Part shown: one piece after another, positions 1 through 64,000 of the stretch
Layout: the number at the start of each line of letters is the position of its first letter
Position numbering within the stretch: the first letter of the stretch is position 1
Assembly: GCF_018837975.1 (NCBI RefSeq)
Contig: NZ_JAGSOY010000010.1
Span: 1-64,000, forward strand
Origin: Zooshikella harenae
Lineage (GTDB): Bacteria; Pseudomonadota; Gammaproteobacteria; Pseudomonadales; Zooshikellaceae
Length of the DNA: 64,000 bases
Reading direction: 5' to 3'
Position numbers and translations under genes: made by a program
The notes under the pieces: model-generated
Told to the model about the DNA's origin: nothing
The model's input: the letters and a program-made list of their open reading frames with translations, nothing else
Database searches by the model: none

Positions 1-326
1 GGACCTGCCCACTTGAAGAGGGGGTCTCTTTCTTTAGTACGTGTGGTTGAGAATAAGACATGGTTAGGTTCTTCAAGGGTAGCTCGGTAGCCTCTAGCCC
101 AAGGATATACCTTTATTTGACTTCGTTTTATTGGTGAGCCTGTTTTGTTTGATGCTGCAACAAGTAAGTCTACAGCGATACCTTTCAATAAACCTGATGT
201 TTCAAAGTTATAAGGTGGGTATGACTCAGTAATAAACGTTAGTTTATTCAGCTCATTACCATAAGACAATGAGCTTAAGGATAGAGAGAATACTAAAGAA
301 GTAATGGCACTTTTAAAATGGAACAT
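1..326 (-). CDS. Periplasmic solute-binding protein, family 3 (partial, 3' end outside window)
   Basis: The N-terminal 108 codons of a minus-strand gene read into the window edge. It opens with a signal peptide (MFHFKSAIT..., hydrophobic stretch ending near SLSYG). The mature start has the pattern of amino-acid-type periplasmic binding proteins (SBP_bac_3): an ESYPPYNFE segment, then LKGIAVDLL, and later TRTKERDPLFKWAG. Such proteins bind amino acids or related small polar solutes for an ABC importer or act as ligand sensors. No permease or ATPase gene is visible, so the partner is unknown. A similar stand-alone protein lies at 56.6 kb. Family assignment is fairly sure; the ligand cannot be inferred. 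Confidence 0.75.
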   Translation of the reverse strand, partial: MFHFKSAITSLVFSLSLSSLSYGNELNKLTFITESYPPYNFETSGLLKGIAVDLLVAASNKTGSPIKRSQIKVYPWARGYRATLEEPNHVLFSTTRTKERDPLFKWAG

Positions 327-749
327 AACGTTATTCTCCGAGGCTGTATTTGTATATACCTTAGATGATTTGTTAGCAAAAACATCAAAATGGCAGGAGT
401 TGCTACCCGTTCCCTCTTATATTCCCTGTTACTGAAGATTCTTTATGAGTAGTGTAGTTTAATTTAAGCTTTTGCTAGAGCAATATAATGATAAAAAGTC
501 AAATTGAATATAAAATCCAGTCGACGAATATATATAAACTTGAGTGCCAATTAATTAAACTGTTAAGTGCGTCTTCTTCAAGGACTTACAAAAACAGTAA
601 GTTATACCCTCAGCAAAGGATATATACCTACGCGTAGAAATTAAAGAGAGCATGTCATTAGGGTAAACGTTGTTGCTTGAGGGCCGGTTAGGTGGTTAGT
701 CACGCACAAATCTTTAGAGAACGTTTTTTATACAGTGTTGAGTGTTGAA
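327..749. other. Intergenic region, AT-rich
   Basis: This is the divergent spacer between the binding-protein gene on the minus strand and the esterase gene on the plus strand. It should hold both promoters. No convincing ORF, RNA gene or strong hairpin was seen. Confidence 0.5.
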
Positions 750-1460
750 ATGATAAAAAAAATTATTCTGGTGCTGGCTTTGCTGTTTGTTGGGTTTGGA
801 TACGGTATTACTACAATGAAGTATCATTTTTTCCCCTATGTCCTATTAAAAAAGGTACAGCAATGGATTGATGTTGATAACAATGTTTCATCCAATGACA
901 GTCAACATATATACCATAAACGCAGAGTGTCTTTTTTTAAGCACCATGGAGGATCGGCAAGATATATTATGTTGGGTGATTCCATTACAGATGATGCTGA
1001 GTGGCAAGAACTTTTTCCAGGTTACTCCATCGTAAACAGAGGAATTGCGGGTGATACTACAGCGGATACCCTGAGCCGACTTTCTTTACTTTCTAATGAT
1101 GCTGAAGTTGTTTTTATTCTACTGGGTACTAACGATATTATGCAGGGTATAAAGCCGGATAGTATATTGAAAAATTATCATCGTATAATTGATGAACTAT
1201 TAAATAAGGGGGTTACGCCTATTATCCAATCTACCCTGCTTTTGGGCTCGCAGTTTAAGCATTTGAATGGCCAAGTAGAGATGTTAAATCATTCCTTACA
1301 GAAAATTGCGAAGGGAAAAAACATCAAATATATTGACCTTAATAAGGTGTTAGCTACAGGCGGTGTTCTTCAGAATCAATATTCGATAGATGGTATCCAT
1401 CTAAATGGCGAAGGGTATGCTTTATGGAAAAAACAAATCGCTGAATTTATGCAACTGTAA
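750..1460 (+). CDS. SGNH/GDSL-family esterase or lipase, membrane-anchored or secreted
   Basis: A serine hydrolase of the SGNH superfamily, which cleaves ester, thioester or acetyl groups. Visible blocks are MLGDSITD with the nucleophile Ser78, GTND for block III, and DGIHLNGEGY carrying Asp214 and His217 of the triad, so the catalytic set looks complete. Residues 4-20 form one hydrophobic segment that serves as signal peptide or anchor, placing the enzyme at the cell envelope. I chose the ATG at 750 because the signal-like sequence begins there; an in-frame GTG at 735 would add five residues. The acyltransferase gene follows 150 bp downstream on the same strand, so the pair could add and remove acyl groups on one glycan, but this is inference. 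Confidence 0.8.
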   Translation: MIKKIILVLALLFVGFGYGITTMKYHFFPYVLLKKVQQWIDVDNNVSSNDSQHIYHKRRVSFFKHHGGSARYIMLGDSITDDAEWQELFPGYSIVNRGIAGDTTADTLSRLSLLSNDAEVVFILLGTNDIMQGIKPDSILKNYHRIIDELLNKGVTPIIQSTLLLGSQFKHLNGQVEMLNHSLQKIAKGKNIKYIDLNKVLATGGVLQNQYSIDGIHLNGEGYALWKKQIAEFMQL

Positions 1461-1609
1461 CGTTTTACTTGAAATTTACCCATGACAAGTCATTTTAGGG
1501 GGGCGTTTTTTTAATGGATATTTTTGTAGGAACAACAGAGGCAACCCTCCTGCTACAAATGACTGAATAGTAGGTATAATAAATTATTTGTAAATATTGA
1601 GGTATTCTC

Positions 1610-2632
1610 TTGTCTAGCCGTCTTGAAGAACTTGATGTATTTAGAGGATTAGCGGCATTTTTTGTTGTGCTGTTTCATTTGACGACCCGATTTGATGAAC
1701 TTTATGGGCATTCATTAGCCTTTAGTTTCGAAATTGGCAAATACGGCGTGCAATGGTTTTTTTTGATTAGTGGGTTTGTAATTTTCTTAACATTAAATAG
1801 GACTAAAAGTGCCTTAGGATTTATTACTGCACGCTTTTCTCGATTATTTCCAGTCTATTGGCTGGCTGTTATAGTGACCACGACCGTTGTTAATTTAATA
1901 GGTTTACCAGGAAAGGATTTCTCGCTGACAACAGCAAGCTTAAATCTAACAATGGTGCCAGCTTTTTTCGAGACGCCTGCCGTTGATGGTGTTTATTGGA
2001 CACTAGAGTATGAGTTGATATTTTACTGTTTAATGCTTGTTGTGTGGCAAATGAAAGGTTTGCAAAAAATTGAGTTTATCTGTATGGGTTGGTTGATTCT
2101 TCAACTAAGTTGGTTGTTGAGTGAATATTATACAGGTTATTTTCCTTGGAAAATAAGACTGATCTTTATGTTGGATTATGCTCATTTGTTTATGGCTGGC
2201 ATCTTATTTTATCGACTTAAAGCAAGCGCTGAGGGCGATCGTTATAATCTAGTGCGGCATTGCTTAGTTATTCTTTGCTTAGGAATGCAATGCTGGATTG
2301 ATAATGATCTAGTGTCTTGTGGCGTTGTGCTAGGTTTATTTTTATCATTTTATTTATTTGTTTATAATAAATTAAGCGTAATTTGCTTAAAACCTTTAAT
2401 GTATTTGGGAACTATTTCTTATTCGCTTTATTTATTTCACCATAATATTGGTTTTACTTTATTGCATAAACTTTACATTCTTGGTATACCTTCTTATGTA
2501 GCTGTACCTCTGGTGATGTTGTTTTGTATATTTATTGCGTCATTGGCAACACGTTATGTTGAAAAGCCGGCTTTACGGTTTCTCAGAAGTCAGTTTACCC
2601 TACGTAATCATACTACGGCTAAGGCAGTTTAA
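1610..2632 (+). CDS. Acyltransferase 3 family membrane protein (OafA-like)
   Basis: A polytopic inner-membrane protein of 340 residues that starts with the family signature LDVFRGLAAFFVVLFHL and continues through about ten hydrophobic segments, ending with YVEKPALRF, also typical. Family members transfer acetyl or other acyl groups from the cytoplasm to periplasmic or surface sugars such as O-antigen, peptidoglycan or exopolysaccharide. The start is a TTG, supported by a GAGG about 8 nt upstream and by the absence of a nearby ATG. The acceptor is unknown; no polysaccharide gene cluster is present nearby. Confidence 0.88.
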   Translation: MSSRLEELDVFRGLAAFFVVLFHLTTRFDELYGHSLAFSFEIGKYGVQWFFLISGFVIFLTLNRTKSALGFITARFSRLFPVYWLAVIVTTTVVNLIGLPGKDFSLTTASLNLTMVPAFFETPAVDGVYWTLEYELIFYCLMLVVWQMKGLQKIEFICMGWLILQLSWLLSEYYTGYFPWKIRLIFMLDYAHLFMAGILFYRLKASAEGDRYNLVRHCLVILCLGMQCWIDNDLVSCGVVLGLFLSFYLFVYNKLSVICLKPLMYLGTISYSLYLFHHNIGFTLLHKLYILGIPSYVAVPLVMLFCIFIASLATRYVEKPALRFLRSQFTLRNHTTAKAV

Positions 2633-3090
2633 CCCTTTTTCTTAGGCCGTTGTACATTGAAGCTTACCGTTTATTGTATTAGAGTTACACGTCAACCAAG
2701 CCTATACTGAAAGTATTGTATAAATTTAAACCAAGGAAGGTTTAACGAAAAATAGGTGTCTAATATAAATATCTACTGAGAAGACACTTATATTCCTAAA
2801 TGATAATTTTTAGTGGTGTATGTATAATATCCTTCACTGTGGGTATAAATACTTGCAATTATTCCAGGGGCATCAATGGGTTCAGGAATAAAAGATGCTT
2901 GGCATGGAGGCTAGGAACTGTCTATATTAAGAGCATTTCACTATACATGCTGTTACGCGAGGGTGGGCGTTATGTATTGTGCGTACAATAATGATTTATG
3001 AAGGATATATTATTAAAAAGTAACACAAAACCATTTCCTTTTCATGTTATGCCCTTAGTAAGGGGTATAGAGTATCACTAGGATACCACA
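2633..3090. other. Intergenic region without a convincing gene
   Basis: A 63-codon open frame exists here (2800-2991), but it has no clear ribosome-binding site, poor codon character and no recognisable motif, so I do not call it. No terminator with a T-tract was seen after the acyltransferase. Confidence 0.5.
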
Positions 3091-3546
3091 ATGCATTGGT
3101 TAAAAGACTGGCTTAGTTCAAAAGAACAACCTGAGCATGAACGTAATGAACAACAGCATTATAAGGATTTACGAGAACAAAATAATAAAACACTGGTAAA
3201 TTATTTGTATCATAAGGTAATCATTCCTCAATTATATGATTTTAAAAATAAGCTAGTATTTCGTGCAGAAATAAAAGTGGTTGACATTCGTTGTTATCAA
3301 CATTGTTGTGAGTTACATATTATCCAGAAACAGGACGAAACAAGACACTTTGTACTTTCTTTTACGACTGATATGGTAGATAACCTAGTTGTTGTAAATG
3401 CTATGGAGAATGAATTACCCCTACCTGACTGGAATAACAGGCAACTTTTCATGATGTCTATCCAGTCGAGTGATATTAAGGTATTGCTAACTCAGTTTGC
3501 TGATAGTTTAAATTACGAAGATGAGTTTCAAAAAAATGATGGTTAA
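3091..3546 (+). CDS. Hypothetical protein, 151 aa
   Basis: I do not recognise this protein. It is soluble by composition, with no signal peptide or membrane segment. The N-terminal 30 residues are rich in charged residues, Gln and Asn and probably helical (KEQPEHERNEQQHYKDLREQ). The middle holds a Cys/His cluster (IRCYQHCCELHI, about residues 70-80) in what looks like alternating beta-strands. It stands alone between the acyltransferase and the exoprotein pair, with about 250 bp to the next gene. It could be a small cytoplasmic accessory protein. Coding status is supported by length and absence of competing frames only. Confidence 0.55.
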   Translation: MHWLKDWLSSKEQPEHERNEQQHYKDLREQNNKTLVNYLYHKVIIPQLYDFKNKLVFRAEIKVVDIRCYQHCCELHIIQKQDETRHFVLSFTTDMVDNLVVVNAMENELPLPDWNNRQLFMMSIQSSDIKVLLTQFADSLNYEDEFQKNDG

Positions 3547-3793
3547 GCATTAAATATTTCTGACACCTTCTGGTGTTTTATTTTTAATAAAACTGCAATA
3601 ATTGTCGTATTATTTTACATTTGTAGTGGGAGTGAGATTAATCAGTTTAAATGTGGGTTTTTTAGCCCTTGATGATTCATAACTTAATTACTCAATTTAG
3701 ATAAAAGGCATTATGTTTGCTTATTCTCCTGTAAGAAAAACTACGTCAAAAAAATAGAGACGTAAGTTATCATTCTTCAGGACTGAAATAATA

Positions 3794-4651
3794 ATGCCAC
3801 TAGCGTTAAAAAAAGCCCTTACGTATCGTAAAATAGTGATTAACAATCAGTTTTATTCCGTGTATACGGATTTATGTAGTATTGTGAAAATAGGTTTGCT
3901 GGTTTTCATCACTTGCTTTACACAAGCACTCATAGCATCAACAAGTTGGCAAAAGATTGTGGATGCTTCACTAGAAACGTCTACAGTATTTGAAACGGCA
4001 TCACTACCCTTAGCTTATCAACAAACAAGCCTCATCAGCTTGGCGAAAAGAGTCAATTACACATTTTTAATCAATATACCTCAAACAGGACGATATGCTG
4101 TTTTTGGTTGGTGGCCACACGCTGATCAGCTCACGCAAGCGGCAACATATCGTATCGTCGATGACCTTCAGGGAGTCACGCTTGTTACTCGTTCCCAACA
4201 GCATTTAGCTGGTCAATGGGTCGAGCTTGGAGAGTATTACTGGCGTGCAGGAAAGCATTCTATTGTATTAAGTAATAGTGAGCACAGTGTACTAGCTATA
4301 GACGCTGTGCGGGTGGTTTTACTACCTGATAAAAAAACCAGACTTGCATGGCGAACGGATAAATTGCCCCTGGCAAAGACTAATACCCCCTATCAATTTC
4401 AATTTATTGTTGATGATTCGTATGGCGAAGTCAGTTATCAACTGTTGTCTCCCCTTCCTCAAGGATTATCTCTGAGCTTTTCCGGTGTATTGTCAGGTAC
4501 ACCTGTGCAATCTGGTCATTGGTCCATCACCATTAGGGTTTTAGATAGTGTGGGTCAACAGTTGGAAAAAACTTGGTCGCTGTATGTTTTTTCCAATACG
4601 AATGCTTTTCTCTTACCTTCCACCCTTTTTTCATACCAAGACAAACACTAA
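3794..4651 (+). CDS. Secreted protein with golvesin-C-like domain and putative Ig domain
   Basis: The 285-residue product has a hydrophobic export segment at about residues 30-50 after an unusually long polar N-terminus, so a later start is possible. Residues about 50-175 resemble the golvesin C-terminal or xanthan-lyase CBD-like beta-sandwich: a YRIVDD strand, a GQWVELGEYYWRAGKHSIVL core and the ending AIDAVRVV. Residues about 195-270 look like a cadherin-like putative Ig domain (PLPQGLSLSFSGVLSGTP). Both are adhesion or glycan-contact modules and no catalytic residues are evident. The stop codon directly abuts the ATG of the following giant gene, so the two are probably translationally coupled and the products act together outside the cell. 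Confidence 0.7.
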   Translation: MPLALKKALTYRKIVINNQFYSVYTDLCSIVKIGLLVFITCFTQALIASTSWQKIVDASLETSTVFETASLPLAYQQTSLISLAKRVNYTFLINIPQTGRYAVFGWWPHADQLTQAATYRIVDDLQGVTLVTRSQQHLAGQWVELGEYYWRAGKHSIVLSNSEHSVLAIDAVRVVLLPDKKTRLAWRTDKLPLAKTNTPYQFQFIVDDSYGEVSYQLLSPLPQGLSLSFSGVLSGTPVQSGHWSITIRVLDSVGQQLEKTWSLYVFSNTNAFLLPSTLFSYQDKH

Positions 4652-7600
4652 ATGGCCATGTTGATGATGGACGTAATGATTTTGGCGGCAAAAAAGTTGG
4701 TTAAAGGACTAGTTTGTTGTGTAGTCATATTATGCAGTGTTGAAACTGTATTGAGTGATGAGACACCTCCTGATTTATCTGCCCTGTTGGCGGAAATATC
4801 AGTTATGCCTGAAGGCAGTTGGCTTCAGGTGAGTCTTAACCGCTTTGATGAGGTATGGGTTCCAGCTGATTTAAGACCACTCTTTGGCCTGTCAAACCCT
4901 CAGCCTGATCGTATTATTGCAGCCTGGAGTTCATTTGCCTGGGATAGTCGACGTGGTGATTTAGTACTCTATGGTGGGGGCCATGCTAATTACAGTGGCA
5001 ACGAAGTATATCGTTGGCGAGGCACAACACAAAAGTGGGAAAGAGCTTCGTTACCCAGTGAAATTATCCAAGATGACTTTGGTAACTGGCGAGCCATTGA
5101 TGATGTTGATGCGGCACCGAGTTCAGCACATACCTATGATAATACGCTTTACTTGCCCTTTCATGATCGCGTGCTGACGTTTGGTGGGGCGGCTTACAAC
5201 AATGGTGGAATGTTCATTCGTCAGGTTGATGGTGCAACAACACGCCCTACTGGCCCTTATCTCTGGGATCCAAAAAAAGCTGATAAGGACAAAGTGGGTG
5301 GCACGACAGGTTCTCATGTACAGCGCACAGGTCCTCATCCAGAAATTGTGGGTGGGAACATGTGGCAAAACCGTGATATTCATACTCACCTCATGGGCTT
5401 GGCACCTCTTCCCAAAAGCCATGTGGAAGGTACTACCGCATTGCGTAGTGGTGAAGGAAAAGATGTGGTGTTGGTGAATGCACGGCCTGGTGGGACTCAT
5501 GAATATCTGTATCAGTATTCGATTAATGATATTAACGACCCCGCTAAAGATTCCTGGGAGCTTGTAGGTACATATTGGAATGGGGTGAATAATCAGGGGG
5601 CTGGTTTATTTGATCCTGTATTAAATCTTTATGTACGAAGTGGTCGGAAGGTTATCGGTTTTTGGAATTTATCCACGCCAGGCTCTGAAAATAAAGATCA
5701 GCTATTTTATCCTCAGTCCACAGGCGATGAGTTCAAAGTTACCCGAGATATGGGGATGGATTATGATGCAAATCGCCATCAGTATTTACTGTGGAGTGGT
5801 TTTAATGAGGTTTGGGCTATTATTCCACCGACCACAGTCAGTACCGAGGGGTGGCGTGCAATTAAGCAACCCCTATGGATTGGTGATGCGCCTCATTTAG
5901 GGCCTGGCACAGGCATTTTAGGGCGTTGGAAATACATTAAACAATTGGATGTTTTTATTGGCTTACAGGACATCAATGGAGGCCAGGTTTGGGTCTATAA
6001 GCCCATAGGTTGGGAGTCACCAACACTTACCGAGCGAACATTAGCACCACAGATAGCCCCTGTTGCGGGCACTTATACAAGCCCTCAGACGGTAACACTG
6101 ACTGCGACTGAATCAGGTTCAATCTTGCTTTATACCATGGATGGTCGTGACCCAGCACAGTATGGTATTCCGTGTGAAGGACCTATTTCATTAACCTCAT
6201 CAACAACAGTAAAAGCAGTCGCCATCGTTGCTGATAAGCGACCAAGTCGTGTCATGACTGCTGAATACCACTTCAATGTACCACCTGATATCTCATCACT
6301 GACGGTTTCATCGAGGCGTATTACGGATGAATCATTTGCTCAGTTAACTGTTATTGCCAGTGACCCTGATAATCAGCCACAGCCTCTTCAATACCAGTGG
6401 GATATTATTGTTGGTGAGGGCACTATCGAGCAGGTGTCTACAACCGAGATTCGTTATTACCCTGCTGATACGGATACGACAGCACTACATTTACTTCAGG
6501 TTTCTGTGACAGATGGTGAGCAGTCTGCCGTTGAGACGGTTTATCTTACGGTGGCTGATGCGGAAGGTCCTCCATTGTTACTCTATACCGCGTTCACTGA
6601 AGGTGATGATGGTCTACCACCACCTGAATGGTTGGTAGTGGATGAGGGTAATATTCAGGCACCGTCATCCTGGGTCAAAATGGGTCAGCAGTTGATTCAA
6701 CAAAGTAACATTTATGCCAAGCCCATTATTGCCAGTGATTTAGCTAAGTTAGGCACGGTACTGTACTACCCTAACAGCATGTCCTGGCAAGACTATCAGT
6801 TAACAACAACGTTTTACTCAGAAGATGATGATGCCATTGGTGTCGTTTTTCGTGTGCAGGATGCAACCCACTATTACCGATTTACCTGGAATAAAGCGTT
6901 AGGCTATCGTCGATTAGAACGTCGTGATGGTGAAGTATTTTTTGTTCTTGCGGAAGATACAATGCCCTATGAGAAAAATCAGTTATATCAACTGATGATA
7001 AAAGCTCAGGGTGATAGTATCGAGGTGTTTATAGACCAAAATTTGGTGTTTAACATTAACGATAGTGTTTTTTCTCAGGGAGGCTTTGGTTTTTATAGCT
7101 GGGCAAATGAAGGCTATCACATTCACTCGTTAGAAGTGTTGGACATCAAGAGCAGTGAAGAACCTGGTGCAGCACCTGCTATTGATAGTTTAACGGCTAC
7201 ACCAACATCTGTTTTTGCTTCTGAACCTGCATTATTACAGGTTGTGGCAAGTGACAGTGATACCCCCGAAACACGTTTGATTTATACGTGGCAAGTGCTG
7301 TCTGGTAATGGCGTTTTGTCTACCGCAAATCAGCAAACTACTTATTACACGCCTAATGTTGTTGTTGATACAGAAATCCATACCTTGCAGGTGACTGTCA
7401 GTGATGGCTATCAATCGACTACAGCAACATTAAATATTACCGTATTACCTATTAGTACAACGGTTGATCTTGATGAGTCATTTAGTTCAGGGGTAAGTCA
7501 AGACTGGTTTATAGCCACAACAGGTACTCTACAAGGGCCTGCAGATTGGGCTGTGATCGATGGCGTATTACGCCAGTCCAGTAATGTGTATGCTCTGCCC

Positions 7601-8896
7601 TCCTCTGCTACCGCAACTGTTAAGCCTGGTACGATATTATTTTACCAGTCTGGTTATAGCTGGCAGGACTATTTATTAAGCCTCAAAGTCAAGTCTGAAG
7701 ATGATGATGTCATGGGGGTGTTATTTCGTGTTCAAGATGAACAGCACTATTACCGGTTTAGTTGGTCAAAAGTGTTTGCTTTTCGGCGGCTTGAAAAAAT
7801 AGTGGATAATGAGGTCACGGTGTTAGCAGAAGATCATGTGCCCTTTAATCTTGGTCAGTGGTACTCACTCAAGATTAATTTACAGGGTAATACCATTGAA
7901 GTTTCTATTGATGATAATTTAATACTTTCCGCCAGTGATGATACATACGCTCAGGGTTCAATTGGTTTATATACTTGGGCTAATCAAGGCACATGGTTTG
8001 ATGATATTAAAATACAGCGCAAAACCTTAATTGATAGGCCTCCAGTAATATCATCAATACAAAATTTACCAGCCTATTTATTATCTGGTAGTACTTTACC
8101 GTTATCGATAGTGGCGAGTGATCCAGAAAAAAAACCACTCTCTTGGCGTTGGTTTGTCACTGGACCTGCTACCATGATGGGTGAGTTTACATCAAACCCT
8201 ATATTATCAACTCAAACTGTTACTGAACCGACAACGTTGACCATAACTGCCATTGTTTCTGATGGTAAATGGTGGAGTAAAGATATACAGCAGATAACGT
8301 TAATGCCTTTGAAAGAGCCTACTTTATTAGTACCGGCTAACTATGAGACGCAACATTTAATCAGTAATTGGTGGTCTGTGAGTGAAGGTACCACATTAGC
8401 GCCCGCAAAATGGCAATCCAGTGCAGGTATTTTATACGACAACTCAAATATTTATGGTTTACCCATTGATTTTACGGATTTACGTAAAGCCGGTAGCGTT
8501 ATTTATTATCCTGCGGGAAAACTCTGGGATAACTATGAAATACATCTGCAACTGAGGTCTGGGGATGATGATGCTCTGGGTGTTGTATTTCGAATGCAAG
8601 ACCCGCAGCACTACTATCGTTTTGAATGGAATAAAGCTGGAAATTATCGGCGGCTGGTTCGTCGAATGGGTGAGGCGTATACACTGCTTGCGGAGACTAA
8701 TGAACCTTATATTCAAGGACACTGGTATAATGTCATTATTAACGTTAATGGCAACCAAATAGAGATTTTCTTGGATGATCAGCTAGTGTTTCAAGAAGTG
8801 GACTCGACTTTCAGCAAAGGAACCATTGGCTTTTATACCTGGGCTAATTATGGTAGCCAGTTTAAGGATGTGACTGTTTATCCTATTCTTGAGTAG
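4652..8896 (+). CDS. Giant secreted multidomain protein: kelch-like propeller, HEX_C-like module, three LamG-like repeats
   Basis: The 1414-residue exoprotein begins with a signal peptide; the true start may be one of the internal Met codons before MILAAKKL. Residues about 85-460 have repeated galactose-oxidase/kelch-type motifs (VLYGGGHANYSGNEVYRW, RVLTFGGAAYNNGG). Residues about 470-545 match a chitobiase/beta-hexosaminidase C-terminal type module (GSILLYTMDGRDP). Three copies of a module then follow at about 290-residue spacing, each with SEDDDAIGVVFRVQD-type, HYYRF and FYTWAN motifs (centres near residues 725, 1014 and 1302) and joined by Ig- or PKD-like spacers. These jelly-roll-like modules usually bind glycans or calcium. 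It may bind or attack polysaccharide or matrix; no enzyme activity can be assigned from sequence alone. Confidence 0.8.
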   Translation: MAMLMMDVMILAAKKLVKGLVCCVVILCSVETVLSDETPPDLSALLAEISVMPEGSWLQVSLNRFDEVWVPADLRPLFGLSNPQPDRIIAAWSSFAWDSRRGDLVLYGGGHANYSGNEVYRWRGTTQKWERASLPSEIIQDDFGNWRAIDDVDAAPSSAHTYDNTLYLPFHDRVLTFGGAAYNNGGMFIRQVDGATTRPTGPYLWDPKKADKDKVGGTTGSHVQRTGPHPEIVGGNMWQNRDIHTHLMGLAPLPKSHVEGTTALRSGEGKDVVLVNARPGGTHEYLYQYSINDINDPAKDSWELVGTYWNGVNNQGAGLFDPVLNLYVRSGRKVIGFWNLSTPGSENKDQLFYPQSTGDEFKVTRDMGMDYDANRHQYLLWSGFNEVWAIIPPTTVSTEGWRAIKQPLWIGDAPHLGPGTGILGRWKYIKQLDVFIGLQDINGGQVWVYKPIGWESPTLTERTLAPQIAPVAGTYTSPQTVTLTATESGSILLYTMDGRDPAQYGIPCEGPISLTSSTTVKAVAIVADKRPSRVMTAEYHFNVPPDISSLTVSSRRITDESFAQLTVIASDPDNQPQPLQYQWDIIVGEGTIEQVSTTEIRYYPADTDTTALHLLQVSVTDGEQSAVETVYLTVADAEGPPLLLYTAFTEGDDGLPPPEWLVVDEGNIQAPSSWVKMGQQLIQQSNIYAKPIIASDLAKLGTVLYYPNSMSWQDYQLTTTFYSEDDDAIGVVFRVQDATHYYRFTWNKALGYRRLERRDGEVFFVLAEDTMPYEKNQLYQLMIKAQGDSIEVFIDQNLVFNINDSVFSQGGFGFYSWANEGYHIHSLEVLDIKSSEEPGAAPAIDSLTATPTSVFASEPALLQVVASDSDTPETRLIYTWQVLSGNGVLSTANQQTTYYTPNVVVDTEIHTLQVTVSDGYQSTTATLNITVLPISTTVDLDESFSSGVSQDWFIATTGTLQGPADWAVIDGVLRQSSNVYALPSSATATVKPGTILFYQSGYSWQDYLLSLKVKSEDDDVMGVLFRVQDEQHYYRFSWSKVFAFRRLEKIVDNEVTVLAEDHVPFNLGQWYSLKINLQGNTIEVSIDDNLILSASDDTYAQGSIGLYTWANQGTWFDDIKIQRKTLIDRPPVISSIQNLPAYLLSGSTLPLSIVASDPEKKPLSWRWFVTGPATMMGEFTSNPILSTQTVTEPTTLTITAIVSDGKWWSKDIQQITLMPLKEPTLLVPANYETQHLISNWWSVSEGTTLAPAKWQSSAGILYDNSNIYGLPIDFTDLRKAGSVIYYPAGKLWDNYEIHLQLRSGDDDALGVVFRMQDPQHYYRFEWNKAGNYRRLVRRMGEAYTLLAETNEPYIQGHWYNVIINVNGNQIEIFLDDQLVFQEVDSTFSKGTIGFYTWANYGSQFKDVTVYPILE

Positions 8897-9229
8897 TGCT
8901 TTTATATTATTGACATTTTTTATACAACTTACAGCGAGTATATTCGTTATTTATCTTATTTATAATCATTATTCTAAAAATAATGATTCATGTGAATTGA
9001 CATTCTTACTAGAGAGCAACAGTATTGTACGAACGACAGCACTTTGATTATTCTCCTATTTATATTATAGCCGGTTATAGCCTGAAATACGGTTGGAGCG
9101 TGGTGAAAAATAATTATTTATAAGGTGATCGTCGTTAAATAAGACGCTAAGTTTTTAATAAAATAAATAAGCAGTCAGTTGTCTTACAGAATAAATGTAA
9201 AAGTAATTAGACAAATAATGAGGTTTAAA
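8897..9229. other. Intergenic region with a perfect AT-rich hairpin
   Basis: Positions 8964-8988 hold a perfect inverted repeat (AATCATTATT, 5-nt loop, AATAATGATT) about 70 bp after the giant exoprotein gene. It lacks a T-tract, so it could be a weak terminator, an mRNA-end structure or an operator. The remainder is the leader of aceB; nothing else is recognised. Confidence 0.45.
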
Positions 9230-10834
9230 ATGACTGAGCCAGCCCAAATTGGAGACATGACATTTCTGGGTAAACTATCTCCTGCCTATCAGGAAATATT
9301 GACCCCTGAGGCAGTCGCCTTCCTTACTGAGTTGGTCAGGGAGTTTCAGCCTCGATTAGAGCAGCTGCTCGCTGAACGGGTAAAGCGTCAAACTGCGTTT
9401 GATGAAGGACAGTTACCAGGTTTTTTACCAGAAACCAAAGAAATACGAGAGAGTGACTGGAAGGTATCCCCAATTCCTCAGGATTTGCAGGATCGTCGTA
9501 TTGAGATAACGGGTCCTGTTGATCGAAAAATGATAATTAATGCGTTAAATGCCAATGTGAAAGTCTTTATGGCAGACTTTGAGGACTCTCAATCTCCGAC
9601 ATGGGAAGGTGTCATTGAAGGACAAATAAATTTGCGTGATGCGAATTTGCGGACAATCGAATACACTCATCCAACATTGGGTAAAAAATATACCCTAAAA
9701 GATGATCCGGCTTTATTGATTGCCAGAGTAAGAGGCTTACATTTATTAGAAAAACATGTGCAACATCAGCAGCAAAGTATTCCTGCCAGCCTCTTTGATT
9801 TTGCGCTGTATTTTTTCCATAACTGGCAAGTAAGAAAACAGCAAGGAACAGGCGTATACTACTACATCCCCAAGTTGCAAAGTCATCATGAAGCAGCATG
9901 GTGGTCAGACGTATTTAAGTATACAGAAAGCCGTTTCCAGCTTCCAGAAGGTACCATTCGAGTCACAGCCTTGATTGAAACTTTACCTGCCGTATTTGAA
10001 ATGAATGAAATTTTATTTGCGTTACGAGAACACATTGTTGGTCTCAATTGTGGACGTTGGGATTATATTTTCAGTTATATTAAAACGTTGCGTAACCATG
10101 CTGATCGGGTTTTACCTGATCGACAAAAAGTGACTATGGACCAACCTTTTTTAAGCGCTTATTCTCGGTTGCTCATTAAAACGTGTCATCGTCGTGGTGC
10201 GCTCGCTATGGGTGGAATGGCTGCGTTGATCCCAGCTAAAAATGAGATGGCGAATGCCCGGGTATTACAGAAAGTGCGAGAGGATAAAGATCTTGAAGCG
10301 CGTAATGGGCATGATGGTACGTGGATTGCCCACCCAGGTTTAGCCGATACAGCACTGGATGTATTTAACCAGTTTATACCAGAAGATAAACCAAACCAGC
10401 TACATGTGCTGCGAGATGATGACCCTGAAATAACTGAAGGTGATTTGCTCGTTCCTTGTCCTGGTGAGTGTTCTGAAAGAGGTATGCGTAATAATATCCG
10501 TGTAGCAATCCAATATATTGAAGCCTGGATTAATGGCAACGGGTGTGTGCCAATTTATGGTTTAATGGAGGATGCTGCCACAGCAGAAATTGCGAGAACT
10601 TCAATTTGGCAATGGATTCGTCATGGTCGAAAATTGGATTCTGGTAAGACGGTGACCGTGGCCCTGTTTCGGGAGATGCTTCAGGAAGAGTCTTTAGTTG
10701 TACGACAAGAGGTGGGTGAAGTCCATTGGGAAACTGGAAAATTCGAACTGGCAATGAAGATTCTTGATGAAATAACGACCTCAGAATCGTTGGTTGATTT
10801 TCTGACATTACCTGCTTATAACCACTTAAATTAA
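9230..10834 (+). CDS. aceB: Malate synthase A (glyoxylate bypass)
   Basis: Condenses glyoxylate with acetyl-CoA to malate, the second step of the glyoxylate bypass used on acetate, fatty acids and other C2 sources. The protein is nearly collinear with enterobacterial AceB: RRIEITGPVDRKMIINALNANVKVFMADFEDS, IPKLQSHHEAAWW, TALIETLPAVFEMNEIL, GLNCGRWDYIFSYIKTL and GHDGTWIAHPGLAD are all present. The 534-residue length is normal when the ATG at 9230 is used (MTEPAQIG, with GAGG about 8 nt upstream); an upstream in-frame TTG would give a non-homologous extension. A strong hairpin follows the stop. The gene is separated from aceA by a convergently oriented LysR gene. Confidence 0.97.
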   Translation: MTEPAQIGDMTFLGKLSPAYQEILTPEAVAFLTELVREFQPRLEQLLAERVKRQTAFDEGQLPGFLPETKEIRESDWKVSPIPQDLQDRRIEITGPVDRKMIINALNANVKVFMADFEDSQSPTWEGVIEGQINLRDANLRTIEYTHPTLGKKYTLKDDPALLIARVRGLHLLEKHVQHQQQSIPASLFDFALYFFHNWQVRKQQGTGVYYYIPKLQSHHEAAWWSDVFKYTESRFQLPEGTIRVTALIETLPAVFEMNEILFALREHIVGLNCGRWDYIFSYIKTLRNHADRVLPDRQKVTMDQPFLSAYSRLLIKTCHRRGALAMGGMAALIPAKNEMANARVLQKVREDKDLEARNGHDGTWIAHPGLADTALDVFNQFIPEDKPNQLHVLRDDDPEITEGDLLVPCPGECSERGMRNNIRVAIQYIEAWINGNGCVPIYGLMEDAATAEIARTSIWQWIRHGRKLDSGKTVTVALFREMLQEESLVVRQEVGEVHWETGKFELAMKILDEITTSESLVDFLTLPAYNHLN

Positions 10835-10840
10835 GATGCA

Positions 10841-10872
10841 AAACAGGGGTTCGCTTAAGCGAGCCCCTGTTT
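10841..10872. terminator. Bidirectional hairpin terminator between aceB and the LysR gene
   Basis: AAACAGGGGTTCGCT and its near-complement GCGAGCCCCTGTTT form a long GC-rich stem around a TTAA centre, flanked by A and T runs. It sits between convergent genes and can serve both. Confidence 0.8.
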
Positions 10873-10923
10873 GTAATTGTGCTTTCGTTTTAAGTGGTGT
10901 TAGTGGATTTATCTTCTTACGTA

Positions 10924-11880
10924 TTATGGACTGGGAACTAATTCTAACTCAGTTTTAGCCACCTCTCCTACCAGTCGCCTTAACCACTGGTGCCCAGGAT
11001 TATGTTGTAATAATGGACTCCAAGCCATTTTTAACTCAAAGTCTGCAATAGCAAATGGAGGCTTGTGAATGACAAGGTGTGGGTTGTTTTGAGCAAGCAG
11101 TGCAGCACGTGTTGGTAATGTAGCAATAAGGTCTGGTTGTTGTGCAAGCAGCATCGCTACTTGATAATGCCGCGTAAAAACACTAATACGACGCTTTTTC
11201 TCTAATTTGGCTAATGCTTCATCAACCCACCCCAAGCGTTGTACATCTTGCGGTGTCATACCAACGCCCACGCCCATACCGGTTTTACTTACCCAAATAT
11301 GTTGGGCTTGCAAGTAAGTGTCCAGATTAAAGTCATCTAAAATAGGATTATTTGCGCTGATTAAACATGAAAAGCTATCTTGCCAGACGGTTGTTTGATG
11401 AAAAGACTGAGGCATTTCATCAAAGCGGTTTATGGCCATATCGACACGGCCTTGCTCTACATCTAAAAAACTAACGTCACTTGGCGTTAAAATATCTAAA
11501 GTGACATGAGGGGCGAGTTGTCTTAATTGTGTTAATAAAGGAGGAATCAGGGTTGACTCAGCATAGTCACTGGCCATGATTCTGAATACGCGGTCGCTGC
11601 TATAGGCATCAAAATCTTTTTGGGGTTGTAGCGCTTTTTCTATGTTAGACAATACATCTCTAACCATAGGTTGTAATGATAGTGCTCTCTCTGTTGCAGT
11701 CATTCCCTCACTGGTTCTGACTAAGAGTGGATCATCAAAAAGCTCTCGTAAACGGCGTAAGCCATTACTCATTGCGGGTTGTGTTATCCCCAAGTGGCTG
11801 GCGGCTTTGGTGACATTTTTTTCACGTAATAAAACATCTAAATAAACCAATAAATTAAGATCAACCCGTGAAATATTCAT
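10924..11880 (-). CDS. LysR-family transcriptional regulator next to aceA
   Basis: The 318-residue protein has the LysR N-terminal winged helix-turn-helix (residues about 8-66: LLVYLDVLLREKNVTKAAS, then TQPAMSNGLRRLRELFDDPLL) followed by a periplasmic-binding-protein-like effector domain (about 95-300). It is transcribed divergently from aceA with a 115-bp shared spacer and faces aceB convergently, so it probably controls one or both glyoxylate-bypass genes. That target assignment is inferred from position. The TEGMTATERA segment resembles NodD/LeuO/PcaQ-type subgroups, but no ligand can be predicted. Confidence 0.9.
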   Translation of the reverse strand: MNISRVDLNLLVYLDVLLREKNVTKAASHLGITQPAMSNGLRRLRELFDDPLLVRTSEGMTATERALSLQPMVRDVLSNIEKALQPQKDFDAYSSDRVFRIMASDYAESTLIPPLLTQLRQLAPHVTLDILTPSDVSFLDVEQGRVDMAINRFDEMPQSFHQTTVWQDSFSCLISANNPILDDFNLDTYLQAQHIWVSKTGMGVGVGMTPQDVQRLGWVDEALAKLEKKRRISVFTRHYQVAMLLAQQPDLIATLPTRAALLAQNNPHLVIHKPPFAIADFELKMAWSPLLQHNPGHQWLRRLVGEVAKTELELVPSP

Positions 11881-11995
11881 TTTGTTGATACCGAGAATAA
11901 AAACTATAAATTTCCTAAATCATGGCATAATTTCTAGACTTTGTCGTGCCTTGTTCATAATTCATAATAAATACAGCTAACCACAGGAGCCAACG

Positions 11996-13303
11996 ATGGC
12001 TATTTATAACCGCAATGAAGAAATCGCTCGTATTGAAAAGGATTGGGCAGAAAATCCTCGCTGGAAGCATGTCAAACGTACTTATACGGCAAGTGATGTT
12101 ATTCGTTTACGTGGCTCAATTCATGTTGCCAATACACTGGCAGAACAAGGTGCCACCAAACTTTGGTCATTGATTAATGGTGGTGTGGATAAAGGATATG
12201 TTAACTGCTTGGGCGCGTTAACGGGAGGCCAAGCTGTACAACAGGTTAAGGCTGGTATTAAAGCTATTTATTTATCAGGATGGCAAGTTGCTGCGGATAA
12301 CAATAGCTCTATGAGCATGTACCCTGATCAATCGTTATATCCAGTTAACTCTGTACCTGCAGTGGTTAAGCGGATTAATAATTCATTTCGCCGAGCAGAT
12401 CAAATTCAATGGCAGCGAAGCGTCAAACCTTCTGATGAGCACTATATTGATTACTTTGCGCCGATAGTGGCTGATGCAGAAGCGGGTTTTGGTGGTGTAT
12501 TGAATGCCTATGAACTAATGATTGCAATGATCGAAGCTGGAGCAGCAGGTGTACACTTTGAAGATCAACTTGCATCAGTGAAAAAATGTGGTCATATGGG
12601 CGGCAAAGTACTCGTACCGACCCAAGAGGCTGTTCAAAAATTAATTTCTGCTCGTTTAGCGGCAGACGTAATGGGTACTAGCACGATTGTGTTGGCACGA
12701 ACAGATGCCAATGCGGCTGATTTAATAACCTCGAATATTGATGAATACGATGCGCCCTTTATTACGGGTGAACGTACGACCGAAGGATTTTATCAAACAC
12801 GTGCAGGAATTGAACAGGCAATCGCCCGTGGTTTAGCCTATGCGCCTTATGCTGATTTATTATGGTGTGAAACGGCAAAACCTGATTTAGATGAAGCAAG
12901 AAAGTTTGCTGAAGCTATTCGTCATAAATATCCAGACCAACTTCTTGCATACAACTGCTCTCCTAGTTTTAACTGGAAGAAAAATCTTGATGATGCCACT
13001 ATTGCCAAGTTTCAGCGTGAATTGAGTGCGATGGGCTATAAATTTCAATTCATCACCTTAGCGGGTATTCATGCTATGTGGAATAGTATGTTTGATTTAG
13101 CCTATGACTATGCTCGTAATGACATGTCTGCGTACGTTAAGTTACAGGAAAAAGAGTTTAAAGATGCAGAGCGTGGTTATACATTTGTGGCACACCAACA
13201 AGAAGTAGGGACAGGCTATTTTGATGATGTGACTAATGTGATTCAAGGAGGTTCATCTTCTGTTACTGCATTAAAAGGCTCGACAGAAGAAGATCAGTTT
13301 TAA
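11996..13303 (+). CDS. aceA: Isocitrate lyase
   Basis: Cleaves isocitrate to succinate and glyoxylate, the entry step of the glyoxylate bypass. The signature [14 protein letters not shown] with catalytic Cys198 is intact, as are [10 protein letters not shown] for metal binding, [10 protein letters not shown] and the LLWCET and [10 protein letters not shown] segments. The length of 435 residues is the same as the short enterobacterial type. The start is an ATG with AGGAG 9 nt upstream. The divergent LysR gene is the likely regulator, and aceB lies on the other side of it. A terminator hairpin follows about 100 bp after the stop. Confidence 0.97.
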
Positions 13304-13404
13304 TTGCTCAGGATTAAAAATGTAGTAGCGATTGTAGTAATTACTTTATCTGCAATGTATGATATTTATTAAGCATAGTTCGTGTTACCATTATTCATAT
13401 ATTT

Positions 13405-13433
13405 TAAGGATCACACCCGTGGTCCTTTTTTTA
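13405..13433 (+). terminator. Rho-independent terminator of aceA
   Basis: AAGGATCAC-ACCC-GTGGTCCTT forms a 9-bp stem with one G-T wobble, followed by a run of seven T residues. Confidence 0.8.
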
Positions 13434-13777
13434 TTTGTCAGATGTTTTGGGGAATAAATATAATGAATATTTTTCATTATTAAAGTTAATTACTACTTTA
13501 TTAAACGCACACTTGTTTTGGGGTATACACGGCGAATAAAGACTGTTAACGTTGCACGCCGGACTTAAAAGTCTAGTATTTTATGAGTTAATATTGCTCT
13601 AAGACAAGTTTCATTTTTTTTAGTCATCTAAGATTAACCCACATTAATGTTTTTAGGTTAAAAATGCACTTATCCAAAGTACAAAGAGTGTGTTCTAAAT
13701 CATCTATTTTTTATAGTTTATAATATCGGCAGACGGATCCTGTCGTATAAGTAGACTTCCAAACTGGAGGGATTTTA
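13434..13777. other. Leader and promoter region of the subtilase-like gene
   Basis: AT-rich spacer with no ORF or RNA gene that I recognise. The ribosome-binding site CTGGAGGGA lies just before the downstream ATG. Confidence 0.45.
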
Positions 13778-15235
13778 ATGAACGTTAAGCAATATATGGT
13801 CTCAGCCGTAGTAGTGTCTGCCCTCACCTTTACCCAAGGTACATTGCTTTATGCTGGCAATACAACAGAAGCGACTCCTCCTCCTGCTAATAGCATATCC
13901 ACTGTTGAGTCCGCACAAACAACTAACCGGTTAATCATGCGTTTTAACAAAGCGCACATATCACTTCCTGTAAAAGAGGTTTTAGCACAACTTAGCAATA
14001 GAATTTCAATACAGATGACTTATGTTCGTACCATGGGAACAGGGGATATTGTTTTTAAACTGCCCTCTTTTCAAAATACACAACAGATTCAACAGTTAGT
14101 TGATCAACTGCAACAGCAGCCAGAAGTTGAATATGTAGAACCTGACTGGATGATGCAACCTAAAGTACCTATGTCAATCACACCGACTGACCCACTTTTT
14201 AATCAACAATGGAGTTTATTATCTGATCAGTATTTTGGTAGTATCAATGTGCAACAAGCATGGCAACAGAATCAAGGACAAGGCGTAGTCGTTGCTGTTT
14301 TAGACAGTGGCTATCTTCCTCATCAAGATTTAAAAGAAAATCTATTATCAGGATATGACATGGTCAGTGATCCTGTTATGGCTAATGATGGTGATGGTCG
14401 TGACAATAATCCACTTGATCCGGGGGATGCGCATTTAGCGGGTGAGTGTAGTCAATTTGGTACTCAGCCCATAGCGCAAGACACTTTAAGTAGTTGGCAT
14501 GGAACACAAATTGCTGGAGTCATTGCTGCCGCTGCGAATAATATTGGGATCAGTGGTATTGCGCATCAAGCAAAAATTCTACCTGTTCGAACTGTTGGTA
14601 AATGTGGAGGGTATACTTCAGATTTAGTCGATGGCATTCGGTGGGCTGCGGGACTTACTGTCGCTAATGTGCCTTTGAATGAGCACCCTGCTCAAATTAT
14701 CACCATCTCCAGTAGCGAGCCTGGGAAATGTAAAGCCTCACTTCAGCAGGCAATTGATAAAGCCAATCAGAAAGGCATTACCATCATTGTTGCTGCAGGT
14801 AATAATGGTGATCAAGCTAATCACTATAGTCCAGGAAACTGCCAAAATGTCATTGCAGTGACTGCCAGTGATTTTGATGGCAAGCTCACAGACTACAGTA
14901 ACCGTGGTGAAGGGGTAACTGTTGCCGCGCCTGGTGGTGTCAAAGAACCCTTACATGCGGGTATTTTATCTACCTCAAATACAGGGTATCGAAACGCCGC
15001 TAGTGATAGTTACCAATATGCGGCTGGAACTGGACTTGCGGCAGCTCATGTTGCGGGGGTTGCGGCTATTCTTTATAGCTTACAACCTACTATTACCCCA
15101 ATAGAAATTAAGCAATTAATTACCAGTACTGCCCAAAAACAACCAAAGTGTAGTGAGTGTGGACATGGTGTTATTGATGCAGGTGCAGCCGTCAATAAAG
15201 CTATGAAATATAAATACCGTTTTTTTTCTTATTGA
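13778..15235 (+). CDS. Secreted subtilisin-like (S8 family) protein with Ser-to-Gly at the catalytic position
   Basis: The 485-residue precursor has a signal peptide (residues 1-27), a propeptide-like region (about 45-130, RLIMRFNKAHISLPV... VEYVEPDW, an I9/Fn-bind-like fold) and an S8 domain (about 145-475). The aspartate (VAVLDSGY, Asp176), histidine (WHGTQIAGVIAA, His241) and oxyanion Asn (VAAGNNG, Asn342) are present. The serine block reads AAGTGLAAAHVAG, so residue 419, normally the nucleophile of GTSMAAPHVAG, is glycine (codon GGA at 15032-15034). As read, the protein should be a catalytically dead pseudoprotease, or there is a sequence error. Proteins of this type are usually exported; four to six Cys in the mature domain fit an extracellular location. 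There is no obvious operon partner. Confidence 0.85.
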   Translation: MNVKQYMVSAVVVSALTFTQGTLLYAGNTTEATPPPANSISTVESAQTTNRLIMRFNKAHISLPVKEVLAQLSNRISIQMTYVRTMGTGDIVFKLPSFQNTQQIQQLVDQLQQQPEVEYVEPDWMMQPKVPMSITPTDPLFNQQWSLLSDQYFGSINVQQAWQQNQGQGVVVAVLDSGYLPHQDLKENLLSGYDMVSDPVMANDGDGRDNNPLDPGDAHLAGECSQFGTQPIAQDTLSSWHGTQIAGVIAAAANNIGISGIAHQAKILPVRTVGKCGGYTSDLVDGIRWAAGLTVANVPLNEHPAQIITISSSEPGKCKASLQQAIDKANQKGITIIVAAGNNGDQANHYSPGNCQNVIAVTASDFDGKLTDYSNRGEGVTVAAPGGVKEPLHAGILSTSNTGYRNAASDSYQYAAGTGLAAAHVAGVAAILYSLQPTITPIEIKQLITSTAQKQPKCSECGHGVIDAGAAVNKAMKYKYRFFSY

Positions 15236-15329
15236 TATATTTTGATACAGTTATTGATGGCTTTTAAATCTTTAATGCAATCTTTAAAATAATGTAAGTT
15301 TTTTTATTAATATATCGAATAACTTTGCT

Positions 15330-15360
15330 GCGCCTTTGTTTATAGTTAAAACAAAGGTGC
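15330..15360. terminator. Hairpin after the subtilase-like gene
   Basis: GCGCCTTTGTTT and AAACAAAGGTGC form a 12-bp stem with one wobble and a 7-nt loop. There is no clean T-tract, so it may be a terminator, an mRNA stabiliser or an operator for the next gene. Confidence 0.5.
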
Positions 15361-15482
15361 ACTATATTTGTGGTTAATACGTATTCAACCGTTTGTCTGT
15401 TCTCAATGAGAATGTACTGCAGATCATAAAAAACCTGTTCTGTAGTACTAATTTGAGTTGTAATAAAATAAAAGGTTGAATC

Positions 15483-16151
15483 ATGAAAAAAACTGCTTTG
15501 GTTATCGCGATTTCTTCAGTCGTTTCCACACCGCTTTTTGCACAAGATAGTATTAATCCATTCGCAGATGAAAAAACGGGTTTTTATCTAGGGTTAGGTG
15601 TTGGTGCGGCTAGTTATGATGATGTTTACTCAGTTGAAGAGGAAGCTGCTGAAAGCATAGGTTTTTCTGGAACTAAAACTAAACGTGATGGTGTAGCAAA
15701 GGTATTTGGTGGCTATCGCATTAATAAGTTCTTTGCACTTGAAGCGAATTATACTAAGTTTGCTGATACTGATTTTGAAGCTAGTGGTGTTGGCTTTAAT
15801 CGCTATATAACTAGGGATATTGAGAATGAAATTAGTGGCTATGGGGTAAAAGCAGTTGGTATTTATCCAGTTACTAAAGATATTGAACTAAATGCTAGTG
15901 CTGGACTGATGAAATGGAAGATTGAAGAAGAACGTAGTAGTTCTGTTAGCGGCGTTAATGTTTATAAGTCAAGTGAAACTGTAAAAGGCACTAGTAAAGT
16001 CTTTGGTTTGGGTGCAAGTTATAACCTGACTAATAATGTGGCTTTCGGTCTCGATTGGGAACGTATTAACGATTTAGGTGATAAGGATAAGTTACGTTTT
16101 GGCGAAACTGATGTAGATACCTTTACACTGTCTGCTAAGTATACTTTCTAA
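15483..16151 (+). CDS. Outer-membrane beta-barrel protein (OmpA/opacity-like)
   Basis: A 222-residue protein with a clear signal peptide (MKKTALVIAISSVVSTPLFA, cleavage before QDS). The mature part alternates hydrophobic and polar residues in about eight strands: GFYLGLGVGAASY, VAKVFGGYRINKFFALEANYTKF, GYGVKAVGIYP, VFGLGASYNLTNNVAFGLDWERI. It ends with the C-terminal signature FTLSAKYTF, whose final Phe is the BAM recognition residue. It fits the outer-membrane beta-barrel family of small eight-stranded porin-like or adhesin-like proteins. No periplasmic OmpA domain is present. Function is unknown; comparable proteins have structural, adhesion or stress roles. Confidence 0.85.
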   Translation: MKKTALVIAISSVVSTPLFAQDSINPFADEKTGFYLGLGVGAASYDDVYSVEEEAAESIGFSGTKTKRDGVAKVFGGYRINKFFALEANYTKFADTDFEASGVGFNRYITRDIENEISGYGVKAVGIYPVTKDIELNASAGLMKWKIEEERSSSVSGVNVYKSSETVKGTSKVFGLGASYNLTNNVAFGLDWERINDLGDKDKLRFGETDVDTFTLSAKYTF

Positions 16152-16239
16152 ACTGCTTCAATTTTATATATGCTTTGCTGCCAAAGGATGGTGGCAGTAA
16201 TTGTTCTGCAATACCTACTCTTTTTACCACTTGTGCCAT

Positions 16240-16740
16240 CTATAAAAAAAGCACCATATGCTGTGCGTTATAAGATCTTTGTCCCAGGCGGAGTGCATCT
16301 TGCTCAAAAGCAAACGTTTCAAAGCCATATTTTTGATAGAGTTTAATGGCTGAGATGTTTTCGGAAATAACAACAAGCTGCAACTGGGTTAAATCTTTAA
16401 ACTGTTTTGCCTCATCTATGATTTTTTCAAGTAGGTGCTTACCGAGACCATTTTTTTGAAAGGATTTATCAACATAAAATCCCCAAATCATACCTTTATG
16501 CGACCGTTTTAAACGGTCTTGCCGGCTAACACCTGCAGTACCTACTAGCTGGTTTTTATTAAATACGCCAACAACAAAAGATTGATTACTTTGAGTAATT
16601 TTATCTGCAAAATAGTTAAGGGGTTGAGTTTGTTCAAAGTCAAAGCTTTGAGCAAATGATTCAGGACATGACAGCAAAGCATTAAGTCGAATTTTTTTAT
16701 ACTGCTCAGCATCACTACTATTCAAGACCCTAATATCCAT
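16240..16740 (-). CDS. GNAT-family N-acetyltransferase
   Basis: A single-domain acetyl-CoA-dependent N-acetyltransferase. The pattern is typical: VGVFNKNQLVGTAGVSR (strands 2-3), GMIWGFYVDKSFQKNGLGKHLLEKI (motif A with the acetyl-CoA-binding Q-K-N-G-L-G loop) and LQLVVISENISAIKLYQKYGFETF (motif B). The ATG at 16740 gives MDIRVLNSSDAEQYKKIRL, the usual start for this family; an in-frame ATG six codons upstream is less likely. The substrate is unknown. It is a lone gene, tail-to-tail with the beta-barrel gene and followed upstream by a dispersed repeat copy. Confidence 0.88.
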   Translation of the reverse strand: MDIRVLNSSDAEQYKKIRLNALLSCPESFAQSFDFEQTQPLNYFADKITQSNQSFVVGVFNKNQLVGTAGVSRQDRLKRSHKGMIWGFYVDKSFQKNGLGKHLLEKIIDEAKQFKDLTQLQLVVISENISAIKLYQKYGFETFAFEQDALRLGQRSYNAQHMVLFL

Positions 16741-16811
16741 ATTACTTTTCCATTTCAAGCATTTATCTTTGACTGTGATAAATTACAACATTTGTTGTGT
16801 TTACAAAAGGT

Positions 16812-16975
16812 TGCATGGGCGAATAAAGGCTGGCTATTGTCACCGAACCGTTTGCCGCAAGGATGCGGCAGCCAAGCGTCCATGGATGGATTCACAGCGT
16901 GTTCGATGACAATTGGCCAGGCTGTTATACCCTTTCCTATAAAAGCCCTTCATTTTAGGTTAAAGTTTTTCAGTA
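16812..16975 (-). repeat. Dispersed intergenic repeat, copy A (inverted orientation)
   Basis: Its core AAAGGCTGG ... TTGCCGCAAGGATGCGGCA ... GGATTCACAGCGTGTTCGA matches, on the opposite strand, the repeats at 31.3, 42.8 and 57.6 kb. It contains the hairpin TGCCGCA-AGGA-TGCGGCA. Terminal CAGGGCAAT motifs are not seen here, so the copy looks truncated or diverged. Confidence 0.75.
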
Positions 16976-16991
16976 TGGGTATATAGCATAA

Positions 16992-17022
16992 AAAAAGCCG
17001 AAGTCTAAGACTTCGGCTTTTT
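16992..17022. terminator. Strong bidirectional terminator after pntB
   Basis: AAAAAGCCGAAGTC-TAA-GACTTCGGCTTTTT is a perfect stem bounded by A and T runs, placed 34 bp after the pntB stop (pntB is on the minus strand). Confidence 0.93.
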
Positions 17023-17055
17023 CTGGAGAATACCCTATTAATCAAGGGTAACTAT

Positions 17056-18435
17056 TTAAAGTGCTTTCAGGATGGCTTCAACACTCTCTTTCGCATCCCC
17101 AAACAGCATACGTGTATTCTGCTTGAAGAAAAGAGGGTTCTGCACACCCGCATAACCTGTTGCCATTGAACGTTTAAATACAATGACTTGGTGAGCATTC
17201 CAAACTTCTAACACTGGCATACCTGCGATGGGACTTGCAGGGTCTTCGGCTGCTGACGGGTTAACTGTATCGTTTGCGCCTATGACCAATACGGTATCTG
17301 TTTCTGGAAAGTCTTCATTAATTTCATCCATTTCCAAAACGATGTCGTAAGGCACTTTAGCTTCGGCTAACAGGACGTTCATATGACCAGGTAAGCGCCC
17401 TGCAACAGGGTGAATACCAAACCGGACATTAACGCCTCGTTCACGCAGCTTTTGGGTGATTTCGTATACGGGGTATTGTGCTTGCGCAACAGCCATACCA
17501 TAGCCAGGGGTGATAATGACAGACGTAGAGTCTTTGAGCATTTCAGCCACTTCTTCAGCAGATGTTGCAACATACTCACCCTGCTCTTCACCTTCGCCCA
17601 ATACAGTACCGCTTTCAGTACCAAAGCCACCCGCAATCACACTGATAAATGAGCGGTTCATCCCTTTACACATAATATATGACAGGATGGCACCTGAGGA
17701 GCCGACCAGTGCACCTGTAACAATCAGCAGATCATTGGCGAGCATAAAGCCTGCTGCTGCTGCAGCCCACCCTGAATAAGAGTTCAGCATGGATACAACG
17801 ACAGGCATATCTGCACCACCAATAGAGGCGACTAAATGCCAGCCAAAAGCCAAGGCAATAATTGTCATAAGTACTAGGGGGAAGGTAGCGCTATCATTGT
17901 TGATGAAGTTAAGCATCAGTAAGAAGGATACAACGACTGCAGCAAGATTAAGCTTATGCTTATGCGGTAATGACAAAGGACGTCCACTCATTATTCCGCG
18001 TAACTTAGCAAACGCAACGATTGATCCGGTAAAGGTAATCGCCCCGATAAAAACACCGATGAAAATTTCACTCAGGTGAATCGTCAGCATGGCCCCTGCC
18101 ATTGGTGGGTGGTCCATATAACTACTGAATCCAACCAGAACAGCAGCCAAACCAACAAAGCTGTGCAGCATGGCGACCAACTCTGGCATTTCAGTCATTT
18201 GTACTTTTTTGGCCAAGTTCAAGCCAATCACCGCACCAATGACCATGGTGACGATAATTGTACCCATGCCAGATACTTCAGGGTTACCAATGGTGGCCAG
18301 TAAGGCAATGGCCATACCGACCATACCATAGATATTTCCTTGCTTTGCTGTTTCCTGTTTGCTCAGGCCCGCTAAGCTAAAGATAAATAAGATGGCAGCG
18401 ACTATATAGGCTGCACTAATAAAACCTTGTGACAT
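17056..18435 (-). CDS. pntB: NAD(P) transhydrogenase subunit beta
   Basis: Membrane-integral beta subunit of the proton-translocating transhydrogenase, which carries the NADP(H)-binding domain III. The N-terminal two-thirds contain about nine hydrophobic helices with the conserved [39 protein letters not shown] region. Domain III (from about residue 285) includes [16 protein letters not shown], the Rossmann-like NADP site, and [14 protein letters not shown]. The 459-residue length is normal. It lies 11 bp downstream of pntA and is followed by a strong terminator, so the two form one operon. Together they reduce NADP+ with NADH driven by the proton gradient. Confidence 0.97.
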
Positions 18436-18446
18436 GATTGGGCCCC

Positions 18447-19988
18447 TTACTTACGAAACATTTTCAGCATGCGTTGCGTGACAAAAAAGCCACCTGCGAT
18501 GTTTATTGTGGCGATTAAAACGGCAATGGCAGAGAAAAACCAAACCAGCCCATTATCGCTGGAGACTTGTAGGAGTGCTCCAACCACAATAATGCCACTG
18601 ATCGCATTGGTTACGCTCATAAGTGGGGTGTGTAACGCATGTGTTACATTCCAAATCACGTGATAGCCAACAATACACGCCAACACAAACACAGTGAAAT
18701 GGGATAAAAAGGCAGCAGGTGCTGCACTGGCTATCCAGCCAAATGCCAAAGCAGCAATGGTAAATGCAATATGTTTCCGCTTTGAGGACTTGGGTTTTGG
18801 CTCTTTTTCTACAGGCGTAACAGGCGCTTGTACCTTAGCTTGAGGCTGAGCACTGACTTTGACAGCAGGTGGTGGCCAAGAGATATTGCCTTCTTTTACC
18901 ACAGTAACCGAGCGAATAACCTGGTCATCAAAGTTAATCGAAATATTGCCATCTTGATGAGGACAAAGCAGCTTTGTCAGGTTTACCAGGTTGGTACTGT
19001 AGAGCTGTGAAGACTGATTAGGTAAACGGCCTGGCAGGTCTGTATAGCCAATAATGCGTACATCATTGTCTGTAGTGACCAGTTGATCTGCCTGGGTTAA
19101 CTCACAGTTACCACCCGTTGCAGCAGCCAGGTCAACAACCACACTGCCTGGCTTCATTAATTTAACCATGTCAGTGGTGATTAGTTTTGGGGCCGGTCTA
19201 CCAGGAATTAGTGCAGTGGTGATGATAATATCCACTTCTGCAGCTTGCTGGCTAAAGAGTTCCATTTCCGCCTTAATAAAGGCTTCACTCATTTCTTTTG
19301 CGTAGCCATCCGTTGAAGAGCCATCTTCCTCAACATGAAGCTCAAGAAACTCGCCGCCCATACTTTCAACTTGCTCTTTTACCTCTGGGCGCGTATCAAA
19401 TGCGCGAACAATGGCACCTAGGCTGCTTGCGGTACCAATGGCTGCAAGCCCAGCAACACCCGCACCAATCACTAACACTTTAGCGGCGGGTACTTTACCT
19501 GCTGCAGTAATCTGCCCAGTAAAAAAACGACCAAATTGGTGAGATGCTTCGACAACGGCACGATAACCTGCAATATTAGCCATTGAACTAAGGGCATCGA
19601 GGGCTTGCGCTCTAGAAATCCGAGGCACAGCATCCATCGCTAATACGTTAATGCCCTTCGCAGATAATTTTTCCAGTAGTGCTTCATTTTGTGCCGGCCA
19701 GATAAAGCTGACCAGGGTTTGTCCTGCTTTAAAATAACTAATTTCATCTTCAGGGGTTTCTTGAGGCGCATTGACTTTAAAAATAATGTCAGCTTGCCAA
19801 GCTTCTTTTTGGCTGACAATACTGGCACCTGCGTCTTTATAAGCGTTGTCCGTAAAGCTGGCTAATTTGCCTGCACCTTCAGCCACACAGACTGAAAAGC
19901 CAAGTTTAATTAACTGCTGAACGGTTTTGGGGGTAGCGGCTACCCGTGTTTCGTTGGCAAATATTTCTTTAGGAATTCCGATAAGCAT
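18447..19988 (-). CDS. pntA: NAD(P) transhydrogenase subunit alpha
   Basis: The alpha subunit holds the NAD(H)-binding domain I and the first membrane helices. Residues 1-370 are the alanine-dehydrogenase/PNT domain ([61 protein letters not shown], with the GAGVAGL dinucleotide-binding turn). After a Pro/Lys-rich linker (about 375-405) come four hydrophobic helices. It is the undivided enterobacterial type of about 510 residues, not the split PntAA/PntAB form. First gene of a pntAB operon; a 14-bp palindrome lies 19 bp before the start codon. Confidence 0.97.
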
Positions 19989-20006
19989 GGTCTATTCAAT
20001 TATCTC

Positions 20007-20020
20007 ATTAACCGGTTAAT
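20007..20020. promoter_or_regulatory. Perfect 14-bp palindrome upstream of pntA
   Basis: ATTAACCGGTTAAT is a perfect palindrome directly upstream of the pntA start codon. It is a candidate operator for a dimeric repressor, but I know of no specific regulator with this site. Confidence 0.4.
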
Positions 20021-20733
20021 TTACCTCTGTCCGCCAACGCATTGCGATAGCGACACGCATTAGGTCAAAAAATCAACCACTATCAACGGCTGATGTGACT
20101 GTCGTTCGATACGTACGGCATGTTAGCCTATGGCATTATTTGTCTTAGGTATACATACACTGCTTATTATACCTGTCTTGCTTTGTTATTACTCAACACT
20201 AAAAAATAATGCTAAGTCATTTACATTCCTGGTAAGGAATGGCATTTAGGCGACACAGATTGTCAGTTTACAGCATGGTAGACTTGAATAGTAAAATAAC
20301 GGCTCATGTCGTTAGTATGACAATGATGCCAAAAAACAAAATTTATGACTATTATAAACTGCCAGCTGGTTACACCTATTTACAAATCTAATTGCCGCTG
20401 TTGTGGTAGTGTGCCGAATAACCTTGTTGAAACATAGTGTTTATTCTGACTCCTACTGATATAGCATGAAATGCTTGGTAGATTTTGATGTAAGTCATCG
20501 TTGGTGGCAGTTAAAGGCTATTTCGGCATATAGAAATAGCCATAGTAACGTTGTTTTAAGTGATTTTGGCAATGACGAGTGTAAGTCAGATAACGCACAT
20601 CTGAATATCAAACCTCCTCTGACTTTCCCTGTAATTTCTTACATAGTTTATCTGTACTTAAGCCTGTTCTGTTATTCCTTAAACAGCGCATACTTAGCGG
20701 CTGAACAAGGAAGATTCATCAGGATGAGAGTTG
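20021..20733. other. Divergent intergenic region between pntA and the TRAP binding protein gene
   Basis: About 700 bp without a gene I can support. An open frame from 20466 overlaps the next gene by 8 bp and has no family features, so it is left out. The region should carry the pntAB promoter; no hairpin with T-tract or RNA gene was recognised. Confidence 0.45.
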
Positions 20734-21753
20734 ATGATTAAAATCATAAGACATAAGCAAGGTAAGGACTTATTTCATCCACTATGTTTAGTGGTATTGT
20801 GTAGTTTATTATTCTGCTGGGGAGGTCAAGGCTGGGCTAAATCCTGGCAATTAGTTTCTGTCTATTTGGGGGATGCTCGTCACCAAAACCTGCTTACTGA
20901 ATTTGTCCATGGGGTTGAGTCGTTACCCAATGCTAACCTCAAAGTGGATATTTATAACAAATGCAGCTTGATTCCCAATAAAAATTTATTAACCAGTGTT
21001 GTGAAAAATGATATTCAACTGGCTGAGCTATTAATGGCTGAGTTGGAGCATGAGGATGCACTGTTTGGTTTAGATAATATTCCTTTTATCGCAACCGATT
21101 TATCAGAAGCGCAGCAGCTATGGGAAATTTCGAGAGAGCAAGTACAGCAGCGACTAGATAACCTTGGTCTGCATTTACTGCTGGTCGCTCCCTGGCCTCC
21201 ACAAGGTATTTTTACGGTTCAACCCTTAGCCTCTCTTGTTGATCTACGCGGCGGCAAGTTAAGAACATACTCAACAGAAACCGCATTATTGGCGCGTTAC
21301 TTAGGCGCTGAAGCTATTCATGTGCCTCATGAACACTTACGTGAGTCCTGGTTGACTGGACAGCTAGATGCAATGATCACATCACCTGTAACAGCGGTAA
21401 CGCAACAGGCCTGGCAATACATAAAATACTATTATGATATTCAGGCATGGATACCCAAAAATATGTTAGTGATTAATCGTTCAACGTGGCAGAGTTTAAG
21501 TATTCAGGAACGTCAGACATTAACTAAGTTGGCCAGTAAACTAGAAGCACAAGCTTGGCGAAACACACGACAGCATATGCAGCAAGCATTGCTCACCATG
21601 CAAAAACATGGCATTCAGGTGGTATCACCCAACCCCAAGCTGGTTGCTCAATTGAGGCATATTGGTCATTTGATGACAGCCCGCTGGGCAAGGAATGCTG
21701 GGCAGGTGGGACGAGAAATACTAGGCTCCTATCGGAAATACCATAAGCACTAG
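20734..21753 (+). CDS. TRAP-type transporter periplasmic binding protein (DctP family), orphan
   Basis: A signal peptide (residues about 15-36, ending GQGWAKS) is followed by a DctP-like fold. Typical features are a leader strand WQLVSVYLGDARHQNLLTEF, a low-complexity start of lobe 2 (LRGGKLRTYSTETALLARYLGAEAIHV, where the conserved substrate Arg is usually in R-G-x-K-x-R) and GQLDAMITSPVTAV. These proteins bind carboxylates such as C4-dicarboxylates, keto acids or sugar acids. No DctQ or DctM membrane genes are adjacent, so it either serves a distant transporter or acts as a sensor ligand-binding protein. The ATG at 20734 immediately follows a TTG that is a possible alternative start; an AGGATGAGAG sequence provides the ribosome-binding site. 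Confidence 0.82.
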   Translation: MIKIIRHKQGKDLFHPLCLVVLCSLLFCWGGQGWAKSWQLVSVYLGDARHQNLLTEFVHGVESLPNANLKVDIYNKCSLIPNKNLLTSVVKNDIQLAELLMAELEHEDALFGLDNIPFIATDLSEAQQLWEISREQVQQRLDNLGLHLLLVAPWPPQGIFTVQPLASLVDLRGGKLRTYSTETALLARYLGAEAIHVPHEHLRESWLTGQLDAMITSPVTAVTQQAWQYIKYYYDIQAWIPKNMLVINRSTWQSLSIQERQTLTKLASKLEAQAWRNTRQHMQQALLTMQKHGIQVVSPNPKLVAQLRHIGHLMTARWARNAGQVGREILGSYRKYHKH

Positions 21754-21784
21754 CAGTCAGTCATTTATTAATATCTAGTCATCA

Positions 21785-22783
21785 TTATGCAGGGCTAGCA
21801 CCACTTGGAAAGTCGATAAGCACCTTTTTACTGCCTCTTTGCAGTGCATGTTGAAATGCTCGTTGAAACTGTTGAAATGGGTAACGAGCCTCAATGAGTA
21901 GCTCGGTATCCAAGCTATGGTTTTCCATAAATTGAAGTGCTTCGTTCATTTGGCCACAGCGGGAGCCAATAAGCTTAATTTCATTCACCACAAGTTGGGA
22001 TAAGTTTACTTCGCTTAATTGGTGACTTGTTGTTTTCAGCACAATTGTACCTCGAGGTGCAACAAGCGCGAGTGCCATATCTAGCCCATTTGGTCGACCA
22101 GTTGCTTCCACAATAACAGAAAAGTGCTGCTGATATTGCTGAAGTAGCTGGCTGGTGTTTTTGAATTCAAGTAGTTCTGTTGTTATTCCATGGCGTGCGG
22201 CAATGGCCAGTTTATTGGGATGTTTGCCAATCAGTACCAGGTTTGGAAATTTTTCCTTAAGGGCAAGACTAATGAGTAGGCCAAGTTTGCCGTCGCCCAG
22301 TACAGCAATCGTTGTATTATCAGGTACAGGTAATTGAGTTTGAATGGCTAAAGCTGCCGCCAGTGGTTCTGTGAATACGGCAACATGATCAGGGATATTG
22401 TCTGGAACCAAGCAAAGATTTGCTAATGGAGCAGTAAACATCTCTGCAAAAACCCCATCTTTATGCTTGATGCCTAGAACTTGTCGATGGTGGCAGTGGT
22501 GAGGGTCATTTTGCTGACAAGCGGGGCAATCTCCGCAACCAATATTGATATCAACTACAACACGTTTTCCTACATAGTCTGGCTTTGCTGGGCAACCAAT
22601 CACTTCTGCCACACATTCGTGGCCAGGAATACCTTGAAAGTTATAGTACCCATTGAATAGTTCGATGTCCGTTTGGCAAATACCAGCCACCAGTGGGCGT
22701 AATAATGCTTCATTTGGGGCGGGTTCAGGGTCTGAGGGAGAAACCAGCATAATTTGTTGATCATTAAATAAGACCGCCTTCAT
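21785..22783 (-). CDS. Zinc-dependent alcohol dehydrogenase, MDR superfamily
   Basis: The 332-residue protein has the medium-chain dehydrogenase plan: a GroES-like N-terminal domain with catalytic-zinc ligands in ICQTDIELFNGYYNFQGIPGHECVAEVIG, a structural-zinc lobe with four cysteines (IGCGDCPACQQNDPHHC), and a Rossmann domain with VLGDGKLGLLISLAL. It should oxidise an alcohol or polyol with NAD(P)+, but the substrate is not evident; the layout is like threonine/sorbitol dehydrogenase relatives. It is a single gene, convergent with the TRAP binding protein gene. Confidence 0.88.
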   Translation of the reverse strand: MKAVLFNDQQIMLVSPSDPEPAPNEALLRPLVAGICQTDIELFNGYYNFQGIPGHECVAEVIGCPAKPDYVGKRVVVDINIGCGDCPACQQNDPHHCHHRQVLGIKHKDGVFAEMFTAPLANLCLVPDNIPDHVAVFTEPLAAALAIQTQLPVPDNTTIAVLGDGKLGLLISLALKEKFPNLVLIGKHPNKLAIAARHGITTELLEFKNTSQLLQQYQQHFSVIVEATGRPNGLDMALALVAPRGTIVLKTTSHQLSEVNLSQLVVNEIKLIGSRCGQMNEALQFMENHSLDTELLIEARYPFQQFQRAFQHALQRGSKKVLIDFPSGASPA

Positions 22784-23211
22784 TCACGACACCCTCATAG
22801 TTGGCTTCAGTGGTTGATACTGAGCTGTTTTCTTCATAGCTTAACGATTATAGATGAAATTTTAGAAAGTAAGTGGTTCCAAGAAATTGAAAAATGCAAG
22901 TTGTTCTGATGAATAACACCATTCGGGAAGGACTCGTGAAATTTTTAGTATCAAGATAATTTATCACCATTTTATTGCACATCCGTGTTTAGCCTTTAGG
23001 TATTTATATTACATTATATGTCATAAAACTGTCAGTTAATTATGCGACAAGTTGAGTATACTTTGCTACTCATTGACTAAATAACAAAAGCATAACTACT
23101 TTCATCGCAACATGTATGTTTTTTGACAGTAAATTATAGCGTTTTCCTTTTAGTGTATAATCATGACATATTCCGTTCGCTATAATCTTGAAGGTTTAAA
23201 GGAGAAGGTCG
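22784..23211. other. Intergenic region, AT-rich, probable promoters
   Basis: Divergent spacer between the alcohol dehydrogenase and macro-domain genes. An AAAGGAGAAGG ribosome-binding site ends it on the right. Nothing else is recognised. Confidence 0.45.
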
Positions 23212-23718
23212 TTGACTGTACAGCTAAGTGCGTTACAAGGTGACATCACTCAGCTTGCTGTTGATGCAATTGTTAATGCTGCCAACAGCAGCTTATTAGG
23301 GGGTGGTGGTGTTGATGGGGCCATCCATCGAGCCGCAGGACCTGAATTGGTTGCAGCATGCAGATTGCTTAATGGTTGTAAAGCTGGACAGGCTAAGATA
23401 ACACCTGGTTTTCACCTGCCTGCCCACTATGTTATTCATACGGTGGGTCCCGTATGGAATGGTGGTCAGTTAAATGAACAGGAATTACTCGCCAGTTGCT
23501 ACAGAGAAAGTTTACAGCGTGCTTGTGAGCATGACCTTAAATCAATTGCTTTTCCAGCAATAAGTACAGGAATCTATGGTTTTCCAAAACAGCCTGCAGC
23601 CGAAATTGCAGTGCAAACGGTACAGCAGTACTTTGAAGAAAAACCTTATTCATTAGAAAAAGTGATTTTTTGTTGCTTTAGTGGCGAGGACTTGGCTATT
23701 TATCAAGCGCTGTTGTGA
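23212..23718 (+). CDS. Macro-domain protein, O-acetyl-ADP-ribose deacetylase-like
   Basis: A single macro domain of 168 residues. [29 protein letters not shown] contains the conserved Asn and the Gly-rich ADP-ribose loop, and [12 protein letters not shown] is the second phosphate loop. It resembles E. coli YmdB, which hydrolyses O-acetyl-ADP-ribose and can remove ADP-ribose from proteins. The start is a TTG placed 5-6 nt after a near-perfect Shine-Dalgarno (AAAGGAGAAGG), and no ATG fits. It is a stand-alone gene, convergent with the rraA-like gene; no ADP-ribosyltransferase partner is visible. Confidence 0.92.
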
Positions 23719-23808
23719 TATACCTTTCACGATAAAGTGCTCAGTGAGCAGTGTCGCCCACTGATTTAAATAAAGCTATGATAATACTACTACTGCTGTA
23801 TTGTTGGT

Positions 23809-24300
23809 TTATGAGTTAGTAAGCGATAAAGGTTCAGGTGAGATAATTACACCGTTCTCATCCGCATACAAATAATTACCTGATTGTAGATTGACTCCAG
23901 CCAGGCTTATTTCAAGTTGCTTTTGCCCTTCCCCTCGCCTAATGGATTTTCGAGGGTGTGCCGTTAAACCCATAATGCCAATAGATAATGTTTTTAAGAT
24001 GGTAACGTCGCGAACACAGCCATAGATCACAATCCCTGCCCACTGATTTTCAACGGCTCGAGTTGCTATTTGATCACCCAATAAGGCACAGCGTAACGAA
24101 CCGCCGCCATCCACCACTAACACTTTGCCTTCACCTGGCTCTGCTAGGATTGATTTGACAACGCTGTTATCTTCGAAGCATTTAGCGGTGACTACCTCTC
24201 CACAGAAATGAGTTTGACCACCAAAATGCTTAAAAACAGGAGACATCACTTGAAGTAATGCGTCGTATTGATCACACAAGTCCGGTGTTGAAAAAAACAC
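23809..24300 (-). CDS. rraA: RraA family protein (ribonuclease E inhibitor RraA / HMG aldolase-like)
   Basis: The 163-residue protein is collinear with RraA: STPDLCDQYDALLQVM, FHFGGQTHFCGEVVTAKCFEDNSVVK, GKVLVVDGGGSLRCALLGDQIATRAVENQWAGIVIYGCVRDV. RraA trimers bind RNase E and modulate mRNA decay in enterobacteria. Relatives with the same fold are 4-hydroxy-4-methyl-2-oxoglutarate aldolases with a Gly-x-x-Gly/Arg-Asp divalent-metal site, which the CVRDV segment would supply. The high match to the RraA subgroup makes RraA the first choice, but enzymatic activity is not excluded. It lies upstream of ppsA on the same side of a repeat copy, with no operon link. Confidence 0.88.
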   Translation of the reverse strand: MFFSTPDLCDQYDALLQVMSPVFKHFGGQTHFCGEVVTAKCFEDNSVVKSILAEPGEGKVLVVDGGGSLRCALLGDQIATRAVENQWAGIVIYGCVRDVTILKTLSIGIMGLTAHPRKSIRRGEGQKQLEISLAGVNLQSGNYLYADENGVIISPEPLSLTNS

Positions 24301-24344
24301 GATAATTTCCTTTTAAAACACAAGTCGTACTGAGCTCTTGAAAA

Positions 24345-24538
24345 AAGGTGATTTTCTTTAGAGCCGATATTTACTTTTGCTAACCTCTTCCCTGGAGACT
24401 TGGTTGCCACTTCCTTGTGGCAAACAGTTCGTTGAGCGTTATCCCACCTTTTTCAGCCAATGTTCCACATCGATAATCATGCATTGCATTGGCACAATCT
24501 TTATTCATCACAAACTATTTTTATATGCAATTGCCCTG
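24345..24538 (+). repeat. Dispersed intergenic repeat, copy B (right-end TIR present)
   Basis: It contains AAAAAGGTGATTTTCTTTAG, GGAGACTTGGTTGCC, TCCTTGTGGCAAACAGTTCG and GCGTTATCC, which match the inner part of the element at 31.3 kb. It ends in TTATATGCAATTGCCCTG, the right inverted terminus, 7 bp before the ppsA stop. The left terminus is not recognisable. Confidence 0.72.
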
Positions 24539-24545
24539 GGTGTTA

Positions 24546-26924
24546 TTAAGCTGGTGTTGCTACTTTCTCGGCTAGATAAAACCATGTGTTCAGCACCGAG
24601 TCTGGATTGAGCGAAATAGTTTCAATTTGCTGATCCATAAGCCATTTGGCTAAATCCGGGTGGTCTGAAGGACCTTGCCCACAAATGCCAATATATTTAT
24701 TTTGACGGCGACAAGCTTCGATAGCCAACTGCAGTAAATGTTTAACTGCAGGGTTACGCTCATCAAATAAATGCGCAATCAAGCCTGAGTCTCGATCCAG
24801 CCCTAAGGTCAGCTGGGTCATGTCATTAGAGCCAATAGAAAAGCCATCAAAGTACTGTAAGAAATCATCAGCCTGTAGAGCATTACTGGGTAACTCACAC
24901 ATCATAATAACTTTTAATTGATGCTCTCCTCTACGTAATCCATTCGCAGCCAGTAATTCGGTGACACGTCGGGCTTCACCCACTGTCCGCACAAAGGGCA
25001 CCATGACCGCTACGTTGGTTAATCCCCGCTGTTCTCGAACGCGTTTTAAGGCCGCACATTCGAGTTCAAAACAGTCGCGGAAACTGTCGGCGATATAGCG
25101 TGAAGCGCCACGAAAACCTAACATAGGATTTTCTTCTTTGGGTTCAAACAACTCCCCACCAATTAAATTTGCATATTCATTGGATTTAAAGTCGGATAAA
25201 CGCACAATGACAGGTTTTGGATAAAAAGCCGCGGCAATTGTGGCAATACCTTCTGTTAATTTTTCAATGTAAAAACCAACTGGGCTATCATAGCCAGCAA
25301 TACGTTCGTGAATGGCTTCGCGGATATCACCTGGGAGGTCTTGCATATTTAACAGGGCTTTGGGGTGAATCCCTATCATACGATTTATAATAAATTCAAG
25401 CCGTGCAAGACCGACCCCTGTATTAGGAATTGCCTGAAAATCAAATGCACGGTCAGGATTACCTACGTTCATCATTAATTTAAACGGCAGTTGTGGCATG
25501 GCATCAACGGTACTTTTTTGCACTTCATAAGCTAATTTACCTTGGTAAACGAAGCCTGTATCCCCTTCTGCACAGGAAACAGTAACATCTTGCCCAGATT
25601 TCAAAAGCTCTGTGGCATTTCCACAGCCAACCACTGCAGGGATGCCGAGTTCTCTAGCAATAATAGCGGCATGACAGGTCCGCCCTCCCCGGTCGGTGAT
25701 AATCGCTGCTGCCCTTTTCATGATGGGTTCCCAGTCAGGGTCTGTCATGTCGGCAACGAGTACATCGCCAGGTTTTACTTCATGCATTTGATCAAGGCTT
25801 GTAATAACGCTGACGGAACCTGAACCAATACGCTGGCCAATACTACGGCCTTCCATTAGTACATGACCTTGTTCTTGTAAAAGATAACGTTCAATAACAG
25901 CCGCTTCAGATTGACTTTTGACCGTTTCTGGACGGGCTTGAACAATAAACAGCTCTCCAGTAATACCATCTTTTGCCCATTCAATATCCATAGGACACCC
26001 ATAGTGGGCCTCAATAATGAGCGCTTGCTGTGCTAGCTCTAAAACATCCTCATCGGTTATGCAAAACTGGTGACGACGCGGGGCGTCGACGGGTTGTGTA
26101 ATGAGTGAGTCATGGACAGCACCACTACCGTTGTACACCATTTCAATGGCTTTTTGACCTAAATTGCGACGCAAAATAGCATGATGCCCAGAACGAAGGG
26201 TTGGTTTGTGAATATAAAATTCATCAGGGTTGACCGCTCCTTGGACAATGGTTTCGCCCAGCCCATAGCTGGCAGTTAAGAAAATTACATCGCGAAAACC
26301 AGACTCGGTATCTAATGTAAACATAACACCTGAAGCATCGGTTTCACTATGCACCATTTGTTGTATGCCAACGGACAACGCAACTTGGCTATGATCAAAC
26401 CCTTTATGCACACGATAAGCGATAGCACGGTCATTGTAGAGTGATGCAAAAACCTCTTTTACAGCAAGTAGGATATTACTGGTGCCCCGAATATTTAAAA
26501 AGGTTTCTTGCTGGCCTGCAAATGAGGCATCGGGTAAGTCTTCGGCTGTTGCTGAAGAGCGGACTGCAACAGATAAATCTTCGTGATTTTGTTGAAGTGT
26601 GGTAATTGCTTCTTCCAGAGTGGCCTGAAACTCTGTAGGAAAAGGCATATCTATTATCCACTGCCTGATGCTTCGTCCTGCTTTTGCCAGTGCTTGAACA
26701 TCATCCACATCAAGTTGATTAAGTTCAGCTTTGATACGCTGGTCCAGCCCTTGCTGGCTTAGGAATTCCCGATAAGCATCTGCTGTGGTTGCAAAACCAT
26801 CAGGAACTTTTACCCCAGCATCGCTTAAAGCGGAGATCATCTCACCAAGAGAGGCATTTTTGCCACCTACCAGTGGTATATCATTGACACCCAGTTGGGT
26901 AAAGGGAATAACGTATTTATTCAC
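24546..26924 (-). CDS. ppsA: Phosphoenolpyruvate synthase
   Basis: Converts pyruvate and ATP to phosphoenolpyruvate, AMP and phosphate, the gluconeogenic entry from C3 compounds. The order of domains is standard: N-terminal ATP-grasp pyruvate/PEP-binding (residues 1-345, [35 protein letters not shown]), the swivelling phosphohistidine domain ([26 protein letters not shown], catalytic His) and a C-terminal TIM barrel ([45 protein letters not shown] with the catalytic Cys). The length of 792 is normal. Its regulator gene ppsR starts 711 bp away on the opposite strand. It would feed gluconeogenesis on the acetate and propionate handled by the aceA/aceB and prp genes. Confidence 0.97.
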
Positions 26925-27635
26925 TCAGTCAGTCTCCAGTGTCGATACCTTATGGTTTATTTGTTAATGAAACGCTAGGGTTATTTTAGGATATTGATGT
27001 GTACTGTTCGTTTTAGATACGCATTAAACACGAGAGGTATATCCTCCACGTTAAAATATTTTTCGAACAATACCTATACATGGCTGTTTTCTGAGTTATT
27101 GGCATAGCCTGCTTGTTTTATCGCTTTCGTCATATAATTGCCATAAAAGAAATCAGGTTTTTTATCTATAAAACCAATAACTCACCCACATTGACTAAAC
27201 ACTATCATGAAAGTGAGTGTTTTTAAAACAAAGAAAAGTACTGAAATTGTTAGTGAAAAATGTTTATTTTCGAATTGAGACTTAACGGCATAATAACGTT
27301 TAATAATGCAGGAGTTAGTAAACTACGCTCTATAAGTCCCCACTATTAAAAGAAGAAAATTCATGATTCTGCTTGTTCTACAAAAAAAAATTATTGCAAA
27401 ATATTAGTGAACAATTTTACTTAAGGGCTCTAAGGTGACGCAGATTGATTTCGTCAAAATAATATAAGGCATGACTTGTCATTTTTAAGGATCGTCACGT
27501 ATACTCGTTGCGACTCATCCCCTCTTCATGCCTTGCTTGCTCTACCAGGTTATGGAGTCAAGTAAGATGACGGGAATTAGCATTGACAAACAAGCTAAAA
27601 CATAGCTTATATAAAAAAGTTGGGAGAACTCCAAC
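26925..27635. other. Long divergent spacer between ppsA and ppsR
   Basis: About 710 bp and AT-rich, with no ORF of merit. It must hold the promoters for ppsA (leftward) and ppsR (rightward). A candidate promoter is listed separately. I see no tRNA, riboswitch-like structure or repeat copy. Confidence 0.5.
27583..27615 (+). promoter_or_regulatory. Candidate sigma-70 promoter of ppsR
   Basis: A consensus TTGACA (27583-27588) is followed by an AT-rich TTATATAAAA about 18-20 nt downstream. The start codon lies at 27636 with a GGGAGAA ribosome-binding site. The -10 box and spacing are imperfect. Confidence 0.35.
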
Positions 27636-28454
27636 ATGGTAAAACGCTGTGTGTTTTTTATTTCAGACGGTACTGGAATAACGGCAGAAACCTTGGGTCA
27701 TAGTTTGTTGACTCAATTTAATCGAGATCAGTTTAGCTATAAAACATTCCCTTATATTGATACCGTTGAAAAAGCTCAGCAGACCGTTAAGCAAATAAAA
27801 CAGTATGCCTATCAGGCAGAACAGCGCCCCTTAATTTTTTCAACCATTGTCAATGAAGCAGTAACACAAGAATTAAGCTCGTTAGATGCATTTACCATTG
27901 ATTGTTTTTCAGCATTTTTAACGCCTCTTGAACAAGAACTACAGCAGCCTTCTAATCATAGTATTGGACAAAATCGTGTTATTGCTGCTGATCCCCGTTA
28001 TCATCAACGTATTACAGCCGTTCATTTTGCCTTGGATTTCGATGATGGTGCAAAAACGTATGCTTATGATCAAGCGGATGTGATTTTGATTGGCGTATCA
28101 CGTTGTGGAAAAACGCCTACCTGTTTATACCTTGCGCTTCAGTATGGAATAAATGCCGCTAACTACCCATTAACAGAAGAAGATTTGGATAATCAACGAC
28201 TACCTGGAATATTACTGAGTCATAAGGATCGTGTATTTGGATTGACCATTGATGCCGAGAGACTAGCAGCTATCCGTCACGAACGTCGACCGGAAAGCCG
28301 TTATGCTTCCATTAAACAATGTCGACAAGAGGTCAATGAAGTAGAAGCGTTAATGCAAGAGGCTCATGTGCCTTTTATTAATACTACACGGTTTTCCATA
28401 GAAGAAATTGCTACTCGTGTGCTCTCAATGACGGGTATTCAACGACAGTTTTAA
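27636..28454 (+). CDS. ppsR: PEP synthase regulatory protein, bifunctional kinase/pyrophosphorylase
   Basis: A 272-residue DUF299-family protein. It inactivates PpsA by ADP-dependent phosphorylation of a threonine next to the catalytic His and reactivates it by phosphate-dependent dephosphorylation. Signatures are MVKRCVFFISDGTGITAETLGHSLLTQF at the N-terminus and the P-loop-like GVSRCGKTPTCLYLALQYGINAANYPLTEEDL at about residues 151-184. The head-to-head arrangement with ppsA is characteristic of gammaproteobacteria. Strong identification. Confidence 0.96.
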   Translation: MVKRCVFFISDGTGITAETLGHSLLTQFNRDQFSYKTFPYIDTVEKAQQTVKQIKQYAYQAEQRPLIFSTIVNEAVTQELSSLDAFTIDCFSAFLTPLEQELQQPSNHSIGQNRVIAADPRYHQRITAVHFALDFDDGAKTYAYDQADVILIGVSRCGKTPTCLYLALQYGINAANYPLTEEDLDNQRLPGILLSHKDRVFGLTIDAERLAAIRHERRPESRYASIKQCRQEVNEVEALMQEAHVPFINTTRFSIEEIATRVLSMTGIQRQF

Positions 28455-28534
28455 ATCAAGTTTGCTCATTTTGAAACCCTGCTTTCTTGAACTGACTTAT
28501 AATTTGGGGTGGTTCACCATTCTTATTTAAGATG

Positions 28535-28634
28535 CCAGGGATGGTCTTCTGCTGCGGGAGGAATACATTAATTCATGCACGGCATTGGCACAGTCAATAC
28601 TTTTCTCAAATTATTTTTATATGCAATTGACCTG
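28535..28634 (+). repeat. Dispersed intergenic repeat, copy C (right-end fragment)
   Basis: AGGGATGGTCTTCTGCTGCG and GGAGGAATACATTAATT are shared with the element at 31.5 kb, and CATTGGCACA...TTTTTATATGCAATTG is shared with copy B. The right terminus reads GCAATTGACCTG (one mismatch to GCAATTGCCCTG). The inner hairpin portion is missing, so this is a fragment. Confidence 0.68.
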
Positions 28635-28712
28635 TTTAAAATACTGCTCGAGCATTCACCTCTCTGTGCCAAATGACAGCAAGGAGTTCAGGAAGAAAAT
28701 ACACGATGATTT

Positions 28713-29321
28713 TTATAGTTGAATTGCATCCAAAATCAGATATATCCCTACTATTACCATGCATAATGCAAGACCATAGTTTATAAACTTGATGTAATCA
28801 GTGTTTTTTAACAACTTTACAATGAATAATCCTGTCCATATCCATGTAATGTGAGTAAAAATATTTAACATCGTCAGCATAACAATCATGATCATTATAC
28901 CCAATTCACCAAATACTTGAGTTGATTGTTCAGTAAACGAAGTAAACATCAACATCACCAACAGCCATCCTTTAGAATTAAGTAACTGTAATAATGCTCC
29001 ATCTGTAAAACTAAAATGTTTAGGTTGTTTTGATGAATTAGTATTAATAGGTTTAATAAGATTAATAGCCAACCAAAAAATATATAGAGCCCCCACTATT
29101 CGTAAATATAATAAAGCTGATGGGTGAAATGTTAATGTGGAACTAAAATAAAAACCAATAATAATAGTTTTTGATAAATAAATAATATTTACACCTAATA
29201 GCAAAGGCAAGGATTTTCTAATACCAAAACTTGCTCCATTTGCAGCGAATACAATATTAGTTGGTCCCGGGCTAAATACTAATGGGAACATTACTGCCAA
29301 CCAACTTACTATAAAAACCAT
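28713..29321 (-). CDS. LysE/RhtB-family amino-acid exporter
   Basis: The 202-residue membrane protein has six hydrophobic segments and the LysE-type start FPLVFSPGPTNIVFAANGASFGIRKSLPLLLGVN, whose SPGP motif is the family signature. Members export amino acids such as threonine, homoserine, lysine or leucine. It is divergent from a MocR-type PLP-dependent regulator 459 bp away, and regulators of that kind often control neighbouring amino-acid or vitamin-B6-related transporters. The substrate is therefore probably an amino acid, but which one is unknown. Confidence 0.88.
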   Translation of the reverse strand: MVFIVSWLAVMFPLVFSPGPTNIVFAANGASFGIRKSLPLLLGVNIIYLSKTIIIGFYFSSTLTFHPSALLYLRIVGALYIFWLAINLIKPINTNSSKQPKHFSFTDGALLQLLNSKGWLLVMLMFTSFTEQSTQVFGELGIMIMIVMLTMLNIFTHITWIWTGLFIVKLLKNTDYIKFINYGLALCMVIVGIYLILDAIQL

Positions 29322-29717
29322 TTACTTACCCATTACTTAGAAGTGATATGACGTATGTTTTAAGTTTATGATATTTTATAAGTTTAAAAATCGTCTACAA
29401 AGGTTATCTATCAGGTTTTCCAGAAGGGTTTATTTCCTTCAGTTAATGCTGTTTTTTTGGAAATACCTACATCCTTTAATTCGTGGGTCGTTAGCTGAAG
29501 CAGTTGCTTTCTTGTTTTTGATCGAATGTGCCAATATTTTATATGATGAGTGAGATAGTAAATATATTTGGAAACAATCATGTCATTCCCTCAGGTTCAA
29601 CAAATGCATAAAGTTTTAATTTCATCTCTAGAACAAGTTCAATAGTAATTTTTTTAAGAAAACCATTACAGATTCAAAAATTAATAAACAAACCATTACA
29701 GTTAATAGTAAAACGCG
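29322..29717. other. Divergent spacer between LysE and MocR genes
   Basis: AT-rich, with two copies of AAACCATTACAG (about 29661 and 29695). A 61-codon frame (29368-29553) lacks support. Promoters of both genes are expected here; the rightmost 60 bp contain repeated boxes described separately. Confidence 0.45.
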
Positions 29718-29773
29718 TCTGTATAGGTAAAATATTGACTAATCTGTACTGGTAACTACATGTGTACTGGAAA
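29718..29773 (+). promoter_or_regulatory. Three repeated boxes upstream of the MocR gene, candidate operator
   Basis: TCTGTATAGGTAA (29718), TCTGTACTGGTAA (29743) and TGTGTACTGGAAA (29761) are near-identical direct repeats directly ahead of the MocR start codon. Direct repeats spaced about 18-25 bp are typical for MocR/GabR-type dimers. They may serve autoregulation and control of the divergent lysE-type gene; this is inference. Confidence 0.5.
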
Positions 29774-29779
29774 TGTGTT

Positions 29780-31216
29780 ATGAAGCTATACGAAAAGGTT
29801 GCAGAGGCGCTAGGTCAGCGCATTACACAGGGCTATTATCCTGATGGCTCCAAGCTTCCCTCTATAAGAAACCTCTGTAAAGATCATGGTATTAGTATTT
29901 CAACGGCTCAAGAAGCCTATCGGTTACTTGAAGAGCAAGGCATAGTTGAAGCAAGGTCTAAATCAGGTTTTTATGTTTGCCAGTCTAATAGCACACCCAG
30001 GTTGCCAGAAGTGAGTCGGCCAACCCAGCGCCCAGTTGATGTCTCCTTGTGGCATCAAGTATTGGATTTACTAACCAGTCATATTCGTCATGGACCTCAC
30101 TGGGTTCCGCTGAGTAGAGCAATGCCTGACTGTCATGTAGCTACCTTAAAGCCCCTGCTAAAAAACATGGCTATTATGACTCGGGACTCCGAAAATCTTG
30201 GTCTGGGGTATGACCAGATAACTGGCCTGGAAGAGTTAAGAGTTCAAATAACACGACAAATGATTTACTCTGGCTGTCAGCTGCACCCTGATGATATTAT
30301 TATCACCAATAGCTGCCAAGAAGCTCTTTCTATCAGTATTCGAGCTACAACTAAACCTGGTGATATCGTTGCGGTGGATTCGCCTAGCTTTTATGGTACT
30401 TTGCAGACTCTTCGATCATTACAGTTAAAAGCCTTAGAAATCCCAACTCACCCTGAAACAGGGATTAGTATTGAAGCTTTGGAGTTAGCGCTAGAACAGT
30501 GGCCTATTAAAGTCATCCAGGTCACACCAAGCGGTAATAATCCTCTTGGCTACACCATGCCAGATAATAAAAAAGAGCAACTTTATAAACTTGCTCAGCG
30601 GTTTGATATAGCAATTATTGAGGATGATATTTTTGGTGATCTTGCTTATAGCTTGCCTCGATCCCGAACTGTGAAGTCGTTTGATCAGGATGGACGAGTA
30701 CTGTTATGTAGCTCATTTTCCAAAACGATTGCACCAGGGTTTAGGTTAGGTTGGGCTGCACCAGGTCGTTACTGTGATCTCGTGACCCATATGAAGTATG
30801 TTTCCAGCGCTTGTACCGCGACACTTCCTCAATTAGCTTTAGCAAACTTTATTGCTCAAGGTGGTTATGAACGACACTTACGTAAAGTACGTCTACAGTA
30901 TAAAAAGTCACGTGATGTTATGCTGGGTTGGTTAAGTCATTACCTGCCTGAAAATATAAGAGTCAGTTATCCTCAGGGGGGCTTCTTGTTATGGGTTGAG
31001 CTACCAGAAAGAGTGGATTCGGTAGAACTTAACAAACGACTAGAATTGCAAGGTATACAAGTGGCTCCAGGAATATTGTTTTCTGCTACGGGGAAATATA
31101 GGAACTGCATTCGTATTAATTACAGTGATGAACCTTCAGCCCCGTTAGAAAGTGCAGTTAAAAAGGTTGGTGATGAAATTTTTAAAATGATAGATGAACA
31201 ACAACATCAATTTTAA
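29780..31216 (+). CDS. MocR-family transcriptional regulator (GntR HTH fused to aminotransferase domain), first copy
   Basis: The N-terminal GntR winged helix (residues about 1-66: YEKVAEALGQRITQGYYPDGSKLPSIRNLC, ISTAQEAYRLLEEQGIVEAR) is followed by a fold-type-I aminotransferase domain (about 100-470). The PLP-binding lysine lies in SSFSKTIAPGFRLGW (Lys315), with IEDDIFGD supplying the pyridine-ring Asp. Such proteins bind PLP, often sense an amino acid or aldehyde, and do not transaminate physiologically. The ATG at 29780 (MKLYEKVAEAL) fits the family; a GTG at 29762 would extend into the operator boxes. It is divergent from the LysE exporter. A second, related MocR gene lies 870 bp downstream beyond a MITE. 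Confidence 0.92.
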   Translation: MKLYEKVAEALGQRITQGYYPDGSKLPSIRNLCKDHGISISTAQEAYRLLEEQGIVEARSKSGFYVCQSNSTPRLPEVSRPTQRPVDVSLWHQVLDLLTSHIRHGPHWVPLSRAMPDCHVATLKPLLKNMAIMTRDSENLGLGYDQITGLEELRVQITRQMIYSGCQLHPDDIIITNSCQEALSISIRATTKPGDIVAVDSPSFYGTLQTLRSLQLKALEIPTHPETGISIEALELALEQWPIKVIQVTPSGNNPLGYTMPDNKKEQLYKLAQRFDIAIIEDDIFGDLAYSLPRSRTVKSFDQDGRVLLCSSFSKTIAPGFRLGWAAPGRYCDLVTHMKYVSSACTATLPQLALANFIAQGGYERHLRKVRLQYKKSRDVMLGWLSHYLPENIRVSYPQGGFLLWVELPERVDSVELNKRLELQGIQVAPGILFSATGKYRNCIRINYSDEPSAPLESAVKKVGDEIFKMIDEQQHQF

Positions 31217-31223
31217 GCTAACA

Positions 31224-31616
31224 CAGAGAGTATCAGGGCAATCGCCTATAACTTTACCTTTATAAAAGCCATTTTTTTCTAAAGCACCTTTGTCCAACGT
31301 CTGCATAACGCCCTTCGAACACGCCGTGAATCCTTCCTTGGAGGCTTGTTTGCCGCCTCCTTGCGGCAAACAATTCGATGTGCATTATCCAGCCTTTGTC
31401 TACCACTGGCGTACATCGAAATACCACAGGTGTTCATTTAATCATGATTGAGGTATAGCAAATTGTGAGTTTGCAAGTGCTTGAATTGGTTTGTGAAACA
31501 GGTGCTGGGAGCACCGTTAACAGTAGAGATCAGGGATGGTCTTCTGCTGCGGGAGGAACACATTAATTATACTCATCATGAATTATTCTTAAATGCAATT
31601 GCCCTGCAGGGAGTAT
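31224..31616 (+). mobile_element. MITE-like element with inverted termini and 10-bp target duplication
   Basis: The element (31234-31606, 373 bp) starts CAGGGCAATCGCCTATAA and ends GCAATTGCCCTG; the first 12 bp and the inverted last 12 bp agree at 11 of 12. It is flanked by CAGAGAGTAT (31224-31233) and CAGGGAGTAT (31607-31616), 9 of 10 identical, which is the footprint of transposition. It contains no ORF of transposase size. It holds the inner hairpin region TTTGCCGCCTCCTTGCGGCAAA found in the other copies. Ends beginning CAGGG and duplications of 8-10 bp are, from memory, features of ISAs1-family insertion sequences, so this is probably mobilised by such a transposase encoded elsewhere. Confidence 0.78.
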
Positions 31617-32084
31617 CTATTGTATTGCGTACTAATAATTTTACTAAATTTAACTGGAACTAGAGATCTACTTTTGTTGTATAGTTAAAATTTTCTTGAT
31701 GTTATTCTTCTTTCTTGTATTACTCAAAAACAGTCAAAGTCGTTAGGACTGTGATTAACGATTTACATTGCCAAAGTATTGGATCAACAGGTAGTATTTT
31801 ATATATAATTATTTTTCTGGCTATCAATCAATATAATATTTCTTATAAGCAAAACACTACTGTAAATTTCAATGGATGCTAATATAATGATCAGTTAAAA
31901 GTCTTTTATGAGTATAAAGTAGCCTAACGAGGACATTTCAATATTTAGATAAAAGGTAATCACTGACAAGTGTCATTCAAGTGCCTTTTAAAAGATGGAT
32001 CTAAAAAAGTTATCTTTACAAAATATAAAATTGTTTTAGTATGCCAGTTATTGATGCTTCTTTTATATAAAATGATTCGTTATC
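31617..32084. other. AT-rich leader of the second MocR gene
   Basis: Very AT-rich spacer between the MITE and the second MocR start. No ORF or hairpin of note; the box repeats found before the first MocR gene are not repeated here. Confidence 0.45.
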
Positions 32085-33518
32085 ATGGATGCAGTAAAGA
32101 AACAACCTTCTTATCTTGTGATCGCAAATGTAATCAAAGATAAAATTGCTAAAAAAGAAATTAAGCCTGGGCAAAAACTACCTTCATTAAGGACGGTGGC
32201 TAAGAACTATTCTGTTAGCTTAAATACAGTAAAATCAGCTTATGAGCACTTAGTGTCATTAGGATTAATTATTGGTGTTGAGCGATCGGGTTACATAGTT
32301 GATGCAATGCAACCTCCTTTTTTTGCATGGTTTGAGAAAGCCTCCATTTCCCAGAAAAACGATAGAATCAGTGCAGAGAAAGCATGGGCATGGTATAGAA
32401 GTTATGTGTATGAGGCTGAACAAGATACTCTAGCAGTAATTTGGCCCCACCCAAGTCTTATGCCCAATAAAGCCTTGGCAAATATTCATAGTGGCTTGCT
32501 TAAGTCCTATGGAGAAAAGATGTCTACCTATTCACATCCGAGTGGCCTAAAAGGACTTCGTGAAGCAATAAGCAATCATTTAGCTACACGACACTTTTAT
32601 TGTAATGCTGAAAATATCCAGATTACCTATGGTTGTATGCATGCTATTGAGCTTGCATTGCTATCAGTTGCAAAGGCTGGAGATGAAATTATAGTACTTA
32701 CTCCTTGTTTCCCAGGCTATATAGCTGTTTTTAATAATCTTGGTTTTAAACCTGTTGAAATACCACTCATTAGTCAAAAAATAAACTTAGAGGCATTTGA
32801 GAAAACGTTCAAGAAGACTGAAGTTAAAGCAGCAATATTGTCTTCAGTTGTCCATAATCCGACAGGATTATCCTTTAGTGAGGAGGAAAAAAAAGCAATT
32901 GCAAAACTTGCAGCTAAATATGAAAAGCCAGTTATTGAAGATGATATATTTGGTGATCTTCATTTTTCTGAAGCGACTGTAAAACCTATTGCATCCTATC
33001 CTAATGATGATTATGTTATATATTGTAGCTCATTTTCTAAGACTCTTGCTCCAGGTGAACGTATTGGGTGGTGTATTGGTGGGATGTGGCATAAAAAAAT
33101 AGCAGACAGGTTTGCATCGAGTCTATTTACAGTTAATTCAAGATCTCAATATATTCTTGCACATTACCTCAGTTCTAGTGCTTGGCCAAGACATCTGCGA
33201 AAGCTTAGGGCTGTATTATTTAAGAGAAGTAACCTCATAAGAAAACTAATTCTGGAGTACTTTCCTCAAGGAACTCAAGTTTGTTTACCTTCAGGAGGTT
33301 ACGTATTATGGATTGAATTACCTGAGTCTAATGGAGGGAGCAAGCTTTGGAAAGAAGCGATGAAACATGGAATTTATGTCTTGCCTGGGCTAACTTGCTC
33401 TGCCACTCCCTCGTACAAGAATGCTATTAGAGTAAGCTTATCCTATGATGAATCTAAAGAAGCCCATATAAAAACACATATAAAGAAACTAGCGCATTTA
33501 GCGACTCAATCAAATTAA
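32085..33518 (+). CDS. MocR-family transcriptional regulator, second copy
   Basis: The 477-residue protein has a GntR winged helix (residues about 7-72: YLVIANVIKDKIAKKEIKPG, YSVSLNTVKSAYEHLVSLG) and an aminotransferase-like domain. The PLP lysine is in SSFSKTLAPGERIGW (Lys319) and IEDDIFGD is also conserved. It is clearly a paralogue of the upstream MocR protein (same motifs around PLP, same length) but substantially diverged in sequence, so the two probably respond to different effectors or operators. No dedicated target gene is next to it; the downstream gene is a small secreted protein on the same strand. Confidence 0.9.
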   Translation: MDAVKKQPSYLVIANVIKDKIAKKEIKPGQKLPSLRTVAKNYSVSLNTVKSAYEHLVSLGLIIGVERSGYIVDAMQPPFFAWFEKASISQKNDRISAEKAWAWYRSYVYEAEQDTLAVIWPHPSLMPNKALANIHSGLLKSYGEKMSTYSHPSGLKGLREAISNHLATRHFYCNAENIQITYGCMHAIELALLSVAKAGDEIIVLTPCFPGYIAVFNNLGFKPVEIPLISQKINLEAFEKTFKKTEVKAAILSSVVHNPTGLSFSEEEKKAIAKLAAKYEKPVIEDDIFGDLHFSEATVKPIASYPNDDYVIYCSSFSKTLAPGERIGWCIGGMWHKKIADRFASSLFTVNSRSQYILAHYLSSSAWPRHLRKLRAVLFKRSNLIRKLILEYFPQGTQVCLPSGGYVLWIELPESNGGSKLWKEAMKHGIYVLPGLTCSATPSYKNAIRVSLSYDESKEAHIKTHIKKLAHLATQSN

Positions 33519-33761
33519 GTACTCCCCTTTTTTTATTTAGTTTAAATAATTAATTCATTTATTACTACCTTTGTAATTGTTTTTTTTGATTAAAGGTATG
33601 GTGTTATACAGTAAAGCTAACGTTTGACTCAAAAATTAATTTGTTCTGTATCCATAGTATGGACACCATCTGTATCTTTTAATCCGAAGACTACTCATTA
33701 AACTTTAGTAGTACTAATAATGTTTTTTAGATGTACGAAAGAACTAAATAGGTGGTTAACT

Positions 33762-34226
33762 ATGTTAAAAAAAACGGCTGCTTTTATAATACTGATCAGT
33801 GGCGCAATAAATGCGTATGCGGATCAAGGTGTTTTAGGTAGCGATATGGTCCTTTGTAGTAATGCAGATAGAACGCTTCAAATAAATGGTGATTACGAAA
33901 TAATGCTTGCAAAAGAGTATTATACAGGCGCTTCCTATTCACGAATAGGTGTGGACATTAGACAAGCTGAGTTAAAGATAGAAGAGCTAGAACATTTTAC
34001 GCTTACTGATAAATCAGTTCTCAAAAAAGTGAAAGTATCTTTTAAAAATGGTGCTCATTTTCCGCAGGATATACTTGGTGTATCAGATGATAAACTCAGT
34101 ATTGAGTCATATGTGGTTTGTAAAAAAGGCTATATAAGAGCAACTAGATTTAGTCAGTTTGAAAGTTTTTCCTCACTTGAGGAGGACGGGGCTGCTTTAT
34201 GGTTTACAGATAGTCTAACTGATTAA
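33762..34226 (+). CDS. Secreted or periplasmic hypothetical protein
   Basis: The product begins MLKKTAAFIILISGAINAYA, a clean signal peptide, giving a mature protein of about 135 residues with two cysteines (MVLCSNAD and VVCKKG) that may form a disulfide. I recognise no family. The ATG at 33762 with AGGTGG upstream is preferred over an in-frame ATG at 33720, because only the later start puts the signal peptide at the terminus. It is followed by a perfect terminator, so it is a monocistronic unit. Confidence 0.65.
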   Translation: MLKKTAAFIILISGAINAYADQGVLGSDMVLCSNADRTLQINGDYEIMLAKEYYTGASYSRIGVDIRQAELKIEELEHFTLTDKSVLKKVKVSFKNGAHFPQDILGVSDDKLSIESYVVCKKGYIRATRFSQFESFSSLEEDGAALWFTDSLTD

Positions 34227-34239
34227 TTTTATAAAGTAA

Positions 34240-34266
34240 CTAGGCAATACATATTGCCTAGTTTTT
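34240..34266 (+). terminator. Rho-independent terminator
   Basis: CTAGGCAAT-ACAT-ATTGCCTAG is a perfect 9-bp stem with a 4-nt loop followed by TTTTT, 14 bp after the secreted hypothetical gene. Confidence 0.9.
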
Positions 34267-34392
34267 AAATTTTCTAGGAATGATTTTTTTGATATTTCAT
34301 AATTTTCCCTATTAATAGTCTATTGATGGGGGATATATTAGTTTTAAGCTTATCACTACAAGCAATAAGAGTTGGTTTTATTAACAATTTGT

Positions 34393-34710
34393 ATGCTGCC
34401 TGCTATTTCTGTTGATGGAGGTGGTGATATTATTAAATCTATATTTAGTTAGGTCTGCAGAAGCTATGCAGCAGGATATAGATACGATAATGAATCATTA
34501 TTCAAAGATTTAAAAATCCCAGTAGATACTAGAATATTCACTAACCCGGATGCAGTTTACAATGTACTAATAAACCTTCCTGAAACTCATTCAGCAGGAG
34601 TAGGCTTTACATGGGAAAGAACTACTCCTTAACTCAATGAAGATGGCGGTAGCGCTATGCATACCACTTTCTCTGAGAAGCATATGGTGGTCGCTACAGA
34701 TAGCTATTGA
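34393..34710 (+). pseudogene. Decayed gene with two in-frame stops, function unknown
   Basis: One frame reads as plausible protein across about 105 codons but is interrupted by TAG (34450) and TAA (34630): MLPAISVDGGGDIIKSIFS, then VCRSYAAGYRYDNESLF...TRIFTNPDAVYNVLINLP...GFTWERTTP, then LNEDGGSAMHTTFSEKHMVVATDSY. Upstream in the same frame LVLLTIC could be the remains of a signal peptide. No family is recognised. It could be a small secreted-protein pseudogene, or less likely chance. The rest of 34267-34949 contains nothing identifiable. Confidence 0.4.
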
Positions 34711-34949
34711 CTTTGTTGGTTAGTGGATATTTACATCAGCCAGTTTAGTACAATGGTGGTTTAGCTTCTTATAGAGGCATACATAGGCTTAAAGCGACCT
34801 TTTCCCCAAAGTGTTGCGTCTAAAAAATAAAAATATGAGAACCAGTTGTCAATAAAATATTGATATTGTATACATAAAATATTAGTTGATTATTATAAGA
34901 GCCTAATTTATAACCTAATCTTAATCCAGTGTTAGAAAGGTAGCTTTGT

Positions 34950-35270
34950 ATGAGAAGAGAAGTTGCTTGTAAATCAAGTCTACAAGATCGGATTAAGGAA
35001 AGCTTGAAAGTTTGTGCAGGAATAATTATTTTTGTTTTACTTCTTAATTGGTTTAATTCTTCCCTACCCTCCTTTTTTCGTTGTAATGAGCTACCAGTAA
35101 TGTTAACAGCATTGCCAATAATGTGTCCTTTAATTATTCTTTTTTATGCTTTGGGCATTATTCAAGGTGGAGTTCATCCCTTTCCTAAGCAGGAAAAAAA
35201 AGAAAATAGAGCTATATTATTCATAATAATTTTCTCTATTGTGATAGCTTTTCTCATAGATTGCTTATGA
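34950..35270 (+). CDS. Small membrane protein, 106 aa, unknown
   Basis: Three hydrophobic segments (residues about 21-37, 50-72 and 86-104: CAGIIIFVLLLNWF, ALPIMCPLIILFYALGII, AILFIIIFSIVIAFLI) with a charged loop (KQEKKEN). It is probably an inner-membrane protein. I recognise no family. It lies alone on the plus strand between the decayed gene and a minus-strand membrane protein gene. A GAAAGG lies about 9 nt upstream of the ATG. Confidence 0.55.
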   Translation: MRREVACKSSLQDRIKESLKVCAGIIIFVLLLNWFNSSLPSFFRCNELPVMLTALPIMCPLIILFYALGIIQGGVHPFPKQEKKENRAILFIIIFSIVIAFLIDCL

Positions 35271-35371
35271 GTAAAACGTAGTCTTATTATTCTTTGTCAG
35301 GTTTATTTTAGTCAGTTCAAGCGTAACATGATACCCTCAGGCATTAGTAGCAAGAACCATTTGACATGGAT

Positions 35372-35830
35372 TTAGCGACCTGCTGATAAAGATGCACGAA
35401 AACGTCCTTTCATTTTCATTCCATCTCGGATATTCAGGCTTAATAAAGTGAGATTAATAGCGCCAGATAGTAGCTCAATTCCCTGCACAATATAGAAAAA
35501 GACATCATATGCTTCCATCGCAGCCAAGTGGTTTAGCACGAGTGCACATGGAATAAGCACCAAAATACCATTCGCCCCAATAAAGCGCATCTTTTTTTGT
35601 TTTTGTTGTATTAATCGTCCTTTTCGAGACTTGCTTAATGAAAAGCCTGAGCCTCCTGTTAGTGCCATAGCAGGAACAAGTATTAACAACCCAGGCCATA
35701 CAATCAGGTTTTTTACCTTCGCAATGATTTCAAAGGAACCAAATAGCTCAGCCAAAACAGTTGATGAAAAAAATGTAGCTATACACAGGAAGGACACTAT
35801 ACCGGCATAACGGTGGATCAAATGTGTCAT
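35372..35830 (-). CDS. Four-helix membrane protein, target of the divergent MarR regulator
   Basis: 152 residues with four hydrophobic segments: YAGIVSFLCIATFFSSTVLAE, LIVWPGLLILVPAMALTGG, GANGILVLIPCALVLNHLAA and VQGIELLSGAINLTLLSLNI. It looks like a small inner-membrane protein; I cannot name its family with certainty. The ATG at 35830 is chosen because GAGAGGAAAACT precedes it; an upstream in-frame ATG at 35848 has no such site. It is divergent from the marR-type gene with a shared operator region, which suggests repression by that protein and release by some aromatic or antimicrobial compound. Confidence 0.72.
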   Translation of the reverse strand: MTHLIHRYAGIVSFLCIATFFSSTVLAELFGSFEIIAKVKNLIVWPGLLILVPAMALTGGSGFSLSKSRKGRLIQQKQKKMRFIGANGILVLIPCALVLNHLAAMEAYDVFFYIVQGIELLSGAINLTLLSLNIRDGMKMKGRFRASLSAGR

Positions 35831-35856
35831 AGTTTTCCTCTCGAACATAACATTGG

Positions 35857-35908
35857 TAATATGTTGTCATTATGACATAGGGTGATCGTGCTTGACAATA
35901 TGTTGTCG
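35857..35908. promoter_or_regulatory. MarR-type operator region
   Basis: AATATGTTGTC occurs twice, at 35859 and 35897. The second lies in GACAATATGTTGTC, an inverted repeat with TTGTC/GACAA arms. A TTGACA hexamer overlaps it. The layout between divergent marR and membrane-protein genes suggests autoregulated shared promoters. Confidence 0.55.
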
Positions 35909-35931
35909 ATTTTTTTAGGTGGGAGCTTTAG

Positions 35932-36375
35932 ATGACAAAAACAAAGAAAGGACCTGTATTTACTGAGATTGCACTGGAAATATTTAAATTGGGAGGGCTT
36001 CTTGTGAATGAGGGTGATCTAATGGGGAGTCCATATGGAATTACCAGTGCTAGATGGAAAATCATGGGGGCAATTGTACGAGCAGGTAAACCATTGACTG
36101 TCCCGCAAATTGCTAAAACAATGGGACTCACTCGACAGGCTGTACAGAGACTGGTGGATGTGATGTATGCTGATGGGGTTTTAGCATTTCAAACTAACCC
36201 AGAACATAAGCGTGCAAAGTTAATCAAGCTTTCAGAAGTAGGGGAAGAAATCTATGGCAAGTTAGATAAAAAGCAGGTTGACTGGGCACAAACATGTTCG
36301 ATCCACTTAACCAAGCAAGAACTTGATACAACGTTATCTGTGCTCAAAAAAATGGCCGATATGTTTGATCATTAG
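35932..36375 (+). CDS. MarR-family transcriptional regulator
   Basis: A 147-residue winged-helix regulator. Core features are GITSARWKIMGAIVRAGKPLTVPQIAKTMGLTRQAVQRLVDVMYADGVL, the helix-turn-helix plus recognition helix, followed by the wing PEHKRAKLIKLSEVGEEIYGKL. MarR proteins act as dimers that bind palindromic operators and release on binding small aromatic or oxidising ligands. It is divergent from a four-helix membrane protein gene with repeated boxes between them. Ligand and wider regulon are unknown. Confidence 0.92.
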   Translation: MTKTKKGPVFTEIALEIFKLGGLLVNEGDLMGSPYGITSARWKIMGAIVRAGKPLTVPQIAKTMGLTRQAVQRLVDVMYADGVLAFQTNPEHKRAKLIKLSEVGEEIYGKLDKKQVDWAQTCSIHLTKQELDTTLSVLKKMADMFDH

Positions 36376-36515
36376 TCAGAAAAAATGAATGAGTAAATGA
36401 GTCGTTCAGCATCTAATGGGCATAGCGGCTAAATGATTCATTTAGGACCAGTACTGATGATATAGAGATATATTGTGTATACCTGATGCTCTCAATGTTT
36501 CTATTGTTATCAAGG

Positions 36516-36734
36516 CTATCCACATTGTCGCAACCGTTGTTTTGAAGGACATGGCACTGTGCCATAGGAGCAAAAAACACAACAGTCGCCAGGTTTGGGA
36601 CGCATCATAAATTTGCAGGATTCGCAGGGTAGAAACCATTGACAGGCATTGGTTGGCATAAACCCGGCTTGTTTGTGACCACATTTAGGGCAAGTGATAA
36701 TCGATTCTCGAGTGACAGGTGGCTCAACCATCAT
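36516..36734 (-). CDS. Small cysteine-rich zinc-ribbon-like conserved protein
   Basis: A 72-residue protein with three CxxC pairs: TCPKCGHKQ, LPCESCKFMMRPK and GDCCVFCSYGTVPCP. The GDCC-x-FCSYG-x-VPCP string is a motif I have seen in small conserved hypothetical proteins of proteobacteria, often near metal or mercury regulatory genes. The Cys arrangement suggests one or two zinc sites. It lies upstream of prpD on the same strand with no obvious operon relation. Coding status rests on the highly non-random Cys pattern. An overlapping frame in another phase is a shadow. Confidence 0.72.
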   Translation of the reverse strand: MMVEPPVTRESIITCPKCGHKQAGFMPTNACQWFLPCESCKFMMRPKPGDCCVFCSYGTVPCPSKQRLRQCG

Positions 36735-36850
36735 GAGTAGGAACCTCTTACGACATATTACTACTACAGCTTTTGGGGACTTTACTCTTCTTTTAGTCTA
36801 GTAATTATTTATGAGGGTGTAACTGTTTTATTGAAATAAATCATCTACCC

Positions 36851-36876
36851 GCCAGCCTCAAACAACACAGGCTGGC
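36851..36876 (-). terminator. Hairpin after prpD
   Basis: GCCAGCCT and AGGCTGGC form a perfect 8-bp stem about 14 bp past the prpD stop. A second palindrome, GTGACTAGTCAC, follows directly. There is no T-tract, so termination may be Rho-assisted. Confidence 0.5.
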
Positions 36877-36889
36877 TTGTGACTAGTCA

Positions 36890-38338
36890 CTAAATCATAA
36901 ATAAATCCATAAATGTATTCACGGGGGTGCGTTCTAACTGCTGTTGATCATTACATAACATATAGATTTTATTAGCACTCATTTTCGGGAAACGAGTGGC
37001 TAAATTAGCCTGGAATTTTTCTTCTAACAGAGGAATCCCCTCTTTTCGACGACGTTGATGACCAATAGGATACTCAACAGTAATTTGCTCAGTTGCTGAG
37101 CCATCCGTAAAAAATACTTGTACTGCATTGGCAATTGAACGTTTATCGGCTTCCAGGTACTCTCGGCTAAAACGTTGGTCTTCGATGACAGCCATTTTTT
37201 GTCGTAGTTGATCAATCTCAGGGTGTGCATTATGGAATGCATCTTCATAGTGCTCAGCGCGTAAACTGCCGCATAGTAATGGGACAGCTATCATGTACTG
37301 GAGGCAGTGATCTCGATCTGCTGGATTATTTAATGGTCCCATTTTACTAATGATACGAATCGCCGATTCGTGGGTATGAATGACAATTTTTTCAATTTCA
37401 TTTATTCGAGATTTAACCTGAGGATGCAGTTTAAGGGCAGCTTCGACGGCGGTTTGTGCATGAAATTCAGCTGGGAATGATATTTTAAACAGCACATTTT
37501 CCATAACATAACTATGAAGTGGTTGAGCCAATTTCAGTGATTCTCCTTTGAATAGCACATCCTGAAAGCCCCACTTAGGTGCTGAAAGTACGCTAGGATA
37601 GCCCATCTCCCCTTTTAGAACGATATCTGCCAGTCGAACTGCTCGAGATGTTGCATCCCCTGCTGCCCAGGATTTTCGAGAACCTGCGTTTGGTGCATGA
37701 CGGTAAGTACGCAATGATTGGCCATCAAGCCAGGCGTGAGACAGAGCATCAATGACTTGTTCGCGTGTACCTCCCAGCATATGCGTTATCACCGCTGTCG
37801 AGGCGACTTTGACTAAGACAACATGGTCCAGCCCAACCCGATTAAAACTATGATTTAACGCGAGCACGCCTTGAATTTCGTGGGCTTTAATCATTGCTGT
37901 GAGCACATCATGCATCGTTAGCGGCGTTTGTCCCTGGCTGATACGTTGTTGGGAAATATAATCGGCAACGGCCAGAATACCGCCAAGGTTATCTGAAGGG
38001 TGTCCCCATTCTGCCGCCAGCCAGGTATCATTAAAGTCTAACCAGCGAATAATGCAGCCAATATCCCAGGCTGCTTTTACTGGGTCTAGTCTTAATTGGG
38101 TTCCTGGTACACGAGCGCCATGGGGGACAAAAGTACCCTCCACAATCGGACCCAGTAATTTGGTACATTCAGGAAAACGCAATGCTAATAATCCGCAGCC
38201 CAGCGTATCCATAAGGCAGTGTCGGGCTGTGGTATAGGCTGCTGCAGAATTTATAGCGGTGTCACACACATACTCTGCAATTTCAACCAATAAGGCATCG
38301 GGTGCTGTACGTTCGTTAATATCAACATTAGAACTCAT
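36890..38338 (-). CDS. prpD: 2-methylcitrate dehydratase
   Basis: Dehydrates 2-methylcitrate to 2-methyl-cis-aconitate in propionate breakdown. The 482-residue protein is collinear with enterobacterial PrpD/Mmg[100 protein letters not shown]. Last gene of the GntR-prpB-prpC-prpD cluster (65 bp after prpC). Use of PrpD means no AcnD/PrpF pair is required, and none is visible. Confidence 0.96.
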
Positions 38339-38403
38339 AATAATACTCTTAATTTAGTCGAATAAGTAAAATACCCATCACAAGGGATATATAGCTTAAA
38401 AAA

Positions 38404-39528
38404 TTAGCGTTGCTCTATAGGTAACCAGGGTCGATTTTCTGGCCCGGTATAGTCGGCTGAAGGTCGAATAATGCGGTTATTTGAGCGTTGTTCCATAACA
38501 TGGGCAGCCCATCCTGTTAGTCGAGAGCAGACAAAAATGGGGGTAAATAAGGGGGTTGGAATGTTCATAAAATGATAGGTTGATGCATGGAAAAAATCAG
38601 CATTGCAGAATAAGTGTTTTTCCCGCCACATCACTTCTTCACATCGAGCCGAGACAGGATACAGTACATGATCATTGTGCTCATCGGCTAAACGCTTTGA
38701 CCATGCTTTGATAATGGCATTGCGAGGATCTGATTCACGATAGACTGCATGACCAAACCCCATTATTTTTTCTTTATTTGCCAATTTTTCGAGAATGCCC
38801 TTTTCTGCTTCTTCTGGGGTGCGCCATTGACTGATCATAGCCATCGCAGCTTCATTTGCACCACCATGTAAAGGACCTTTTAAAGTACCAATAGCAGTCG
38901 TGATACAGGCATAAATATCCGATAAGGTAGAAGCACACACTCGGGCTGCAAAAGTAGAGGCATTAAATTCATGTTCCGCATAAACAATTAATGAGGCATT
39001 CATTGCATCGCCGTGTAACGCTTTAGGTACACGACCATGGAGTAAATGTAGAAAATAACTACCCGTTTCCTTGTCATCCAATTCAATATCGATTTTTACC
39101 CCTTCTTTATGATAACGATACCAGTAACAAATAATGGCAGGGAACAAGGCAAGCATGCGGTCGATATGTAATTGTTGCTCGGAAAAATCATGCTCAGGGG
39201 TGATGGTGCCTAACATAGAGCAAGCTGTGCGCATTACATCCATAGGGTGCGTGCTGGCAGGCATTAATTCCAGTGTTTTTCGCAAAGCATCAGGCATTTT
39301 TCGCAGTGTTACCAGCTGCGTAAGGTAACTGTCCAACTGCTGGCGATTGGGTAACTCGCCATGAAATAATAAATAGGCTACTTCTTCGAAGCGTGCATGT
39401 TCAGCTAAATCGGCAATATCATAACCACAGTAGGTTAAGCCTGCGCCACTTTGTCCTACAGTACATAATGCCGTTTCACCGGCTGAGCGCCCACGAAGTC
39501 CTGCTGAATCTTTTTTATTATCAGTCAT
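38404..39528 (-). CDS. prpC: 2-methylcitrate synthase
   Basis: Condenses propionyl-CoA with oxaloacetate. It is a short-type citrate synthase of 374 residues with GLRGRSAGETALCTVGQSGAGLTYCGYDIADLAEHARFEEVAYLL, LHGRVPKALHGDAMNASLIVYAEHEFNASTFAARVCASTLSD, GALHGGANE-like GPLHGGANEAAM, and the catalytic MGFGHAVYRESDPRNA. The position within prpBCD distinguishes it from TCA-cycle GltA. An unusually wide gap of 245 bp separates it from prpB, so it may have a second promoter. Confidence 0.96.
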   Translation of the reverse strand: MTDNKKDSAGLRGRSAGETALCTVGQSGAGLTYCGYDIADLAEHARFEEVAYLLFHGELPNRQQLDSYLTQLVTLRKMPDALRKTLELMPASTHPMDVMRTACSMLGTITPEHDFSEQQLHIDRMLALFPAIICYWYRYHKEGVKIDIELDDKETGSYFLHLLHGRVPKALHGDAMNASLIVYAEHEFNASTFAARVCASTLSDIYACITTAIGTLKGPLHGGANEAAMAMISQWRTPEEAEKGILEKLANKEKIMGFGHAVYRESDPRNAIIKAWSKRLADEHNDHVLYPVSARCEEVMWREKHLFCNADFFHASTYHFMNIPTPLFTPIFVCSRLTGWAAHVMEQRSNNRIIRPSADYTGPENRPWLPIEQR

Positions 39529-39773
39529 TATTATTCTCCTAATTGATAAGGTTATCCTTTATATACCCTTCATAGGTTATTTTTTTAAAAAGCTGGAATA
39601 TTTATCCATTCCCTGGTGAGGTATTTGCGTCGTAAATCATGGTTAAATGGTTTTTGAGAAGTCCTTTCGTCCTTGTCTTTATTTATTTGACAGTTAAAAG
39701 TGTTTTTATGTTTATGACCCTTTTATGTTGATATATTTTTTGTTTTTCGCAATTTATTTAATAATGATGCGTT

Positions 39774-40673
39774 TTAATCGCTATTTGTTTCTTTTGAAAA
39801 CAAACGATCTAAAGTTTGTTCATAATGATGATAATTAAGTGTTTGGTAGAGTGCTTCACGGGTTTGCATATCAACGGTTAAGTCGCGTTGATGCCCTTTT
39901 TCTTTTAATTGCTGGTATACATTGAGTGCCGCTTTACTCATGGCGCGAAAAGCACTCAGTGGATATAACACTATTTGAACACCTACGGAAGCTAATTCAC
40001 CACAACTAAATAATGGTGTTTTACCAAACTCCGTAATGTTGGCTAACACAGGCACATTAATGGCTTGGGTAAAACGCTGATAATCATCAAGTGTTGCCAT
40101 CGCTTCAGGAAAAATCATATCAGCGCCTGCTTCAACACATAAACAGGCTCGCTCAATGGCTGATTCCATCCCTTCTACGGCTAATGCATCAGTGCGCGCC
40201 ATGATGACAAATGCTTCATTGACGCGCGCATCAACAGCGGCTTTTATGCGGTCCACCATCTCTTCAGGTGAGACAATTGCTTTATTGGGACGATGTCCAC
40301 AGCGTTTTTGTTGAACCTGGTCTTCAATATGTACAGCGGCTACACCTGCTTGTTCCATCCCTTTAATTGTTCGAGCAATGGTTAAGGCGCCACCAAACCC
40401 TGTATCAATATCAACGAGTAGGGGCAACTGACTGGCTGATGTGATACGACGTGCGTCTTCTAATACCTCGGAGAGTGAAGTCATACCTAAGTCTGGGAGG
40501 CCAAAAGAGGCATTAGCAACGCCTGCACCTGATAAATAAATAGCCTGATGTCCTGCTTGCTCCGCGAGCATGGCACAGTAAGCATTGATGGTACCTACAA
40601 TTTGTAAGGGTGTGTGTGTTGCTACCTGCTGACGAAAGCGAGCGCCAGGTGATTGTTGGGAGGTTGTATTCAT
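39774..40673 (-). CDS. prpB: 2-methylisocitrate lyase
   Basis: Splits 2-methylisocitrate into pyruvate and succinate, the last step of the methylcitrate cycle. It belongs to the isocitrate lyase/PEP mutase superfamily at 299 residues. The catalytic signature [17 protein letters not shown] holds Cys125, and [19 protein letters not shown] supplies metal ligands. Compared with AceA in this window it is 136 residues shorter and lacks the isocitrate-lyase insert. It is preceded by the GntR regulator gene, with 108 bp between. Confidence 0.97.
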
Positions 40674-40781
40674 CCTTTCTCTCCAAGTTGCCTATATAGC
40701 TTTCGTGAAACTTTTTATGCTTGTTATGTTTTTAACGATGCTAGTGAAATGTGCTTTTTACAATTAACTCGATCAGAATAA

Positions 40782-41474
40782 TTAAGTGGTTAAGATATGT
40801 TTCAAACGCTTTCGGGCTCGGGCAATATGTTTACGCATGAGGATTTCCGCCAATTCACCGTCTCCTTCAATGATGGCTTCTGCAATGTGTAAATGTTCTT
40901 TGAAGGCGAGTTGTGGTTGTTGGTAACCACTGTCGCGAAACTGCCGGCGATAAAGCTGTAACAAGGGATATAATTCATCACCTAATTGGCGGAGTAAGAG
41001 CGCATTTTGACTACTACGAATCAGCAAGTAGTGAAAGTCCAAATCTCCTGACTGAGGGTAGTATTTTTGATGTCCACCGTCTTCTAAATAGCGTCGATGG
41101 GTGTCCAGTAACCTCCTTAATTCATCCTTAGCTCGTTCAGTCATGTGTTGTGCTGCCAGACGGCAGGCAAGTCCTTCTAATACTTCCCGAATTTGGTAAA
41201 GCTCGGTGAGTTGTTGATCTGAAAGACTGACCACACGTGCGCCAACATGGGCTTCTCGCAGGATTAAATGTAACCCTTCCAAACGTTGCAGTGCTTCGCG
41301 AAGTGGCCCCCTGCTACACCCATGGCGTGCAGCTAATTCCGCTTCGTTAATTTTGCTACCTGGAATTAACTGACCAGAAAGAATGGCTTGCAGTAATTCA
41401 TTAAAAATTCTGGCTGAAGCTGTTTGCTTGCTATTTTCAAACAACTGGTCTGCAGGCTTATGAATACCATCCAT
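40782..41474 (-). CDS. prpR: GntR-family (FadR/FCD) regulator of the propionate operon
   Basis: The 230-residue protein has an N-terminal winged helix (residues about 20-85: FNELLQAILSGQLIPGSKINEAELAARHGCSRGPLREALQRLEGLHLI) and an FCD ligand-binding helical domain (about 95-225: LYQIREVLEGLACRLAAQHM, DLDFHYLLIRSSQN, HLHIAEAIIEGD). It leads the prp cluster and is transcribed with it. Two inverted ATTGTC/TTGACAAT boxes flank its promoter, the nearer overlapping the leader. It is therefore likely the repressor relieved by 2-methylcitrate or a similar intermediate. The name follows position; it is not the sigma-54 PrpR of enterobacteria. Confidence 0.9.
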   Translation of the reverse strand: MDGIHKPADQLFENSKQTASARIFNELLQAILSGQLIPGSKINEAELAARHGCSRGPLREALQRLEGLHLILREAHVGARVVSLSDQQLTELYQIREVLEGLACRLAAQHMTERAKDELRRLLDTHRRYLEDGGHQKYYPQSGDLDFHYLLIRSSQNALLLRQLGDELYPLLQLYRRQFRDSGYQQPQLAFKEHLHIAEAIIEGDGELAEILMRKHIARARKRLKHILTT

Positions 41475-41775
41475 ACATTGTCAACAATCTTATTATTTAA
41501 AAGCAAGTTAACGTGGGAAACTGATTCAGTCAAGCCAATATTGTTGACAATCTACTGTATTGAATGTTCTAGCATGGCATTCATAGTGAACGTTTTTGGG
41601 GTGTATGACGCCATCTTGGCTCTGAAAGTCGCCTTTTTGGGGTGGACCTGTATCTTTCTTTGCCGCTTAATGGCGCTGGTACATGTCTTGTGAATCTGGC
41701 ATTATCGCTGGCCTTTTCATGAGCAATTTTGGTGATAGTGAACATACGGTTCAGTGTAAAAATTAAGGTGGGATA
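41475..41775. promoter_or_regulatory. GntR operator pair upstream of the prp cluster
   Basis: ATTGTCAACAAT at 41477-41488 and its exact reverse complement ATTGTTGACAAT at 41540-41551 lie 63 bp apart. They fit the TTGT-NN-ACAA half-site plan of FCD-type GntR proteins, and the first begins 3 nt upstream of the regulator's start codon. The remaining spacer to the DMT gene holds its leader and has no other gene. Confidence 0.68.
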
Positions 41776-42654
41776 ATGTATTACTTGTCAGCGATTACCC
41801 TATTGTGGGCTTTTTCATTTAGTTTGATTGGGGTATATCTTGCCGGGCAAGTTGACGCTTATTTTTCTGTTCTGTTAAGGATAACATTGGCCTTTTTGCT
41901 ATTTATACCATTATTACGCAGGCAGTGGTTGCGGTTGGATTATATTTTGCCGTTGATGCTGATTGGTGCCATACAGCTAGGTTTTATGTATATTTTTTAC
42001 TATCAGTCCTTTTTATTACTGACGGTACCTGAAGTCTTATTATTTACCACATTAACACCTATCTATGTTGCCTTATTGTATGACATTTGGACATTAACCT
42101 TTCGGACACGTTATTTATTAGCCGCTATATTAGCTGTGTTAGGTGCTGTGGTTATTCGTTACGATAACATTACGCAAGATTATGTATGGGGTTTTTTGTT
42201 GGTCCAAGGTGCTAATGTGTGTTTTGCCCTTGGTCAGGTCAGTTATAAAGTATTTATCCAGCGTCGTGGTCAACATTTGCCTCAACATGCTGTCTTTGGC
42301 TGCTTTTATGCCGGAGCCTTAGTGGTTGCATTGATTGCCTGGTGGTTCTTAGGCACTGATCGTTACCCGACAACTTCTGTGCAATGGGGAGTATTGTTGT
42401 GGTTGGGATTAGGCGCTTCTGGCTTAGGGTTCTTTTGCTGGAATAAAGGGGCTACTAAAGTGGATGTTGGCACCTTGGCGGTTATGAATAATGCCCTCAT
42501 ACCTGCAGGCTTGGTCGTTAATCTGGTCATTTGGAACCATGATGCTGATGTGATTCGATTACTGCTAGGAGGAGGCATTATTCTAGTTTCGTTATTGCTG
42601 AATCATTACTGGGAAAGAAAAACACGTTTACTGTCGTGTTCATTGAGTCATTAA
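41776..42654 (+). CDS. EamA/DMT-family transporter
   Basis: A 292-residue inner-membrane protein with ten hydrophobic helices arranged as two five-helix repeats (first at residues 1-140, LLWAFSFSLIGVYLAGQVDA, GAIQLGFMYIFYYQSFLLL; second from about 150, GFLLVQGANVCFALGQVSYKVFIQRRG, WLGLGASGLGFFCWNKGATKVDVGTLAVMNNALIPAGL). This is the drug/metabolite transporter superfamily, whose members export or import amino acids, nucleosides or other metabolites. It resembles the carboxylate/amino acid transporter type, but the substrate is unknown. AGGTGGG sits 4-9 nt before the ATG. It is divergent from the prp regulator gene and may be unrelated. Confidence 0.88.
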   Translation: MYYLSAITLLWAFSFSLIGVYLAGQVDAYFSVLLRITLAFLLFIPLLRRQWLRLDYILPLMLIGAIQLGFMYIFYYQSFLLLTVPEVLLFTTLTPIYVALLYDIWTLTFRTRYLLAAILAVLGAVVIRYDNITQDYVWGFLLVQGANVCFALGQVSYKVFIQRRGQHLPQHAVFGCFYAGALVVALIAWWFLGTDRYPTTSVQWGVLLWLGLGASGLGFFCWNKGATKVDVGTLAVMNNALIPAGLVVNLVIWNHDADVIRLLLGGGIILVSLLLNHYWERKTRLLSCSLSH

Positions 42655-42689
42655 TTAGCTTATTATTTTGTTCTCAATTTCTACCTTAA

Positions 42690-42952
42690 CAAAAGCGATT
42701 TTCTTCTAAAGCACCTTTTTCAAAAACCTGCATAACGCACTTCAAACACGCCGTGAATCCTTCCGTGGAGGCTTGCTTACGGCATCCTTGTGGCAAACAG
42801 TTTGACGTGCGTTATCCAGCCTTTGCTTACCCGTGATGTACATTGATATACGACAGCTGTTTATTTAGTTGTGGTTGGGGATTGGTTTGCAGTGGTTGAA
42901 TTTGTTTGTGAAACAGGTGCTGGAAGCATCGTGGGCAGAGGCAATTACCCTG
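42690..42952 (+). repeat. Dispersed intergenic repeat, copy D
   Basis: It has the shared blocks AAAAGCGATTTTCTTCTAAA, GCATAACGCACTTCAAACAC, CGTGAATCCTTCCGTGGAGG and GGCAAACAGTTTGACGTGCG, then GTGAAACAGGTGCTGGAAGC. It ends GCAATTACCCTG, one mismatch from the right terminus of the 31.2-kb element. The left terminus is degenerate. It fills the gap between the DMT and QueC-like genes. Confidence 0.75.
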
Positions 42953-42971
42953 AGCCATGGAGCCTCTGCCA

Positions 42972-43703
42972 CTAAATTTTTGATAACAAAGGAGTAAGAA
43001 CTCGTTTTCCCCAGTATCGTAGTTTCCCCCGCCAAGGAATTCGTCGGCTTAACCCCTCTTCTATCGTATATCGACAAGGGTTACATGTACCACAAGGCTG
43101 TTGGTTGGTTAATGGTTCATGGCAAAACCAGGTCATTTCTAAAATATCTGAAAAACCACTCGATTCAGCTTGTTGGGCCATTTCCAATTTGGTGAGCTCA
43201 AATAAGGGAAAGCGAAAATAATGAAAGAGTTGATATTCTGGCGTATTTTTGAGTTGAGGATTGACTACCCAGTAAGGGCCATGTTCATCAGCCTGTTTAA
43301 CGACATAGGGCAGCAAAACATCGTGAGCCTTGTCATCTTTGTGTATTGAGAGTTCAAGGTCATGTAAATTAAGCTGGTGAGCAAACTTAGCCAGCCACTC
43401 ATATTGAGGACCAATGTATTGGCTTTTTAAAATGTCATCATAACTCTCAATTAAAGTATCAACCGATTCCACGTCATTAGCGGCTCGAAATACAGTGGGT
43501 GATAATCGTTTAGCGCTATCAGGCCACTTGTGCTGTATGGCTCGCTTTATTCGGGTCATTGTTGATAGCTCAATGCCTGTTGATGTACGGTCAGTATTGA
43601 GAATGTAGTATGGCACGACAGGTGCCGCTTTGTTGATGAGTAGATCTAATAACCGAAATGTGGAATCCCAGCCACCTGTCCAGAGCACATGATAGATAGC
43701 CAT
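42972..43703 (-). CDS. QueC-like PP-loop (N-type ATP pyrophosphatase) protein
   Basis: The 243-residue protein begins with the ATP-pyrophosphatase loop WTGGWDSTFRLLDLL (residues 8-22; variant of SGGxDST) and ends with a zinc-type cysteine set, TWFCHEPL...PCGTCNPCRYTIEEGL, four Cys as in QueC (7-cyano-7-deazaguanine synthase). It is otherwise diverged from canonical QueC, with an extended middle containing YEWLAKFAHQLNLHDLEL. No queD, queE or queF lies near, so it may act in DNA deazaguanine modification, a defence-related pathway, or as a stand-alone adenylating enzyme. Family is likely; exact reaction unknown. Confidence 0.72.
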   Translation of the reverse strand: MAIYHVLWTGGWDSTFRLLDLLINKAAPVVPYYILNTDRTSTGIELSTMTRIKRAIQHKWPDSAKRLSPTVFRAANDVESVDTLIESYDDILKSQYIGPQYEWLAKFAHQLNLHDLELSIHKDDKAHDVLLPYVVKQADEHGPYWVVNPQLKNTPEYQLFHYFRFPLFELTKLEMAQQAESSGFSDILEMTWFCHEPLTNQQPCGTCNPCRYTIEEGLSRRIPWRGKLRYWGKRVLTPLLSKI

Positions 43704-44252
43704 AATGAATGAGTCCTTTTTAGGTAAACGCTGTTGCTTTTATAAAGCATTGTAAATGACTGGCTCTAAGAGCGGTGACAATTTTTATTAATTCTGTGTG
43801 GTAAAAAAAAGACAGTTTAGTTTTTTTGACTAACTCACGAATTATCCTGTGAAACTTCTTACCTTTAATTCTTTGCCTTTTATACGTGCCAGGATTTTTT
43901 GCACGTTTGATAGATTTTTACCCATGAATTTAATTACACAACACATTGTGTTTGATGCTGCTTGCGAAAACTTCGTGATCACTTTTGCGAATTTTTGTTT
44001 TTTGATAGGTGTATTTTGTAACTGTGTTATGTGTCGCGTTTTATTTTATGTTATTTCGTTAATTTAGGTAAAAACGACTGCAAAAAGCAGCATATTTTGT
44101 GTGTTTTTAACCGTTTTGATGCAGCTTGTCACATTTAATTACAAAACAAATTAACACACTGTTATACGACAAATTTTTAGCAAGTATTACCTTTGGCAGT
44201 TTTTGCCTGGTAAAGCATTTTGCATAATTAATGGGTAAAGAAGGTTTACACT
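43704..44252. other. AT-rich region upstream of the metalloprotease gene
   Basis: About 550 bp without a convincing gene. A 72-codon frame (43849-44067) lacks a plausible ribosome-binding site and reads as low-complexity Phe/Leu/Cys-rich sequence, so it is omitted. The last part is the leader for the protease, with GGGTAAAGAAGG ahead of the ATG. Confidence 0.45.
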
Positions 44253-46274
44253 ATGAAGTTTAAGCAGCAGATCTTGACAGGTCTGGCTGTGGCGTCACTC
44301 GCCTCAGCTCAGGCAATGGCTGCAACCACGCTGGATGTACTGGTTGTTTATCCTACAGGTAATGTAGGCACTAAGGATATTAAATCCCTTGCCACAACGT
44401 TTGTTGAGTATGCTAACCAAGCATATATAAATAGCGGTGCAAATGTTCAGTTACGGCTTGTGGGTGTGAAGCCGCTTAGTCGTAGTTATGGTGCTGTTAG
44501 TGAGTATGCATTAAATAACATTACACGAGACAGTGAAGCTGCTCGGCTAAGACAACAATATGGTGCAGACTTTGTTAGTTATGTAGCACCACGTAATGGT
44601 GGACTTTGTGGTATTGCTTGGGTGCCTCAAGGTCGGAATGGACAATTTAATCGTGGAGCTGGAAACCAAGCTTATAGTGTCGTAGCTTCTAACTGTGGCC
44701 TGAGTGTATTTGCCCATGAGTTAGGTCATAACATGAGCTTGGGGCATGGCTTGAAACAACAAAGCAATGGTGGTATCTGGAACTGGGCACGAGGCTATGG
44801 TGTGAATGGTTCATTTACCACAGTCATGGCCTATCCTCATGTTTATAATGCCAGAGGTCTGCAGTATTTCTCCAACCCCCGCATTCGTAAATGTAATAAT
44901 CAGGTATGCGGAATTGATAAAAGCCGGTCAGATGGTGCGGATTCTGTTACTAACTTAAATGCTGTTGCAGCACAAATGGCTGAATGGATGCCCACCAAGG
45001 TCAGTAATCCAAACCCTAACCCCAATCCTAACCCCAATCCGACAGATCCAACGGACCCAACAGATCCCGGTTGGCCTGACCCTGATGGGCCTAAGCCAGA
45101 TCCTAATGGTCCCGGTTGGCCTGACCCTGATTCTCCTAATCCAGATCCAACCGATCCTACAGACCCAACCGATCCTACAGACCCAACCGATCCTACAGAC
45201 CCAACCGATCCTACAGACCCAACCGATCCTACAGACCCAACCGATCCAGGCTGGCCTGATCCTGATAAGCCAGATAACCCAGACCAACCTAAACCAGGTA
45301 CGTGTGATAAGCCTCAGCTTAAAAAGAGCTTAGTGAAATCACCTGACTTTAATAGTCTTGATGGGTGGAGCACATTTAAAAATAATTCAGTTAACCTTGC
45401 ACAAAAACAGATTGAAGTAAATTGTGGTACAGATAACCTGTTACACGTTAAGGGTCGATCTGCTTACTATGATGGTGCTATCCAAGATATTACTGAAAGC
45501 TTAAAGTCAGCGGGTGATATCACGGCAACTGAGTTTGAATTGAGTTTGAATATGCAGTTAGCTGCAAAATCTCAAGTGCGTGATAATGCCAGTGTTGTAC
45601 TACAAATTGAGAATGATCTAGGCATTCAGTATCAAACACTTGCCCATAAGTCCATTACCTCAAATGAAGCGACTAAAATTACCACTAAATTTAAGGTCGA
45701 AACATTTGGTAAGGTCAAAAAGGTTAAATTACTGATCTTTGGACCAAAAGAGGGTGTGGATTTCTACGCAGATGAAGTCTTGCTGACTAAGGCTGGTGAA
45801 CAGCCAGGACAGGATGATAAGCAAGTGATTAATCATAGTTTTGAAAATGATAATCAAGGTTGGAAGCCTTACTTCGGTTTGAAAAAAGCAACCCGTACCA
45901 CGGCATCGGCTAACGCGGGTAATTATAGCTTGTCACTCACTGGACGTGATAAGTGGTATGCAGGTATTTACTTGAATGTCCGAGGCTCACTGGAAAGTGG
46001 TAAAACCTATAAGTACAGTTTTGATACACGCCTGGCAGATAGCGTCAAAGAAGAACAGTATGTTGATATGCAACTGTTTTACGAGGATGACGATGGCGCT
46101 CACTGGACGCGTGTTAAGTATGAAACCATACCTGCAAATAAACAGTGGATGAGCATTAGTGGTGACTTTTCTTACCAAGCAAAAGGTAAGGTTAAGCGTG
46201 CCTTCTTATTTGTCTTCGGGCCTAAATCAGGTAATGATTTCTTAGTAGACAATATCCAGTTTAAGCGACAGTAA
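44253..46274 (+). CDS. Secreted zinc metalloprotease (reprolysin/M12-like) with Pro-Thr-Asp linker and two C-terminal carbohydrate-binding-like modules
   Basis: A signal peptide of about 24 residues (ending AQAMA) leads to a metzincin domain (about 26-250). Zinc motif HELGHNMSLGH gives ligands His155, His159 and His165 with catalytic Glu156; the usual Gly at the bend (HExxHxxG) is Ser162. A Met-turn follows in FTTVMAYPH, and LQYFSNPRI is typical of the bacterial M12/M72 metalloproteases. Residues about 255-345 form a Pro/Asp/Thr linker of DPT repeats. Two similar modules follow (about 355-510 and 520-673: WSTFKNNSVNLAQK, GWKPYFGLKKATRTTASANAGNYSLSLTGR), which resemble CBM_4_9-type carbohydrate-binding domains. 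It is probably a Zn-dependent extracellular protease targeted to a polysaccharide surface. Confidence 0.9.
   Translation: MKFKQQILTGLAVASLASAQAMAATTLDVLVVYPTGNVGTKDIKSLATTFVEYANQAYINSGANVQLRLVGVKPLSRSYGAVSEYALNNITRDSEAARLRQQYGADFVSYVAPRNGGLCGIAWVPQGRNGQFNRGAGNQAYSVVASNCGLSVFAHELGHNMSLGHGLKQQSNGGIWNWARGYGVNGSFTTVMAYPHVYNARGLQYFSNPRIRKCNNQVCGIDKSRSDGADSVTNLNAVAAQMAEWMPTKVSNPNPNPNPNPNPTDPTDPTDPGWPDPDGPKPDPNGPGWPDPDSPNPDPTDPTDPTDPTDPTDPTDPTDPTDPTDPTDPTDPGWPDPDKPDNPDQPKPGTCDKPQLKKSLVKSPDFNSLDGWSTFKNNSVNLAQKQIEVNCGTDNLLHVKGRSAYYDGAIQDITESLKSAGDITATEFELSLNMQLAAKSQVRDNASVVLQIENDLGIQYQTLAHKSITSNEATKITTKFKVETFGKVKKVKLLIFGPKEGVDFYADEVLLTKAGEQPGQDDKQVINHSFENDNQGWKPYFGLKKATRTTASANAGNYSLSLTGRDKWYAGIYLNVRGSLESGKTYKYSFDTRLADSVKEEQYVDMQLFYEDDDGAHWTRVKYETIPANKQWMSISGDFSYQAKGKVKRAFLFVFGPKSGNDFLVDNIQFKRQ
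45153..45242 (+). repeat. Five perfect 18-bp tandem repeats coding the (DPT) linker
   Basis: GATCCTACAGACCCAACC is repeated exactly five times within the protease gene, encoding DPTDPT six-residue units. It is embedded in a longer imperfect Pro/Asp-rich tract (about 45015-45300). Tandem units of 18 bp keep the frame when copy number changes, so linker length could vary among strains. Confidence 0.92.
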
Positions 46275-46306
46275 CAGTGTAAAATAAAACAAAGTGTCTA
46301 ATCATT

Positions 46307-46333
46307 AAGGCGGGAATTATTCCCGCCTTTTTT
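46307..46333. terminator. Terminator after the metalloprotease gene
   Basis: AAGGCGGGAATTATTCCCGCCTTTTTT has a perfect GC-rich stem followed by a T-tract. It lies between the convergent protease and ROK kinase genes and would serve both. Confidence 0.92.
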
Positions 46334-46354
46334 GTATATTGCTATCGTAGTTGA

Positions 46355-47245
46355 TCACTCAAGTAACGCAGCGCCTATCGCTCCCGCCCAGTCTCCAAAA
46401 ACGGGTGGAAGCAATGGGGTGACAGGTGGTTTTAATGTGTAATTTGCCCAATGTTGAGGAACAGCTTGATAGAGTTCCTGTATGGTTGACATTCCACCAC
46501 CCAACACAATACAGGTTGGGTCAAAAGTATGAATGATGGTCGCTAGACCATGGGCAAGATAATGGGTATAACGACCAAATACATCACATGCTGTTTTTTC
46601 TTGGTTACGATACCGAGTAATAATCGCTGGAGCATCAAGTTGTTCTCCAGTGTGTTGAAAATACAGCTGTGAAAAGCCAGATCCTGATAAATAAGTATCT
46701 ATACAACCCCGTTGACCGCACTGACATGTAAGTTGTTGTTCAATCGGAATTAATGATAAGTCTGGCAGCGGGTTATGCCCCCACTCCCCTGCTAAGTTTT
46801 GAGCGCCAGACCATAATGTGCGATTTGGTAACACCCAGGCACCACCTACACCTGTGCCTAACACCGCAGTAAACATGACCTCATTTTTACCCAGTTGATG
46901 ACCATGAGCTTGAGCAAGTGCAAAACAATTTGCATCATTTTCGATAGAGAATGGTTGTGGTATGTACTTTTTAAATAACGTTTCAATAGGCTGTTGATTA
47001 ATCGCCCCCATATTACTGGCATTAAGCACACCTTGCTCATTTACAACCCCCGGAATGCCTATACCTATATGGGTTAAAGTACCTGTCTTGGTTATCGCTT
47101 GTTGAATAAGTTGATTAATACATAACAGAAAGTCATTTAGGTTCTGTTTGGGGGTGGGGGTGGATATTTGCCAAAGGATATCCAGCTCTGGTGAAATGAC
47201 GGTAGCCGCTATTTTCGTACCACCAATATCAAGACCTAGGCGCAA
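46355..47245 (-). CDS. ROK-family sugar kinase (fructokinase or N-acetylglucosamine kinase-like)
   Basis: The 296-residue protein begins LGLDIGGTKIAATVI (ATP phosphate-1 motif), has AGEWGHNPLP and a zinc-binding ROK signature CQCGQRGCIDTYLSGSGF, plus IGIGIPGVV and IVLGGGMS. It phosphorylates a hexose; the GEWGHNPLP segment is like E. coli Mak and NagK. It stands alone and no transporter is adjacent, so either fructose/mannose or GlcNAc is possible; I leave the symbol blank. Confidence 0.88.
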   Translation of the reverse strand: MRLGLDIGGTKIAATVISPELDILWQISTPTPKQNLNDFLLCINQLIQQAITKTGTLTHIGIGIPGVVNEQGVLNASNMGAINQQPIETLFKKYIPQPFSIENDANCFALAQAHGHQLGKNEVMFTAVLGTGVGGAWVLPNRTLWSGAQNLAGEWGHNPLPDLSLIPIEQQLTCQCGQRGCIDTYLSGSGFSQLYFQHTGEQLDAPAIITRYRNQEKTACDVFGRYTHYLAHGLATIIHTFDPTCIVLGGGMSTIQELYQAVPQHWANYTLKPPVTPLLPPVFGDWAGAIGAALLE

Positions 47246-47318
47246 ACATCACCTCCTAACCACGTTGATGGTTTTTACACTGCTAACTTTGTGCTTTGTA
47301 GCTTGCTGGTTATAGTGG

Positions 47319-47348
47319 CTAAGGGCTATTTAAGTGGATAGCCCTTAG
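47319..47348. terminator. Perfect hairpin after asnS
   Basis: CTAAGGGCTAT and ATAGCCCTTAG form an 11-bp perfect stem with an 8-nt loop, between the ROK kinase gene and asnS. There is no T-tract on the minus strand, but its position 55 bp beyond asnS suggests mRNA 3'-end structure. Confidence 0.55.
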
Positions 47349-47402
47349 GTTGTGCTAACTTAGCAATTTACTGGTTTTACATGATATTTCATACAACGAG
47401 TG

Positions 47403-48803
47403 CTAGAAATCTGCATTACGGCGGGTTCTTGGGAAAGGAATAACATCCCGTACATTAGCTACACCCGTTATATACGATACCAGACGTTCTAAGCCAAGGC
47501 CGAATCCAGCATGAGGTACAGTGCCATAGCGACGTAAATCGCGATACCAACTATAGTCCTCTTTATCCAGCTCCATTTCTTCTAAACGATGATCCAGTAC
47601 ATTTAGACGCTCTTCCCGTTGCGATCCACCAATGATTTCACCAATGCCAGGAGCCAGAATATCCATGGCCGCGACAGTTTTTTGGTCATCATTAAGGCGC
47701 ATATAAAAGGCTTTGATTTCTTTGGGGTAATTGACTACGGCAACAGGCCTACCAATGTGTTCTTCACTGATATAGCGTTCATGTTCAGTTTGTAAATCAA
47801 TACCCCAGCTTACAGGATGCTCAAATTGCTTGCCTGACTTTTGTAAAATATCAATGGCATCTGTGTAATCCACGCGGGCAAAGTCATGATTGATGATATG
47901 TTCAAGTCGGCTAATGGCTGTTTTTTCAACCCGTTGAGCAAAGAAGGCCATATCATCAGCACATTCTGTTAATACACAACGGAAAACGTACTTCAGAAGA
48001 TCTTCAGCTAAATCTATCAAGTCATTGATATCTGCAAATGCGATTTCTGGCTCTATCATCCAGAACTCAGCAAGGTGCCGACTGGTGTTTGAATTTTCCG
48101 CACGAAACGTGGGGCCAAAGGTATACACTTTTGACATCGCTAGACAATAAGCTTCTAAGTTTAATTGCCCTGATACAGTCAAAAAGCTTTCTTTACCAAA
48201 GAAGTCTTGAGAGTAGTCAATGGCACCAGATTCGGTTCGAGGCAAGTTGGCTAAGTCCAGAGAGCTGACGCGAAACATCTCCCCTGCTCCCTCGCAGTCG
48301 CTGGCGGTGATGATAGGCGTATGAATCCAACAATACCCATTCTCATTAAAGAAACGGTGAACAGCTTGCGATATGCAATTTCGAACACGAGTCACAGCAC
48401 CAATTAAGTTAGTACGGGGACGCAGGTGAGCAACCTCGCGTAAAAACTCTACTGTGTGACGCTTGGGCTGCATAGGATAGGTATCAGGATTATCAACCCA
48501 GCCGATAATTTCAAGTTTAGAAATTTGAATTTCATAGGCTTGACCTTTCCCTTGGGAAGCAACCAAAGTTCCTGTTGCGGAAATTGAGCAGCCACTGGTG
48601 ATTTTAGTTATTTCTTGCTCAAAATTAGGCAACTCTTGAGGTACAACTAACTGAATAGGGTCAAAGCAAGAGCCATCATGTAATGCAATAAAAGCAATAC
48701 CCGCTTTTGACTCACGTTTTGTTCTGACCCATCCTTGAACACTGACTTCACTACCTTCAGGGCTCAAGCCTGCTAATAGCGATTTGACGGAACTGAATGT
48801 CAT
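47403..48803 (-). CDS. asnS: Asparaginyl-tRNA synthetase
   Basis: Class IIb synthetase of 466 residues. An N-terminal OB-fold anticodon-binding domain ([26 protein letters not shown]) precedes the catalytic domain with motif 2 ([22 protein letters not shown]) and motif 3 ([16 protein letters not shown]). It charges tRNA-Asn with asparagine. Length and motifs distinguish AsnRS from AspRS (the WMIEPE and NTSRHLAEF pattern). Monocistronic. Confidence 0.98.
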
Positions 48804-49057
48804 AAATAAGCGGCTCCTTAGCGGTTAAGTTATAACCTGTGGTGTATCGATGACTAATATCATTCACATCACGAGGCTATCAATTAAATATGTGCTTTGA
48901 ATATACGTTATAGAAAAAGGCTATAAGTTTACTCTAGATTGAGCAAAAACGGGCATTTTAGCGAATAAGAATTAAATCGTCGCGACTTGTTTTAGCGAAG
49001 TGGCTGTCATTGGTCTTTAATTAGACAGTAACATTATGTGGGTTGCGGGGGTATGCT

Positions 49058-50656
49058 GTGCGCATCAATATGCCAGTTACTGAGAAAGAATTCAGCTACG
49101 ATGAGAAAGCTAATCTGCTGTCTGTTACTGATTTGAATGGAGATATTACCTACGTAAACCAAGACTTTATCAAGGTTAGTGGCTTTAGCCAGGAAGAGTT
49201 AATAGGCCAGCACCATAATATTATTCGTCATCCAATGATGCCAGAAGAAGCCTTTGGAGATATGTGGCAGCATCTTAAGTCAGGGAAGTCTTGGATGGGA
49301 ATTGTCAAAAATCGCTGTAAAAATGGCGATCACTACTGGGTTGATGCCTTTGCATCTCCGATGAAAAGGCAAGGTGAAACGCAAGAGTATCAGTCAGTCA
49401 GAGTCAAAGCGCGACCAGAATATATCACACGTGCTGAAGCACTCTACAAAGCGTTAAAGAATAAACAGTCACTTCGGTTAATGCCCTTTTTCACCTTATC
49501 TCAAAAAATACTGACTGGACTATTAATTGTTCCTCTTTTAGTGATGGCTGGGCTATGGCTGCAAGGGCTATTTGATGCGACGGCTGTTCTGTTATTTTCA
49601 GGTATAGCTATTTTGATGTGTGGTTATGCCTGGTGGTTAATTAATCCTTTGCTTCAAGCAGCTGAAAATGCAAGATCATTTTATTCTGACCCTCTTGCAC
49701 GCTTTATTTATACCGGACGTAAGGATGAAGCGGGAGATATTTTATTAGCGTTTAAAGCCTACCGTAATGAGTTAACTGCAACGATTGGCCGAATTAGTGA
49801 TAGTGCACAAGGGATTGATAGTGAGCTTAATAGCTTACGTAAACGGATTCAAAATAATATGCAGGAAACTGACTCACTGTTTTCGCAAATCGATCAAGTT
49901 GTAACTGCCGTTACGGAAATGTCGTCTTCTATTCAGGAAGTTGCGGGCAATGCGCAAAGCTCGTCTGAGCGGGTGGAAACGGTGAACGATGAAGCGCAGA
50001 CGAGTAAATCTACGATCAATAATGCATGTGAGCAAATGCGTCGCTTACAGGTTGAAATTCAGGAAACCAATGAGTTTATTGATCAATTACAAGCGAACAG
50101 TGAAAACATTAATGCCATTGTTGATGTAATACGTAATGTGGCCGAGCAAACCAATTTACTGGCATTAAATGCAGCTATTGAAGCTGCTCGTGCAGGTGAG
50201 CAAGGCAGAGGGTTTGCGGTAGTCGCAGATGAAGTTAGAACATTGGCAAATCGTACTTATGAATCAACGGATGAGATCACCACGATTGTTAACCAATTAC
50301 GAGATATGTCCTCTAAAGCCGCTGAGCTGATGAAAAAGTCTCAGCAAAGTGTTGGTGACAGTCTCGGTGAAGTTGAACAAGCCACTGAATCTATGGATCG
50401 CATTGCGCAGTCAATTGATGCGGTCAATGATATGAACCTGCAAACAGCCACTGCCGTAGAAGAACAAAGCTCGGTATCTGAGTCTATTAGTGAAAACGTT
50501 ACGGGGGTAAGAGACCTTACACAGCTCTTACAAGAAAGTGTTGAGGAAAATGATTCCAGCTGTACTCACTTGCAAGCGTTAAGTGTGAAACTGAGTGGCA
50601 TGGTGAGTCAGTTTTGGGAGCAGCGACTGACAAGAATCTCTCAGCGAAGAGGCTAA
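49058..50656 (+). CDS. PAS-domain methyl-accepting chemotaxis/energy-taxis protein (Aer-like)
   Basis: An N-terminal PAS domain (residues about 20-125: [51 protein letters not shown]) typical of Aer receptors is followed by two short membrane helices (about 150-195, [18 protein letters not shown]...AWWLINPLL) and a long methyl-accepting signalling domain. The hairpin tip [41 protein letters not shown] is intact. It probably senses redox or electron-transport state for energy taxis. The GTG at 49058 gives [12 protein letters not shown], which aligns with Aer-type starts and has GGGGG upstream. A second MCP gene follows 56 bp downstream, so they may form an operon. Confidence 0.9.
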
Positions 50657-50712
50657 TTAGGTGATGTTAAATTAAAGAGGCTGGCTATCTGTAAAATAAG
50701 CAAATTAATGAT

Positions 50713-52701
50713 ATGACTGTTGTTCAAAAAATAGTAACTGGTTTTATCGCGGTTCTTTTTTTATTGCTGGCAAGTGCTGGTATGAGCCTACTTGAGTTAA
50801 TGACGCTTAATAAACGACTTGAGTTTAGCACTCAACAAACACTCCCTACCCTTGTTAATCATAGTGAATTAACCAATTATTTACTGCAAGCAAATAAAGC
50901 GCTGATGTTTTATACCAGCATGCAGGAAACGTCACCTCTGGCAACCATAAGAAGCGACTTTGATAGTGCTATGAAAAATTATGAGCACCATTATCAGCCG
51001 TTAATTGTGTTAGTTGAAGCTCAACCTTCCCTCAAATCAACACTTTCCAGTATTCATCAAGAAAATAAGCGCTTGACCGCATTAAGTGTTGAGCAGATGC
51101 AACGTCATCAAGCGATTTTAAACCTTAAGAAAAGCCTGGAGCAAAAAAAGCAAACATTTGCTGATGATCTTGGTTTTATGCAGGATGACTTGGTTTCGAT
51201 TGAAGAGATGGCTGAGTCTAACGAGCTTAAGTGGGCAGCCCAATTTATAGCACAGCAATCTGCTGCAGTCTTGGCGAATATTGAACAATTATTATTAAAA
51301 GATAAGTCCAAAACCGTTCTGGAAATACGAAAAACCAATCAGAATATCATTGATAACTTAACAGCGCGCCTTAAGGTTGTTGAACAGCAGGATGCGGAAG
51401 CTCACAGCACGATAACACCCTATATTACGGTTTTAAAACAGGCGAATAATGCTGATGGGGGAATCGTTAATAATTGGTTATCACTATTAACGTTACAGGA
51501 TAAAAGTTATCAGTCAGTCAATACCATTACGCAACAATTGAATCAACGTTTAGCAGATCTTAAACAGGTCACAGAACACTTACAGCAGCAGGCTGCGGAG
51601 TCAGAACAGCAGGCTAAAGCCAATGCTCAGCGTGCTATTTATACAGTTGTGGGGATTGCTGTAGCCTCAACAATTATTGCTTTATTGGTCACTCTGAGTG
51701 TCAGCAATAGCATCAAGCAGCCGTTAAAAGTCATGATGCTGTCTCTTGATACGATTGCTCAAGGGGATTTAACCACAACAATTGCCATTAAGCGCCGCGA
51801 TGAATTTGGGCAAATCGCCTCATCGGTTAATCACCTTACAGAAAATTTACGGCATTTGGTAAGCAATATTATGAATATGGCAACACAAATTGGCCAGGAG
51901 TCAGATAAGGCAACCCAGACGTGTGACAACACCAAACAGTGTATTGGCCAGCAAAGCCTGCAGTCTTCTTCTGTGGCAACGGCTGTAGTTGAAATGGAAT
52001 CCGCAGTACATGAAGTGGCTAAAAGTGCTGAAACAACGTTAACTGAAGTGATTGCTGCCGATCAGTTGGCGAAGGATTCCCGAGTCGCTATGGACGAAAA
52101 TATTCGACACGTTGAGCAACTCAATCAAGAAATTAATCGGGCTGCAGATGTTATCAAAGCGTTAAGAACCGAAAGTGACAATATCGGAAAAATTCTGGAT
52201 GTGATTCGTGATATTGCTGAGCAAACAAATTTATTAGCACTGAATGCGGCCATTGAGGCCGCCAGAGCGGGTGAACAAGGGAGAGGCTTTGCTGTGGTTG
52301 CTGATGAGGTCAGGCATTTAGCCATGCGGACTCAGGAGGCAACCAACGAAATTCATAACATGATTTCGGTCTTACAGGAACAAGCTCAACAGGCTGTGAC
52401 AATTATGAACAGTAGTCAGCAACAAACCATGCAAAGCGCTGAGCAGGTGCGGGATTTTGCTGGTGTGATTAATAACATGCAAAAAACACTGACTCAAATA
52501 CATGATATGTCAGCACAAATTGCGGCGGCTGCAGAGCAGCAAAGTAATGTGGCTAAAGAAATCAGTGAAAATGTCGTTGAAATATCACAAATGGCTGATG
52601 TGGCCGTTGAAGATGCAAATAAAACGTCAGAAACCAGTAAAAATTTAGCGGCATTGGCGCACCAGCAAGAGTCTCTCGTCAGTCGGTTTAAAGTTCAATA
52701 G
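50713..52701 (+). CDS. Methyl-accepting chemotaxis protein with helical-bundle sensor
   Basis: The 662-residue transmembrane receptor has TM1 at about residues 6-26, a periplasmic, largely helical ligand-binding region (27-305, no recognisable Cache signature), TM2 at about 310-332, a HAMP domain (about 333-385, [34 protein letters not shown]) and a methyl-accepting signalling domain with the standard tip [37 protein letters not shown]. It should signal to CheA/CheW located elsewhere. It lies directly after the PAS MCP gene and is followed by a BMP-family binding protein gene; the last may provide its ligand, but that is conjecture. Confidence 0.92.
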
Positions 52702-52808
52702 TGCTGAAACTAATTACATAAAGTTGTCATTGGCTTCAGAGCAATACAACTTAGGTTGTACGTCAGTTATCAAGCAGAGATTGCAAAGCGTAAAAACATC
52801 TATTAGAG

Positions 52809-53805
52809 ATGGTAATGAAAGCATTAATAACAGCTTGGATTTGTATATTGTATTGCTCAATGAGTTTGGCCGCCCCTTTTAAACCGGCGGTTATTTATGA
52901 CACTGCAGGTAAATTTGATAAATCGTTTAATGAAGCTGTTTATAAAGGTGGTGTTCGGCCACTTATGGAGAAGCACAGTATTAAGGTTCGCGAGGTTTCG
53001 CCAAAGTCAGAGACACAAATTGAAAGTGGGCTAGTCAAGTTAGCGAAACGGGGTTATCAACCCATTGTTGCTGTTGGGTTTTCGATGAAACCCCATGTTG
53101 AAAAAGTGGCTAAGGATTTTCCAGATATACAATTTACCATCATCGATGCCAAGATTGATTTACCCAATGTGCAATCCATTTTGTTTAAAGAGCAAGAAGG
53201 TTCTTTTCTGGTAGGCGCCCTTGCTGCATTGACAACAAAAACCAATAAGATTGGGTTTGTTGGGGGGATGGATATTCCCATGATTCATAAGTTTGCGTGT
53301 GGCTATCAGCAGGGGGGCCAAACAGATCAAGCCTGACATTACGGTGTTACAAACAATGACGGGCAGTACACCAATGGCATTCAATGATCCCGCTAAAGGT
53401 GCGAGTCTGGCTAAAACTCAAATTAAGGATGGTGTGGATGTTATCTTTGCGGCTGCAGGCAGTACGGGTATTGGTGTCTATGCTGCTGCTAAGCAAGGTG
53501 GAATATATGCTATTGGGGTGGACTCAAACCAAAACCATTTGCAGCCAGGCACAATGTTAACGTCGATGTTGAAGAATGTAGGGGTGGCAACGTTACAGAC
53601 ATGGTTGGAGGCTCAACAAGGTCAGTGGCAACCAGGGGTCAAACTGAAAGGTTTAAAAGAGGATGGTGTAGGCTGGGCTCTGGATGAACATAACCGGTCT
53701 CTGGTGAGTGAAGAGATGGAGGCTGAAATTAATGCACTTAAAGACAAAATTATTAGCGGCGAAATTAAGGTTCATGACTATACTGATAATAATGAGTGTC
53801 CTTAA
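52809..53805 (+). pseudogene. BMP-family (BmpA/PnrA-like) substrate-binding protein, frameshifted
   Basis: Read in two frames, the protein is a complete BMP-family lipoprotein-like binding protein: signal peptide, KPAVIYDTAGKFDKSFNEAVYKGG, IVAVGFSMKPHVEKVAKDFPDIQFTIID, FLVGALAALTTKTNKIGFVGGMDIPMIHKFACGYQQG, then in the +1 frame AKQIKPDITVLQTMTGSTPMAFNDPAKGASLAKTQIKDGVDVIFAAAGSTGIGVYAAAKQGG, TMLTSMLKNVG and a full C-terminus. The junction is a run of six G (53312-53317) where five would keep the frame. Such proteins bind nucleosides (PnrA/Med) for an ABC importer. The coding sequence is otherwise undamaged, so this may be a very recent mutation, a sequencing error, or phase variation. Confidence 0.82.
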
Positions 53806-53875
53806 GATGTAAGTATGTTTTGAATACTTATGGATGTAACTTGCTGCTTCATTGTCATTTCTCCAAGGAAAATTT

Positions 53876-53900
53876 ACAGCCCGTTAGGGCTGTTTTTTTT
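53876..53900 (+). terminator. Rho-independent terminator
   Basis: ACAGCCC-GTTA-GGGCTGT with a following T-tract, 70 bp after the BMP-protein gene. Confidence 0.9.
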
Positions 53901-54026
53901 ATGTATACTCTTCCCAATGTGGACTACCTTGTTTCCAGCACCTAAAAAAAGTCTATGATAGGTGATTTTGTAGAGATTTATGAATGATTCCGAGCTGCGT
54001 TTGTATATTTAGGTAGTGCTTGATAT

Positions 54027-56351
54027 TTAAGTCGTACTGGGGGCTGTAGATGTTGACTCTTCGGTATATTTGTTTAAAGTACTTTGTAGTTGTTTTAAGG
54101 TAACAGGTTTACTGATAAAACCACTCATGCCAGAAGAAAAACACTTCTCCTGCTCTTCTTGAATAGTATTTGCGGTTAACGCAATAATCGGTGTGTGATG
54201 ATTGAGGTTTGCTGAGTCACCTCTTATTCTTGCGGTTGCGGTAAAGCCATCCATAACAGGCATTTGACAGTCCATTAAAATGATATCAAATAAATCCACC
54301 TGACTGTATGCAAGGGCCACTTTACCATGTTCAGCAATGGTGACGTGACAGCCAAGTTTTTCGAGCATAGTGCGCGCTACTTTCTGATTAACTAAATTAT
54401 CCTCTACGAGCAAGACATGTAAATTTAATGATGGTGTTTTTGATGGGACACTGTGTGCGGAGCGACGGCTAAGGGCGTAGCGCGTAATCAGTTCTTGTTG
54501 AGGGCTGGCGTGTAGACAGGCGAGTAACATCTGTTTAAGCACTTTTTTACGATAAGGGCGAACTAAATATCCCGTAAAACCAGCCTCAAGACATTTGTTT
54601 TTATCTTCTGCCTGGGGTTCAGCTGTAGACATTATCAGTTTACAGCTAGCGATATGGCTGTTGCTTTTGATGGCTTTTGCTAATGAAAAACCATCCATTT
54701 CAGGCATCACTTTATCAATAATTGCAAGGTTAATGGGACGCTTTTCATTACTTGCGGTGATCAATGTTGCCAATGTTAACTCTGGATCTTCATGACTAAT
54801 CACTTGTAATCCCCAACTACGCAGTTGATCAGCTGTGACTCTTAAGTTAAATGAGTGATCATCGACAACCAGTACTCGTTGACAAGCCAGTTGTTTTTCT
54901 TCGGCAAGGGGGAGTATGGGTTGCTCTTTACTAACGTGTAAAACCAAGCTGAAATAGAAACGGCTACCTTTGCCTACTTCACTATCAACACAGAGTGTTC
55001 CCCCCATTAGTTTGACCAATTGACGACTAATCGCTAAACCTAACCCTGTACCACCATACAGTCGGGTTGTCGAACTATCTGCTTGGGTAAACTGCTCAAA
55101 AATCTTTTGTTGACGCTCTTTGCTAATGCCTATGCCTGTATCCTCGACAGTAAAACTTAATTCGCACTGTTCTTGGATGCGGTGTAAACAACGAATATCA
55201 AGCCCGACGTATCCTTGATGGGTAAATTTAACAGCATTATTCATTAAGTTGGTGAGGACTTGCCGAATACGTCCTGCATCACCTAATAAAGAAGGAGGAA
55301 CTTGATCATCGACATAACTGTAGAGAGCAATGGCTTTCTCTTGGGCTTTTATATTCAATAAGTCTGTTAGATCTTCCACTAAATCTAATAGGTTAAAATC
55401 AACATCATCTATATCAAGCTTGCCGGCCTCGATTTTAGAAAAATCTAAAATATCATTAATAATGCTGAGTAGTGCATGGGAGGAGGTATAAATAATATTG
55501 GTGTACTCAAGTTGTTCATGATCTAACTTGGTATTTTTTAAGAGTGATGACATACCAATAACCCCATTGAGCGGAGTTCTAATTTCATGGCTCATATTGG
55601 CTACAAACTCGCTTTTCTTACGGTTAGCCTTTTCTGCAGACATTTTAGCCAGTTGCATTTGTTTATAAGCATGTTGTGTTTTTTGTTGCATATGGTTGTA
55701 ACTGTTTATCACATAGGCAAGCTCATCTTGGTAGTGTGTTTTTCGTTTAAGTGTAAGTGGTTTGAATTTTTTATTGCTGAGGTCGCTAGTTCGCATTGAT
55801 TCTGCAAGATCTTTTAAGTGACTGGTAATTAGCCAATAGACAATGAAAAAGATAAACGTTGAAACAATAAATGTTTTTACGCTTTGTGATGCGAGAACGA
55901 TTAAGACTTTATCTCTGAGTCGTTGAAGTACCTGAGAAAGACTGGCTATGAGCTCTAATTCACCGAGTTTAATTGGTTCGCCGTTATAATCCTGCTCAAT
56001 TGTCCAATTACGAGTAATGGTATAACTAGATGAAGGGGTGCCTTGGGATAATGTTACCTCTCCATTTCTAATAATCGCAATATATTCAATGTCATCTAAC
56101 GAGTATATTGCCGCTAACTGAACTGCTAACTGCTCTTCATCTTCAACCCATAAACTGGCAGTGATAATAGGGAGATAACTAGACTCTACTTGTTTTATAC
56201 GGTCATCGATGGCTGACACATCATTGTAATAGTCAACATAAAGTTGAAGTACTGTTATGCCCAGAGTCAGAAAAGAGCTTGCTAATAAGATCCAAAAAAT
56301 TAAACGCTTGGCAATGCTATCTTTGAAAGGTTGTTTTGCAGGTACGTCCAT
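54027..56351 (-). CDS. Hybrid sensor histidine kinase with two receiver domains
   Basis: A 774-residue membrane-bound kinase: TM1 (about residues 13-33), a periplasmic sensor region (34-160), TM2 (about 165-185), HisKA with [20 protein letters not shown] (phospho-accepting His255), HATPase_c (N-box [15 protein letters not shown]-boxes DTGIGI and GGTGLGLAI), REC1 ([13 protein letters not shown], Asp546) and REC2 ([13 protein letters not shown], Asp694). It lacks a C-terminal Hpt domain, so it should phosphorylate a separate Hpt or its own receivers. It is the sole two-component gene here; the divergent neighbour encodes a periplasmic binding protein that could feed its sensor. Confidence 0.93.
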
Positions 56352-56593
56352 GCAGTGTAAACCATAATTGATTTAATAGTTAATTCAATAGTAGGAAATG
56401 AATAATACCTATACAAGAAGAACTCCATATTAGTATAGGGCCAGAATGATTTGTTTATTTATTCATTTTAGTTTGTCTATAAGATAAGGCATGTACTATA
56501 CATAGGTTATAAAGCTGTGCTCCTACTATATAATACATGCTTCTTGGGAGTGACAATTTAGGGAAAGAATTATTTCTCATAGTGGATGGAAAT

Positions 56594-57370
56594 ATGTCTA
56601 AATTACTTCTTGTGATAAAGCGTGTTTGGCTCTGGGGCATTTTACTTGCCATGGTTTCTCATGCAAATGCTAAGGAAATCAATTACGTTGTTATTGCGGA
56701 TCAAGCCCGCCCATTCCAGATAGAAAACAATGGGCATGACCATAGTGGTATTATCACAGAGATTGTTCAAAACATTTTTTCAGGGGATGAGTGGCAGCTT
56801 AAAATACATACTTTTCCTTATAAGAGAATGATAAGCATGCTGGAAAGTGGTCGAATTAAGCATTGGATCACCTATGGATCACCAGAATGGAAAAGTGTGC
56901 GAGTACAGTCAGAAAATTTATCTAAATATCCTTTGGTGACAGTTAAGCATAGCTTACTAAGCTATCAGCAACCAGGTTTTAAATTTACCAAAATAGAAGA
57001 CCTGTATGGTAAAACAGTCATAGCGTTATTAGGGTTTCTTTATCCTGGACTTGATCCTTACGTTGAAAATAAGAAAGTAAATGTAATGTGGGTAAAAGGC
57101 TACGAACCAGCATTTCGTGTACTTAAAAGGCTAAAAGACGACGCTTTTATTCTTGAAATGGCTTTCCGCTTAAAGTATAACCTTAAAAAGAATAAGGAAC
57201 CATTTGATCAGTTTCAATTTCACGATTTCTCATTAATCATACCTGACTATCAAGTATATTTTGCATATTCTTCAGACATGGATCGAGAAACAGTTTCTTT
57301 TATGAATAAACGCTTGAAGGCCATGCATGATTCTAAAGCAATAGAGGCCATTGTTGCTCATTATGACTAA
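56594..57370 (+). CDS. Periplasmic solute-binding protein, family 3-like
   Basis: The product begins MSKLLLVIKRVWLWGILLAM with an export signal ending at HANAK, and continues as a bilobal family-3 binding protein of about 235 residues: INYVVIADQARPFQIENNGHDHSGIITEIV, FPYKRMISMLESGRIKHWITYGS, SVRVQSENLSKYPLVTVKHSLLSY, EDLYGKTVIALLGFLYPG. Such proteins usually bind amino acids or similar. The in-frame ATG at 56537 would add 19 residues without signal features, so the later ATG with GGATGG ahead of it is preferred. It is divergent from the hybrid kinase gene, and stand-alone family-3 proteins can act as ligand sensors. The ligand is unknown. Confidence 0.75.
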   Translation: MSKLLLVIKRVWLWGILLAMVSHANAKEINYVVIADQARPFQIENNGHDHSGIITEIVQNIFSGDEWQLKIHTFPYKRMISMLESGRIKHWITYGSPEWKSVRVQSENLSKYPLVTVKHSLLSYQQPGFKFTKIEDLYGKTVIALLGFLYPGLDPYVENKKVNVMWVKGYEPAFRVLKRLKDDAFILEMAFRLKYNLKKNKEPFDQFQFHDFSLIIPDYQVYFAYSSDMDRETVSFMNKRLKAMHDSKAIEAIVAHYD

Positions 57371-57474
57371 GTATCTGACGGGCTTTTTAATATTTTAAGG
57401 AAAGAAGTCCATTTGTTTATAGTGTGGTATTGCTTGATTGAGAATAAGTTACACACAGAACAAGGATAATCACC

Positions 57475-57735
57475 CAGGGCAATCGCATATAACTTTACCT
57501 TTATAAAAGCCATTTTTTTTTCTAAAGCACCGTCTGCATAACGCCCTTCGAACACCCCGTGAATCCTTCCTTGGAGGCTTGATTGCCGCATCCTTGCGGC
57601 AATCAGTTCGGATGTGCATTATCCAGCCTTTTTCTACCACAGGTGTTCATTTAATAATAATTGAGGTATAGCAAAATGCAGGTTTTCAAGTGCTTGACTT
57701 AGTTTGTGAAACAGGTGCCGGAAGCACCGTAAGCA
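57475..57735 (+). repeat. Dispersed intergenic repeat, copy E (left-end TIR present)
   Basis: It begins CAGGGCAATCGCATATAACT, the same left terminus as the 31.2-kb element, then has CCCCGTGAATCCTTCCTTGG and a TTGCCGCATCCTTGCGGCAA hairpin. The GTGAAACAGGTGCCGGAAGC block follows, but the right terminus is missing where the ribA fusion gene begins. The copy ends at about 57735. Confidence 0.78.
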
Positions 57736-57739
57736 TTAT

Positions 57740-58792
57740 TTAAACTGGAGAAATGACATCCAACATATGACCGAGTTTAGTCGCCTTAACGGAAAGGTAA
57801 CGTTCATTGAATACATTTTGACCTTCTTGTATAGCGACTCGCTCTACAACATTAATACCCACTTCTCTCAATGCTTTTACCTTTCTTGGGTTATTCGTCA
57901 TGAGTTTCACCTTGTTAATATTAAGGTAATGAAGAATTCCCCTACAAAAGTCGTATTGTCTTAGATCAGCAGCAAAGCCTAATGCTTCATTAGCTTCAAC
58001 GGTGTCAGCTCCTTGGTCCTGTAAATGATAAGCACGGATTTTATTCAGTAATCCTATACCACGCCCTTCTTGTCGTAGATAAAGGATTGCTCCTGTACCA
58101 GCTTGCGCTATATTTTGAAAAGCCCTACGTAACTGTGAACCACAATCGCAGCGTTTACTAAATAAGGCATCACCGGTAAGACACTCAGAATGGAGTCTTA
58201 TTAAAACGGATTCTTCTTCTTTCCAGTGACCGAATGTGAGTGCGACATGCTCTACGCCTGTGTCGGGGTCTTCAAAACCATGCATATTGAATATGCCCCA
58301 ATCTGTGGGTAAATTAGCACTTTCAATAAAGTGAATTAGATTATAGGGGGGCGTGATACTTAGTTCTTGACGTAAGTTCATGAGTAAATGACCAAGCCGG
58401 TTTTTACCATGACCATCCCCACCATCTCCCCAGTAATCGTCTTTGAAAGAGTGCTCTGTGAGCGTATGTGGACGGGTTGCGACTAACCAGTGCCCTATGG
58501 CATGGTTTTGTGTAAATTTCATTTGAAGAGCATCACGCATTACCGCTTCTTTTCGTTGATGCCAATCGGTTCTGACTTGTTCGTCGTATTGTTTGCCGAG
58601 AGCATATGCATCAGCAGGCGTGCGTGCATGGTGAATTTGCGCAACAATATTAGGGTTATTAAATTTTTGCGCCTGATAAAAGTGCTCTACTGTTTTCCAG
58701 GTCACTGCGCCATCGTTAATGGGAAAACGTGCAAAGTTGGATAAGTATCCATAAGGTGCTTCAGGTTCATAAAATAGTATTGGATTTTCCAT
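57740..58792 (-). CDS. Fusion of NADAR (RibX-type N-glycosidase) domain with GTP cyclohydrolase II
   Basis: Residues 1-145 form a NADAR/YbiA/RibX-like domain: [33 protein letters not shown] (putative catalytic Glu36 in W-x3-EH-x-YQA-x-KF) and [17 protein letters not shown]. Residues about 170-350 are GTP cyclohydrolase [27 protein letters not shown] with zinc ligands Cys204, Cys215 and Cys217, [38 protein letters not shown] makes the first intermediate of riboflavin synthesis from GTP. RibX-type proteins are known to split unstable riboflavin intermediates, and such fusions occur in some bacteria, so housekeeping of damaged intermediates is the obvious role. It is monocistronic, with no other rib gene adjacent. 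Confidence 0.93.
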
Positions 58793-59176
58793 AAATCGAT
58801 TCCATGGCCAATTAATGGGTTTTTGATGATGAGGTCGTTATTAACTTCTTACTTCGTATGAATAAATATATTTTGCATCCTAGCTAAGTTAAAACCACGT
58901 ATCTTCCATGAAACCCTGACAACGAAAATAGTTATAAAAAATGTGATGCTTTATTAATGAAAATTAATAAATGCATAAACACAATTATATTAAACTGCTG
59001 CCTCGTTGATATATTTTTTTGGGTTATACATGGGATTTATATATCTATAGTTTATTGGTTTGATTGTTAATGATCGGTGGGTTTTTGTGTTGATTTTTAT
59101 CCGTTAAAAATATATTTAATTTAATTATGTTAGGCTTGAGTTATTAAAACGATTTTAACCGGAAATAATATCTTCA
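58793..59176. other. Leader of the NADAR-RibA gene and end of rlmJ
   Basis: AT-rich. I looked for an FMN riboswitch (RFN element) core on the minus strand and did not find one, so riboswitch control is not supported. Nothing else is recognised. Confidence 0.5.
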
Positions 59177-60037
59177 TTATTTTAGTGGACCAAAAAAGCA
59201 ATGGCCAGAATACTCCATAAATAGTGAAACCAAACCATCCAGAATGGGTTGCATTTCACTAAGTACCACTGGTGGTACATTAATAAAAAGTAATCCACAC
59301 CCTACCAAGCGATCATTAGGAAAAGGTTTTCTGACAACTAAGTCCATTTGCCAACATTGCATTGGTATAACTTGTTTTATTGTATTAAAAAGCTTAAAAC
59401 TGAGATCTTCCTTATAATGGGGGTACCATAAAATTAGACTTCCCTCAGGCCACAGGTGATGAACAGTATTAAGCGTTAATGCAACTTTCTCATAATCTGT
59501 TTCCTGCTCATAAGGGGGATCCATTAACAATATGCCTGGTTTTCCCTGCCATTGCTGAGCAGTATTGGGTAACCATGTATGACAATCACCTTGATAAAAA
59601 TGGATTTTGGGTGCTGAATCCGATGTAAAAAAGCTATTTTCTAGTTCTTTTATACAATACTTCAACTGATTTAATTCTGTAGCTTGCAAGTCACCAAAGT
59701 ATAATTGATCTTGTGAGCGTAATAATAAAAATGCTAATGCTGGTGAGCCTGGATAACAATGTAGTGGCGTGTGGTGCTGGTTACATCGCAAGACGGTATT
59801 TTTCCAAGGAGCTAATAAAGGATGCTCACAAAAAGCAGAGGACCATAATTTACCTATTCCAGAGGACCAGTCTTGTGCTGCAGCTATTGAGTAGACACCT
59901 GATGCCGCATGACTGTCAATAAAGTAAAGCTGTTGGTGCTCAGCTCGAAACCGGGTTAATAAATGTGCTAAAACCGTATGTTTAAGTGCATCACCATGAT
60001 CACCTACATGTTGTATATGACGATATTGGTCAGTCAT
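59177..60037 (-). CDS. rlmJ: 23S rRNA (adenine-N6)-methyltransferase RlmJ
   Basis: Methylates A2030 of 23S rRNA. The 286-residue protein has the RlmJ pattern: YRHIQHVGDHGDALKHTVLAHLL, IDSHAASGVYSI (SAM-binding), YPGSPALAFLLLRSQDQLYFGDLQATELNQL, and the N6-methyltransferase motif LLMDPPYEQETDYEK (DPPY). These match the E. coli protein's order (HADVLKH, THAGAG, YPGS, DPPY). Monocistronic; its start is near the 5' region of a small-peptide locus. Confidence 0.93.
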   Translation of the reverse strand: MTDQYRHIQHVGDHGDALKHTVLAHLLTRFRAEHQQLYFIDSHAASGVYSIAAAQDWSSGIGKLWSSAFCEHPLLAPWKNTVLRCNQHHTPLHCYPGSPALAFLLLRSQDQLYFGDLQATELNQLKYCIKELENSFFTSDSAPKIHFYQGDCHTWLPNTAQQWQGKPGILLMDPPYEQETDYEKVALTLNTVHHLWPEGSLILWYPHYKEDLSFKLFNTIKQVIPMQCWQMDLVVRKPFPNDRLVGCGLLFINVPPVVLSEMQPILDGLVSLFMEYSGHCFFGPLK

Positions 60038-60467
60038 TAAGCTTCATTTCCCTTTGAGCAAGTACTGTTTCCATCTTGCATTAAAAAACAATGGTAGTTT
60101 GGTGAAATGGTTAGTCGCTCAGTTGAGGCTACAGAAACCATCTGTTTTGGGTATCTTTCAATAGAAATGAATGATTCAGCAATTGGTTATCATTGCAACA
60201 ATAATGCTTTTGTCGTAAGTAACTTTATCCTTCATGTTAAGCCTAGTATTGGTTGAGTGAATGATCCACTTCCTGTTTTTTTATTAGTGAAGATGAATAG
60301 AGCTACAAATAAAATGTCATACAATTGAGGTTATATTGCTTATGACTATAAAAAAAATCTGGATAGAAACAATCGTGCTTGGAAAAGTGTGATTTTTGTC
60401 ACTAATATTGATTTGCTTTATCTGTCACTGAAGGGAAACCAGTGGATGTATCAGAGGGGGATTCAAA
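60038..60467. other. Spacer between rlmJ and the small secreted ORF
   Basis: No gene I can support. It ends in AGAGGGGGATTC, a strong Shine-Dalgarno ahead of the ATG of the small secreted ORF. Confidence 0.45.
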
Positions 60468-60596
60468 ATGGAAGCAGTACAGCCAATGAAAATCGTTACG
60501 TTTGTTGTATCTTTGGTCTTGGTTTGGGGACTGTTTAATTTGGCCCAAGCTAATTGCGATTTGGCGAATGACATTTGCACGTTGCCGTGGCCTTAA
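60468..60596 (+). CDS. Small secreted Cys-containing peptide ORF (possibly frameshifted longer protein)
   Basis: A 42-codon ORF with a strong ribosome-binding site (AGAGGGGG, 7 nt). The product starts MEAVQPMKIVTFVVSLVLV, continues as a signal peptide ending LFNLAQA, and leaves a 14-residue mature peptide, NCDLANDICTLPWP, with two Cys six residues apart. In the +1 frame the reading continues from about 60575 as RGLKNKIRVTVRKHCQYELF and a Cys-containing tail ending at 60717, so an extra base near 60575-60590 may have split a secreted Cys-rich protein of about 80 residues. Role unknown. Confidence 0.5.
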   Translation: MEAVQPMKIVTFVVSLVLVWGLFNLAQANCDLANDICTLPWP

Positions 60597-60895
60597 AAAT
60601 AAGATACGTGTCACCGTAAGAAAACATTGTCAGTATGAGTTATTCCAGCCTTGCAGCTTATTTATGCTGAGAGGAGATGGTTTTGTTCGCTTATGTAGCT
60701 CAAAGGTCAATAATTGACGTTTGCGATGTCGAGTTGTGTCTGTACTCAACAACAGAAGTTTGTGGTTGGTTTGATTTGTTGGGAGGGATAACGCCAACGA
60801 CTATCCGATGAGATTTTGCTTAACTGCTTTGCTTATGGATGCATTTGCTTTATCAAGACGTTAGAATGCGCCCGTGTTAAGCGGTAGTAAGCGTC

Positions 60896-62302
60896 ATGAA
60901 CGAGCCAACACTAACAGTCATCCCTATTCCCTACCAGCCTTCTTGGATTTACTTTTCTCGATTACGAGTTTGGTCTTATGCTGCATGGCTTGACAGCTCA
61001 GCAAAACCTGCAAGTTACTCTGATAGCCAAATTGATATTTTGACGGCAGCACCCGAAGTCGTTTTAGCATGCCGTGAAGGACAGGTTTATAAGAACGGTC
61101 AACTTTATACCGTAGATGGTGTTGTATCCCACGCAGAATCATTAACTCAATCCCCTTCCCCATTTAGCGTGATGCGTGAAATTGCAGCGAACTATGATGT
61201 TGCTGAAGAGGATATACCTGAAGGTATTCCATTCTCTGGTGGTTGGCTTGGTTGGTGGGGGTATGACTTAAAAGCGGCTATAGAGCCTCGCCGCTTTTCA
61301 AGTAAACCAACCCAAACTGATATGGTGGTTGGCTTATACTTATGGGCGATTGTGCTTGACCATCGACAACAACGAGGGTTTGTAGTTGTCCATAAAGCAT
61401 GTCAGCTTAGTCAGGCAGAGATATTGGCCCGATTATTTAGTCAGACCAATCGCTCACTTGAGCCATTTCGATTACAAGTACAGTTTAGTTCTGCGACCTC
61501 ACCTGATCAGTATCAACAGCAGTTTAATGCCATTCAAAACTACATCCGACAGGGCGATTGTTACCAGGTCAACTTAACCCAGCGTTTTTCAGCAACATAT
61601 TCAGGGGATGTTGCTGATGCCTACCTTGCTTTACGTGAGGTCAGTCCTGCACCTTTCTCTGCCTGGTTAGACTTCCCAGATATCGCTATTTTGTCGATTT
61701 CTCCTGAACGTTTTATCCGGATTCAGGCCCGTGAGGTTGAAACAAAGCCAATTAAAGGCACGCGACCAAGACACGCTGATCCACTACTTGATCAACAGTT
61801 TGCTGATGAACTAAGACGTAGTCATAAAGATCAGGCTGAAAATGTCATGATAGTGGATTTACTTCGTAATGATTTAAGTAAGCATTGTAGACAAGTTCGA
61901 GTACCTGAACTCTTTGCCCTGGAACGATTTGCGAATGTACATCACTTGGTGTCTACAGTAACTGCAACATTAAAACATGATGCGGACTGCTATCATATAT
62001 TAGAAGACAGTTTTCCTGGTGGTTCGATTACTGGTGCACCTAAAGTGCGTGCAATGGAAATTATTGATGAGTTAGAGTCTGTTTCTCGGCAGGCTTATTG
62101 TGGTTGTATTGGTTATATCAGCTTGGATGGATCAATGGATACCAATATTGCAATTCGCACGCTGGTGGCTGAGAAAAATCAACTGCACTGCTGGGGTGGC
62201 GGTGGTATCGTGGCTGATTCTGATGCAGACGCTGAGTATCAGGAATCAATTACGAAAGTTCATAACCTACTGACTTGTTTGCACACATTCCAAGCTAAAT
62301 AG
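60896..62302 (+). CDS. pabB: Aminodeoxychorismate synthase component I
   Basis: Makes 4-amino-4-deoxychorismate from chorismate with glutamine-derived ammonia for folate synthesis. The 468-residue protein has the chorismate-binding core: IRQGDCYQVNLTQRF, ISPERFIRIQAREVETKPIKGTRPRH, AENVMIVDLLRNDLSKHCRQVRVPELF, SFPGGSITGAPKVRAMEIIDELE, GGGIVADSDADAEYQESITK. The KPIKGTRPR motif supports PabB rather than TrpE, which usually has a distinct P(I/M)AGTRPR. No glutaminase subunit (pabA) is adjacent. Confidence 0.93.
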   Translation: MNEPTLTVIPIPYQPSWIYFSRLRVWSYAAWLDSSAKPASYSDSQIDILTAAPEVVLACREGQVYKNGQLYTVDGVVSHAESLTQSPSPFSVMREIAANYDVAEEDIPEGIPFSGGWLGWWGYDLKAAIEPRRFSSKPTQTDMVVGLYLWAIVLDHRQQRGFVVVHKACQLSQAEILARLFSQTNRSLEPFRLQVQFSSATSPDQYQQQFNAIQNYIRQGDCYQVNLTQRFSATYSGDVADAYLALREVSPAPFSAWLDFPDIAILSISPERFIRIQAREVETKPIKGTRPRHADPLLDQQFADELRRSHKDQAENVMIVDLLRNDLSKHCRQVRVPELFALERFANVHHLVSTVTATLKHDADCYHILEDSFPGGSITGAPKVRAMEIIDELESVSRQAYCGCIGYISLDGSMDTNIAIRTLVAEKNQLHCWGGGGIVADSDADAEYQESITKVHNLLTCLHTFQAK

Positions 62303-62478
62303 TTGGTCAAGTGATGCTGTTTTATGATTAGGAAGTATCGTATATAGCAGCTACTTATATTGTTAGCGAATGTTTTTATTTTAATGCAGTTCAGGCTTTT
62401 TGTTATAGTTAGCTTATTCTTTATAACTATATATTGAGCACTTATGTGTTCGCATTAGCCTGAGAGAGGAGTTCCTCT

Positions 62479-63204
62479 GTGTCAATTAATATTACGCAGC
62501 TCAATTTGGAATATGACAATCAAGACCCGGTAAAAATCATGGGGTTGGCGCTTGAGCTGTTTCCTGAGTTGGCGATTTCATTCAGTGGTGCTGAAGATGT
62601 TGTGCTTATTGATCTAGCATCCCGGGTCAGTAATGATTTTAAGGTTTTCTCGTTGGATACAGGACGATTACATCCGGAAACTTATCAGTTTATTGAAGCT
62701 GTTCGAAACCGCTACGGGATCACTATTGAGATGCTTTCTCCTGATGCACAAGCGGTTGAAGCATTAGTCAAAGAAAAGGGATTGTTTAGTTTTTATAAAG
62801 ATGGTCATCAGGAATGTTGTGGGGTGCGTAAAATTGCTCCATTGCGTAAGAAGCTCAGTACCTTACCTGCATGGGTGACTGGGCAGCGCAAAGACCAAAG
62901 TCCAAGTACTCGGGCTCAAATTCCAGTGGTTGAGCAGGACCATACGTTTGGTAGTGAACAGCAACCATTAGTGAAGTTTAACCCATTGGCAAACTGGTCA
63001 TCAGAACAGGTGTGGAATTATATTCGGATGTTTGAACTTCCTTATAACTCACTTCATGAGCGTGGTTTTGTCAGTATTGGCTGTGAGCCTTGTACCCGTC
63101 CGGTTTTGCCAAATCAGCATGAGCGAGAAGGTCGCTGGTGGTGGGAAGAATCTACTCAAAAAGAATGTGGTTTACATGCTGGGAATATTCCACAAGCAGA
63201 CTAA
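62479..63204 (+). CDS. cysH: Assimilatory adenylyl-sulfate reductase (APS reductase, 4Fe-4S type)
   Basis: Reduces adenylyl sulfate to sulfite. The PP-loop-like site is [12 protein letters not shown], with [15 protein letters not shown]. Two cysteine pairs, ECCGVRK (Cys113/114) and GCEPCTRPV (Cys202/205), would ligate a 4Fe-4S cluster, which marks the APS rather than the PAPS enzyme, as in Pseudomonas. The nucleophile Cys230 lies in KECGLHAGN. The start is GTG at 62479 with AGGAG upstream. The gene is convergent with cysB, the sulfur regulator, and is followed closely by a thioredoxin-like gene. Confidence 0.96.
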
Positions 63205-63240
63205 GGTAGTTTGCAGAAGAAAAGCTTGATAGGTTGCACA

Positions 63241-63579
63241 ATGGTAGGATCCAATAAACCTTATATCACGATGGTAAAAAAAATTCTGGCAGATGGTTCA
63301 GCTTGTCAGAAGTGTATTGATGTGCAGCAGCGATTAGAGACATCTGGATTTATTGATCTTATTAATGAGGTTGTTGAAGCGTATGAAACTGACCCTTTTT
63401 CACCAGGTATGATCAAAGCGGCTGAGTTGGGGGTCACTCAAGCACCCTTTTTTATAGTTGAAGATCCAAATGAGGGTACTCAAGTCTATACTGTTTATTT
63501 CAAACTGGTGCAAGAAGTGTTAAAACCACGTCGTAAACAGCTTGAAGAAGATCCTAGAGGTTATATCCCCAAGCTTTAG
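63241..63579 (+). CDS. Thioredoxin/glutaredoxin-like protein with CxxC, downstream of cysH
   Basis: 112 residues from the ATG at 63241 (MVGSNKPYITMVKKILADG). The CQKC motif (about residues 23-26) sits after a beta-strand as in thioredoxin-fold redox sites, and AAELGVTQAPFFIVED contains the cis-Pro segment. This is probably a glutaredoxin/thioredoxin-type helper. It lies 36 bp after cysH and in the same direction, so it may donate electrons to APS reductase. A TTG at 63211 would extend it by ten residues. Confidence 0.75.
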   Translation: MVGSNKPYITMVKKILADGSACQKCIDVQQRLETSGFIDLINEVVEAYETDPFSPGMIKAAELGVTQAPFFIVEDPNEGTQVYTVYFKLVQEVLKPRRKQLEEDPRGYIPKL

Positions 63580-63622
63580 ATGAAAGACTCACTTGCAAGC
63601 TAAAGAGAGAGAAAGTACGTCG

Positions 63623-63674
63623 AAAAAAGTTGAGTCTCACTTAAATTATTATGGAGGGGCATGTGAGACTCAAC
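63623..63674 (-). terminator. Rho-independent terminator of cysB (minus strand)
   Basis: GTTGAGTCTCAC and GTGAGACTCAAC are perfect 12-bp complements with a 22-nt loop; on the minus strand the stem is followed by TTTTTT. It lies between convergent cysH-side genes and cysB. Confidence 0.85.
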
Positions 63675-63711
63675 GGCGATTATTGTTTACCGTTTATGTG
63701 GATTTTTATAA

Positions 63712-64000
63712 CTAATAAGTCGGTAAGCTGATTTCTTTGAAAAAGTCTTCAAGCTCTGCTTTATTGTGGTGATGATAAGCTTCATCAATGATTTCTCGGG
63801 TTAGATGAGGCGCAAACTGTTCAATAAAGTCATACATAAAACGTCGTAGAAATGTGCCTTTTCTAAAACCTATTTTGGTGATGCTTGGCTCAAATAAATG
63901 ACTGGCATCCAGTGCAACCAAATCACTATCCTGCTCAGGATCAAATGCCATTTTAGCGACAATACCAATACCCAACCCTAGTCGTACATAAGTTTTGATT
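63712..64000 (-). CDS. cysB: CysB-type LysR regulator, C-terminal part (partial)
   Basis: The last 96 or so residues of CysB enter from the right edge. IKTYVRLGLGIGIVAKMAFDPEQDSDLVALDASHLFEPSITKIGFRKGTFLRRFMYDFIEQFAPHLT is characteristic of CysB, the LysR-type activator of sulfate assimilation that responds to N-acetylserine. Neighbouring cysH is a direct target by family knowledge. Convergent orientation and the terminator between them are clear. Confidence 0.93.
   Translation of the reverse strand, partial: IKTYVRLGLGIGIVAKMAFDPEQDSDLVALDASHLFEPSITKIGFRKGTFLRRFMYDFIEQFAPHLTREIIDEAYHHHNKAELEDFFKEISLPTY

Follow-up and report, generated by a model that had tools for sequence, protein, structure and literature searches.

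A probable MITE with ISAs1-type ends in Zooshikella harenae and its cargo, a palindromic double-hairpin module

The window analysed here, a 64-kb stretch of DNA from Zooshikella harenae, contains two MocR-type genes with a 373-bp element between them (Table 1). Both genes match MocR-like families, best the PdxR-type ones, at scores under the equivalog cut-offs. In a search of named genomes the first MocR protein has relatives in Neptunomonas and Psychromonas at 54-61% identity. The distance from the stop codon of the first gene to the element is 18 bp, and that from the element to the second gene 479 bp. A sequence-only reading of this DNA had given the positions and letters of the element and placed it between the MocR genes, all of which proved correct on re-reading. 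It had also suggested that the insertion changed the expression of the second MocR gene. The location between the two genes is what favours that idea, but the second gene is almost half a kilobase away, promoter-like matches number five against a shuffle mean of 4.1 with none of them inside the element, and the one terminator-like match is weak. An altered expression of the second gene is thus highly unlikely; most likely this copy, which landed shortly after the first MocR gene, affects neither gene much.

Table 1. Features of the element and its relatives in the window
Feature	Position	Strand	Basis or remark
Left copy of 10-bp target duplication, CAGAGAGTAT	31224..31233	.	Letters read directly, flank comparison
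MITE, 373 bp	31234..31606	+	Letters, inverted ends, BLAST copies, consensus
Left inverted end of MITE	31234..31251	+	Repeat search, consensus
Right inverted end of MITE	31589..31606	-	Repeat search, consensus
Right copy of target duplication, CAGGGAGTAT	31607..31616	.	Letters, flank comparison
Palindromic double-hairpin module: outer stem, H2 and H1, GGA in both loops	31298..31399	-	R1 76.2 bits, E 2.1e-18; fold
Hairpin H2, loop AAGGAG	31348..31371	-	R1 match, fold
Hairpin H1, loop AAGGAA, bulge TTCAC	31323..31345	-	R1 match, fold
Third hairpin, loop with CAGGGATG	31521..31549	+	Fold, pairing across copies
Stand-alone module without MITE flanks	16823..16923	+	R1 match
MITE remnant with internal deletion, 2 pieces, right end kept	24387..24538	+	
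MITE right-part remnant, 2 pieces, right end kept	28536..28634	+	
Third MITE copy with module (42725-42826)	42682..42952	+	Missing at the matching place of G001
Second MITE copy with module (57532-57632)	57475..57738	+	Also present in G001

The element has the structure of a MITE. Its 12-base ends are inverted at 11 of 12 positions, as had been claimed, and a repeat search lengthens them to 18 nt at 83%. Both ends of a consensus built from 50 aligned copies read CAGGGCAATYGCATATAA; these copies were drawn from loci of the host genome (G000), loci of a second genome of the same genus (G001) and loci reached via the module described below. The excess of the end sequence is not a matter of chance: CAGGGCAATCGC with up to two mismatches is found 11 times in the window, where shuffles average 2.87 and none of 100 reaches that number, and the genome has 104 sites of CAGGGCAATYGC with up to one mismatch, compared with 12 for a backward-read control. 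The 10-bp target duplication reported earlier is borne out at nine of ten positions. A second element, at 32213-32610 of contig C168, has a 10-bp duplication that matches at 8/10. These are two of ten inward-facing end pairs in the fetched loci; the remaining eight have no clear duplication, with 6/10 as the best. Agreement at eight or more positions was seen in four of 832 combinations of a left with a right flank, including the pairs that belong to these two elements. There is no ORF of 80 aa or more inside 31234-31606, which agrees with the earlier statement that it holds no transposase. One of the eight pairs without a clear duplication, on contig C332, was rejected as an element, as its ends are 3461 bp apart and enclose unrelated ORFs.

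Copies of the element are common in the host genome (5.91 Mb in 377 contigs). A BLAST search with the 373 bp gives at least 47 matches at no fewer than 40 places, at 75-92% identity apart from the element itself; the copy count is a lower bound, with 40 of 158 first-look candidates scored. The genome of the same genus gives 42 matches, the best at 79% identity over positions 63-350, while the three sister-genus genomes (G002-G004) and a plasmid search give none. Five copies or remnants lie in the window alone. The copy at 57475 has the same left junction in G001, with different internal content, and therefore predates the split of the two genomes. The copy at 42682 is missing from G001, where 49 bp stand between the matching flanks against 318 bp here; the junction is not base-exact. 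The joined flanks of the 31234 copy align to the sister-genus genomes no further than the end of the first MocR gene, of which G001 has no ortholog, and the flanks of the C168 copy give a single short flank match in G001. The search for genomic copies that the sequence-only reading had proposed thus found many, and its view of a non-autonomous mobile element is upheld by the number of places, the common ends, the duplication in two of ten pairs and the presence or absence of copies relative to G001. As a side observation, at 42920-42985 an inverted repeat that resembles a terminator, GGCAGAGGC / GCCTCTGCC, encloses the right end of the MITE; G001 has no MITE at the corresponding place and reads ACAGAGG / CCTCTGT there.

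The earlier reading had also related the ends to ISAs1-family insertion sequences. A model of the ISAs1 family (NF033564) finds three fragments in the host genome, two of them over its cut-off. Contig C324 encodes the N-terminus of an ISAs1-family transposase (84.4 bits, cut-off 70). Its match begins some 160 bp inward of CAGGGCAATCGCATATAAAAATA, and this end agrees with the MITE consensus for the right end in 22 of 23 letters. Outward of this IS end the contig runs on in the right-half sequence of the MITE, which suggests that a MITE copy was the insertion site of this IS. Contig C8 has the same arrangement; it is truncated and its end carries two mismatches in the first 12 bases. ISAs1 elements usually make target duplications of 8-10 bp, a range that includes the duplication seen here, and like other IS-derived bacterial MITEs this one occurs in many copies without a transposase gene. 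Since a transposase fragment of the family sits behind the same terminal sequence in the same genome, we regard a MITE of ISAs1 type as well supported, with the relation between IS and MITE drawn from the end sequence alone. What sets the 373-bp element apart from ISAs1-family ISs is the absence of a transposase and a structured cargo that is not derived from the IS.

The proposed search for an ISAs1-type transposase with matching termini was only partly successful. It gave the fragments on C324 and C8, but no complete IS with both ends was found, and contig C372, which holds the best match to the family model, has no MITE-type end in the 4 kb fetched. These gaps are what one would expect if a different transposase with like ends moved the MITE, and the ISAs1 fragment were convergent or a chimera at a contig edge. 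Two independent fragments with a transposase start behind the MITE end, the one on C324 agreeing with the right-end consensus at 22 of 23 positions, make this very unlikely. Literature searches that combined ISAs1 with MITE or non-autonomous gave nothing usable among the matches listed; the term ISAs1 is absent from a MITE review (PMC10969869), and the available part of a Paracoccus paper (PMC3281130) has nothing on MITEs. A separate 24-base stretch, CCCCCTAGGAATCCATATAGAGCC, is identical in the host genome (contig C50, ~57-90; L036) and in G001 (contig C121, ~258-290; L170), adjoins IS or mobile-looking DNA in both, and is perhaps the end of some other IS.

The interior of the MITE is structured. 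Three other families of the order gave matches of some 30-50 bp, and these led to a repeat whose centre is constant and whose arms are specific to each copy. Of 145 genomes of the order, 38 contain the centre pattern with at most one mismatch, and none contains its backward control. We collected 83 copies of this module and picked 50, none from G000 or G001, which were aligned on the strand that carries GGA. The alignment has the architecture of a three-way junction, whose outer stem has 23 pairs and encloses the hairpins H2 and H1, and both-side changes are seen in 35 of 38 pairs. Pairing is found in 92.3% of cells; shuffling lowers this to 57.9% and sliding to 34-43%. The covariation score is 0.860 against 0.199 for shuffles. 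A measure of further pair types had no excess over shuffles (286/500).

A covariance model, R1, was built from this alignment, and thus without any sequence of G000 or G001. In the window it identifies the module of the 31234 copy on the minus strand, those of the 42682 and 57475 copies and, outside any MITE, the one at 16823-16923. It matches 23 of 30 MITE loci of the host genome at E 1e-3 or better, nine of ten G001 loci at 1e-9 or better, and at least 63 places across the host genome, where 150 of 379 candidates were scored. It gave no match in the 12 loci of relatives that are syntenic or hold MocR. In a survey of the class, which used stricter filters and scored no more than 17 candidates per genome, the module turned up in 43 of 229 sampled genomes, the host included, and in 37 of 196 genera. 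The stand-alone modules of the host genome carry other arms, so the module is an independent repeat that is nested in, or was captured by, the MITE. The sequence-only reading was right about a transposase-free MITE but overlooked its structured interior.

Some other arrangements of the module deserve mention. On contig C1 of genome G046 (94445-95605; L094) six module cores stand in tandem with a spacing of 226-229 bp. In genome G079 cores form inverted pairs with a spacing of about 250-320 bp, which recalls a larger element of two units (C5:150391-150676, C15:53417-53689, C15:57978-58288 and C17:540873-541219). In the host genome, two CRISPR-DR4 direct repeats score over the Rfam cut-off near a module (contig C338, 4708-4795; L217), and the stand-alone module of the window adjoins a terminator-like hairpin with a T run.

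We compared the module with known RNA families and repeats. Rfam has no match in 31000-32100 of the window at E values up to 1. Of the matches in 34 other loci, the highest-scoring ones of interest are to Ysr224 (RF02770), with 37.0 bits on L154 against a gathering score of 70, and to TwoAYGGAY (RF01731), with 33.5 bits on L153 against 43; by these scores the module is formally a member of neither family. Matches to microRNAs and other eukaryotic families were hairpin look-alikes under their cut-offs and were set aside. TwoAYGGAY resembles the module in that it has an outer stem and, on one and the same strand, two GGA-loop hairpins, an arrangement that is present at 31298-31399 with loops that are not strictly AYGGAY. 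This family has been graded a probable RNA, and CsrA binding has been proposed for it, in the available portions of PMC2864571 and PMC4333381, respectively. The consensus of Ysr224, a Yersinia sRNA, includes the complement of the module core, and so differs in strand. Judged by eye, the module also resembles the Yersinia palindromic sequences, YPAL or RU-2: the RU-2 sequence printed in Table 1b of PMC2759123, a source available in part, has AAGGAT and ATGGAT loops and a TTTAC-GGCG part, with H2-type and H1-type hairpins in the same order as in the module and the core alongside them. According to the accessible part of PMC2229807, YPAL lacks terminal inverted repeats, makes duplications of 3-26 bp and inserts at or beside dyad symmetry, whereas the module of the host genome sits in an element with ends of its own. 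Searches of the literature for the letters of the module core found nothing, and in the literature searched YPAL/RU-2, TwoAYGGAY and Ysr224 were not found named together, save for YPAL with its synonym RU-2.

Does the cargo work as RNA or as DNA? If transcripts running through the MITE exposed GGA loops to CsrA/RsmA, the transcript itself might be regulated, or many copies might together titrate the protein, and the MITE would spread regulatory sites. CsrA/RsmA favours RUACARGGAUGU in hairpin loops, according to the available text of PMC7937890, and H2, H1 and the third hairpin all hold GGA in the loop of a short hairpin. The GGA of H2 is present in 75 of 83 modules although H2 lay outside the search pattern; H1 formed part of that pattern, which partly imposed its invariance. 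The host also encodes CsrA, with three of four family matches over the cut-off (C168:20020, C157:49278 and C24:88208). The covariation of the module and the proposal made for TwoAYGGAY favour an RNA as well, as does an asymmetry between the strands. On the GGA strand of the 50-copy set the outer stem has 48 G-U against 14 A-C cells, though cells do not count as independent events. An alignment of 35 matches from MITE and related loci, fitted to the model, gives G-U to A-C counts of 66/18 in the outer stem, 16/6 in H2 and 10/5 in H1, with both-side changes in 22 of 38 pairs against 9.5 in shuffles. The window module folds at -40.2 kcal/mol on the GGA strand and at -32.9 on its complement. The third hairpin lies on the other strand and behaves alike. 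The segment 31496-31562 folds at -24.0 kcal/mol on the plus strand and -15.3 on the complement. In the 28 of 50 aligned copies that are consensus-like there (22 were dropped), 304 of 335 cells pair, falling to 30-35% when slid by one or two columns and to 60-63% when slid by three. G-U outnumbers A-C by 32 to 4 on the plus strand, or by 14 to 3 without one mostly U-G pair, and at least 26 of the 28 retain an intact GGA.

Other results weigh against a working RNA. The G-U excess is missing from H2 (5 vs 6) and H1 (1 vs 1) in the between-genome set, and the loops in the window read AAGGAG and AAGGAA. Selection on the module within MITEs has no support: in the nine near-complete copies (L001-L009) it is better kept than positions 167-335 in three, and over 36 copies its mean difference from the other parts is 0.05 (23 of 36 positive, Wilcoxon p 0.0496), a result driven by truncated copies. 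Nor do the 39 modules compared with their nearest ORFs have a strand preference: both ORFs lie on the GGA strand in seven cases and both opposite in ten, nine gaps are convergent and four divergent, the rarest class, and in the rest an ORF is missing or overlaps. Literature searches on CsrA binding and MITEs gave nothing pertinent among the matches listed. CsrA/RsmA-like binding by the MITE hairpins is thus a prediction from sequence, and one that we hold to be rather doubtful. The module may act as DNA instead, a cruciform palindrome that is itself mobile or is an insertion target, so that the cargo of the MITE is inert or structural. Outer arms that are copy-specific and complementary over more than 20 bp would be unusual for a small RNA, the modules occur in either orientation, and YPAL is said, in the part of PMC2229807 available, to insert at dyad symmetries. 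The G-U bias of the outer stem on one strand does not fit this explanation, and a conserved GGA loop is hard to account for by shape alone. We consider a role as DNA quite conceivable, while stopping short of calling it likely.

Taken together, 31234-31606 is very probably a non-autonomous transposon, a MITE with ISAs1-type ends, whose cargo is a captured palindromic module that is found across the class. In the mechanism that we propose, an ISAs1-family transposase supplied in trans would recognise the CAGGGCAATYGCATATAA ends, and the parent IS would bear CAGGGCAATYGCATATAAAAATA at both of its ends. A staggered cut at insertion would leave the 10-bp duplication, as the common ends and the duplication itself suggest. 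The cargo is no transposase relic: the minus strand carries the double-hairpin module and the plus strand a hairpin of its own, and every one of these loops holds GGA. Because these hairpins lie inside the MITE, every transposition would plant them too.

Taken alone the MITE is ordinary. Its cargo brings YPAL/RU-2, TwoAYGGAY and Ysr224 together, and suggests a plausible route by which structured RNA-like repeats may multiply, as the cargo of an ordinary transposon. A bolder idea, which we offer as speculation and think unlikely, is that the MITEs of this family deliver CsrA/RsmA-type sites on either strand and that YPAL, Ysr224 and TwoAYGGAY are one class of element within this bacterial class, spread in part through capture by transposons. 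Were this true, a transcript crossing a copy in either direction would gain a GGA hairpin, the double one from the minus strand or the third from the plus strand, and dozens of copies could jointly tune the level of free CsrA. If CsrA does bind the hairpins, transposition would alter which targets a global regulator acts on.
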